From contig OU015678.1 of NCBI GenBank assembly GCA_907165275.2, positions 2,604,001 to 2,668,000 of the forward strand: DNA of 64,000 nt, read 5' to 3'. Within the stretch, counting starts at the first letter, position 1; every line of letters begins with the position of its first letter. The stretch comes from Zygaena filipendulae. Taxonomy: Eukaryota; Arthropoda; Insecta; Lepidoptera; Zygaenidae. Shown piece after piece: positions 1 to 64,000 of the stretch. The position numbers and the translations under genes are program-made. Below the pieces are notes generated by a model. That model worked only from the letters and a program-made list of their open reading frames with translations, had not been told where the DNA came from and did no database searches.

Positions 1-10896
<10,896 letters not shown>

Positions 10897-11199
10897 CTTC
10901 GCACTCGCCAGGCCTAAGGAGTCCAGTCGCGGAGAGAACTAGTCATCATTGTCCCACAGTAACCTTCGTAGGTTAAACAACCTTTGATCATTGGCTTCGC
11001 CGAATGCACACGAAACCTTTGCCTTACTCATTATTCAAAGCTTAAATTAAAAAGTCAATTTGCTAACAACCTATTTGTTTTGGACGTCATACTGAAAGTT
11101 CCTGTAAACGTTATTTATACCTATGTCTATAGTTCTTTTCTCTTGCTCTAGCTATCGTATTTTTATTGTTTAAGCTATACATAGCCATAGCAGTGCCTC

Positions 11200-11263
11200 G
11201 TACAGTCAACAGCAAAAGTAGATGATCAAAATCAGAAATTTAAACTTTTGCTGTTGACTGTAC
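11200..11263. repeat. Perfect 20-bp inverted repeat
   Basis: Arms GTACAGTCAACAGCAAAAGT (11200-11219) and its exact complement (11244-11263), loop 24. Probably a tiny MITE: GTACAGTC / GACTGTAC also bounds 58364-58491. Confidence 0.6.
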
Positions 11264-11344
11264 AACTGATTTTAATTTTATCCTACAAATTGTAGCCTTT
11301 TTCCTACCCGAAAACACATGAGTATTATCTATCTATACTTACGT

Positions 11345-11513
11345 ACTTACTATAATATAATAAAGCTGAAGAGTTTGTTTGTTTGTTTGGTTGAACGCGC
11401 TAACTCAGGAACTAGGTACCTACTGGTTCAAATTGAAAAGTTCTATTTGTGTTGGAGAATCCATTTATCGAGGAAGGCTATAAAGGAGAGATGAAACCGC
11501 GGGGCACAGCTAG
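11345..11513 (+). mobile_element. Helitron-like copy
   Basis: Ends ATGAAACCGCGGGGCACAGCTAG followed by T; body with GAAGAGTTTGTTTGTTTG and ACGCGCTAACTCAGGAAC. The left end is not certain. Confidence 0.55.
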
Positions 11514-11674
11514 TAAATTTATATCTAGGAAAATTCAGTTTCCTATTAGTGAAAGAATTTTAAGAATCTGTTTAGTAGTTCCAGACATAGATACCTACAC
11601 CCAAACTTTTTCTCTTTATAATATTAGTAATTAGTATAGATTAAGTCCAAGAATAAGACATTATTGACCCATAA

Positions 11675-11932
11675 GACGACCCAATTGGCGTAGTAGGTCA
11701 TCATGCCTGCCCGCTAATCAAGAGGTTCCGGATTCGATTACCGGTGGGGGTGCACTTTGTGTGATGAACACAGGGTTCCACTTTCCAGTCTGGGTGTGCT
11801 TATATATCTATAGTATAATATATATATAATTCTATGTAGTATATACCACGTTTGCTTGGTTTCCACGACACAAGCTAATAATAGCTTACTGTGGGATCAA
11901 GTATTTCTGTGTGTTGTGAAGTGAATTATTAT
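11675..11932 (+). mobile_element. tRNA-derived SINE
   Basis: Degraded A box (TTGGCGTAGTAGGTCA) and B box (GGATTCGATTACC), then the same tail as the copy at 59362, ending ATTATT. Confidence 0.7.
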
Positions 11933-11933
11933 T

Positions 11934-12420
11934 TTGAACCGACTTCCAAAAAGGAGGAGGTTATGCATTCGATTGTATGTATGTTTTTCTTTTTTTAATG
12001 TAAGTATGTTCACCGATTACTCGAAGACGGTTGGACCGATTTCGAAAATTCTTTTTTTTTTTGAAAGGGTATACTCCCATTTACGTCCCGTTGCCACCAA
12101 GTCGGGATCTGATAATGGAATCTTGGAGAAATCGAGGGAACTCTTCAAAAAACATAGGCACACCTATAGAGTTCTCGGTATTTTTTATAGTAAATCGTTC
12201 ATATACTTTCGGAAAGCAAAATTTGAAGATGTGGAACTGATGATGAAGACCACAGATGGTCATCGGAACTACTCAACAATAATGCGTATTTCACGGGTTC
12301 CAGTTGGAGCGATTTGGAAAATTGTTTTTTTGTTTGAAAGGGGATATTTCTGGATTGGTCCCATTGTCACCAAGTCAGGATCTGATGATGGAATCTTGGA
12401 GAAATAGAGGGAAACCTTCA
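11934..12420 (+). repeat. AACCGACTTCC repeat with internal duplication
   Basis: Starts AACCGACTTCCAAAAAGGAG. Two diverged units about 271 bases apart share GGATCTGATRATGGAATCTTGGAGAAAT. A reverse copy is at 51240-51686 and fragments occur near 33250 and 54367. The 157-residue frame across it is repeat translation. Confidence 0.65.
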
Positions 12421-13063
12421 AAAATTATGGGCACATCTACAGCGATTTTTGTATTTTCTATAGTAAATCGTTTATATTTATTATTATTGCTGTCATCCCC
12501 AAAAAAATGCAAGTCTTCTACTGTTTATCACTGCAAAACGAGGTTACATAATAACATTGCAGTAAGGGTCAATATGATGATTTGCCCTCTAATGCGGTGT
12601 TCACAAAGGTGGGTATGAAAACCAGTTTGGCACTCGTCCAACTCTATAATATGGACTCATCTTTATGCACTTTACTCATGTTCTAGGCTAATTTGTTAAA
12701 GTGTTCTCGTCTCACTTGTCGTAGGTTGGGTTTTTTTTTTATGTGACAACTTTTATGAGGTAGTAGGTACTTTTCTGTAATGTTCTTTGTCAGTTATTAT
12801 GTCGACTACTTACTCACGAACAAATTAAGTAAGTTCATATAAAGAAAATTTAATTAGTCGTATTATTATTTATTTATAAATCAGGCAGGCAGTTGAAGCA
12901 ACTGATAAATGCCTTAAACGAAAAGTAAAAACAAAAAAATTCAAAGTATAAAGCTACCTTTTGGCGGTTTTCAATCAAACTTTATTTATATTATGTTGTA
13001 AGTGCAATACTTACTACAGTATTTAACCTATTCTAGATATCTTACGAACAATTTTATTTTAAA

Positions 13064-13242
13064 CTAGGCGTCCCCCGCGGGAATTCCAGGATAAACTATA
13101 CGTATAAACCTTCCTTTTGAATCACTTTATCTTTGGAGAACACCGCATGAAAATCCGTTCAGTAGTTTAGAGTTTATCGCGAACAGACAGACCGACCGAC
13201 AGACGCGGCAGAGGACTTTGTTTTATATTATAAGGAATAAGG
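13064..13242 (-). mobile_element. Helitron-like copy
   Basis: CTAG at 13064 reading as the reverse 3' end, GCGGGAATTCCAGGATAAA body, and a TTATATTATAAGGA end. Confidence 0.6.
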
Positions 13243-14002
13243 ATGAAAAATCCTAGAAATGTGATTTTTTAAAGCATCATTGCTAGCTTCCCCTTGTTTG
13301 CGCTATAATTGTTTATGCAGTAGTCAGGTACAAAATGGTTCCCTCGCGCTGCGGACGCTACGTGCTAAGAACACACCTATAATAAAACCTAATAAAGTCG
13401 AAAAATTCTGATTCAACCCTAAAAGATCCTAACGTTTCGGGCTAAAGTCTGACAATCCTACGCCTGGACCTTACACAAACATCATAGAGTTGGTGACAGT
13501 ACCATAAAGCAGAGTAATTCAATTTCGGTCCTGCTTTAAGAGCTCATCATAGCACAGGAACAGAGCGCCTACCCATCCACGTTGGTTTATCAAGTATTGT
13601 GGGCATTGTGCCTCTGCAAAAATATACGAATGTAATAATTAAGAATTAAGATTAGGGGAAACAAAAGAAATAACCACTTGGCAAGATTTGTCGAGGTTGT
13701 AGAGTTGACTCTTGTGACAGGAAACAACTGTGGATAAAGATCCACTTAAATGTAACGTTTCAACACCTATTTTGGAATTCAGAAGATATTATGTCGGTGA
13801 ACGATCCACAAAACTTGAAAAAACATGACACCGCTAACACTTTTCACGAAGTTTCGGAAAAAAAAATATGAGACAACTTTTTACAGTATCCAAAACCTAC
13901 CTACATATTATAAGACCAAAATAAATGTTATTATATTCATCGCTAAATTAGTATTTATTTTTAAACCCCTACAGGTACCTAATCACTTCAGTTATGGATG
14001 CA

Positions 14003-14225
14003 CTAGTTGTGCCCCGCGGTTTCACCCGCGTTAATTTCAGAGTTCCCGCGGGAATTCCGGTATAAAAAGTACCCTATGTGTTAATCTGATGTATAAGCTA
14101 TATTATTGTAAAGTTTCATTTAAATCAATTCAGTAGTTTTTGCGTGAAAAAGTAACAAACATCCATCCATCCATCCATCCTTCCATACATTCTTACAAAC
14201 TTTCGCGTTTATAATATTAGTAGGA
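14003..14225 (-). mobile_element. Helitron-like copy with a CATC microsatellite
   Basis: The reverse strand begins TCCTACTAATATTATAAACG and ends with a CGCGG..CCGCG hairpin plus CTAG. It holds a (CATC)n run at 14161-14180. Confidence 0.75.
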
Positions 14226-14274
14226 TAGATTATCCACTAATACCGATAGCGTAATAAATAATAGAAATAGCACT

Positions 14275-14511
14275 CCGCCGCACTCAGAGTCGACTTAAAT
14301 AATTACTTAGTTAAGTATAGATTTTTAAAACAAAACTGCCGCAATCAGACAAGTTTAATAAGTTAATGTTAATTGGCATTTAACTAATTAAGTAAAATCT
14401 CATTAAATGCCAATTAACATTAATTTTCTGAACGTCTCTGATTGCGGCAGTTTTGTTTTGAAAATCTATACTTAACTAAGTAACCATTAAAGTCGACTCT
14501 GAGTGCGGCGG
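14275..14511. repeat. Long foldback element
   Basis: Ends CCGCCGCACTCAGAGTCGAC and its complement. Both halves carry TTAACTAAGTATAGATTTT, AAAACAAAACTGCCGCAATC and TTAATGTTAATTGGCATTTA, so it is an almost full-length palindrome with arms of about 110 bases. Confidence 0.8.
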
Positions 14512-15016
14512 TAAGTAATTGTACAAACCTCTGTGGTTTCTTGTGCTATTTTATGTCAAACATAAATTATATTTTATTGTAAATTTGGTAAATAAATAAA
14601 AAAAATAAAAAAACTGCTCCTGCTATTTATAGTAGTTAATCGAGATTTGACGTTTAGTAACAAATTAACAACACCTTACGGTCAGTGATATATGGCGCCG
14701 AGCAGTCTCAAACGTTACAGCACCTACTTACATCTACCACAGATAATATAATACTATCATCTACTATACCTTATTTATTAGGTGCAGAGACACCCAGAGA
14801 TGTCCGCAGACATCGACCACCCTCGAAACGATGGTCCCTGACTTATAATATCATTGTCTCTAACGGATCATTATTCCGACGTCTCAAAAGACGTTAAAAG
14901 TACAATACGGATAGATAAACCCATGGAACAAGCTCCTCAATGAAGTGATTAGCGCGCGAACTGTTAATCAGTTTTAAAATAGACTGTTAATCAGTTTTAA
15001 AATAAACTGAAAAAAA

Positions 15017-15100
15017 AAACAAAAGGTAATGAACTGAAAAAACACAAGTGTAGATATAGACGCATCACCGAAAGCTGCTAGTCTATAAATAAACAATAAT
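15017..15100 (+). repeat. Retroelement 3' end (CATCACCGAAAGCTGC)
   Basis: Shares GTGTAGATATAG, CGCATCACCGAAAGCTGCTA and TCTATAAATAAA with 27508-27610, both ending in an AATAAT run. Probably LINE or SINE tails. Confidence 0.5.
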
Positions 15101-16529
15101 AATATAGATAAAACCAATCGGAACGATGGTGCCTGACAGCCCTGGTCCTACCCTGGTTCTACTACAGACGACTCTAATTTTTTTAATTGACTTCAAACAA
15201 GTAGAAGAAACGAAACTACTTACTCAATGTCTGAAAAATTCTACAGAACACTACTGCCTATATGGGGTCGTTGCCGCGTTACCACTATGATCAGTTAGGT
15301 ACTCAGGCATATAAATTATTTTGGTTAATACAGTGCTTTCAATGTACGATTTGTTATAATGTACGTTTTGTTTAATTATGTCACATTCTACATTTGTTGT
15401 TCTATTTTAATGTAAACATGGCGTCTTGATATTAGATTTAGCTAACAATATGTTACAACCAAACGTGTCCTAATTTATTTGTCACTTGTTAATTAAAATC
15501 TTTAATTATTCAATTTATAAAAATTCAGTAGATATATGACCGAGTTATCTGGTGCTATTCTTTAAATTGGATAGAACAAAAAAACATTTAAAAGTTTTTT
15601 TTTTAATTGAGGCACTGATATTGCTATGCAGCCTTGTTGTTATCACATTGAATTTTTTTGAATTTATTTATATTGGAAATTCGGACGCAAATTTTTTACA
15701 CTAATGTAGACAACTTACTGAATCACTTTACACATTTTAAAAACACTACACAATTTGTATCGGCATATAGGTACCGCATAGTACAATGTTCCCTGCTTTA
15801 CGTCAGTGGAAAATCAATATTATAGGATGCCTTCACCACTCTGAGTTCGTCGCTTTATACACGCACTATACAAACACAATTCCACTGGTCAGCGGACTCC
15901 AAAAAAAAAAATTATACCTACTATTTTCTGTTGTTTTATTTTAAAAATTTAATTTAATTGGAATGGTTATGTAATAGGTATTTCTTTGGACTAAATGAAA
16001 ATGTTTTCGAGCGCGGTAGCGAAACGCGAAGCGGTCGGGGGCGTTCGGGCAAATCCGTAGCGTTTCGGATGGGGGATGGTATGAGTCATTGCACAGAGGG
16101 GTGGCTCTGCGTTTCGTTTGACGGACGCTGTAAGGGTTGAAATTGTTGAAGGAACGAAAAGGATAAATGACATAACGGAACGTATCCGACTGATATGTTT
16201 TAATATTGTAATAAGAAAATTATCGTTACGTTACGCGTTACGCTCCGTTGGTATGTAGAAGTTAAATTGTACCTACTACCCAAACTTTTCTAAAGAGAAG
16301 CGATTTGAGTTTTTGTATGTTTGTTTGTAATGGATAAACTAAAAAACTACTGAAGAGATTCAAAACTCTTTCACCTATAGAAAGCTACGGTGCATATTGT
16401 TCATGCTCTTGCTGGGAACAAGAGATGCTAGGGCGAAATTATGAAGGTTCCAATTTTGCTATTCCAATTAACCACGGAACGTTAAAAGAGTTAATTTCAT
16501 CTCTAACACAAAGTCAGTTATAATATTTT

Positions 16530-16847
16530 ATGTATACGAACGTGAATTTTTGTTTGTTTGTTACGCTTTCACGCCTTAACTACTCAATCGATCGTCATGA
16601 AATTTTCCATACACGTAAGTTGCCAGGGGTACAGAAAAGGATTATGAGAATACTAGCTGTGCCTCGCGGTTTCACCCGCGGTAATTTCGGAGTTCCTGCA
16701 GGAACTCCAGGATAAAAAGTAATGTCCTTTTCTGTACCCCTGACAACGTGCATGCCCAATTTAATCCAAATCCGCTAAGCCGTTTTTGCATGATTGAGTA
16801 ACAAACATCCAAACATCCACACTTTCACATTTATAATATTAGTAGGA
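16530..16847. mobile_element. Helitron-like copy inserted in another
   Basis: A plus-oriented body (TGTTACGCTTTCACGCCTTA .. AGGGGTACAGAAAAGGA, 16545-16650) stops where a complete minus-oriented copy begins (CTAG at 16653; reverse start TCCTACTAATATTATAAATG ending at 16847). Confidence 0.65.
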
Positions 16848-17178
16848 TTAATAGGATAAGATACCTTTAATCCGTAAAAACTTTTTTAATACAGTTGCTC
16901 AAAAAGTGGCGTATTGCAGGGACGTTTAGCGTTCGGGATGTGGGCTATTACATACTCGAGCTTTTTGTTTACCTTTCCCGAACTCGTGCGTGCTCTTTGC
17001 CAACTGTCAAAAATGGCGACACGACTTTGACACACTCTTTGCATTGCGAAACGTATTACGAATTACTAATACGACTAGCGCCATCTCTTGATCACAGTTG
17101 GAACTTAGTTGAGTTTGTTGTGTTTTTGATATTTTATTAAATTGCTTAATTTTTTCGCAACTGTATTAAAAATAGTTG

Positions 17179-17308
17179 TTCAGTACACGTGCGGAACCGT
17201 CATTGAAAAGAGTTCCGACTGTCAACCCTCACCTTCGGCTGCGCCTCGGCTCGGGTAGACATTTGTCAGAACTCTTTGCAATGACAGGCTTTCCGCACTT
17301 GTAATGAA
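17179..17308. repeat. Imperfect foldback of 130 bp
   Basis: TTCAGTACACGTGCGG near the left end pairs with CCGCACTTGTAATGAA at right; GTCATTGAAAAGAGTTC pairs with GAACTCTTTGCAATGAC. The centre is GC-rich (CTTCGGCTGCGCCTCGG). Confidence 0.65.
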
Positions 17309-17729
17309 ATATACTATACCAGCATGTTACCGAGCGATAAGAAATAAATAAACAAAATACAAACTAATTAAATAATATTATATTTTAACAAAACAATGTA
17401 GTTACATTGGCAAATTTAAAAAAAGATGGGGGGGGGTCGAAGATTCCATTTTATATCGACTGTTTTCAATGTAAGCTCAGACGAAATAAAATTATTTAAA
17501 ATTAAATTAAAATAAATAAAATTATTTCGTCTGAGAATGTAAGTACCTACCTTGTTCGTGGTATAAGATAGGTAGGTACCTAAGTATCTAATGTTTTCAC
17601 CTGGGGTATTTTTTTCACGGCATAACTGTTTCCAAGAAAATCCCGAAGTTCCAGGTGAACAACTCCACTTACGAGTAATGAGAATATTAATTATACTGTT
17701 CAAATTTTTTTATCTCTATGTTGCAATAT

Positions 17730-18052
17730 ACAACGTGTTAATGAATTAACTGAAAACCTGATACACCCCATTAAAAAAAAAAAAAACAATAATATGATTA
17801 AAATATATTTTATGCCAAAAAATTTAATACTTTAAAAGTTATTCAACATTAGTTTGGAGGTGACCTATCTACGAAATTCCAAGCGCTACGCCCGCGCCTA
17901 CCGGTTCGAATTTCTTGCTGCGGGCGGCGCGGGCGGCGCAGCGTACGCGTCAAATATTGTATTATAAATAATTTAGACATAGTGCGGTCGATTCGCTAGT
18001 TGATTCTGAGCAAACTACTTTCTAGTTTACAGTTAATTCATTAACACGTTGT
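17730..18052 (+). repeat. MITE-B reference copy
   Basis: Terminal inverted repeats of about 28 bases beginning ACAACGTGTTAATGAATTAA, flanked by TA-rich sequence. The core has TTTGGAGGTGACCTATCTAC and a GC-rich GGGCGGCGCGGGCGGCGC stretch. No coding frame. Confidence 0.8.
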
Positions 18053-18667
18053 ATTGTCCAATAAATAATTTTTTGCGTTTTTAAAAACCTTTTTATTTTT
18101 ATTTAAATAACGACTTAACACTTAACAATTATTATTATATAATCCTTAGATGTCGCAATTACAAATCTATTTGTTATTGGAAATTGTAAGCGTTGAGTTA
18201 AGAGAATTCAGCAGTACTCAAATCAGAAAGTTGAGCTTGTACAATTGTAGGTATCTATTATAATATACAGGGTGTAAAGAACGAGGGACGAATTAAAACT
18301 TTCCTTAGTTGATAAGTATGAAAGTAAGTATAACGTAACCAATAAAAATATAATTAATGGAATAACACCCATAGATCATAGAGGAAACCTTAATAAAAAA
18401 CGATTTATGTAGGTGAAAGACCGTTAAATTTGATTCGTCAATTCAAAGGTTGAACGAGTTCGAGTATGATCTGTATCGGCAACTTGCGCGCTCAATTTTC
18501 ATGATTTTTTTTTTACTATTTTTCTAATTATATTTGAGATGAGAATCGAATACAAAATACCCCTTTTCAATACGTCCCTCGTTTGCCCTTATCTACATCC
18601 TATATAATATATAAAAGTAAAAGTATCTATAGAGCCTCGTACACATTATAGGTACATTGTCTCTATT

Positions 18668-18760
18668 TTATTTTGCTGCATCTTTTTCTTTATCTTCTTG
18701 CGATTCTTCTTTCGTTTCGCTCACAGTTTTCGCTTCGATAGCTGCTTCCTCAGCGGCTTG
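18668..18760 (-). CDS. Exon 2 of the 102-residue protein gene
   Basis: Begins after TTTTTATAG and codes QAAEEAAIEAKTVSETKEES to DAAK and TAA. Highly charged. Confidence 0.65.
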   Translation of the reverse strand, partial: QAAEEAAIEAKTVSETKEESQEDKEKDAAK

Positions 18761-19899
18761 CTATAAAAAAAAGGTACTGAACTCAAAATTTGAGTAAAAT
18801 AATTAGCTATCTGCCAAAATTTTAATTTTAAGTCCGTTGATCAATAAAAATATTGGACAAGAATTTTAGTTACGTAGTAGTTAGTACGTAGTTATAACGT
18901 CCCGAGCCCCCGCTCCTCGACTTTGATGCGTTTTATACAGTAGTAGTAGGTATTTTTTCATTAATTTGTAAAATCAAAATATTTTTGTCTATTACTTTTT
19001 TTAATAACTAACTGACGGACCAAATTGAACTTTGATTTTCATACCCCGGTTTGATTTATAGGTAAACACGTTCAATAAAATCGTAACCTTTGACCTCTAC
19101 CTACAAACTTGCGTCGATTTAATGAAACTAGCTGTTCTCCGTGGTTTCACCTACGTTTCACCTTCAGGTACGAAAAAACCTTGAAATACACGTTTGTTTA
19201 TTGAAAGGAGGAACCACAAATCTCAATAAGTACCTTAGTACCTATTGATTTATTTCCATGATTAGAATATAAAAATATCGTCAATATCCATTGATATAAT
19301 ATTAAATATTTATATCAATGTCAATATCACATTTGCAAGTGTGTTGCAAGTGACAACTGCTAGTAGTTTCTGTGAGCATTAAAGAGTCAGTGTGGGAGCT
19401 TCTTTATCGAAATGTAGCCGTTGCAACTACAAATTAGGGGAAGGCCGGGCATAGTGGGTCTAGGCAAAGCGGGTACCTACCCTCCTTTTGAAATAATTTT
19501 CAAATTTTTTTACTAGAAATTATAAGAGCGCGCGTAGAGCAACTCATTACACGATTACAGAAGCGAAACATACGTATATTGAAGCACAGTTCTCTCTCTT
19601 TCTGGTCAAGTAGCAAGTACCTTATTTATTTTCCGTCTTTGTAGTGGTTACGTTCAAATTTCACTTCGAAATAAAAATAATACCTTTGCCTTCAGCAAAT
19701 CTTCTTCTTTCTTCGTCTGCAAATATAAGCTGACTTTCCTTATCACCTCAATCTCGTCAGTTTGCCGCTTCGGCAGTGGATCGAAGACGCGCACTGGTGG
19801 CTGGTCAACTTTATTGGACACAGCAAGGAACTGAGCGTACCGTTCCAGCATAGCGTTGAAGCGTTCTTCGTTCGGTTGAGAAAGGATCGTGGACGTCAT
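18668..19899 (-). CDS. Two-exon gene, 102-residue charged protein, unrecognised
   Basis: Exons 19684-19899 (ATG at 19899, 72 codons) and 18668-18760 (30 codons plus TAA) join in phase 0 across an intron with donor AAGGTATTA and acceptor TTTATAG. The N-terminal part reads MTSTILSQPNEERFNAMLER then LPKRQTDEIEVIRKVS, predicted helical. The C-terminus is a Glu/Lys/Ala-rich helix (AAEEAAIEAKTVSETKEE) typical of small coiled coils. No signal peptide or membrane segment. Upstream in frame lies another Met preceded by a TTTTTTTTCAG acceptor, so a 5' exon may exist. I do not recognise the family. The intron carries a MITE-A copy. Confidence 0.65.
18801..19045 (-). repeat. MITE-A copy 3
   Basis: AAGTCCGTT near 18831 and GACGGACCAA at 19014-19023, followed by TTTTCATACCCCGG. 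More diverged than the other copies. Confidence 0.65.
19684..19899 (-). CDS. Exon 1 of the 102-residue protein gene
   Basis: 72 codons from ATG 19899 to the GTATTA donor. Clean coding frame with PPVRVFDPLPKRQTDEIE at its centre. Confidence 0.7.
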
Positions 19900-20994
19900 T
19901 TTTCTAAAAAAGTTTACTTTGTAATTATGTTTTCTGAAAAAAAAAATTCGCATACATTTTTTTTGTTTTTAATTAAGTAGGTACCTATGTATTTTTATTA
20001 TTTCCTTTGGTCACGGCACTCACGGCATCACGCGTGAACGGCTGGATCGATCACCATTACATTTTGCATACACGTTTTCAGAGGTACAGAGAAGAACATA
20101 AGCCTACTTTTTATCTATGCAAGGCTTGTAAATGTTGATATATAGGGCTCAGGTCCCAAAAGTATTATACATATTATCTGTGCCCAAACTATAAGCAGGT
20201 GTAGCCTTAGGTTTATTTAAGTATCTACGTAGGTATACGATTACACCAACCATTAGGTACAGCAACTATAAAAGCAACATCGGTACAACAATTATAAAAG
20301 CAACATCATAAACTTTGTATTAGATATAATGTAGTTTATTCAATAAATTTTCATTTTATTTCAGTGACGAAAAGAAATCTGCACTAGGTAGGTACCTACC
20401 TACTGGAACTTGACGTATATAGTGTATAGAATTAGAACTCAATACTTACCGAACTACTTAGATTAATTATTTACTTAATAAACCGATTTAACCGTCCAAA
20501 GTTTGTCAGTCGACAGTTTAATTGAACTTTGTAAATCTTAAGGTAACTGAAATGTTAATCCAACAAGAATACCATTAACACACGGAAGCACGTTTCGGTT
20601 AAAAAAAAAAGTAACACAATGAGTATTGCCGCATTTGATCAGAGTTTATTTATTTGACACTTTTTCTTTTACTGCTGTAAAATTTCAGGTGTTGTCAACA
20701 TTTCCCAAAACCACAAACATATAGTACTTTAAAGTAAGTTACTGTAAAGTATTAAAGTAAGTAGGTATATATTTTTAAGTTACCGCGGGAATTTCGGAAT
20801 AAAAAGTACCCTATGTCACTCAGGATCACTGTACTTATAACTGAAAGAATTTTCAAAATCGGTCCAGTAGATCCAGAGATTACCCCCTACAATCTCACAA
20901 ACTCACAATTCGCAAACTCACAAACTTTAGCTCTTTGTGTATAGCGCCATCTGTTGTTAAGTAGAAAAACAATTGTAATTAGCTATAGAAGAGC

Positions 20995-21038
20995 GGGGTC
21001 TCCTAACACAGGTATTGTTATACTTAAAAGGAGACCCC
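20995..21038. repeat. Short hairpin
   Basis: GGGGTCTCCT and its exact complement AGGAGACCCC separated by 24 bases. Confidence 0.5.
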
Positions 21039-21423
21039 AGTCATGTTCTAGTTTACTTTGAGGTTACCTGTTGAATAAACTTACCTATTTATTTAAACTT
21101 ATTTAAAACAAACACTCATTTTTCTTTGCCTAAAAACACGGATAAAACGACGTTTTCTAAAAATGAAACCTAGCTAGGTCGATTAATCGCCCCCGAAACC
21201 GCTTGCATACTAAATTTCATCAAAATCGTTGAAGCCGTTTCCGAGATTGCTCGTTTAAAGATAGTAGATTAGTAATTAGGTAACTAGTATTAGTACCTAT
21301 ATATAGATGATTTTACTGGTACATATAGTGAAGCCACAGATAATATAATACTTACTACTACTGGTGAAGCTAAGTAAGTAGGTACTTAAGACTGCGAAAC
21401 CTCTAAAAATACCCCAGAAAAAT

Positions 21424-21675
21424 TGGATATAGATAAGCAATACTGTGTTAACCCACAAAATTAAGTTGTTGATAGAGAACGGTAGAACAGACAATTTATT
21501 GGGAGTTAGAGAACGTGTTTTCATTATGTTTTCAGCTTATTACATTGTATAAATACCTACAAAATGTTGAACGTAAAAAAATGTTTACACAAAATGGCAC
21601 TATAATTATTATAAAACACGATTTACTCAAAATAGCTCCAATGTGGGTTAACACACTATTTCTTTTCTATACCCA
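21424..21675 (+). repeat. MITE-D copy 1
   Basis: TGGATATAGATAAGCAATAC at left; GTGGGTTAACACACTATTTC then TATACCCAA at right. Slightly longer than the 237-240-base copies because of small insertions. Confidence 0.7.
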
Positions 21676-21946
21676 ATTGTTGTCAACCCATGAGGTCGGT
21701 GTCAATGGTAATTAATAAAACATGCCTTACTATAGCGCATAAAAACAAAACAAATATCACTTTAATTACGGTTTTGTTAGTTCCTTGTACCTACCTACCT
21801 ACGCAGGTACGCGCATTATTTAAAACTTAAGTAACTAATGTGTAAATTAGGTACCTACTAAATAATTTACTCGTGTAACGGATATTATTTCAAAGAGAAG
21901 CCGTTGATTTTGTCAGTAACATAATTTTATTTGATACGCACCCAAT

Positions 21947-22182
21947 TCTATACATATAAAATGCTTTGTCCTGAATGACCGATGAATCAATGCACAACCT
22001 AAACCGCTGATCGTGTAGACCTGAAACTTGGAGGGTGTTCTTTGTATAACGTTTGCATCCAATAAGAAAGGATTTTTGAAAATTCAGCCCCTAAGGGGAT
22101 GAAAAGGTGTTGCAAAGTTTTTATGGAACAATTCCTCGGCAACTTCGACAATAACGCGGGTGAAACCGCGCGGTACATCTAG
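21947..22182 (+). mobile_element. Helitron-like copy, ATGCTTTGTCC subfamily
   Basis: Starts TCTATACATATAAAATGC, ends GAAACCGCGCGGTACATCTAG. The next copy starts on the very next base. Confidence 0.75.
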
Positions 22183-22426
22183 TCTATACATATAAAATGC
22201 TTTGTCCCGAATGACTGATGGATCAACGCACAGCCTAAACCGCTGATCGTAGAGACCTGAAACTTGGAGGGTGCAGTGTTCTTTTTATGACGTACCTAGG
22301 CATCCGATAAGAAAGTATTTTTGAAAATTCTACCCGTAAGGGATGAAAAGGGGTTGTAAAGTTTGTATGGTACAATTCCGCGGTATCTTCGGAATTATCC
22401 CGGGTGAAACCGCGTGGGACAGCTAG
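22183..22426 (+). mobile_element. Helitron-like copy abutting the previous one
   Basis: Starts TCTATACATATAAAATGC, ends GAAACCGCGTGGGACAGCTAG followed by T. It shares the ACCTGAAACTTGGAGGGTG body. Confidence 0.75.
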
Positions 22427-22507
22427 TCTTATAATATTATTGTACCCAGGTTTCAATGTAGTTAAGTAGGTACAATGAAAACTCCAACTTATTTCTGTTA
22501 ATTAGAT

Positions 22508-22810
22508 ATATCATAAACAAAGTCCTCCGCCGCGTCTGTCTGTCTGTTCACGATAAACTCAAAAACTACTAAACGGATTTTCATGTGGTTTTCAGCAATA
22601 GATAGAGTGATTCACGAGGAAGGGTTTGAAGGGTTGAGGAAAGAGAAAGGGTAGGTACTAATTAAGTTAAATGCCAATTAATTAACGTTAATTTAATGAA
22701 CGTCTCTGATTGCGGCAGTTTTGTTTAAAAAATATTTCCTATTAAAACGACTTCAAGTGCGGCCGTTAGTTTTCTATGCGTTAACGACTGTAGAATGTTA
22801 ATTTGACTAG
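22508..22810 (+). mobile_element. Truncated Helitron-like copy followed by foldback fragment
   Basis: ACAAAGTCCTCCGCCGCGTC body without the terminal hairpin (to about 22640). Then CTGATTGCGGCAGTTTTGTT (22707-22726), AAGTGCGGCCG and TAACGACTGTAGAATGT, shared with the foldback family at 14275 and 8633. Confidence 0.5.
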
Positions 22811-23202
22811 GGGGGCTGACTTGATAATTACTGTCAAAACTATCGCTAGTAAACAAGATATTTGACTCGAATAGTCGAATCTCTCGCGTATCGCTATAGT
22901 GTGAATGTTCATGACTCCATGAATTGAACATAGACCAACAATAGATTGAGACAATTCATTTTTTTGCGAACTGTACACAGTACAGTACATTTTCAAAATT
23001 ATGCTAATCGAACAAGAAATATATAATAATCAGCGATGCAAACTCCTCATGCGTCCTCAAAAAAGAATCACTTTGAAATCTGTGATGAGTCTGTAGTCCT
23101 TTTCAATCAACTACTTAGCAGTTTTCTTTTAAAACCATCTTTATGTCCTAGATTTAAGTATGAATTTGTGTTTATTGATATAAGTGAAATTATTTTTTTA
23201 TA

Positions 23203-23441
23203 CTTGCTGTCCCGCGCGGTTTCACTCGCGATAATTTCGAAGTTCCCGCGGAATTGTTCCGTACAAACTTTTCAACCTTTTTTCATCCCTTTAGGGGTTC
23301 AATTAAAAATCCTTTCTTATCGGATGCCTAGACGTCATACAAAGAACACACCCTCCAAGTTTCAGGTCTCTACGATCAGCAGTTTAGGCTGTGCGCTGAT
23401 CCATCAGTCATTCAGGGCAAAGCATTTTATAATTGTATAGA
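23203..23441 (-). mobile_element. Helitron-like copy, ATGCTTTGTCC subfamily
   Basis: Reverse of the 21947 type: CCGCGCGGTTTCACTCGCG at left, ACACCCTCCAAGTTTCAGGT body, and GCATTTTATAATTGTATAGA at right. Confidence 0.7.
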
Positions 23442-23912
23442 TAACTGTGAATGTACAAAAACTGCTATACCACTGTAGGTAATTGAAATTTTTTTTTAAA
23501 GTCTTTTTACTGTTTTCTTACATCTCTCCTATGCTGCCCTGCTGCTACTATTTTCTATCAAGAAGTGGTTAGTATAACTTCTAAAAGCAAATGAAAAAAT
23601 AATTTTATTATAGAAAAAAGTATAATCTTAATATTGTAATTGTAATACATGATAATTATAGAATTAACAATCCAAGTTTAGGTGCGCGCATATTCATCAC
23701 AAAACATTGAAGAGCCGCCACATACTGCACTACTTTGTGCACAAAACATTCGGACAACACATGGTTTAAAGCAAGGGTCAGCAACCTTTTCTTATATGTA
23801 TAAGGGCCACAAATGTTATGAGGATTATGGTGGTTTTGGGTTTTACTGGTTGCCAACCCCTGGTTAAAAGGATGTGCGCACAGAGACTTGTTGTTCACTC
23901 ATAACCTTATAA

Positions 23913-24911
23913 CTAAGAATTATCTGAAGTCACTTCTTCATCTTCATCCTCGGGTTCTGCCAAGTCAGGATGGCACACTCTTATGTGGAGATTCAGGTTG
24001 ATCTTGACGATGAAACTCTTGCCACAGGTTGTGCACTTGTGTGGCCGTTTGACCTCATCATCTGTTGTCGGTGGGTGAGCCCTGGCTAAATGTGTACGCA
24101 GCAGGGACGAATGCATTGTCCTGTCACACTGGATACATTTCACCAGACAGTCCATTGGCTGACCCTCATGCGACTGCCTGTGTTTTTCCATTGTTATCTT
24201 GGACACAAATTGCTTGTTGCAAATGTCACATTTGAAATTTTTTACCTTCGTATGTTTCTTCATGTGTATCTTCATGCAATTCTTAGTTGGGAACATTTCA
24301 TCGCATTTCGCACATTTGAACTTTTTGATGTCATTGTGCAGCTGCATGTGGAGTTTGAGATAGGCCTGGCCGGTGAAGCTCTTATTGCAGATCTCACAGT
24401 TTATTGTGCTCACCAGCGAATGACTTTGCATGTGACTCTTTAAGAACTGAGCAGCAATGAAGCTCCGATCGCAAACTTCACAAATGTATTTCTTCGAAGT
24501 GGAACCTTCATGCTTGCTCCTGTGTATATCCAGGTGGTACTGGGAGTTCACTTTCACGTCGCACTGGTCACACTTGAACTTACGCCGCTTCTTGGGGCCT
24601 TCTCTCACCACCGGAGGGTCGGGCTCGCGCGGAGGGGTGTCCTTATCGTTGCCATGAAATTTTTTGTGTAGCATCAAGTACTCCATCCCTTCAAAAGCCA
24701 TGTCACACACTTCACACCTGTACCTCGGCTCGCTCTGCTGGGATTTCATCTCGTACGTGACGTTTTCCGATCCGTTGTATACCTCAGCCATCTTTTCGCG
24801 TTTCACCGATGATCTGTCGTTCAGATTCTGTTTATCGTTCGCACCGGCCGGTTCCATTACACTTTTCATCCAATGATCTTGTACTACACCGACGCCCGAC
24901 TTGTTCTCCAT
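23913..24911 (-). CDS. C2H2 zinc-finger protein, eight fingers, single coding exon
   Basis: Probable nuclear DNA-binding protein; the target is unknown. 332 residues from ATG 24911 to TAG at 23913. After an acidic, Lys-rich leader come eight Cys2-His2 units: YRCEVCDMAF, FKCDQCDVKV, YICEVCDRSF, INCEICNKSF, FKCAKCDEMF, FKCDICNKQF, VKCIQCDRTM and HKCTTCGKSF, each with the His pair. The linkers are not the classic TGEKP. The tail is very acidic (EPEDEDEEV). No ZAD, BTB or KRAB domain is visible, though an upstream exon cannot be excluded. It is divergently arranged with the zinc-finger/transposase gene about 0.8 kb away. Orthology not assigned. Confidence 0.88.
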   Translation of the reverse strand: MENKSGVGVVQDHWMKSVMEPAGANDKQNLNDRSSVKREKMAEVYNGSENVTYEMKSQQSEPRYRCEVCDMAFEGMEYLMLHKKFHGNDKDTPPREPDPPVVREGPKKRRKFKCDQCDVKVNSQYHLDIHRSKHEGSTSKKYICEVCDRSFIAAQFLKSHMQSHSLVSTINCEICNKSFTGQAYLKLHMQLHNDIKKFKCAKCDEMFPTKNCMKIHMKKHTKVKNFKCDICNKQFVSKITMEKHRQSHEGQPMDCLVKCIQCDRTMHSSLLRTHLARAHPPTTDDEVKRPHKCTTCGKSFIVKINLNLHIRVCHPDLAEPEDEDEEVTSDNS

Positions 24912-25713
24912 TTGCAGTGACGCTGTCTTAACACATATTGGCTCTTCAATATTGATCCGTAATGCGTGGATGTAGCGTTCCCACTCGCATAAACTTTATT
25001 TAATTTGTGCAATAGAAATGCTAATCGTTTGTTGTTGATGAGATTCTCGGTAATTTTACAACTTTTAGCAGTGAGACACAAAAGGAAGCCTTGTTACAGT
25101 AACATAAATTCCAAAAGAGAAGCGATGCGCATAGTTTTTTTTTTTGATGGCTAATGACATAACAATGACAGCCATTCGTTTTTGATTTTGACAAAACAAT
25201 GTTACCAGCGAGGTACCACAAATTATCTAACCGTAACCGTTATCATAGGACATGACATGATTGAACACAACACACAACACAATATCGAACTTTATGCGAA
25301 TAAGTCGTTAAGCTCTCATCTGAACTTTAGTTTTCACGTAGTCACCCAAAATCAGCCAATCAAAACTTTAGTTTTGCGTGACCACGAGAAAACTAAAGTT
25401 TTGATTGTGACCAAGTGACATGACAACTGTCGATTCGTTACGTTTTCTATGCGTTTACGATGGTAGAATGTCAATTTAGGTATGAGACTGCATGGCTTCA
25501 TAGGTTGGTTGTAGTCGGTGAGTTGTCTCCGGCGCTGGTAACATTTTTAGACTAATGTCAAAACCCAAAAGTCAAATGTGAAATATCGGAATTTTTGCAA
25601 TGGCGTTATGTGGAGGGGTTCAGTATTTATTTACTACTTACAATATTTTTTCTAAAATGATCTGTTTATAAACATAATATTTGCAAATAATCGGACGTTG
25701 TTCCCAAACCGCT
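24912..25713. promoter_or_regulatory. Divergent intergenic region between two C2H2 genes
   Basis: About 0.8 kb separates the two opposed start codons, so it should hold both promoters and 5' UTRs. It contains a foldback-related repeat (25312-25480). No unambiguous core promoter motif seen. Confidence 0.45.
25312..25480. repeat. Foldback-family repeat
   Basis: AACTTTAGTTTTCACGTAGT pairs with the later GAAAACTAAAGTT. The end TTTCTATGCGTTTACGATGG and GTAGAATGTCA match 8633-8825 and 22760-22800. Confidence 0.55.
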
Positions 25714-25932
25714 ATGACCGATAACCCACAAGCGCATTGTTCTATCCGCGATTCATCCTCATCGGACGAAGAGTGTTTGTCAGCGATAAAAAATAAAGTG
25801 GATCTTTATAAAAATAAATATTCTACTGATTACGATGAAGATAGCGACGAAGACTCGATAGTGCCGGCTGTTTTGGTGAAGGTTGAAGTGACGGAGGTCA
25901 ATGAGAATGATTTCGCATTAGATTATTCAATG
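25714..25932 (+). CDS. Fusion gene exon 1
   Basis: 73 codons, MTDNPQAHCSIRDSSSSDEE to DFALDYSM, donor ATGGTAAGC, phase 0. Acidic, no domain. The frame extends a little upstream without an ATG. Confidence 0.75.
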
Positions 25933-28900
25933 GTAAGCGTTCTAACATACCTAATTTGAAAGGCAGCCAATATACACACTCCTACCGCCACAATATATAT
26001 AAATACTAGCTGTGCCCCGCGGTTTCACCCGCGATAACTTCAGAATTCCCGCGGGAATTCCGGGATAAAAAGTAGCCTATGTCCTTCTCTGTACCCCTGA
26101 CAACGTGCATGCCAAATTTCATCCAAATTCGTTTAGCCGTTTTTTGCGTGATTGAGTAACAAACATCCAAACATTCACACTTTCACATTTATAATATAGG
26201 TATATACATATAAATGTAAATAATAAATATAAGTTCACACCTAGTCCCAAAAGGCTGTAGGCGGAACTACCTACCTACCTCCTTGTGTCAGTGATGTTTG
26301 TGATTTCTGGATCATATTGTTTAATTGGCCTATTTGAGTATTGAGAGCTCTCAACCTTTTAGATAAATTTTGGAATCCCTAGTAATATTATTGAAAGTAA
26401 TTCTGTCTGTCTGTTACGCTTTCACACCATAACGGCTCAACCAGTCATCATAAAATTTTGCATACACATCAGAAGTCCAGAGAACGACAAAGGGTACTTT
26501 TTATCCCGGAATTCCTCCGGGAACTCTGAAATTAGTGCGGGTGAAACTGCAGGGAACAGCTAGTTATGTCATCATAAAATTTTGCATACACATTATCAAA
26601 AGTCCAGAGAACAACATAGGGTACTTTTTATCCCGGAATTCCTTCGGGAACTCTGAAATTAGTGCGAGTGAAACTGCAGGGAACAGCTAGTTATGTATAA
26701 ATCACCTTGTGCGGATTGATCAATATATTGATTGTGTTAATAAATATTAGTGTTAATGATTTAAGTATGTCTCACTAAACTGTAAATTCAACTAAGTATT
26801 TGAACTAAAAATAATTTATCATTTATTGTCATATTAAATATTACGTATAAAACTTTTACCGGTCAGTACTGCTCTCCTATAATTAAATAAAAATAAATAT
26901 TTTACAGAACAATGCTCAAATTCCCGCAGCAAAATCAAAAAGAAAACTCAGAAAACCACAAAAAATATCAAAACCAAAGAAGAAACGCACATATGATTGT
27001 GGACAATGTGATGCTAATTTTGAATATGTAGCGGAGTTAAGGAAACATTCTCTGACACATCAAGTGGAGACGAGGTTGGTTACTTTTTAAGAGGAATTAC
27101 TTTGTGAGTTCTACTTTCAATGACCCCTTAAGGACAGGTAATTCCTAAAATTAATAGCTTTAATCACTATAATTTATATACAAGGATGATACATCACTGA
27201 AATAACATTCTTAATAGATTGCGCTAAAATGCATCACACCTGCCAGCCAAAGTGGGAGAATCGTGCAAAGAACTGATAAAACTTGATTGATCTCATTTTG
27301 AGAGTGGTTTAAAGGAAAATTCATAGTCAAAATCACTGAAATTCAAATTATTACATCACATTTAATATGTACTTAGTTATGTAAAAAATTTGAAAATCAA
27401 CCCTAAATACTAAAGCTGTGACAACACTTTCATATTGTTTTTCTGATTCCTCTAGACTCGCTTCTAGTTGTAGCAGGTTGTGGGGTGGCATGTAGTACAG
27501 TAAATCAACTGAGAGAACAGAAAGCAATGAACTGAATAACACAAATGTAGATATAGGCGCATCAGCGAAAGCTGCTAGTCTATAAATAAATAATAATAAT
27601 AATTATAACTTATAATCGTGTTGGCAAATTTTGTACTTAATGGTAATGTAATAAAGTCCTTTATTCACTATTTTCTTTTCTTCATATTACAGACATTTCT
27701 GTGAGCAATGCGGCAGGTATTTCAAGAAGGCGTTCAGTCTGCGCTTGCACATGCGCGTGCACGACATTACTCAGGAGAAGTGTCCACTATGCGACCTCAC
27801 TTTCAGCATGCGACTTCACCTGGTGAGTGTTGCCCGTCGTTGGCGAAACATCTGTTATCTATGTGTATATTATATGTCACTGTAAATAATAAAAAAAAAA
27901 CTGTAAAATATTAAATAACGGTAGTAGACTCTGTTTTGGTCACATTTACAACCGATAGCAGATATTAGCATGCCATACGTGCAAACGCCTCAACGTTGCC
28001 AAGCTTGCCAACCTTTTACAATTTAAAAGGTTTTGAAAATTTACGGTCTCATACTATAATGAAGCTTTAGTTTTTTTTGGGGCAATAAACTTTCCCACTG
28101 ATTTATTAACACCCAGCTAAGACTACTGAACATAGATCTGAAGATATATGGGCCAGCAGTTTCTTATTGCAACACAATCGAAATTTGCATAGATAAACTT
28201 CGCTTGCCGTGTAAATGGCAGTGTGTACAAGGTGTTCTGAAAAATTATTCAATTCTTTGTATTGTAATTCTAATGACGTCGGGTTTTTTTAATACAATTG
28301 AATTATTGTCTCCAGGGTCGCCACCTCATGACCCATGAGCGGACGGAGTGGTGTGACAAGTGTCCCGCCAGGTTCCACACCAAGGAGCAACTGGAGCAGC
28401 ACCACAACAGCACCCATAATGAGAACAACATAAAGTCACAAACTGACAGGTAAAACGTTTGGAAGCTTTGAAACTACAAAACGGGGGACGGGGGTAGGCC
28501 AAGATTACGCGCTACAAACCACAAGGCTATTATTTAGGTTACTTAATATACCTAAATAAATAAATAAATAAATAAAAGCCATTTATGGCCAAAAAAAATA
28601 TACAATAAGAGAACCTAAAATTATATCGTTAATGGAGAGAGTCGCGAATGCGCGAGTCGCCCCAGCACAAAATCAACAAAAGAAACATACTTACAAATAA
28701 CATATATTGTGGCAATAGGAGTGCATTCAGCGTGTGCTGGATGAACATCCTTAATCCAGATGTTCACCCAGCGCTGGTTTTCAATGCACCCCTTGCTCGG
28801 ACTAGGGTGTTTTACCTTGACAAAAGAAAAATATTGTGAAAGCGGGTTATCCTACAATAAATTAAAACCTGAATGCACTACAATAAATAAAACAGCATTA

Positions 28901-31543
28901 CAAAAAAAATAGAAATAAAAATAAAACTAATTACCACGCGCGCGTGTGTGTGTGTGTGTGCATGCGTGTGTATGAGTTGGTGTGTTTAGGAGTAAGATAT
29001 ATCTTTGATTTTAAATAGTAGGTGATTATTTGATTTTAAATACCTTCCAATTCCAATTCCGATTTGTTGTTTTTAATAGCTCCACCGTTTTGACGATAAT
29101 TCTGCCAATGTCACAGTTTGAAAAGCCACGGCATAGAATTGATTTGATTAACCGGTACCTATTAATATACCTTATTGTTAAGCATTATTGTTACATAAAT
29201 TTACTTCTTTTGGAGAAGGCAAAGGAATCTAAGTCCATACAGCCAGTTCAGATGTCTTTCTTTTCTGAAGTTGTTTACATTGAAATACATGGGTGAGATG
29301 AATTTCGATGCTTCGCCGGGACTTCTGGAAGAAATTCTTCACAAATGGATCTTAATGGGATACTCTGTAGCAAGTTATATAGTAGATTAATAAATAACCT
29401 GCTTAACACCCCACTTCATATTATTTCACTGTTTCCATAAACTGTTCTTCACTAATGGATCACTATTATGCAAATTTCACCATTTTTACACAATATTAAC
29501 CACGACAAACTAATTTGTAAAACAAAGAAATAAAACTGACGTCCATTTTACTCAAATGCTGCCAAAAATCCCTGACATTTTAATGATTATAGGCCTTTTA
29601 ATATATAGAACCGCAGAAGAATAACTAGCATATTCTTCTGAGTATAGAACTATTCTTCTGAGATATAGAATGTCATTGATTATTATAGACATAGATACAG
29701 AAATCTTTAGGTTGTTTCAAGCAATGTTTCAAACCATTCTCATTGAAATTCCAAATTCAATTCCCTTCAAGCGAAATTTCTATGAATTTTCAGATCTAAA
29801 ACAGTTAAAAATCAATACCAAAGTGCAGAGTCATCCGACAAGCAAATGGACAACTCTGATGATACTGAGCCGGGTACTTCTACAGTGTTCGACTGTGTCA
29901 AGAACGAGCTAGACTCTGATGACTATGAAGACCACAACACAAAAAATAAAAAATTAAACAACACCCAAGCACAAAACAACTACCCACCGAACTACTTGAA
30001 GATGGAAGACATGAATAGTTCGACAAAAACAGCTATAGTGACCAAAATGCATAAAGGGAAGTCTGTTCCCGATCTTTGTAGACTATACAACACCACACCC
30101 GATGTCATTAATAGCATTTGGGAGGAGAGAGAAAAGTACACGCTAGCTGGAAAGCACGGAAAGAGAACAAATAGGTATATGAATAATCTGTTAGATTCGA
30201 AGCTAGTAGCCTGGTTCAACGAGCAGAGAGCAAATGATGTGCAAGTCTCCGGAAAAATGCTGCAAGACATAGCTGAAGCTTTTGCCAAAGACTGTGGGTT
30301 CGTCGCCTTCAATGGGAGCAAAAAATGGTTAGATCGGTTTAAGAAAAGATACAACATATTGCTAAGGTCAACCCCCAGGAATAGGGATTATCATAATCCA
30401 GCAATAGAATCCAAATGGAAGAAGCAATTCTTCAAAGAGCAATGGAGTGATGCCAGCTTAGGTTTCTGCAGCGAGGACATTTTTACAGCGGATGAGGTAG
30501 GCTTCTATTACAATCCTTCTAAAGGTCGGATTAAAAAGCTGGCTGGACGAAAATATATACAAGGACATATCCAAGATAGACTTGCCATATTTATGTGTGC
30601 CAATGTTAGTGGCAACATAAAAAAAAAACTCTTGGTGTGTGGCTCCGAGGATCCGCTGTTGCATTCACATAGAAACCCTGACACATTGCCCGTTACGTAT
30701 ATAAGACACAGCCAAGCTCACTTCACAACACAAATATTCGAAGAATACGTCAAATATTGGAACAGAGAGCTACAGATAGCGAATAAGAGGGCAATATTAA
30801 TTTTAGATCGCGCAACTATACATTCCAAATTACAATTATCCAACCTAAAACTAGTCTTTGTTCCATGGAAAGCTTCAACGGGTTTGATGCCGATAAAAAA
30901 TGGAATACACACAAAATTTCGCGAAGAATTTCGTAGGTTAGTGCTTTTAGAAAAATCTATGAATGTCGTTAGAGGAGTTGACAGAAATATGACCTGTTTG
31001 GAAGCCCTCAACATGGTATGTAAGGCTTGGGAGAGAGTTCCATCAGAATCTATAACCAAAGGTTTCGAAGTGACTGGCTATGATATACAAGATGTTGTAC
31101 ATGAAAGAAAATGGCTGCCACAGCCTAAAGTCAGTGACAAAGATGAAGAGGTTATGTGCAAAATGCTGGAAGATTTCGATGTAGAGCCATATTTTACAGA
31201 TTTAACCAGCCTTGACATGTACTTGACGGTTGATGACGAGTTTTTGACAGGTCAAGGTACAAATGGATCTGTTTTTGGTGGGAACCATAGGGTAACTGAT
31301 CCACCCACGAAATATAGTCAAAATGACGAAGAATCAATATTGCCACTAGCCACAGATAAACCAGAATCTGAAGAAACGGAGGATGTAGTAAAAAGAAATA
31401 GAGCTTTGCAAGATTTAGAAATCGTTAGGAAATATTTATTAAGTAATAACACTTCGTATGAAACATATTGTTCTTTTATGGAAGTGGAAAAGTTTTTAAT
31501 GCAACTTCCTGTAAATTACGAGTCAAATATTTGTGAAAAGTAG
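25714..31543 (+). CDS. C2H2 zinc-finger / pogo-Tigger transposase fusion protein, five exons
   Basis: Five exons (25714-25932, 26908-27074, 27693-27822, 28316-28449, 29794-31543) with GT-AG introns and matching phases give one 799-residue frame. Residues 1-100 are acidic (DEDSDEDS) with a Lys-rich patch (SKPKKKRT). Four C2H2 fingers lie at about 102-124, 130-152, 159-181 and 184-207. The last exon adds SKTVKNQYQSAESSDKQ and then a pogo/Tigger-type transposase: CENP-B-like helix-turn-helix (about 287-334), a second HTH of the Tc5 type (349-406, KKWLDRFKKRYN), and a DDE-like core (about 420-634). Asp450 (TADEVGF) and Asp555 (LILDRATIH) occupy the first two catalytic positions. The third, PMDQG in active relatives, is PIKNG here (Lys585). 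No transposon terminal repeats were found. I infer a domesticated, probably non-cleaving DNA-binding protein, analogous in layout to vertebrate POGZ. The splice to exon 5 is unproven; if wrong, the transposase is a separate gene starting at 29846. Confidence 0.75.
26006..26200 (-). mobile_element. Helitron-like copy
   Basis: CTAGCTGTGCCCCGCGGTTTC at left (terminal hairpin plus CTAG, reversed) and TTCACATTTATAATATAGG at right. Confidence 0.7.
26377..26690 (+). mobile_element. Helitron-like copy with tandemly duplicated 3' part
   Basis: A copy runs from TCCCTAGTAATATTATTG to CTAG at 26560-26563. Its last 127 bases are then repeated (TTATGTCATCATAAAATTTT onward) to a second CTAG at 26687-26690. 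Confidence 0.65.
26908..27074 (+). CDS. Fusion gene exon 2 (finger 1)
   Basis: Acceptor TTTTACAG, donor GAGGTTGGT. It codes a basic KRKLRKPQKISKPKKKR stretch, a possible nuclear localisation signal, and finger YDCGQCDANF..HSLTH. Arg split AG/A with exon 3. Confidence 0.85.
27075..27692. other. Fusion gene intron 2
   Basis: No exon. A retroelement tail repeat occupies 27508-27610. Confidence 0.55.
27508..27610 (+). repeat. Retroelement 3' end, second copy
   Basis: Matches 15017-15100 (GCAATGAACTGAATAACACA, CGAAAGCTGCTAGTCTATAA) with an AATAAT tail. Confidence 0.5.
27693..27822 (+). CDS. Fusion gene exon 3 (finger 2, first half of finger 3)
   Basis: Acceptor ATTACAG, donor CTGGTGAGT. HFCEQCGRYF..HMRVH and then CPLCDLTFSMRLHL; the histidines of this finger lie in exon 4. 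Confidence 0.88.
28316..28449 (+). CDS. Fusion gene exon 4 (end of finger 3, finger 4)
   Basis: Acceptor TCTCCAG, donor ACAGGTAAAA. GRHLMTH completes finger 3 with correct 12-residue spacing; finger 4 is WCDKCPARF..HHNSTH. Exits in phase 2 with AG, needing a following A, which exon 5 supplies. Confidence 0.88.
28450..29793. other. Fusion gene intron 4
   Basis: 1.3 kb between the finger exons and the transposase exon. It contains an (AATA)n run near 28553, CG/TG dinucleotide repeats and an AAAGGAATCTAAGTCCATAC repeat shared with 33790. No other exon and no transposon terminal repeats recognised. Confidence 0.5.
28936..28960 (+). repeat. (CG)n/(TG)n microsatellite
   Basis: Alternating CGCGCGCG followed by TGTGTGTGTGTGTGTG. 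Confidence 0.8.
29794..31543 (+). CDS. Fusion gene exon 5: pogo/Tigger-type transposase
   Basis: Acceptor TGAATTTTCAG at 29793. The first base completes an Arg codon and 17 further codons lead in frame to the internal Met at 29846, then 565 residues to TAG. The frame is intact for 1.75 kb, which argues for selection rather than a decaying transposon copy. Confidence 0.85.
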
Positions 31544-32793
31544 ATTTTATCTGTTCTAGTAAACCCGGAATTAGGGTTGGCACAACGTAAATTTAATTGT
31601 AGCTGTAAGTGTAATATATTGTAAATACATATTTGTATATTAAATGTTAAGAGTTCAGTGTGGTAGAATGTCACGTCTGTGACCATAATAAGATCCGAAA
31701 CCCGGCACCAGTTTTAAATTGATATAGGTATAATATTTAATGTGGTTTCCGCGATTTACCGCAATATCTTCCCACATTAAATTTACAATCCTAGGAAATT
31801 TATTGGGGTAACTTTTTGTGGGAATAAGAGATGACCAACCAGGGCCGGCAGTCTCAACAATGTTTGACAACGTTATCGTATCGATCGTTAACTAGGGACC
31901 CAAAAATCATGACGATCAACATCATCATTACAGTAACCTATTATATTAAATGCAAGCCTCGACTCAAGACGGTTACTGTAATTATGTTGATTGTCATGAT
32001 TTTTGGGTCCTTAGTTAACAATTGACACGATAAAATTTTCAAAACATTGTCAATACTGCCGGCCCAGGTTGATTTCACAGGAAACTCAAGGAAATTGGTC
32101 TTTATATTTATATTGAAGTGAAATCACTGCCAAATTGTTGTGATTTTGTTTTGTTGAAACCAGTACCATTGCTGTTTGCATTCAGACCGTATTGTCAAAT
32201 GTATAGAAGTTATTGTCAATCGACAACTGTTTTATTAAGAAGAATTATTTCAAGTCTTCAATTTTAAATTTATTATAAATAAATCGAATTTTATTTGTTG
32301 TCTATTTTTGGTACCTACATTTTATTGATTTTATTTTACCTACATTGTATGTGCAGTTAGGTATTGAAACAGTTGTAGACCCAATTGAAGTTGCCGATCT
32401 GAAGGTCCCTCACATCATATTGCAGGACTCTTTTTTTTGGTTAAAAATTTCTACTAGGCCATAACAAAATAAATATGACATACAAATAAAATTTAAAGAA
32501 ATAAAATTTTTATTTAGCTATTTACACTAAAATAATTTAAATCTACAAAATAAAAATTTTGAGCGTCTTAAGCTGTTGCAGCTTGCAACAGACAGGTCAG
32601 GTGAGTACTTGACTTATGACTTTTTTACACTCTTTAATTTTATGGACTAGATTGGGGACTGACTTAAAACTATCGCAAAATCTTCAAAGGGTAAACAGCC
32701 CCAACAGGAAATGGATGAATTCATGTACTGTACAAATTAACAATATTGCACATTAAAAATGTTATTTCATCTTAGATTAGCTACACTGTCAAC
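31544..32793. other. Intergenic between two convergent gene ends
   Basis: Holds the 3' UTR of the fusion gene, a foldback element (31840-32067), and the probable 3' UTR of the minus-strand exon at 32794 (reverse AATAAA near 32509). The GCAGCTTGCAACAGACAGGT stretch near 32578 is unassigned. Confidence 0.5.
31840..32067. repeat. Foldback element with about 100-bp arms
   Basis: Left CAGGGCCGGCAGTCTCAACA, right ACTGCCGGCCCAG. Both arms contain GGACCCAAAAATCATGAC and ATTACAGTAACC. The YAGGG-type end recalls hAT MITEs; target duplication unclear. Confidence 0.75.
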
Positions 32794-32924
32794 TTATTTT
32801 TCTAATGAAGGTGAGACATTCTTTCCTAACACATTCTCTTTGTATTTTAGTTTCTCAACTTTGGTAGGGTCTCTTAGCAACTGTTCTTCTGTTAATCTTT
32901 CTAATCTCTGGTCTTGGACTGGTT
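32794..32924 (-). CDS. Terminal coding exon of an unrecognised gene
   Basis: Reverse strand: acceptor CCAATCTTTTCAG, then 42 codons and TAA at 32794, reading PVQDQRLERLTEEQLLRDPT to VSPSLEK. Charged and helical, with codon use that looks real, but no family recognised. Upstream exons were not found confidently between 32925 and 34140. Confidence 0.45.
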
Positions 32925-34143
32925 CTGAAAAGATTGGAAGAAATAAAATAATGAAATAATTCCAGTTCTCTAGAGCAGTGTTTTTCAATGTGTGGGTCGC
33001 AATCCTCTGGTGGGTTGCGAAGAGGTCGCAAAAACTACCTTTTATTAAAATAATAAAAATATAATAATATTGTATGGTTGAATAATGAAATAAGTAGGTA
33101 CTTGAAGAAAAGTGGGGGATTTCATACTAAAGGGGTTGTGTCATGAAGAAGTTTAAAAACAGTGCTCTACATTGATATAGACCTCTCTGAACTGGATATA
33201 CTACTAGAATGGGTTGTCTCATTCTATGAACTCTGTGAGATTAGTAATAGACTTCCAAAAAAGGAGGTTCTCAATTTGACTGTATTTACTTACTATTGTA
33301 TGGTGTATATTTATCAGACAGCAAGCTCTCCAGATTATAACCAATTATTCCCACAACAGCTGCGAACGGCAAGGTTATATAGGGCGCGTTGGTACGCAGA
33401 AATTGCATCAATATAGGCCACATATCTGCGACAGAAGTTTATAACTTAGACAACTCTTCCCTATTACAATAATTTTTAGGTTACTTTGAAGTAAGTAACT
33501 TGCCGATAGGTAGTTGTTTATCTTTAACATAAGATATTCTATGAATTCCTTTAACTCATATACTCACTTAGCTTAAAACTATAGTTCCAGACAGTAAACA
33601 CAGGTTTCTTAAAGGTTCTTAGGACACGAAAACTTTAGAAAAACAAGAAAGATTTTTTTTTTCATTTATTTATCCTATTTTTATATAGGAAAGGCTAAGA
33701 GTACAGGGCCCATACTGCCAAAAACAAGAAAGAAAACAAGTTGAAAATTCGCCAATTCTGTTTTGTTTTTTTCTTGGAATGGGGAAGGCAAAGGAATCTA
33801 AGTCCATACAATCAGTCAGAGTCTAACGCAACTAGGAACAAATTAAATTTTGTTCGTATTTAGCACTCATTTTTTTTTTAATTTTTTTTTCCATGGCATC
33901 AATGATGGCCTCACATGCTATTTCAGTCTTTTGTCTCTGAATCTTTCTTACAATCTGTCATCTGTTTGTCATGGCGACGCATGTTGTTATTTGGGTAAAT
34001 AATTGTGTGATTTTTAAAAATTTTGTGTGATTTACGCTTTGAAAAGTGCAGTGTGACTATTAAAAACTATTTTCTTGTGATTGGGTAGTGAAATACCACC
34101 GATTAGACGGTGTAGTACGTATGTAATTTGTAGAAAAAGATAG
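32925..34143. other. No confident gene
   Basis: AT-rich. A fragment of the AACCGACTTCC repeat lies near 33250. AAGGCAAAGGAATCTAAGTC (33785) repeats the sequence at 29216. A short reverse frame (IQRQKTEIACEAIIDAMEKK, about 33880-33950) could be an exon but lacks clear splice sites. Confidence 0.4.
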
Positions 34144-34760
34144 AGTCGACAAAATTTAAATAAAAGGAAATTTATCACGAAATTTCCTGTAGATGAAGAC
34201 CGGTAAGTACAGCTTGAGTAAAGTAATAAAGTATTTTGTTCTCTTCAGCTATCAGCATTAAAATAATACACTATCTTTTGAAATGAGAAAAAATATTTGC
34301 ATGTTTGTAAACCATAGTGATGTAAATCTTCACTATCGATAAAGTAAGTCGATAAACTTTAATGAATGATGCTGTTATAGTGAATATTTTGGAATATTTT
34401 TGTATAGCTGCTGCTGCGTATACTTTTTTCATTACTTACTGCAGTTTTAATTATGTATTATGATCGTATTGTAATAAAGTGAACCTCGTCTTCTGTATAA
34501 AGAACTATATTATACTCTATCTTGTTTCTAAGTGTACTTGCATGATTGATAGATATTTTAATTTCAGATGTCGACAATGGGTAAAAAATATTGGAAATGA
34601 TGACTTAGCTTACATTCCAATCGAAAAACTTCACGATATACAATATGTCTGTGGAGATGTAAGGAACGAATGTCGGAAGATAAACGAAAGTTTTTCGCTT
34701 TCGGAGGATATTTCTACCGATAATTTAAACAAGGCTCAACAAGGAGGCACTGCGAAGTAA
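34144..34760 (+). pseudogene. Degenerate THAP-like two-exon remnant
   Basis: Frame 34144-34202 (RKFITKFPVDEDR) with donor CCGGTAAGT joins in phase to 34568-34760 after TTTCAG, giving KFPVDEDRCRQWVKNIGNDD then IPIEKLHDIQYVCGD and a 35-residue tail. This resembles the second half of a THAP zinc finger (F-P .. W .. VC). The N-terminal Cys pair, a start Met and the final HF are missing. AATAAA follows at 34828. It could instead be a gene with an unseen 5' exon. Confidence 0.4.
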
Positions 34761-35250
34761 ATCATTTACTTTCCCAAATAGGTTATTTAATTTTGACATA
34801 AAATATAAATGTAATTTTTAAAGAGAAAATAAATATCTATCTATCTAATAACATCATCATCATGACAAACTAAAATATTGGAATAATAATAAATAAATAA
34901 AAATAATAATTTATTGTTTCAATTTTACGACAAATGTTTTCCCCCGTTGTAGATTTAATTCACCTGGTATGAAGCCCACGATGCTCTTAATGATAATTTA
35001 TCGATATCGATTTAATCAGGAATTACATGTGGCCATCCCTATTGTTCTCGTTAATGTTGGTACCCATGAGTTATGAAGTATTTTGACATTTAAATTTTCG
35101 CTGTGTTGGTATTGCTGGGTCTGCTAAATGGATTCCAAAACCAAGTAAGGAAGTCCCGTCTCTTAAAACGTAGTGATTACCTTCTCTCTGGTTCAACATT
35201 GGTTTGTTTATTGTTACTGGAGTTGAAGACAAATTAGTAAAATAAATCAA

Positions 35251-35563
35251 ATGTCGCGCACCAGCTCAATAATACATAAATTAATAATCTCAAGCAATTT
35301 GTCATTATTTACAAAACATTTACGCAATAATTTATTGAACAATTCCCACCGATGCAGCTCAAATTCACCAAAGCAAAAGACCGCGGGCTCCGTGTACCGT
35401 ACTATGAACATATTTGACAGAAAGGCGAAGGCTCTGCAGAGAGAGCGGTCAGCTCAGAAGGATGATTATCATTTAGCTGAGTACATAAAAGAAGAGATAG
35501 GTTGGCGAACTGCCGACAGAATCTTCGATATAAAGAGAATTTTTAAAAATGCAGTCGAACTTG
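35251..35563 (+). CDS. NDUFAF5: NDUFAF5 exon 1 (presequence)
   Basis: Ends GTCGAACTTG then GTTAGT; the split Gly codon G/GT starts the SAM-binding motif. Confidence 0.9.
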
Positions 35564-38500
35564 GTTAGTTTGGTGAACACAGTTAGTAAGGCTCTTATAG
35601 GGGTCAAACTAATTCATTCTTAAAGAAACTAATTGTTGCCTGCAGTTTTACCAGCGGTCATTTCAGAATTCCTAGACAAAAAGTATCCTATGTGAGGACA
35701 TTGTACCCTTGACAATGTTTATGCTAAATTTCATGATGATCGGTTGAGCCGTTGAGGCGTAAAAGCGTAACAAACAAACAAATAAACTCACTTTCACATT
35801 TATAATAGTATTAGCTGTTCCCTGCGGGTTCACCCGCGTTAGTTTATTTATTTATTTATTAGTTTCGGAGATCCCGCGGATATTCCAAGATAAAAGTAAT
35901 TACAACCCTAAATTTTTTTCCGTAGATGCGTTCCCTTGACAATGTGTAGGTAGGCAAAATTTAATGTAGTTTCTTCTGCGTTAATTATGGAGGTCCCGTG
36001 GGAATTTTTTTTTTTTTTAAATTTATTTATTCTTTATTGCACAGTATGTACAAATGGCGAACTTAATGCCTTGCGGCATTCTCTACCAGTTAACCATTGG
36101 GTAGACAGAGAGATATAGAAGATGGGGTGTGCAAACAAAACAATAATTAATATACAAAACAATAATTAATATACAAAACAAAACAATAATTAATTTCGGG
36201 TTAAAAGTAGCCTATGTACCCCTAACAATGTGCATGCAAAATTTTGATGGTGGTGATCAGTTGAGCCGTTTAGCTGTGAAAGTGTTACAAACAAACTCAC
36301 TTTCACATTTTTAATATTAGTAAGAATGATTATTGATTACACTTCTGTTTTAGGTGCTGGCCGTGGTTACGTATCACGTCACTTTCTTCCCGATAGTGTG
36401 GAGAAAGTGACACTGTGTGACACATCACAGACACACCTAGACAAAGCTATAGTTGGCGACGGAGTACTGTACGAGAAAGTGGTCATGGATGAAGAAGATA
36501 TTCAAGTGGGTATAATATATATAATCTATCTTGAAAATATATACGTTCCATATCATGTTAAGTATATAGGTATTTATATTTCAAATTTAAATTAATAAAA
36601 TAATAAGAATGTGCAAAAATTAAGGCAACATTTTCTTTACATTACAGAATACTATTTATTTTTTATTATTATTATAATTTATTTAATTGCAAGAATATGG
36701 TATGGTAGTTAAGTGATGTTACATTAAAATTCATTCAACATATCCTGCCGTTTCCAGTGTGCAAATGTTACCTTAAATAAATCTATCATAGTATTTTAAA
36801 TTGTTAAAAAAATAATTTAAAATAAAAATAATATAATTTAAAATGCCAAAACTGCATTAATAAACGTAATAATAATAAGTCAGCAGTTAATAAAAAAGGG
36901 AATAAAACAAAAATAAAAAATTTAAACATAAAAAAAATAAAATAGGTCAAATTAAGAAAAATTAAGAAATATTTAACAATTTTACAATTCATTCATTTAA
37001 TATGTCAGAACAGTCAAAGAATTATAATAAAACAATATAATGTCAATCAGGTTTGTGATTGAGACTTTAGTACAAGCCCTTAGAGCTTAGGCTGTAGATC
37101 TTGTAGTGTAGGCCAGAAAGCCATAATAAACTTAAAAAAAAATAGTATTATAAAAACAGTAAATTAAGACTTAATTAACATCTGTCTTCATCAATTTTTG
37201 TTAGATTTGTGTATCTTCACCATCTTCTAGTTTCCAGAACACAGCATAGACCTGGTGGTGTCATCGTTGTCGCTACACTGGGTCAATGACCTGCCGGGGT
37301 GCTTTGACAAGGTCATGAAATGCTTGAAACCTGATGGGGTGAGTTTGTTTATTCTAGACTTTTACTTTATTCTACTAAGAAACTGGTTGATAAGATTGTG
37401 TTCACCCCTGTGAGTATTTGAGAGATAAATTTCTATTCGAGTATTCAACTAAAGGAGACACTTTCATGAGTGCGTTCCTTAATCATAATTAAATTATCAT
37501 AAATTACTTGATTATGTTATGATAATGTTATCATAATTAAATAAATTGCCTGCAGTTTGCTGCTCGCTCCATTTAATCCCTAAGGAGGTTAGGGAGGTTA
37601 ATTGGAACAATCGAATGAACGTACACGTGGCGTTGAACGATGCGAACGTATAGCGTTTTAAAAACGCAGCGTCCTTGTACGGCGGTTCGACCGCGGCCGG
37701 CAGGTGTTCATGGCGTGCGTGTTCGGCGGCGACACGCTCATGGAGCTGCGGCAGGCGCTGCAGCTGGCGGAGGGCGAGCGGCGCGGGGGGATCGCGCCTC
37801 ACGTGTCGCCGTTCACGAGGGCGCGCGACGTGGGCGGGTTGCTTGCTGCGTGAGTTTTTTTTTTATTTATTTTATTTATTCAAATATAATTGCCTATAAG
37901 TTACAAGGCAATACCGTAACATTCACGGGTGTAGCCAAGTCTTTATAAATAATATCTGGAGGGACGAGGGGTTCAAGAAAATAAAACATGTTAAAAACTT
38001 ATATTCATGTTAAAAATAACAGCGCCGTAAATTTTCAAACATTAATGTATAATTGGGTATTCTCCAAGGTATGAAAATCAAAATTCTAATTAGTCCGTCA
38101 GTTAGAAAATAAAAAAATAATAGACACGTATTTTTTGCTTTTTCAATTTAATGAAAATGAACATAGATAAAGCGCATTAAAGTTTAGGGTGGGGGGCTCG
38201 TGACGTCAATATTCATTATAAGCGCCATACAAACCGTTGTGAATTGTGACGTCACGCGAAATTTCAACTCAATGTATCTCTGTTATTTTTTGATTACGTA
38301 AAAAAAGAAAAAATACGTGTCCAATATTTTTTACTAATCTACAAGACGGACTAAAAAAAATTTTTTTGTCAAGTAGCCAATTTATATTTCTCGCTCGCTG
38401 CTCTTTATTTCATCCTTACATATTATAAAACAAAGTTCTCCGCCGCATCTGTCTGTCTGTTTGTCTGTTCGCGATAAACTCAAACTACTGAACGGAATCA

Positions 38501-40481
38501 ATAGATAGAGGTATTTTCGAATTGTTCGAAATTATCACGGGTGAATCCGCGAGGGACAGCTGGTAAAGTAATATTTTAAAAATTTCCCCAAACCCAATCT
38601 GGCTATAAAAACGCTTGAAACAGTTTAAATTTAATATTTGACGTTTTATGGATTTTGTTAATTGGGCGTGTTAGTCATAATATTATAGTCATTGAACCTT
38701 TTGCAACTAAGTAACTATAATCTAATATATATAAATCACGTGTCACGTTGTTTGTCCGCGATGGACTCCGAAACTACTGAACGGATTTTGATAAAATTTT
38801 GTAACCGTTTATAATATGGTCCAACTTAAAAGATAGGATAGTTTTTATCCCGGAATTCCCTCGGGAATTGAAGGACATAGAGTACTTTTTCCCGCAACCT
38901 CCGCGGGAACTCCGAAATTACCGCGGATGAAATCGCGGGGGACAGCTATTCTAATATAAATCACGTGTCACGTTGTTTGTCCGCGATGGACTCCGAAACT
39001 ACTGAATCATTCGTGATGAAATTTCATCACTATGTTGTATTTGGCCCAACTTAAAAGATGGGATAGTTTTTATCCCGGAATTCCCGCGGGAACTCCGGAA
39101 TTATTGCGGCAACAGCTAATCACCGTAAACTACTGGCAGGGATACAAAGAAGGACATAGACTCTATGTCCTTGTTTGTACCCCTGCCAGTATTTTTTCCC
39201 GGATTCCCGTGGGAACTCCGAAATTACCGCGGATGAAATCGCGCGGGACAGCTAGTTATATTATATTAATTGTAGCGGTGGTTTCACGCTGCAAACGGTG
39301 GACGTCGACTCGCTGACCGTGTGGTATCCGGACGCGTGGGCGCTGATGCGCGACGTGCGCGCGCTCGGCGAGTCGAACGCGGCGCTCAACCGCCCGCTGC
39401 GGTTGGCACGCGACGTTCAGTTCGCCGCCGCCGCCATATACGACGAGATGTACGGCAAGGTGAGGGTTGAGTACACACTGTATAGGATGTATAGTATCTG
39501 ATCAATAGCTTTATGGATACTCACCCATACTTCCTTATTGAGTGAGTTCTTTTATTTCTTTGCTTGTTTGTTATGCTTTCACGCCTTAACGTCTCAACCG
39601 ATCATCATCGTGAAATGAAATTTATATAAGGCACAAAAACAGTGCAAACCTTAACAAAAAGATATTATAGCAAAGATATAAAACTTTACCCACAACGTTA
39701 GAGAAAAATATAGGAATTATAATAGTGAAATGTTAACAATAGCTAATTCAATAATTCAAAATCATAATTTAATTTAGTTTTTGCGATTCGCTACCCAGTC
39801 GATGATATTATTATTCGACTTTATTATTTGACTTTCTTATTTGACTTTCTTATTTGATTTTATTATTTGACTTTCTTATCTCAATTTTATTTGACTTTAT
39901 TATTTGAGTTTATTATTCGACTTTATTATCTGACTTTCTTATTTGATTTTATTATTTGAGTGTATTATTCGACTTTATTATCTGACTTTCTTATTTGATT
40001 TTCTTATTTGAGTTTCTTATTTGACTTTCTTATTTGACTTTCTTATTTGACTTTCTTATTTGACTTTCTTATTTGACTTTCTTATTTGACTTTATTGTTT
40101 GACTTTCTCACCTCAATTTTATTTGACTTTTTAATCTGACTTTATAATTTAACTTTCTTATTTGACTTTATAATTTCACTTTCTTATTTGACTTTATTAT
40201 TAAACTTTCTTATTTGACTTTATTATTTGACACTGTTGTTTGACCTTATTAATTATTATGTATTTGAATTTGACTTGTCGCAGGAGGTGCCGGAGCGCGG
40301 CTCGCGCGGCGTGCCCGCCACGTACCAAGTGATCAACTTCCTCGGCTGGAAGCCGGACCCGTCGCAGCCGGAGCCGATGCCGCGCGGCAGCGGGGACCTC
40401 TCGCTCAGGGACCTGTACCGGATCGACGAGGTCATACGAGACACCCAGCGGGTCGCAGCCACCGACGGCGATGGCAAATAG
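35251..40481 (+). CDS. NDUFAF5: NDUFAF5, mitochondrial complex I assembly factor (SAM-dependent), six exons
   Basis: In the family this matrix protein of the SAM-methyltransferase fold hydroxylates an arginine of NDUFS7 during early complex I assembly. Exons 35251-35563, 36354-36509, 37238-37338, 37704-37849, 39276-39459 and 40284-40481 join in phase to give 365 residues (human about 345). The N-terminus is Ser/Arg/Leu-rich without acids, a mitochondrial presequence. Then come [17 protein letters not shown], the SAM motif ELGAGRGYV (about 103-111), [41 protein letters not shown], and the ESNAALNR and [13 protein letters not shown] segments, all in family order. Introns 1, 4 and 5 are loaded with repeats. 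The start is the first ATG of exon 1. Confidence 0.93.
35564..36353. mobile_element. NDUFAF5 intron 1 filled by Helitron-like fragments
   Basis: Minus-oriented body at about 35630-35806 (AATTTCATGATGATCGG, CACTTTCACATTTATAATAG). A second, mosaic copy runs 35812-36326, from TTAGCTGTTCCCTGCGGG to TTTTTAATATTAGTAAGA. The latter is interrupted around 36020-36170 by the TTTATTGCACA repeat also seen at 6295. Confidence 0.55.
36354..36509 (+). CDS. NDUFAF5: NDUFAF5 exon 2
   Basis: Acceptor TGTTTTAG. The donor is GTGG/GTATAA; the alternative CAA/GTGGGT three or four bases earlier would put a stop into exon 3, which decides the choice. Confidence 0.85.
36510..37237. other. NDUFAF5 intron 2
   Basis: Very AT-rich with long A/T runs; nothing identified. 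Confidence 0.5.
37238..37338 (+). CDS. NDUFAF5: NDUFAF5 exon 3
   Basis: Acceptor AGTTTCCAG, donor GGGGTGAGT. Codes [20 protein letters not shown] through LKPDG. Confidence 0.92.
37704..37849 (+). CDS. NDUFAF5: NDUFAF5 exon 4
   Basis: Acceptor GGCCGGCAG, donor TGCGTGAGT. Strikingly GC-rich compared with its AT-rich introns. Codes [19 protein letters not shown] to DVGGLLA. Confidence 0.92.
38051..38382 (+). repeat. MITE-A copy 4, most complete
   Basis: Outer ends AATTGGGTA (38051) and TAGCCAATT (38374-38382) are near-inverse; inner ends lie at 38090-38099 and 38345-38354. 332 bases in NDUFAF5 intron 4. TGACGTCA occurs twice (one followed by ATATT, one by CGCG). Confidence 0.85.
38413..38563 (+). 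mobile_element. Helitron-like copy
   Basis: Starts TCCTTACATATTATAAAAC after A, ends GTGAATCCGCGAGGGACAGCTGG. CTGG fits the Helitron CTRR end. Confidence 0.65.
38721..38949 (+). mobile_element. Helitron-like copy, ATAAATCACGTG subfamily
   Basis: Starts TCTAATATATATAAATCACG after A. The end GATGAAATCGCGGGGGACAGCTAT has CTAT instead of CTAG. Confidence 0.7.
38950..39255 (+). mobile_element. Helitron-like copy abutting the previous one
   Basis: Starts TCTAATATAAATCACGTG on the base after the previous copy and ends GATGAAATCGCGCGGGACAGCTAG followed by T, 20 bases before NDUFAF5 exon 5. A local palindrome AAGGACATAGA / TCTATGTCCTT lies inside. Confidence 0.75.
39276..39459 (+). CDS. NDUFAF5: NDUFAF5 exon 5
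   Basis: Acceptor TTAATTGTAG close behind a Helitron end; donor AAGGTGAGG. Codes [19 protein letters not shown] through IYDEMYGK. Confidence 0.92.
39810..40276 (+). repeat. 13-bp minisatellite TTATTTGACTTTC, about 35 units
   Basis: Imperfect tandem array of TTATTTGACTTTC with variants (GACTTTA, GAGTTTA, CGACTTTA). It fills the second half of NDUFAF5 intron 5 and runs into the acceptor of the last exon. No spacers, so not a CRISPR array. Confidence 0.9.
40284..40481 (+). CDS. NDUFAF5: NDUFAF5 exon 6
   Basis: Acceptor CTTGTCGCAG. Codes [20 protein letters not shown] then GWKPDP to the end at TAG; 65 residues, GC-rich. Confidence 0.92.
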   Translation, partial: EVPERGSRGVPATYQVINFLGWKPDPSQPEPMPRGSGDLSLRDLYRIDEVIRDTQRVAATDGDGK

Positions 40482-40519
40482 TGTTTGTTTTTTATAAAGT
40501 TGTTGTTTGTTAGTGTGTA

Positions 40520-40525
40520 AATAAA
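40520..40525 (+). terminator. Polyadenylation signal of NDUFAF5
   Basis: AATAAA 39 bases past the stop, followed by a GT/T-rich stretch (GTTGTTGCGTTTTTATT). Confidence 0.65.
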
Positions 40526-40589
40526 TTGGTTATTTATTTGACGTTGTTGCGTTTTTATTAACACGTTTGTAGTATAGTGTAGGTATTAA

Positions 40590-40830
40590 ATTTCAGTTTT
40601 TAGTCCGTCATGGAAAAATAAAGGACACGTATTTTTTCTTTTTTTTACGTTAGAAAAAAAAATTCGCGTGACGTCACGCCTTGCTTCAGTATATACCTAC
40701 GACGCGACGTTATAATGTCACAAGTGTCTAATGCGTCATAATCGAGTATTTTTCATTATTTCGAAAAACTATATTGTAGGTATGACGTGTCTATTATTAT
40801 CTTGGCGGACTAAACAGAATTTCGATTTTC
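40590..40830 (-). repeat. MITE-A copy 5
   Basis: TTAGTCCGTC 40600-40609 and GGCGGACTAA 40804-40813, then CGATTTTCA. It contains GTGACGTCACG. Confidence 0.75.
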
Positions 40831-40980
40831 ACAATTGATATTTTAAAGCTGATCTGATCTATAATTTGGTATTTTGGAGTTGATCTGATGATGGTGCCAG
40901 GAGATACGATAGTGGAACTCTGCAGTGGCTCCTAGGAAACAAAAACCGTATTTTTTTGAATTTATAATTATTTTATCATT

Positions 40981-41550
40981 AACTTTAGCAGTCCATATCA
41001 GCATAGGGAACGTAGGGCGCTGTCTGTTAGGGCCAATATGATTGCCCGCAGGTTCGCGCGTTGCTCGGGGGGCGTCAAAATTACTCTTTTTAGAGCATTT
41101 TGTACGTCTTTCTACACTTGCGGTCTGTGGGTGAAGTATATGCAGAAGCAGTACAGCGCCCTTCGTGTGCAGTTTAATAATGCGTTCAGGGTGCTGATGG
41201 GGCTGCCTCGGCACTGCAGCGCGTCGGGGATGTTTGCCGAGTCGCGTGTCGACTGTTTTTACACGACCATGCGTAAACGGTGCACGTCCCTGGCGCGCAG
41301 GCTCCGGGCCAGCCCCAACACCATCCTGAATGTATTCGCAAATAGGTTTGATTGTCAGTACATGAACCATTGTTATATGGTTCATGCACTGACAAACAAA
41401 CAAATGTCAAGATGTCACTTACCTATAATTAATAATTAATTTGTATTACTAACAATAGTTTATAAGAAATGATGTTACTAACAGAATTGATCCATGTCGA
41501 TGGTCGAATTAAATGAAATTTATTATTTATTATTATTATTATTTATATCA
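40981..41550 (+). mobile_element. 5'-truncated LINE (non-LTR) ORF2 end and tail
   Basis: The frame from about 40996 reads YQHRERRALSVRANMIARRF, then FNNAFRVLMGLPRHCSASGM and ARRLRASPNTILNVF, to a stop near 41439. This is the typical C-terminus of lepidopteran non-LTR reverse-transcriptase proteins. A tail follows: AATTAAATGAAATTTATTA and an ATT run to 41550. No reverse-transcriptase core remains. Confidence 0.75.
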
Positions 41551-42017
41551 CGATGAAAGTAGGTGGGATGGTACTGTGTGGGATACTATAGCTCCCCAGT
41601 GAAGTCCAGGTATAAGGAAAATAAGAAATATTTTGGTAGGTAGGTACAATTCAAAAAGAAATTTATTTGTCATGATTTAAGTATAGATAATTTTAATTCA
41701 CAATGGTGTCTAATATAACTTATACATTCTCACATAAAAACTAAAAATATCTAAAGGTAATATTATATTTATTTAATGTATTCAATTTAATATAAATAAT
41801 AATACGTATTACCTATATAATAATAACAATTTCAATACAATTTCTAAACAACAAAACTGAAAAAGCTCATACCGTTTGAAGGCACCTACAGATTTTGTGG
41901 TGTGAGCTTAATCAGTAGATACCTTGACCTATAGTATTGTAATATTATCTGTGCCTTGCCCCATACAGGGCTAATGATAAAGGACACCGGATAGGATTAG
42001 CGCATGCATTTTAAATT

Positions 42018-42254
42018 TGGACATAGATAAGCAATAGTATGTTAACCCACACTGGAGAAATTTTGAGTAAATCGTGTTTTAAAAGTAGGAGCGCCATTTT
42101 GTGTCAATGTTTTTATGTTCAATATTTAGTTACATATTTAAGCAATGTAATAAGGTAAACACGTAATTAAAAAACGTTCCCTAACTCTCAATAAATCGTT
42201 CTGAATCAATAACTTAATTTTGTGAGTTAACATGTTATTGCTTATCTGCGTCCA
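42018..42254 (-). repeat. MITE-D copy 2
   Basis: TGGACATAGATAAGCAATAG at left, TTGCTTATCTGCGTCCA at right. Body AATTTTGAGTAAATCGTGTT .. AACGTTCCCTAACTCTCAAT. Confidence 0.85.
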
Positions 42255-43098
42255 TTTATAAGATTTTCGTCGACTACCGTCTATTTTTTCAAGATGGGCC
42301 CAAACTCATTTGGTCAAAGACAGTCCTATGAGCACAAACCGAGGTTTAGGGTAGAAATAGTTTCTATTAGATAACTATAGGTCGAAGAAACGCAGGTACC
42401 TATGGACTAGGCACGTGGCATTGATTCTGAAAAAATAGATGTGATTGTCTCTGGCTTACCAATAGCATAGATAATAATTATAATAATACTACCAATAGAC
42501 AGTATTAATAGGCAATAGAAATTAACAGGCATAAAATCGCATTTAGCGAAGGCAGTCTAGGAATTTCAAGTGTGGTGGGAACAGCTTACTACACAGTCAT
42601 CTCGACGCGAACTTAATTTCGCACCGTTCGTTCATGTGCTTCAATTTCCGACCGGAATTTCAAATAAACCAACGCTCTATGCTATCTGTACACGCTCTAT
42701 AACTACATATTAGAATGAATATAATTATTTTACTGTAATTATTTAATATAAACCTATACCTAAAGATAAGCTTGGCCCCACACATGATGCATCACATTTC
42801 TCAATCAAATTATTCACAGCCAATAGGTACAATATTACTGTTTAACAAATAATTACCTATGTAATACTTAATTTGCAGATACAGGTAGGTACGTATACTT
42901 AACCAAAATGAGATAACTAGGTAGGTATAATAATATGTACATTTGAACATTTGAATATCACTAACCGTCGAGTTAAATTCCCACCTAACACGCTAATATT
43001 TTATAACTCAATTTTAAAACGAGTCCTTATTACCTAAAAGCTTAAAAAACGCCTCATTACTTAGTCATTCGGAAAATCTGGTGACATTGTGTAAGTAG

Positions 43099-43324
43099 GT
43101 AGAGCTTATCTAAGCTAAAATGCCGCGCCCCTCCACCGGGTATACGCACACGCACAACCATTAAAATATCGATACGACACATATAAAGCTGGCCTTGCCA
43201 TTCGTCCTCAGTTGCCGCATAGGTAGTGTCGCCGCACTCACACTATTAAATACATGATCTCGCACATCTAAAACTGCTTTTATTGAATAGTGGGGCGTGT
43301 CATTTTAGTTTAGATAAGCTCTAC
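43099..43324. repeat. MITE-E, single copy
   Basis: GTAGAGCTTATCTAAGCTAA and its near-complement TTTAGATAAGCTCTAC; 226 bases, GC-richer core. No second copy seen in the window. Confidence 0.7.
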
Positions 43325-43384
43325 TCACTTTTACATCTAGCTATACATTTTTTCCTTGACCCTTAATGACTGACTATAACATAT

Positions 43385-43604
43385 TTTGTCATGATGACGC
43401 GCCACAAAAATTTTCTTTCCTGGGTCTTTCATTTGTGCTCAAATAAGTTTCACTTCAAAAAAATGCACTTAGGTACAACGTGTCTTATGGCATACCTACA
43501 GAATTTTCATTTCTAATACTTTGGCATCTGTAGCGTTTGGGATTGTATTTTTGGGAAGCGCGTTTTGGGCAAGGAATGTTGTTAGTCATAGTGAATATTT
43601 TGTC
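43385..43604 (-). repeat. MITE-C copy, weak left end
   Basis: Body GTTTCACTTCAAAAAAATGC, GTGTCTTATGGCATA, GGGAAGCGCGTTTTGGGCAA and the end GTCATAGTGAATA match the copies at 53299 and 54423. Confidence 0.6.
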
Positions 43605-44558
43605 TTTTTAATCATTTAATAATTATAATTTAAAAAAATTTGTTACCTCGTTACCTACACCTTTTTTGTTATAGGTAATATTTATAGCAACAGCAATCTT
43701 TCTTTTTTATTCTTTTTTTACTGTCCGCTGGGGTAAACCACCTTTTCAAAACTAATTCAATCTGCCTTCAAATTCTCAATTCCAACCTTTGACAGAATAG
43801 ATAATGTTCAAATATGTAACACTGCTTTTCTACATTAAAATTAAACTTTTCTCCATATTTCGACTAATACATACCTACTTTAAAACTACTATCCGCTATG
43901 TCTTTTGTTAAAAATATTTAAGTACATAGTTACATACGACTTAGGGCATAACCGTGATCAAGTAACAACATGTCGTGAAACAGGCTTTTAAAAGTAGCAT
44001 AACATTATTATTCTATTTTGATAGTTAGGTATTAATAATCATGGTACGTATTATGTAAAAAAGGGCAGCTTAATAAATACCTGCTAAGTATTTTTTTTAA
44101 TTCTGCAAGATTTAAACTTGCATGATCAGTCAAAAAGTTCAAACAAAAAGTGCAAAAACTTTTGACGCCTCGTAATTAAACTAGGTATATTTACCACCTA
44201 TATTATTTCATTTTGCAATGCTGCAGAATTATCATCAAAAGTATATCTAATCTATTCTGCTTTCAAATGAAGATGAAGATTATGTGATTTTTTATAACGG
44301 ATGGTCTTAGGGACTTACAGGTCACACATCACCGATAACAGGTCCACCCAATGCTAAATATTAGGTAATAAGCATTTTTACGTATAAGTACCATATTTAG
44401 TATTTACGTATAAGTAATCGCAACAGATCCTATTCGGAACGAAATGAATGAAACTTTTTAGGCCTAATTTAAGGGTATTTTTTTTAATTTCAATTAAAAA
44501 ATTAAATATGCAGTCTCAATCAGAATACTGAGTTCGTCTGTACAATGATGGCGGTCGG

Positions 44559-45708
44559 TCAGTGCCAATGGCCAACGCAGTGGCAAAGCAGCAAATATAC
44601 GGACACGACAATTAGATTCCCTATCATGATGGGAAAACCGACTTTGAAATACTGCATGAATGTGAATCTGTAGCCGTGTTGCTCGGCCACTCCTGCGCAT
44701 ACAACGTTCGCGCTCGCGCCTATAAGTGTCCCGTTGCCGCCGAGGCATGCGCCGAAACTCAACGCCCAAATTAGAGGCGGCAGAGGCAAGTTGAGACCCT
44801 CGGGGTCGGCCAATGACGTAGTCACTCTGATCATCATTGTCGTCAAAGGGATATTGTCAACGAACGCCGAAGCCAACCCAGATATCCACAGCACCAGCAT
44901 CAAGGCGACCAGAAGCCGCGACTCTTCGTTCACATTCAGTATCACAGCCTCGGTTTGCTTCCCTATCCATTTGATCAGACCCAATTTGGACAGCGCCTCC
45001 ATTAGAACGAACAGGGCCGCGAAAAACAGCAGCGTCGACCATTCGACTCTAGCTAAGATCGGTTCTAAATCGTCTCTCTCGGCTAACAACAGCAGCAATA
45101 TGGCGCCCAACAGCGCCGTCCAGCCTAGAGACAGCCTTTGCAGCTCCGGAAAAGCGTGCAAGAAGAAAACAATTACAACAAACATTATGCTGACGGTGCA
45201 TTTTACTAGCAACTGCTTGTCCCTAATCCCATACTTTTGCTTCATCTGTGCCAATGTGGAGCAAAACTTTGGATCCTTTTTCCTGTTCCCACCGCCTGCT
45301 TCCTTCTTGGTTAACGCAGCGTTGAGCCTCTCGACTTTCTTCTCCAAAGCCTTCCTCACTATGTCCTCGTCTTGCGAATAGGACGACAGTGAGGCGGCCG
45401 CTCTTTTCCAAACGAAAATCTCTTGCCGCATCTCTTGGATGTCTCTGGGCACGCTGTGCCTCAACTTGTTTATATCTCTGAACATAAATCTCAGTTGCAA
45501 GTACGTTTGTACGCACACTAGGAGCACGCCCGTACCCATGTGCACTGTGAAGTTCATGAAGTTGATGTTTGCTTTGAGAACGGCGGGGTGGCTCGCTATG
45601 ATGACGTTGGGGGGATCCCCCACGGGGGTGGCCGTGCCGCCTATGTTGCTGAATATCACCGTTGCCATTAATATTGCTATTGGATTCAATTGCATCACCT
45701 CACATAGT
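44559..45708 (-). CDS. Oca2: Oca2 last coding exon
   Basis: Acceptor TTTTTCCACAG, 382 codons plus TGA at 44559. It holds the GDPPN motif, a cytoplasmic charged loop ([16 protein letters not shown]) and six or so membrane segments; ends [10 protein letters not shown]. The long plus-strand frame opposite it is an antisense shadow. Confidence 0.95.
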
Positions 45709-48700
45709 CTGTGGAAAAAGAAGTAAGTTTTTTTAATGATTGATCGATTTAAATTTGGATACTAACAAAATTGTTTCATAATCTACAGTTCCGTTTATTT
45801 CCAAAGCGGGAAAACTATAAACTTTAAACGGCTTTTAAATAATTACTAAAAAAGATGAATCGACTTCCGTACATTAATATTTTTTATTGTTAAAACAATA
45901 ATAAAAATCGTTTTCAACTCAATCGTGTAATGCTACTAAGCATTACACACGATTGAGTTGAAAACGATCTTGAAATAGGGCTACATCACCCCATCATCAG
46001 TCTGTAGGTATAGAATGAATATTACAATGGTACCTATATAGCTGCATAATTATATTTACCTCGATTACTTTCTTTAACTGATAGATTGGTATTTGTTAAA
46101 AAACTAACAGTTCAACCTACTTTACCTACCTATTAAACTAAAACTTTCCTATAACCTCTCTGATAAAAAAAAACGTTAATACAATATGCTAACTACTACT
46201 AGCTACTGAGGACAGATCCAGTCGTCCAGTGGGCCGTCTTTACCAGGGGGTGCAAGGGGTACGAGCGAGCGGACTAGGACCCCTTTCATACTGCAGTGTG
46301 TCGTCAGTCGCGTCATGCGTGCCACGCTGCAGTGTAGAAAAAACGAGGGCGCCGGTTGACTCCCGCACCCCGGCGCAGAATAGACTTAAGACGGCGCAGA
46401 ATAGACTTAAGACGGCCCCGGACAGATCTGTTCTTGCTAGCGTTCATCTAAGATAAACTTTACGGTGTTGAAGGTTCCTCAGTAAATTTTTACTGTACCT
46501 AATGTGTATTTGGCTGTAATCGCCGATCATCGTCTACGATCGCCTGAGTTGTCGGTTTTTGGGCACGCATCAAAGGGAATCGCCTGTGGTCGCGTTGTGG
46601 TGTCCACATTATCGCCTATCACACGATCAACTATCATCAATGATAATGTAGTGCAGACATCAAATAGCCTGAACAAATTACCTGATGGTGACCGGAGTCA
46701 TGAGCAGTATAGTGGTGACGTTGTCGAGGAACGTGGAGAAGATCGCCGTGAAGGAGCACAAGCATAAGATGAGGGGCCACGTCCGGCCGCCGGTCAGCTG
46801 GGGGCAGACAGTGGTTAAATTTAACTTTGAATATTTTAATTTCCAAAAAAAAATTGAGCCGTCGTCGCGGGACGTTTGGCAGATATGAAATCATTTTGTT
46901 TAAAAAATAATTGAGCATAAAACGAAAGGAAACGAATACCTATAGCACAATTAAAAATAAGATAGATATTTATACTTTTTTAAAGAAAATTTTGATATAG
47001 GTACATACAACGTATTAATGAATTAACTGAAAACTAGAAAGTAGTTTGGTCAGAGTCGACTAGCGAATCGATCGCACTATGTTTTAATATAGGTTATATT
47101 TTTCATTTTTACTAGCCCATGTCTAAATTATTTATAATACAAAATTAGGCGCGTACGCCGCCCGCAGCAAAAAAAAAAATCGAACCGGTAGGCGCGGGCG
47201 TAAGCGCTTGGAATTTCGTAGATAGGTCACCTCCAAACTAATGTTGAATAACTTTTTAATCATATTATTGTTTATTTGTTTAATGGGGTATTAATTCATT
47301 AACATGTTGTATAAATAACAATAACAATAATAACTTTAATTTAATACAAATATTAAATGGAGACAACTTATAAGTAATTTTCTTCATTAGTGACTTAGTC
47401 TCTTGCGCCACATTGCTACGTTACATATAGCGTAGCGACGAATGCCGCGTGGTGATGCCACATTTATCACGTTTACCGCTATATATTTGTTACGGTAGAT
47501 GTGTTAAATAGCCAATACGGAAACGGAATAACGTAAAATGCTTAATGGTATTTCAGGGCTATTTTGGAAAAACGTAAGACCTGGGCAGCCAGATAAAAAA
47601 TAAATAGTTGACGGCTAAAGGATTTGCTTTAATGGCTATTATTAAATAAAAGAAATAGTTCAATAAGACCTCTTGCCACTCACCTCGAACGCCATCACTG
47701 CTAAGTAGTCGAACAGGCCTGTCTCCGACATGATGGCGACCAGCAGCATCATGCTGAAGAGCAGCAACAGCGTCTCCACGTCCAGCCACGACACCAGCGC
47801 GGGGAGCGAGGGTCGCGCTCCCGCGAATGACAGCACCGCAATGGAAAGTGACGAGCAAAGCAGCGCGGCTAGCGTGCGGTTCACTATCTGCACCACGTAA
47901 CAGATGGAAGCCATCAACTAAGTTTGGAGTTTTTGGCGGGCATCGAAGATGGAGGTTCATTACTTTATTTTCGTGTCAATAAAAAATGGTTAAAAGTGGA
48001 TTTTGTTGTGTTTTATGGTGCTATATTGGACAATAATTTTCACAGTGACATAAATATTTGTGTGCTCAAGAAGATATATAACATTTTGGAGCTGATTTCT
48101 TCGGTATCCTCCAAGAGCTCCGAGAAAGTTCTTGTAGTCTATTCAGTAACACGGCCTACAAGTTCAAATCATACAATGATGCTAAACGCTAATTTGTGCA
48201 TTTTACTAACTTATTTTACTTGAAACTGGCTAAATGCATTATATGCGAAAGCCAGAAGAAGAAAGAAAAAGAAAATAAGTTTATTACGGAAACAAACGAA
48301 AACCACGCATTGTCGGGTGATTGTAGGTACAATTATCTATTCATTACGCACAAAAACGTTGAATAACGCAACGAAATTTATTAAACGCCATGTCTTTACT
48401 CAGTCACTGTTTACAAAATTGTCAGTTTTGGTAATACTGTGGAAAATATACTTAGGTCGTCAGCAAAGGAAGTTTATCGGAGTTCCTGCGGCAATTCCGA
48501 AACTCACGCGGGTGTAACCGCGGGGCCCAGTTAGATACCAGAAAACGATCTATAAATGGACGCAGATAAGCAATAACATGTTAACCCACAAAATTATGTT
48601 ATTGATTCAGAACAATTTATTGAGAGTTAAGGAACGTTTTTTAATTATGTGTTTACCTTATTACATTGCTTAAATATGTAACTAAATATTGAACATAAAA

Positions 48701-51700
48701 AATGTTGACACGAAATGGCGCTATACTTTTAAAACACGATTTACTCAAAATTTCTCCAGTGTGGGTTAACACACTATTGCTTATCTATGTCCAAATATGA
48801 CTACACCACTTTGTGACAACCCTGTAGATTGAAATTTACAATTTGGTATCATAGCTACATTATTTACCTCGAATATAATCAACCCGTACAGTACAACGAG
48901 CAGGATGGAGGCGTAGATAAGTCCGTCCGACTCCTCCAAAGGATCCAGCTGGTAGCTGAGGGTGAGGGGCACAGTGGAGTTGCCGGTGATGCTCATGCAC
49001 AGGCTCACTGCGGCTCCTGTAAAGAAATAGAATTATTTTATATAACTAGCAGCTAGTTACTAGCGGTTACCTGCGATGATTTGGGAGTTACCGCGGGAAT
49101 TCTGAGATAAAAATTCCCCTTTTTCCTTCTTCGTTTGTTACGCCGCGCTTTCACGTATTAACGGCTGAACAGGTCATCATGAAATTTTGCACGCACCTTG
49201 TCAGGGGTACAGAGAAGGACATAAGTTATCTTTTGTCCCGGAAATCCCGCGGGAACTCCGAAATTACCACACGGTTAGAATTTACGCGGGGAACAGCTAG
49301 TATGCTATAAAAGCGAATGAAACCGCGTCACAGATAATATAATACTATACTGTGTAAAATTAATTGGCACTCACCATTACTGATATCATTTTCATCCACA
49401 ATTCTTTTTAACATAGCCACACTGCCATTTTTAATCTTTGATAGCCTTAAACTTCTGGTTTGTTCAACGCTCGGCGCGAAATCTAACATGTAATCCGGTT
49501 GCAGCTGTATGTTCCAAGATTGAGAGTTCTGAAATTTAATAGTACATTGTTATCCTAGGGGTGAAAGTAACTTATAAGTCTAAAGTCTAAATAAGTCTTT
49601 CTCCCGAGGATTTTTTATTTATTTATTTATTTATAACACTGTGCTTTTCATTACGAATGCAAGGAAAGTCAAAATAAAAATAGGAATTAGCTTAAGAAAA
49701 AGTGAGTGAATTTTATTTTTCATTACTCATACTCGGAAAGTAGGTCTGAAGGTCGCTTCTCAGGCAACTTCAGACCTACTTTCCGAGTATGAGTAATGAA
49801 AAATATATAACGTTACTAGCTGTCCCGCGCGATTTCATCCGCGGTAATTTCAGAGTTCCCGCGGGAATTCCGGGAAAAAATACTCTATGTCCTCCTTTGT
49901 ACCCTTGCCAGTAGTTTACGGTGATTAGCTGTTCCCGCAATAATTCCGGAGTTTCCGCGGGAATTCCGGGATAAAAACTATCCTATCTTTTAAGTTGTGC
50001 CAAATACAACATAGTGACCAAATTTTCCTCACGATCGATTCAGTAGTTTCGGAGTCCATCGCGGACAAACAACGTGACACGTGATTTATATATATTAGAC
50101 TAGCTGTCCCCCGCGATTTCATCCGCGGTAATTTCGGAGTTCCCGCGGAGGTTGCGGGAAAAAGTACTCTATGTCCTTCAGTTTCCGCGGGAATTCCAGG
50201 ATAAAAACTATCCTATCTTTTAAGTTGGACCATATTATAAATGGTTGCAAAATTTTACCAAAATCCGTTCAGTAGTTTCGGAGTCCATCGCGGACAAACA
50301 ACGTGACACGTGATTTATATACATATGTATATTAGATGTACTTAGTACGTTCAGGCATTTATTACAAGCTGTGCCCCGCGGTTTCAACCGCGTGAGTTCG
50401 GAATTCCCGCAGGAACTATTTAAAGGAAAGTAGCCTAAGTTACTCCTTATAACATCAGCTATCTATCAGTGAAAGTCCCGTTAAAATCGGACCAGCCGCT
50501 TCAGAGATTAGCCGGGTTAAACCGCCAGACATCAGACAGACAGAGAAAAAAATTCAAAATTTTTCATGTAAGTACCGTATATAGTTTCGTAATATGCATT
50601 TAGTGAAAAGTATAAGCTATATTATTGCAAAGTTTCATTTAAATTTAAGTCCATCCGTTAGTTTTTGCGTCAAAGAGTAACAAACATCCATTCGGACTCA
50701 CAAATTTTCGCGTTTATAATATTAGGATAGGATCTATTTTATGGAAGGTATTAATTAAAAATGCCGCCGTGAATCCGCGCCTGACGCGAGTGGCACCGGG
50801 AGCGATAGCTAGCAATGCCATTATGGCAAAATAATAACGACACTTGACACAGTGAAGGTCGACGGGAAAAAAAAAACACAGCTGCAAGGTGTTCGCGGCA
50901 CAAACAACATTGAGGATAAAAAACTCGATTATAATAAATAAAAAAAACCAAACCACGCACACTGAAGGGTTCTATTTTATTATGTAGAACGGAACGTTTG
51001 CCGTTTTTGAATAAATAATTAAAAACAAAGTATTTGAAGTTACAAATAAAAAGTCACAAGGAGCTAATAAAGAATTCTTCACTTCAATTAACAAAACATG
51101 AAAACCGACTTCACAACACTTTTTTTAGTTTAGATAGTTCATTTTCGTGTTTCGAAGCCGGTTTTAATTTTTTTGTTAAAATATTATTTATTTTTCGCTT
51201 TTATATGGATTGGTTTTTTATTTTTTAAAGTGATAATTTGTCTACCCAAATCGCTATAGGTGTGCCTGTAATAATTGAAGAGTTTTACTCGATTTCTCCA
51301 TGATCCCATCATCAGATCCTGACTTATGTACAATGGGACCAACTTGAAAGTATACCCTATCAAACAAAGACAGAATTTTTAAAATCAGGGCCCTTATTCA
51401 CTATGACCAACAACATTGCAACACGCGTCCCAAAAACGCATTTCCAAACGTTCTAGACGCCAAGATATTAGAAATTATTATTCTTTATGCCAAAAGAAAC
51501 GTTGTAAATGTATTTTTTTGCAGGAAAACTTCTTTGATTACGAGGGAAAGACAGTTTTTGCGGCGTCTTATCTTAGCGCGGCGTGTTATGGTCATGGTGA
51601 ATAAGGGCCCTGTCCAACCGTCTTCGAGTAATCTTGTAACAGACGAATACAGAGAACCTCCTCCTTTTTTGGAAGTCGGTTAAAAACAGACGACACGGAA

Positions 51701-54700
51701 ACTTCCTGTTTCGCAGTCTGTTAAAAATGGACGGTTGTTTTCTTTGCATTTCACGTAATGCACCTGCCGCGGTCATAGACACCTTGGATTTATCATGTGG
51801 GATGCATGCAGCATGGCAAATCGCTAGTACGAGTACCTCACGTGACCGATTTGCCACGCTGTATGTCCTTAGCGAGCACAGTGTCGAATTTATGAGCAAT
51901 AAATGCGCAAAAATACGAATTATACAATCTACCATCGAACCAAAGAATCCTACTATGGTATGTATGGATGGATGGATGGATGGATGTTTGTTACTATTTC
52001 ACGCAAAACCAACGGGATAGATTTAAATGAAATTTTACAATAATATAGCTTACACATCAGATTAACACATAGGGTACTTTTTATCCCGGAATTCCCGCGG
52101 GAACTCTGAAATTAACGCGGGTGAAATCGCGGGAACAGATAGCGGGAAGCAACTTTGTTTTATCTTAAGTACCTACCTAGTAAAGTAGAAAAAAAACACC
52201 AGACATTTTTCTTTAAATCACGACTTTGAATATAATTTAAATATTTGTAGCTGACTTTGATTCTGATTTTATTTCGATTTCATTGTGGTTTTATTTTGTT
52301 ATTAATCTATTATTTTAATTTTGATTTCATTTTGTTTTTATTTTAATTTTGACTTAATTCTGTTTTTATCTTGATTTTGTTTTAATTTAAATTGTTCATT
52401 TTTTATTTTATTTTTATATTGTTTCTATTGCCTACTATAATTTTATGCTGCAGAAATTTGCACGCCAATACGGCGAATGTGCTGCCAATGTAATATAAAC
52501 TGGCATCTCATTGTACCATATTCTTGCAATTAAATGAATGAATAAATAAATAAATCTAGTAAAGGATTTGACTTTTCAAAGGTGCAGGTGTTTTAATAAT
52601 GTCGCTACGAAATAGCGCAATCAGCCCCCTGGTGGCTTGGCTGCGACATATAAATAGTATCTAGTTCTAGACTATCTAGTTATTACGCATACTTTTGGTG
52701 GTACTCCAACTAATATAATTTGACTGAAGCTGAACAAATGTTCGACGAGTCGTGTGACGGAAGCCATCGGGTCGTCCGGTGTCCGATGCCATTGGATTGC
52801 ATGACTAATTGTAATTATTTATCCAAGTAATGATGTTTACATAGTTTTATTGCATGAAATGTTTGGTGTTTACCATAACATGCAATGCAACATGTGCTTC
52901 GGTTGATAAAAACCTCGACCGACTCATTCGTTGCTACTGTAATAATATTATGTAAATATTTACAACGCCCCGATACAATCACTCACTGTTATCTGGACGC
53001 AGATAAGCAATAACATGTTAACCCACAAAATGAAGTTATTGATTCAGAACGTTTTATTGAGAGTTAGTGAACGTTTTTTAATTATGTGTTTACCTTATTA
53101 AATTGTTTAAATATGTAACTAAATATTGAACATAAAAAAATTGACTCAAAATGGTGCAATAATTTTAAAACTTTAATTTAATCAAAATTTCTCCAGTGTG
53201 GGTTAACACACTATTGCTTATCTATGTCCATCTGTAGGTAGGTATACGATTTTATATTCGACATTGATTTGATATACCTAGCCTCACATCTGGCCTCTGG
53301 GTCCTTATTCACTATGACCCTAACACGTCGTATTAAGATAATTTGTCTTTCGTGCTCAAAGAAGTTTCACTTCAAAAAAATACGTTTACAACGTGTCTTA
53401 TGGCATACAGAATATACATGTATAGCTTGTCCGTGTTTCCACCCGCGTGAGTTTTGGAATTCCCGCAGAATCAATTTTTTTTTCTAAAATAAAAGTGTCC
53501 AAGTTACTCCTTAGAACATCAGCTACCGGCAGGTGAAAGTCCCGTTAAAATCGGTCCAACCGTTTCCGAGATTAGCCGGAACAAACAGACAGACAGACAG
53601 ACAAAAAATGATTTTTTATAATGTAAGTAGCGTATACAACGTGTTAATGAATTAACTGAAAATTAGAAAGTAGTTGGCTCAGAATCGATAAGCGAAACGA
53701 TCGCACTATATTTTAATCTAATATATATAAATCACGTGTCACGTTGTTTGTCCGCGATGGCCTCCGAAACTACTGAACGGATTTTGATAAAATTTTGTAA
53801 CCATTTATAATATGGTCCAACTTAAAAGATAGGATAGTTTTAATCCCGGAATTCCCGCGGGAACTCCGGCACTAATGCGGAGAACAGCTAATCACCGTAA
53901 ACTACTGTCAGGGGTAGGTACAAAGATGGACATACTTAGAGTACATTTAACTCCGAAATTACCGCGGATGAAATCGCGGGGGACAGCTAGTAGGTTATAT
54001 ATTTTCATTTTTACTAGCCCATGTCTAAATTATTCATAATACAATATTTGGCGCGTACGCCGCCCGCAGCAAAATAATTCGAACCGGTAGGTGCGGGCGT
54101 AGCGCTTGGAATTTCGTAGATAGGTCACCTCAAAACCAATGTTGAATAACTTTACATTATAAACTTTTTTGACATAAAATATATTACAATCATATCATTG
54201 TTTTTTTTTTAAATGGGGTGTATCAGGTTTTCAGTTAATTCATTAACACGTTGTATATACTTTCATATGCAATTGATGAAAAGCTGTCAATTTGGAATTA
54301 CAAACAGGCACTTCAATTTTATTTATTATAGGTGAGCACAGTATTGAGGCATCTAGAGCATATTTTTAACCGACTTCCAAAAAGGAGGAGGTTCTTTGTT
54401 CGATTGTATGTATGTTTTTTTTTTGTGATACCTAGTGTTTTTGGGAGGCGCGTTGTGGGCAAAGAATATTATTGGTCATAGTGAATAATGGCCCATGTTT
54501 AATAATAATATAATTAGCACACTTTTGCGTTGATGTGACAAAATGTGCACTGAATGCAACAGCGGCTCTATCTTCCAGTCAACCTGTAGTAGTGTGAAAC
54601 AATGAAATAATTTATTCATGAGTTACTACTGCTCAAGTTTGACTCATTCACTATGATTCATTCGTTTTTATAGTTACCGACGCGACTGTAGAAAAAAACT

Positions 54701-57700
54701 CAAATAGGTAGGTACATACTTAATAATTTATGCTAGACATGTATCGACTACTTTTTGTTTAAGTCTAAGCAGCTAGTCACAACACAACGCAACTTTGTTT
54801 TTGTTTTAGACACATAATAGTTATTGCATAGCAATGCAAATGTAACTCTGTCTGTCTAGGTATATCTGTAGGTACCTTTTCGCGCCTTAACTACCTACTC
54901 GAGCGATTATCATGTGCATACGCGTTGGCTACAGAAAAGGACATAGGATACTCTTTATCCCGGAGTTCCCGCGGGAACTCTGAAATTAACTCAGGTGAAA
55001 CCGCGGGAAACAGCTAGTACCTATATATAGTCTATATAAATATCTAACAATAAGACAAATGGTTAAGTAAGACAGACGGATATTATGATGAAATTCCGTT
55101 CGGAAAGAGTTCGAAAGCTCACAAAAATGAACTTTACCTGTTCAAATCTACCGCCATCTTGGATCAGACTCCTGCGCAGCCACACGGACAACTCAGCGTC
55201 GCGCGTTCGGTTGCCAGCGTCCCCGCCGAAAGGGCCAGCTAGGGTCACCAGCAACTTCACCCGATCTTCGGTCGATTCCAAACGGTACTCTGTGGAAATC
55301 CATGTGAAATCTTTTTTTCACAGCCAAGAACAAACCTAAAACTTGATTCCACAAGGCTTCTTTTTCTAACGCAGGCGAACACCTGAGAAAAGTGAAGTTT
55401 TTGGTAGGTAATGCAATACCTATATAAGTGGGGTGAAAAAGGGGTGAAGGATATACCAGGGACAGAATTATTCAGTATTTTTATTAATTAATCATAAATT
55501 ATATAAAAAATCATGAAAATTGATGGATCATTGAATGCCCCTTTCCTTTGGCCACTGATGCGCCGACCAATCAAATGTCATTCAAAAGTCAAAAGTCATT
55601 CTACCGGTTAACTTAAGGTTTTATCTGTGATTGAAAACAGTACCATATTTTTTAAGTTATATTTTTACTCGCTGTTCCCCGCGGTTTTACCCGCGTTCAA
55701 ATTAGAATTCCCGCGAGAATTCCAGGTTCAAAGTACCCTATGTCCTTTTCTGTACTCCTGACGACGTGTCTACAAAATTTCATGATGATCGGTTGGGCCG
55801 TTAAGGCGTGAAAGCGTAACAAAGAAACAAACAAAATAAACTCATATTCATATTTATACCTATTATATTATAGCTGTCCCCCGCGATTTCATCCGCGGCA
55901 ATTTCGGAGTTCCCGCGGAGGTTGCGGAAAAAAAGTGCTGTAATTTACGATGATAAGCAGTTCCCCGCATTAATTCCGGAATTCCCGCGGGAATTTCGGG
56001 ATAAAATCTATCCTATCTTTTAAGTTGGACCATATTATAAATGGTTACAAAATTTTATCCAAATCCGTTCAGTAGTTTCGGACTCCATCGCGGACAAACA
56101 ACGTGACACGTGATTTATATATATTAAGATGTACTTAGTAAGGATTATATTATATGAAAGCTAGAACTACTTATTAACAAGAGCTTTAATACGTCTTTCG
56201 TGTAAACTAACACTCTGTCACAGATAATATAATACTATACTATAATATAATACTATATAATACTATATAATACTATAATAATATAATACTATATAATACT
56301 ATACTAGTACTATAATACTATACTAGTAGCACAGATAATATAATACTATACTAGTACAGATGCCTCATCTCATACAAAGAAACGTGACCATCCTAAAAAA
56401 AATAATTCCGGGAAATATTTTTATTTACTGATCGCAGCAATAGATGGCAGTTTCGTATAGATGAAATTTAATCGTCAGAGGGCGCCATTTTCTGAAGGTA
56501 CTAGGTTAGTCATATAAATGTATAGGTACGTGGCATCGGCGCGGCACAACAGTACCTACGCGACCTACTATTGAGTTTTATTCTACGAGTTTTGTGCCAC
56601 AACGCGCGGCGTTATACGATGCATAGGTAGTAGGTAAGTATGCAGTAGGTGTATAGTATAGGAAGTGTAGAAATACCTTATTTTAAAATTATAACAATCG
56701 AAATTTGGAATACCTGATTAATATACCTAGTACTTACCTATTTTTTCAAAACAGTTTTGATAGAATATTTCTGTTCTTACCAGCTAAATCAATAGGTGCC
56801 TAAACTATGCCGCTAAATTTTAATGCGTGTTTCCGCCTTTTTTTGAGTTGCGACTTTTAGTCCAGTCAATTCTTATCTACTATTATAAATGCGAAAGTGA
56901 GTTTGTTTGTTATGCTTTCACGCCTTAACGGCTCAATCACTCATCACGAAATTTTGCACACACGTGGTCAGGGGTACCTACCGAGAAGGACATAGGGTAC
57001 TTTTTGTTCCGGAATTCCTGCAGTAACTTCGAAATTGTCACGGGTAAAACAGCGGGGAACAGCTAGTAAAGCAATAACTTTGCCATTTCAGTTGAAAGGA
57101 TAGGACCAACGCTTTTCCCGTTGGTCCTATCCTTTTAACTGAAGTGTGTATACTCACTCGAAAAAAAAATAAATATCTCAAAAAATCTTTTGCCAATAGC
57201 TCTTAAATTGTTCAAAATATTTAAAAATATTTCAAATAAAAATTATAGTAAATAAAACTTCCTGCAAAAGAACTCTCTTATTATTTTTGCATAGGTGCGT
57301 TAGTTTCTGCAAAAAACGCGCTAAAGTGCAATATATATGTCCAATATATCCTAAATGGTTGGAAATATCAAAAAATGTTTCAAATAAAAATTATAGAAAA
57401 TAAAATTTCCTACAATAAAGCTATCTTAACATTTTTCCATAGGTGTGATAGTTTTCGCAAAAAATGCGCCAAAGTGTAAATTTTTATAAAAATGTCTAAT
57501 ATCTCTCTTAAACTGCTCGAAACATCGAAAAACGCACGCAAAAATATTCAGAAAGCATTGTTTGTAGGAAATTTCATTGTGAATAATTTTTATTTCAAAA
57601 ATAAACCATTTAGGAGATATAGTCAAAAAAGTGCTTTTTTGAGCTTTCGCCATTTTTTTTCAAACTTTCCTTTGTTTTAGATACCTGACTTCTTAGGATA

Positions 57701-60700
57701 ATACATATCGAATACTGACACGAATTTTTCCGTTGGTCCTATCCTTTCAACTCAAAATGACAAAGTTTTAGCTTTGTTGACTGGACTACTTCAGAGTTCT
57801 ATTATTTTGTAATAATAGCAATTCTATTATTATATATCGTAAAATACGTTTGTTTTTAACGTTTTGATCTTTCTCATTCTCACCCTAAACAATATAATAC
57901 TATTCCCTAATTTTTCATCAACACGAAAATTAATGACGGCACCACCATCTTCGATTCCCCTAAAAACTCCACTTGAGTACTCTGTGCACTAGTAGTACTA
58001 TAGTATTACGTTATCTGTGTCGCTTCATATCTGTGACGCAATGAAAGTACAATTTGTACAATTTGTGAGCATATTGATAGATGGCGCCATAACTTTAGAT
58101 TACTTAACCACGTGTTGAAATAGTACTTATTATTGCCGCCAGAGAAACAAAATTGCTTTTATATTTGTTGGTTATTTAACAGATTACTTGATTTCTTTAA
58201 GCTTATGGAACATTTAAAATTATTTAAAGCATTGTTTACTTAGTAATTTCGCGTTATCTTCGTTTTACACGATCGTGAAATGCAAATCGATACCTCTAAC
58301 GGCATCTATCGATAATCACTCAGAATTATTTTTCTTTTCTTAGAGATGAGACCCCATGACTCTGTACAGTCAAAATAGAACATAATATGTGAACACTTTG
58401 GTCAAATGTCGAAGTTTTTAACAACTGCAACAGCCAAATAAGATTCAATTACTAGTGAAAATCGATAACATATTTCTGCTTTGGACTGTACAATACACAC
58501 CTTTCACTTCACCAGCGCGTATAGCAGTATGCATCACTGTCTCAGTCTGCTCGTTGTTGGTGAGAAGAGCGACGGTCAGGAACAACCAGCCTCCGACCAG
58601 GGCTGTCAGCTTCACCAGGCGCGCCGCACGATCCAGCTGATAGGGGCAATAGGTAATTGTAGTTGATAAAAATAACACGTTACAACACACAGATCTACTT
58701 GATTCCACGCTAAGCAGAGCTTGTGGCGTGGAAACCAAGCAACGCGTTGTATATAATATACATACTACATTTTATTTCATATTATGTAAATTATATAGTG
58801 TAGATTTATATAAAACATGCCAAGACTGGAAAGTAGAACCCTGTGTTCATCCACCCCTGCCGAGACTCGAACCCGGAACCTCCTGATTAGCGGATAGTCG
58901 GATCCCGTTGGGTCCCGTTTTACCCTTTGGGTACGGAACCTTAAAAATGTTTTTTCCCCTTTTCTTTTGGTAAAATTGCGTTTTTTCAGAAAAGACATAA
59001 TCTAACTTAAAAAACTTTGTATCACAAAATTTTATCCAAATCATTAAAGCCGTTTCTGAGAACCGCGGCAATAAGAAACACAGCACGTTAGAGTTGTTAA
59101 ATAGACATTAAATAAGTTATTTTGTGCAACTCTTATGTTTATGAGGTGATGATAGGCCGCCATGAATACATAATTTTAATACTCTAAGAAGTACCTATAA
59201 AACTTATTATGAAATAAGATTCGTAGGAGGCTCAAATAGTTACTTAAGAATATTTGCAAAGCTTTAAGAGCGTTCATTCATTCAAATTTGGAGCTAAAAT
59301 CATGGAAATAACATTCAAATTAGCGTGCGTACTGAATTTATTACTTATGTATGTATGTACCTCGACGTCCCGATTGGCGCAATGGTCACCATGCCTGCCC
59401 GATCAAGGGGTTCCGGGTTCGATTCCCGGTGGGGGTGGACTTTGTGTGATGAACACAGGGTTCCATTTTCCAGTCTGGGTGTATTTATATATCTATAGTA
59501 TAATATATAAGTAATTCTATGTAGTATATACCACGTTTGCTTGGTTTCCACGACACAAGCTAATAATAGCTTACTGTGGGATCAAGTAGATCTGTGTGTT
59601 GTGATGTGGATTATTATTATTATTATTATTATGTACCTAGTACCTACGTGTGACAAATGATAAGTAAAAGAAAAAAAAAAACAATTACTTATTTGTATTT
59701 TACTATACTTGGACTCGACTTTCGACTCGCACGGCAGTCAGATAAAAAGCCTAACAAAAGCCGGACGGGCCGGACGAGAAAATATTTAGCCGGACACAGC
59801 CGTAAAAATCCAAACATGTCCGTAAAAAGCCGGTCAGATGGCGACCCTATCAGTTGCATCGTATAATTACAGAGATCCCATGATCATCTTCCGACTCCAT
59901 CATAAGATCAGGTGTTATGATATTATTGCGTTTGTCATCCGAACTACATAGGTACAGAGTTTCATTATGAGAAGTAGGTTAAATTTTATAATTGACTTTA
60001 TTACAGTCCATGATTACAGTGTTTGTGTATGTGGGCGCAGATAAGCAATAACATGTTAACCCACAAACATAAGTTATTGATTCAGAACGATTTATTGAGA
60101 GTTAGGGAACATTTTTTTATTATGTGTTTACCTTATTACATTGCTTAAATATGTTATAACTAAATATTTAACATAAAAAATGTTGACACAAAATGACGCT
60201 AAACTTTTAAAACACGATTTACTCAAAATTTCTCCAGTGTGGGTTAACACACTATTGCTTATCTATGTCCATGTAGTACCTATACAGGTGGAAATTTGAC
60301 TATTGCTATCGGCATTTACAGATTTTGAAAAAATGTACAGTCACAAATCGGCGATTTTTCAAAATTTTTTTTTTATCACCTTAATCGATCCTGTCTCCGA
60401 TAAGGATCAAAAGGCTCTATAGATTCTATAGCTCTATAGGTTAGGTTAGACCGTTAGGGTATCAGAAAAGTCAAAATCGAAAAAACGACGAAATAGGGAT
60501 GTTGAGAACTTTTGAAAATCAAAATTCTAATTAGTCCGTCATTTAGAAAATTAAAAATCATTATACACGTGTTTTTTTATTTTTCAAAGATAAAGCGCAT
60601 TAAAGTTTAGGGTGACGTCACTTACCGCTACAAGTCGCCATACAAACTGGGCCCTTATTCACTATGACCATAACGCGTCGCGCGAAGATAAGGCGCCACT

Positions 60701-61536
60701 TAAATTGCTTTTCCGCCGTGTTTAAAAAAGTTTCACTTTAAAAAATACATTTACAACGTTTCTTTTGTCATAAAGAATATAAATTTCTCATATTTTTGCA
60801 TCTGCAGCGTTTGGGATGTCACTGTGAACCTAGCATCTCAAATGTTGGCATCTCAAAAAAAAACCTCAGATTTACTTCCATCCAGCATAGTTCTACAGTT
60901 CCTGATAGATTTCAACAATAGTTCTGTTGATTTACCAATTTAAACGCAATTTAAAGAATGAGATGCCAACTTCACAAATGACATTCCAGCATCTCATTAA
61001 ATTTGAAGTATTTGAGCATCGAGGAGTTACGTCTAGCATAGTTCTGTACCTGCTGATTGATTTTTAGGATAGTTCCGTTAATTTGGCATTAAAATAGAAA
61101 TTTTAACGCAATTTAAAAAATGAGATGCTGACTTCACAAATGACATTCCAGCATCTCATAAAATTTGAAGTATTTGAGCATCAAGGAGTTATGTCTAGCA
61201 TAGTTCTGTACCTGCTGATTGATTTTTTGGATAGTTCCGTTAATTTGGCATTAGTTTGGGCCCTGCACTAGTTAGTGACGTCACGTGAAATTTCAACTCA
61301 ATATATCGCCGTTATTTTTTGATTACGTAAAAAAAGAAAAAATACGTGTCCAATATTTTTTATTAATCTACAAGACGAACTAAAAAAAAATTAGTCAAAT
61401 AGCCTATTACCATGGAGGACAGATAGTAATTAGTAAATACTAAGTGATAGAACAACTTGCCTGTTTTCGTCTCACCGATTTGCCTTTGACAGAAGCTTGC
61501 GAAGTTTCAGGGTCGTCAGGCAGAGCGTCCATCAGT
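44559..61536 (-). CDS. Oca2: OCA2 / P-protein (hoepel) transporter, eight exons, 5' end outside window
   Basis: Multi-pass anion/sodium-type transporter of the CitM/ArsB/NhaD-like (IT) superfamily; in animals P-protein sits in pigment organelles and affects their pH and melanin. Exons 61476-61536, 58501-58636, 55138-55289, 49375-49528, 48868-49016, 47684-47887, 46682-46797 and 44559-45708 are in phase and give about 706 residues. Signatures: a first TM segment [18 protein letters not shown]; a long lumenal loop with N-glycosylation sites (GNRTRD, NNSxS-like and GNST); [68 protein letters not shown]; and [18 protein letters not shown]. The two DN(V/I) hairpins mark the inverted repeats of the fold. 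Introns total about 15 kb, almost all repeats. Whether it is hoe1- or hoe2-like was not decided. Confidence 0.93.
45709..46681. other. Oca2 intron
   Basis: Contains the hairpin at 45907-45968 and, near 46380-46415, a 21-base tandem repeat (AATAGACTTAAGACGGCGCAG twice) within GC-richer unassigned sequence (46196-46450). Confidence 0.5.
45907..45968. repeat. Near-perfect 28-30-bp hairpin in Oca2 intron
   Basis: ATCGTTTTCAACTCAATCGT through AATGCT pairs with AGCATT through ACGAT; a two-base bulge and a four-base ACTA loop. Confidence 0.7.
46682..46797 (-). CDS. Oca2: Oca2 exon (DNVTT motif)
   Basis: Acceptor GCCCCCAG, donor [29 protein letters not shown] then [18 protein letters not shown]; the Arg split AG/A joins RLCEV. 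Confidence 0.93.
46798..47683. other. Oca2 intron with MITE-B
   Basis: MITE-B at 47007-47310; the rest unassigned. The TATAGCGTAGCGACGAATGC stretch near 47428 is GC-richer without a gene. Confidence 0.5.
47007..47310 (-). repeat. MITE-B copy, uninterrupted
   Basis: ACAACGTATTAATGAATTAA at left, TTAATTCATTAACATGTTGT at right. It supplies the intact reference TTTTAATATAGGTTATA for the insertion at 53717. Confidence 0.8.
47684..47887 (-). CDS. Oca2: Oca2 exon
   Basis: Acceptor ACGTGGTGCAG, donor GAGGTGAGT, 68 codons, both phase 0. [55 protein letters not shown]: two to three membrane segments. Confidence 0.93.
47888..48867. other. Oca2 intron with MITE-D
   Basis: A Helitron-like 3' fragment (GCGGGTGTAACCGCGGGGCC, near 48510) precedes MITE-D at 48557. 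The plus-strand frames are not supported. Confidence 0.5.
48557..48793 (+). repeat. MITE-D copy 3
   Basis: TGGACGCAGATAAGCAATAA at left, ACTATTGCTTATCTATGTCCA at right; 237 bases. Confidence 0.85.
48868..49016 (-). CDS. Oca2: Oca2 exon
   Basis: Acceptor TTCTTTACAG, donor GAGGTAAAT. Codes [20 protein letters not shown] then LYGLIIFE; Gly split G/GA at entry. Confidence 0.9.
49047..49300 (+). mobile_element. Helitron-like copy with inverted neighbour fragment
   Basis: Reversed fragment 49047-49125 (CTAGCGG, TTACCGCGGGAATTCTGAG), then a plus copy ending GAATTTACGCGGGGAACAGCTAG at 49297-49300, followed by T. Confidence 0.55.
49375..49528 (-). CDS. Oca2: Oca2 exon (lumenal loop)
   Basis: Acceptor AAATTTCAG, donor ATGGTGAGT. 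51 codons, [20 protein letters not shown] to VDENDISN, no membrane segment. Confidence 0.9.
49715..49804. repeat. Perfect 37-bp inverted repeat in Oca2 intron
   Basis: Left arm 49715-49751 begins ATTTTTCATTACTCATACTC; right arm 49768-49804 is its exact complement; loop 16. Confidence 0.85.
49816..50099 (-). mobile_element. Helitron-like copy, ATAAATCACGTG subfamily
   Basis: CTAGCTGTCCCGCGCGATTT at left; GTGATTTATATATATTAGA at right is the reversed TCTAATATATATAAATCAC start. Confidence 0.8.
50100..50336 (-). mobile_element. Helitron-like copy abutting the previous one
   Basis: CTAG begins at 50100, the next base after the previous copy's reversed TC; it ends TATACATATGTATATTAGA followed by T. 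Confidence 0.8.
50367..50725 (-). mobile_element. Helitron-like copies, CAGCTATC subfamily and a second fragment
   Basis: GCTGTGCCCCGCGGTTTCAA then ACATCAGCTATCTATCAGTG, to about 50610. Then TATAAGCTATATTATTGCAA and TTCGCGTTTATAATATTAGG, matching the body and start of the 14003 copy. Confidence 0.55.
51101..51166. repeat. Short foldback
   Basis: AAAACCGACTTC and GAAGCCGGTTTT face each other across about 42 bases; related to the end of the AACCGACTTCC repeat. Confidence 0.5.
51240..51686 (-). repeat. AACCGACTTCC repeat interrupted by MITE-C
   Basis: Reverse of the unit at 11934: CTATAGGTGTGCC .. GATCCCATCATCAGATCCTG .. CCAACCGTCTTCGAGTAATC .. TTTGGAAGTCGGTT. MITE-C splits it at 51388-51610. 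Confidence 0.7.
51388..51610 (+). repeat. MITE-C reference copy
   Basis: GGGCCCTTATTCACTATGAC and its near-perfect complement ending AATAAGGGCCC; 223 bases, no frame of interest. Confidence 0.8.
51950..52141 (+). mobile_element. Helitron-like copy with GATG microsatellite
   Basis: Starts near TCCTACTATGG, has a (GGAT)n run at 51966-51986, and ends GTGAAATCGCGGGAACAGATAG. Confidence 0.6.
52994..53230 (+). repeat. MITE-D copy 4
   Basis: TGGACGCAGATAAGCAATAA .. TTGCTTATCTATGTCCA, 237 bases. Confidence 0.85.
53637..54254 (-). repeat. MITE-B copy split by a Helitron
   Basis: ACAACGTGTTAATGAATTAA at 53637 and TTAATTCATTAACACGTTGT ending at 54254; internal continuity resumes at GGTTATATATTTTCATTTTT after the insertion. 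Confidence 0.8.
53717..53990 (+). mobile_element. Helitron-like copy, ATAAATCACGTG subfamily, inside MITE-B
   Basis: Starts TCTAATATATATAAATCACG directly after TTTTAA, ends GATGAAATCGCGGGGGACAGCTAG directly before TAGGTTATA. This defines both element borders and an A/T target. Confidence 0.85.
54835..55017 (+). mobile_element. Helitron-like copy
   Basis: Body ACTCTGTCTGTCTAGG .. GAGTTCCCGCGGGAACTCTG, ends GTGAAACCGCGGGAAACAGCTAG followed by T, 120 bases from an Oca2 exon donor. Confidence 0.6.
55138..55289 (-). CDS. Oca2: Oca2 exon (lumenal loop)
   Basis: Acceptor GATTTCCACAG, donor [29 protein letters not shown] then [20 protein letters not shown], with an N-glycosylation sequon NRT. Confidence 0.93.
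55666..56129 (-). mobile_element. Two adjacent Helitron-like copies
   Basis: First: GCTGTTCCCCGCGGTTTTAC to about 55868, common family. Second: TAGCTGTCCCCCGCGATTTC (55871) to GTGATTTATATATATTAAGA (56129), ATAAATCACGTG subfamily. Confidence 0.7.
56218..56355 (+). repeat. AT-rich tandem array (TATAATACTA units)
   Basis: Irregular repeats of TATAATACTATA, bounded on both sides by ACAGATAATATAATACTATA. Confidence 0.75.
56858..57788. mobile_element. Long-inverted-end DNA element carrying a Helitron
   Basis: TAGTCCAGTCAA at both ends in inverted orientation. The arms continue as AACTTTGYCATTTYRAGTTG and AAAGGATAGGACCAACG, about 55 bases. The left arm is interrupted by a Helitron-like copy at 56871-57066. 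The interior has a roughly 148-base repeated unit (TTCAAATAAAAATTATAG at 57231 and 57379). No transposase frame. Confidence 0.7.
56871..57066 (+). mobile_element. Helitron-like copy inside the inverted-end element
   Basis: TCTTATCTACTATTATAAAT .. AAAACAGCGGGGAACAGCTAG. Confidence 0.7.
58501..58636 (-). CDS. Oca2: Oca2 exon (first membrane segment)
   Basis: Acceptor GCCCCTATCAG, donor [30 protein letters not shown] then [25 protein letters not shown]. Confidence 0.92.
58690..58912 (-). mobile_element. tRNA-derived SINE, reverse
   Basis: Reverse B box at 58862 (GAGACTCGAACCC), TGTGTTCATCCACCCC body, and CCACGCTAAGCAGAGCTTGT end. Confidence 0.65.
59362..59632 (+). mobile_element. tRNA-derived SINE, best copy
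   Basis: A box TTGGCGCAATGGTCACC (about 59374) and B box GGGTTCGATTCCC (59415-59427), spaced as in a tRNA gene. Then a tRNA-unrelated body (TGTGTGATGAACACAGGGTT, AGTATATACCACGTTTGC) and an (ATT)n tail. Confidence 0.85.
60032..60271 (+). repeat. MITE-D copy 5
   Basis: TGGGCGCAGATAAGCAATAA .. TTGCTTATCTATGTCCA. Confidence 0.85.
60505..61408 (+). repeat. MITE-A copy 6 interrupted by MITE-C-like insertion
   Basis: Inner ends TTAGTCCGTC (60531-60540) and GACGAACTAA (61374-61383). Continuity breaks after CATACAAACT and resumes at GCACTAGTTAGTGACGTCAC. Confidence 0.8.
60649..61263. mobile_element. GGGCCC-bounded insertion with 162-bp tandem repeat
   Basis: GGGCCCTTATTCACTATGAC at left, TTAGTTTGGGCCC at right. 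The first 180 bases match MITE-C. The rest contains two copies of a 162-base unit (60945 and 61107) with ACAAATGACATTCCAGCATC and TAGCATAGTTCTGTACCTGC, plus a diverged earlier unit. Confidence 0.75.
61476..61536 (-). CDS. Oca2: Oca2 most 5' exon in window
   Basis: Acceptor [28 protein letters not shown], then donor TCGGTGAGA (phase 0). A second usable donor, CAGGCAAGT at 61460 (GC type), would add VRRKQ in the same frame. Cytoplasmic N-terminal region, no membrane segment. Confidence 0.7.
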
Positions 61537-61682
61537 CTGCAAAACAAATTCAACATTAACATTGTGTCTCCTCGAATCCATGAAGTATGGAATCACCAGT
61601 CCATCCAATCATGAATAGCGACTGTTGACAAAAAAAACACCTACCTAAACACGTCAGGTTTAGGTAGGTGTTTTTAACCCGC

Positions 61683-62005
61683 AATTGGGTACTCTCCAGG
61701 GTATGAAAATCAAAATTCTAATTAGTCCGTCAGTTAAAAAAAAAAATAATAGACACGTATTGTTTGCTTTTTCAAATAAATGAAAATAAACATAGATAAA
61801 GCGCATTAAAATTTAGGGTGGGGACTCGTGACGTCATTATTCAGTAAAGCCCCGTACAAAATGCACCGGGTTGTGATGTCACGCGAAATTTCAACTCAAT
61901 GTATCGCCGTTATTTTTTGATTACATAAAAAAAGAAAAAAATACGTGTCCAATATTTTTTAATAATCTACACGATGCGACGGACTAAACAAAAAATTTAG
62001 TCAAG
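61683..62005 (+). repeat. MITE-A copy 7
   Basis: AATTGGGTACTCTCCAGGG outer start, inner ends 61722-61731 and 61978-61987. One TGACGTCA and one TGATGTCA. Confidence 0.8.
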
Positions 62006-62332
62006 TCAAGTGGGAACTCCGAAATCATTGCGGGTAAAACCGCGGCGAACAGCAATAGCCATATTATAAAAGCGCGGGTATTGCGTGTATATGACCTAAA
62101 TCCCCTTTAGAGATTAACTATCATAATAATTTTGATTACTTTGTGTGTAATTAACGAGTTTTTATCACGTCATGGGTGTGATTGTAAGGTTGGGTTTCAA
62201 GGTAGTTTTCACTACATATCAAACAAAGTCCTCCGCCGCATTTGTGTCTGTTTGCGATTTTCACCAATAAAGTGATTCATGAGCAAGGTTTTGGTGTACA
62301 ATTTGTCAAGTTTTTGTGTAAATTGTTTGAAA

Positions 62333-62770
62333 TCCCTACTAATATTATAAATGGGTAGTAACTGTCTGTTTGTCTGTCTCTCTGTCTGTCTGTGTGTCTG
62401 TTACGCTTTCACGTCTTAACGGCTCAACTGATTATCATGAAATTTTGTACACACGTTGTCAGAGGTACAGAAAAGGACATAGGGTACTTTTATCGCGGAA
62501 TTCCCGCGGGAACTCCAAAATTAACGTGTATGAAACTGCATTAAATTTTTTAACGTTTTCAAGGGTACCTACAGAAACGGGTACCTAAAGGATACTTTAA
62601 TGCTGGAATTCACGCGGAATCTCCGAAATTTCGGCGGGTAAAACCACGAGTGCATCCAATTTCGCATACATGTTGTCAGCGGAATAGAGAAGGACATACG
62701 GCAGTTGTTCTTCCAGAATTCCCGGGGGAACTCTGAAATTAATGCGGCTGAAACCGCGGGGAATAGCTAG
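62333..62770 (+). mobile_element. Helitron-like copy with repeated 3' modules
   Basis: Starts TCCCTACTAATATTATAAAT, with (TGTC)n, then three diverged GGAATTC..CTCC modules (62497, 62606, 62716), ending GAAACCGCGGGGAATAGCTAG. Confidence 0.65.
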
Positions 62771-63109
62771 TAAAGATATAATAAGGCCAATAAGGGTTAC
62801 TTATTGAGATTTATAACCACTTTCCATTTATAACATTGGGGGAGATGTATAAAAGAAAAAACTTTATCTATTGACCCATAACGAAGCATGATCGACCTGA
62901 GACAAACAAAACGCTAGAGGAAATCTTTTCAAGGCAACCTTAAGGATCATATTCAAATTTCAAATGTACCTAGAGGTTATACGTTTATAAATACGTTTAA
63001 ATACGTTTTAATAAAGGTTCTCTTTGTCATTTGTAACTGTTTTTTTTATTTTAATACTAAATTCAATATTGAATAAATAAATAAATGAATTATCAAGGGT
63101 TTGAATATG

Positions 63110-63206
63110 TCCCAATGTTGCCAAAAAATGATGCTATATTTTAAATACTCGATTTACTCAAAATTTCCGCAATATGGGTTAACTCACTATTGCTTATCTA
63201 TGTCCA
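63110..63206 (+). repeat. MITE-D copy 6, left half missing
   Basis: TCGATTTACTCAAAATTTCC .. ACTATTGCTTATCTATGTCCA. Confidence 0.7.
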
Positions 63207-63211
63207 AATTA

Positions 63212-63360
63212 GAGTGTGAGTTAAGAGTTTGTCTGTTACGCTTTCACGCTTTAATGGCTTAACCGATCATCATGACATTTTGCATACACGTTCTATATCC
63301 TTTTCTGTATCATCCCGGAATTCCCGGGGGATCTCCGAAATAAACGTGGTTGAATGCTAG
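63212..63360 (+). mobile_element. Helitron-like copy, degraded
   Basis: TTACGCTTTCACGCTTTAAT .. CATCCCGGAATTCCCGGGGG .. GGTTGAATGCTAG; the terminal hairpin is lost. Confidence 0.5.
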
Positions 63361-63404
63361 TTGTTTTATAAGACACATTTATGCAAGGTGTTTTAAAAAC
63401 GCAT

Positions 63405-63780
63405 AATGGGCTTTTCAACCTTTTAATTTTTAGTCCGTCTTGTATAGATCAATAAAAAATATTGGACACGTATTTTTTCATTTTTTACGTAAATCAAAAA
63501 ATAACGCAGATACCTACATCAAGTTGAAATGTCGCGTAACGTCACGCCGTGCTACAGTTTATAGCACGTTATGACGTCAAGAGCCCCCACTCCTAAACTT
63601 TAATGCGTTTAATCTTAGTATTTTTTTTAATGTTTTGAAAAAGCGAAAAATTGGGGTCTATTATTTTTTTCAATCAATCAATCAATCAAATATTCTTTAT
63701 TGTCACCAAAACATAAATAAAAAAAAATAAAAAAAATTATTAAACGGACTAAATAGAATTTTAATTTTCATACCCCGGAT
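63405..63780 (-). repeat. MITE-A copy 8
   Basis: TTAGTCCGTC 63430-63439 and ACGGACTAA ending 63752, then TTTTCATACCCCGG. A (CAAT)n run and a TATTCTTTATTGTCACCAAA stretch are inserted at 63671-63720. One TGACGTCA. Confidence 0.75.
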
Positions 63781-64000
63781 ACAAGTCTATTGTTACTATG
63801 GTTATTGTTTGTACCCTTGTTCTGTAGTATAAGGCCTTTTGCACATTATAAGAAATTTTCTCGTGTCTTACATCCATCCAACAAAAATTACTATGCGCGT
63901 GTCTTATCCGATATTTCTTGTAATATGCACGGTTCCAATCAACCAAAGCGACTGGATGTCTTATCAGAAATTTCTTCTAAGACACAAGAAAATTTTTTAT

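Follow-up and report, generated by a model that had tools for sequence, protein, structure and literature searches.

A putative lepidopteran host gene joining C2H2 zinc fingers in frame to a pogo/Tigger-type transposase

In a 64,000-nucleotide stretch of the Zygaena filipendulae genome (the window), exons encoding C2H2 zinc fingers lie upstream of an intact transposase frame, raising the question of whether the two form one gene and, if so, what its product does for the host. The answer we favor, with a probability of roughly 0.7, is that this is an old lepidopteran host gene, that a C2H2 gene acquired a pogo/Tigger-type transposase as its final exon, and that the protein is a dead transposase serving as a DNA-binding chromatin or transcription factor.

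Spliced together, five exons on the forward strand, spanning 5830 bases (25714-31543), give one continuous frame of 799 codons and a stop, and every intron has a GT donor and an AG acceptor. The encoded protein consists, in order, of an acidic N-terminus, four C2H2 fingers, a Tc5/CENP-B-type helix-turn-helix (HTH) and a pogo/Tigger DDE domain. The preliminary description had counted four C2H2 exons ending in phase 2; the phase is correct, but the four fingers are all encoded by exons 2 to 4. Exon 1 (25714-25932) encodes the fingerless acidic N-terminus (SSSSDEECLSAIK...), which aligns with the N-termini of relatives. Exon 2 (26908-27074) contributes a basic stretch and finger 1 (26998-27060), exon 3 (27693-27822) finger 2 (27700-27762) and the start of finger 3 (from 27781), which is split by intron 3, and exon 4 (28316-28449) the remainder of finger 3 (to 28336) and finger 4 (28352-28417) before its phase 2 end. 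Intron 4 (28450-29793) separates these exons from exon 5 (29794-31543, within an open frame at 29786-31543), which encodes a linker, the transposase-derived part and the stop codon. Host exons and a transposase frame are contained in one coding sequence, the arrangement that defines a host-transposase fusion.

At the junction, the phase 2 AG closing exon 4 and the A at 29794 make up an Arg codon, and the first Met of the transposase frame lies 18 codons past the junction codon. The frame and an acceptor scan both bore out this splice as originally proposed. There are 86 AG dinucleotides between approximately 28460 and 30100, of which only four open the transposase frame through to its stop; 29794 is the furthest upstream of these. 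Its tract is equalled by that of 30082 and bettered by none (11 of 15 pyrimidines), and CAG is found at 29794 only. Unspliced read-through of exon 4 meets an immediate stop, an in-frame TAA right after the donor. Since relatives share the same order of parts, the junction is more than a chance juxtaposition, and the predicted in-frame joining of finger exons to transposase is supported.

A protein search with the fused protein returned 30 relatives, for 19 of which a finger, HTH_Tnp_Tc5 and DDE_1 are all listed. Twenty are named to species and come from 18 species of Lepidoptera belonging to many families, so that the architecture is neither confined to one assembly nor, as the preliminary description had implied, peculiar to one lepidopteran; 17 of these 20 align over at least 87% of the 799 residues. 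Ten of the 20 are visibly labelled 'tigger transposable element-derived protein 4' or '4-like', and one is TIGD3-like; similar fusion proteins are already in public databases under automatic names. One relative, P0010, has both halves in a single 747-residue frame on a 2767-base contig, which is presumably a cDNA because it is shorter than the 5830-base Zygaena gene, and this suggests a spliced fused transcript. We take the 'lgn' set to be assemblies of public reads, partly RNA. In two others, P0027 and P0029, the frame has ...FRSQQ close to its start (compare IFRSKT in the Zygaena fusion), which would fit genomic DNA read across the corresponding acceptor in the same phase. Nymphalidae, Pieridae, Tortricidae and Plutellidae were absent among the named matches in the protein searches with the fusion, the transposase half or the finger half. 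Families of the relatives' species are as we take them to be, those of Eumeta and Pectinophora having been looked up.

In a tree built without P0013 and P0020, 30 family rows were split from three outgroups at 100/100 and taxonomically expected groups were recovered, as would be expected of a gene conserved across species by vertical inheritance. The family sits on a long stem, and the Zygaena protein itself has no supported placement. A profile search with the transposase half gave 32 matches, comprising the 30 relatives, P0034 and one Patella protein (E 3e-5); its reach is limited, as it missed the distant P0031 found with the full fusion. No relatives were found in the viral_contigs scan. 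The finger half gave eight matches, the best being the partial lepidopteran models P0036, P0037, P0038 and P0040; P0036 (Papilio polytes) crosses the junction into the start of the transposase. The Arctia finger piece P0038 and transposase piece P0017 are both on contigs of 1215156 bases. No unfused finger ortholog was recognised in the finger-half search, where candidates were approximately 119-378 residues long.

We compared regional identities across the 15 of 30 relatives with a full-length finger half, leaving out the odd model P0013 and treating two gelechiids apart. Conservation is 76-81% for finger 2, the second HTH, the DDE core and a C-terminal motif, against 17% for the linker. The C-terminal motif (31184-31291, family consensus LDMYLTVDEELLTGQGTNGSVFGGNHK) has 76% identity over its alignment interval to the 15 full-length relatives. 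In these relatives plus the Zygaena protein, with finger contact positions presumed from Zif268 numbering, only finger 2 retains most of its predicted base-contact residues, and its residues -1, 2 and 3 are identical in 16 of 16 rows. With all fingers pooled, conservation at the contact positions is on a par with that at other non-core positions (0.47 vs 0.45). The two gelechiid rows are without the finger 1 ligands and, in that alignment, without the last ligand of finger 4. Eumeta (P0026) and P0028 have fingers with a weak match to the rest of the family. The finger half is therefore the less stable of the two halves, and it is uncertain whether the fingers are homologous at the base of Ditrysia. 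Neighbors of the fusion gene in the window are an MKLP1-type kinesin gene and a divergent finger gene (23913-24995). The latter, which is adjacent, was considered as the source of the fingers and rejected, the likeness being generic finger similarity with a best piece of 33% over 110 residues.

The preliminary assignment of exon 5 to a pogo/Tigger transposase with a CENP-B-like HTH and a DDE domain is supported, as the Zygaena protein has both Pfam hallmark domains of the pogo superfamily: HTH_Tnp_Tc5, the CENP-B-type second HTH (30188-30361; 52.1 bits; PDB 1hlv, E 1e-7), and DDE_1, the transposase core (30575-31066; 88.2 bits). Both are present in all 28 rows of the scan alignment, outgroup P0031 included (P0005, P0006, P0011, P0013 and P0020 are omitted from this alignment, and P0020, an incomplete second Helicoverpa model, also from alignment A1). 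CENP-B_N, the first HTH, was not matched in the Zygaena protein and was matched in one of the 28 rows, P0031 judging by the domain list. The first two catalytic Asp residues, D450 (30491-30493) and D555 (30806-30808), are kept, and the third position is Lys (K585, 30896-30898). All 30 family rows have K or R here; the complete DDD/DDE triad of active pogo transposons is absent in the family, and its spacing is DD29K/R, as counted in the 32 rows where the pattern caught both motifs.

A DNA search of the Zygaena genome with exon 5 matched exon 5 itself only (repeat counts are lower bounds). The next pogo protein in the genome is 27% identical to the fusion, and the two nearest pogo relatives are DD30D. 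Among 12 other pogo-like loci (L001-L008, L015-L018), a QP[ML]D motif was recognised in eight, all with D; L005, L008, L015 and L016 were left unresolved by this pattern. The fusion gene is apparently single-copy, with no mobile relatives found in the genome, as expected of a domesticated transposase.

We propose that, long ago in Lepidoptera, a C2H2 zinc-finger gene gained its last exon from a pogo/Tigger-type transposase, and that the finger exons and exon 5 would be transcribed and translated as one protein, predicted to be unable to transpose. This protein would enter the nucleus and bind DNA through the transposase-derived second HTH and the fingers, finger 2 above all, with the inactive DDE core and the family's C-terminal motif possibly forming a protein-interaction or dimerisation platform. 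Judging from these sequence features, it probably acts as a chromatin or transcription factor, and might be the sequence-specific regulator first suggested.

How much of this history is new depends on the origin of the transposase half. The Spodoptera CENP-B gene has reportedly been described as a domesticated pogo transposase. If the transposase half is that gene, the 'CENP-B homolog' of S. frugiperda named in the title of d'Alencon et al. (2011), its domestication was already known and only the finger half is new, which we regard as possible but considerably less probable than our reading. The family includes an S. frugiperda member (P0004), and the CENP-B DNA-binding domain (1hlv) is matched by the Zygaena protein. 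By the account of a review (PMC12553604, available text), the S. frugiperda homolog has binding sequences genome-wide, and a direct centromeric role is not reported for it. However, the 1hlv match of the Zygaena protein is weaker than that of the pogo element L001 (34 vs 52.6 bits), and CENP-B_N is not matched by the scanned family rows.

Somewhat more doubtful is a history in which the transposase half was domesticated as a TIGD4-type gene long before Lepidoptera, its third Asp already Lys, and only the joining to fingers is lepidopteran. Vertebrate TIGD4, described as DD30K or DE30K (PMC7325037, available portion), likewise has Lys at the third position, TIGD4 names are on half of the species-named relatives, and no close unfused relative of the long-stemmed family was found in protein searches with the fusion or the transposase half. 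Yet the spacing is 29 in the lepidopteran family and 30 in TIGD4, loss of an acidic residue can recur, and vertebrate TIGD4 and non-lepidopteran family transposases were absent from the protein searches, which are word-based and in one case missed the distant P0031.

Lepidoptera have holocentric chromosomes and no CenH3 (PMC12553604, in the portion available). We consider it improbable, and put it forward as speculation, that the fusion is a lepidopteran chromatin protein whose role on such chromosomes resembles that of CENP-B or POGZ, its pogo-derived HTH marking old transposon-related sites genome-wide and its fingers and DDE core recruiting partners.

Very unlikely, in our estimation, are two adjacent genes, a finger gene ending after exon 4 and a transposase with its own promoter, wrongly joined in our model. 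The ready stop after exon 4, the Met within exon 5, the poorly conserved linker around the junction and database models with one half only (e.g. P0037, P0038) would fit, but the near full-length alignment of 17 of the 20 species-named relatives and the single frame of P0010 argue against it. A recently inserted or still mobile transposon, in frame by accident, has next to no probability. The 585-codon frame is intact with HTH and DDE domains, and exon 5 lies between the arms of eight short inverted pairs (14-27 bases, 74-88% complementary) out of 21 pairs in 28400-33000, but none of the eight stands out or is better than the many short non-flanking pairs. Exon 5 matched itself alone in the DNA search of the genome, whereas 13 end pieces of L001, 88-96% identical, occur elsewhere in that genome, and the third catalytic residue is altered throughout the family.

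Returning to the domesticated fusion gene that we favor, a literature search covering titles and the starts of abstracts found no description of a lepidopteran zinc-finger/pogo fusion. The terms 'transposase', 'DDE' and 'CENP' do not occur in the main text of a silkworm C2H2 survey (PMC6613534), PMC12062965 has neither 'Lepidoptera' nor 'C2H2' in its text, and the available parts of PMC6947457, PMC7463522 and PMC4585704 hold nothing on a lepidopteran fusion gene. Domestication surveys cover vertebrates or tetrapods (PMC7386202, PMC7325037, in the portions available).

Compared with known systems, the fusion shares with CENP-B a pogo-derived DNA-binding region and differs in adding fingers and in having no CENP-B_N match. 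TIGD genes, compared by description only, are likewise domesticated pogo proteins with altered triads, but the spacing of the TIGD4 triad (DD30K or DE30K) differs by one and no fingers are described for TIGD genes in the available text of PMC7325037. Tetrapod host-transposase fusions such as KRABINER (Cosby et al., 2021, cited in the available part of PMC12062965) also join a transposase to a host domain, in another clade. As first noted, the layout recalls that of vertebrate POGZ, with C2H2 fingers ahead of HTH_Tnp_Tc5 and DDE_1. POGZ is a host gene without transposition activity in the reported assay, and is Passer-derived, with approximately 1200-1410 residues, 7-9 scattered fingers and an intact DD35D triad (PMC7386202, PMC9976928, available portions), whereas the Zygaena fusion has 799 residues, four clustered fingers and DD29K. 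Because the Passer-type DD35D is absent in the lepidopteran family, which is DD29K/R with near relatives that are DD30D, a capture separate from that of POGZ is likely, as had been suspected, and the fusion apparently comes from another pogo lineage. The Zygaena gene is an insect counterpart of POGZ-like fusions. In an order that lacks CenH3, it also provides a concrete gene, apparently single-copy, that is open to testing. If its origin is independent of POGZ, the combination of C2H2 fingers with a pogo transposase has arisen at least twice, in favor of the idea that such combinations yield useful DNA-binding proteins.

The fusion gene is encoded on the forward strand by exons at 25714-25932, 26908-27074, 27693-27822, 28316-28449 (ending in phase 2) and 29794-31543, the last of which carries the transposase frame to its stop. 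As the preliminary description, whose coordinates proved correct, had stated, all four introns run from GT to AG, and the five exons join into 799 codons plus a stop, spanning 5830 bases with introns (window at C29:2604001-2668000 of a 366 Mb genome in 56 contigs). Intron 1 contains a 127-base unit present twice in tandem (26444-26696, 93% matches). We also confirmed the in-frame joining of fingers to transposase: reading on from exon 4 without splicing gives an immediate TAA, and just four of the 86 AGs tested (~28460-30100), at 29794, 29824, 30019 and 30082, lead into the transposase frame without interruption up to its stop. The pyrimidine tracts before 29794 and 30082 tie at 11/15, but only 29794 is a CAG acceptor, and use of 30082 would truncate the conserved region of the first HTH. 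The four zf-C2H2 domains detected by Pfam lie across exons 2-4, with finger 3 split by intron 3, such that three of the four exons described as C2H2 exons carry fingers and exon 1 carries none. HTH_Tnp_Tc5 and DDE_1 were found in exon 5. The best PDB match was the CENP-B DNA-binding domain (1hlv, E 1e-7), followed by two weak matches (E 0.017 and 0.91). CENP-B_N was detected in 1 of 28 rows, apparently the distant pogo protein P0031, our outgroup, judging from its listed domains.

At E <= 0.001, the 799-residue query matched 30 relatives, P0031, and two finger-only proteins from a sandfly and a snake, 33 proteins in all. Fingers, HTH_Tnp_Tc5 and DDE_1 are all listed for 19 of the relatives. 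The 20 relatives with a species name come from 18 species, all of them Lepidoptera (Aphomia, Achroia, Mythimna, Spodoptera frugiperda, Helicoverpa, Heliothis, Trichoplusia, Parnassius, Papilio xuthus, Papilio machaon, Battus, Manduca, Bombyx mandarina, Dendrolimus, Arctia, Pectinophora, Phthorimaea and Eumeta). Eumeta belongs to the Tineoidea and Pectinophora to the Gelechioidea, both within Ditrysia. The interpretation initially offered is supported, but the spread is wider and older than the capture in a single lepidopteran then assumed. Nymphalidae, Pieridae, Tortricidae and Plutellidae were absent among the named matches of the protein searches, for which loss, missing annotation, relatives without a species name or search reach may be the reason. 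Searching with a profile of the transposase half recovered the same 30 relatives among 32 matches, the other two being an additional member (P0034) and a protein from Patella (E 3e-5); P0031 was missed. Database entries visibly give 10 of the 20 named members the name "tigger transposable element-derived protein 4" or "4-like", and one a "3-like" tigger name.

Several relatives bear on whether both halves form one gene. In 17 of the 20 named relatives, the alignment is colinear over at least 87% of the fused protein. P0010 (747 residues) has both halves in frame on a contig of 2767 bases, which, compared with the 5830-base intron-bearing window gene, appears best explained as a spliced transcript, a processed copy being a possible alternative. 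The Arctia N-terminal and transposase pieces (P0038 and P0017) lie on contigs both 1215156 long, as expected of one gene divided by annotation. Papilio polytes P0036 runs continuously from the fingers through the junction into the beginning of the transposase, and P0037 terminates in HQVKTR, the exon 2/3 border of the window gene. FRSQQ stands close to the frame start in P0027 and P0029, the window counterpart being IFRSKT, read back through the acceptor; if both rows derive from genomic DNA, the acceptor and its phase have been conserved.

Against 15 full-length relatives, identity of the window protein was 40% in exon 1, 45, 81, 48 and 50% in fingers 1 to 4, 17% in the linker, 60% and 77% in the first and second HTH, 76% in both the DDE region and the C-terminal motif, and 41% and 52% in the tail before and after that motif. 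All four fingers keep their zinc ligands in 15/15 full-length relatives; the two gelechiid rows have lost ligands of finger 1 and have a gap at the last finger 4 position. In finger 2, the predicted contacts at -1, 2 and 3 are invariant in 16/16 rows, whereas position 6 varies between L, M and I. The sole near-constant contact position elsewhere is -1 of finger 4 (T, 15/16); overall, predicted contacts show no stronger conservation than the remaining non-core positions (0.47 versus 0.45). The finger halves of Eumeta P0026 and P0028 match the remaining family weakly and hence may be remodelled or replaced sequences, or faulty predictions, so that the trace back to Psychidae is firmer for the transposase half than for the fingers.

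Catalytic Asp 1 and 2 are retained in the family, but K or R occupies the third position in 30/30 rows. This position is D in P0031 and in all eight of the other pogo-like loci with a recognisable motif, out of 12 distinct ones in the genome. Triad spacing is 29 in 32/32 rows with both motifs; elsewhere it is 30 (pogo-like loci L001 and L002, and P0031) or 34 (L003). In a maximum-likelihood tree of 33 rows, the 30 family rows split from the rest on a long stem (3.05), supported at 100/100. Within the family, support is 100/100 for Gelechiidae and likewise for the two Galleriinae, 100/76 for papilionids, 93/99 for noctuoids, and 88/94 for Bombyx with Manduca. P0028 and P0030 have long branches, and 10 of 30 inner branches are without resolution, and the window protein has no firm placement.

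These results, together with searches of the genome, provided evidence for a host gene rather than a mobile element. A protein search of its own genome returned the fusion itself first and a next best match of 27% identity, and a DNA search with exon 5 returned only itself. Exon 5 is flanked by eight short inverted pairs (14-27 bases, 74-88% complementary), which are unremarkable among the 21 pairs within 28400-33000. The nearest pogo element, L001 (G000:C23:506675-508258; intact 528-codon frame with CENP-B_N, HTH_Tnp_Tc5, DDE_1 and DD30D), has by contrast probably been mobile fairly recently, since 13 end pieces of 88-96% identity lie elsewhere in the genome, plus one at 77%.

Other features of the window were also noted. 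Long hairpin-like inverted repeats directly 3´ of the fusion gene (31836-32071) are probably a small non-autonomous element. A divergent C2H2 gene (23913-24995, minus strand, seven zf-C2H2), whose first Met lies ~0.8 kb from the fusion start, may have a common promoter region with the fusion gene; the resemblance of their fingers is generic only. An unbroken 873-codon frame (791-3412, plus strand) with kinesin motor and MKLP1 Arf6-binding domains encodes an MKLP1-type kinesin, a citrate-transporter (CitMHS) family exon (44559-45761, minus strand) is presumably OCA2/P-protein-like, and a 13-base unit is repeated in tandem ~33 times at 39811-40231.

The fused gene is a host-transposase fusion, an already known kind of gene. 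We propose that it would yield one nuclear protein, incapable of transposition, which would bind DNA mainly through the second HTH, finger 2 serving as a constrained contact, and whose DDE core and C-terminal motif would bind partners. By analogy with POGZ and CENP-B, its likeliest duty would be as a regulator or chromatin protein. The literature searched, in which subscription journals were hardly covered, yielded no description of a lepidopteran zinc-finger/pogo fusion; a published Spodoptera CENP-B homolog, as cited in other work, may be the same gene. The transposase half may instead go back to a much older domestication shared with TIGD4, whose triad is described as DD30K or DE30K (PMC7325037). 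The domain order is that of POGZ. However, POGZ is described as a Passer derivative that has 7-9 fingers and a DD35D triad (PMC7386202, PMC9976928), compared with a spacing of 29, K or R at the third position and four fingers in the lepidopteran family; a capture independent of POGZ, as originally suggested, is therefore likely.
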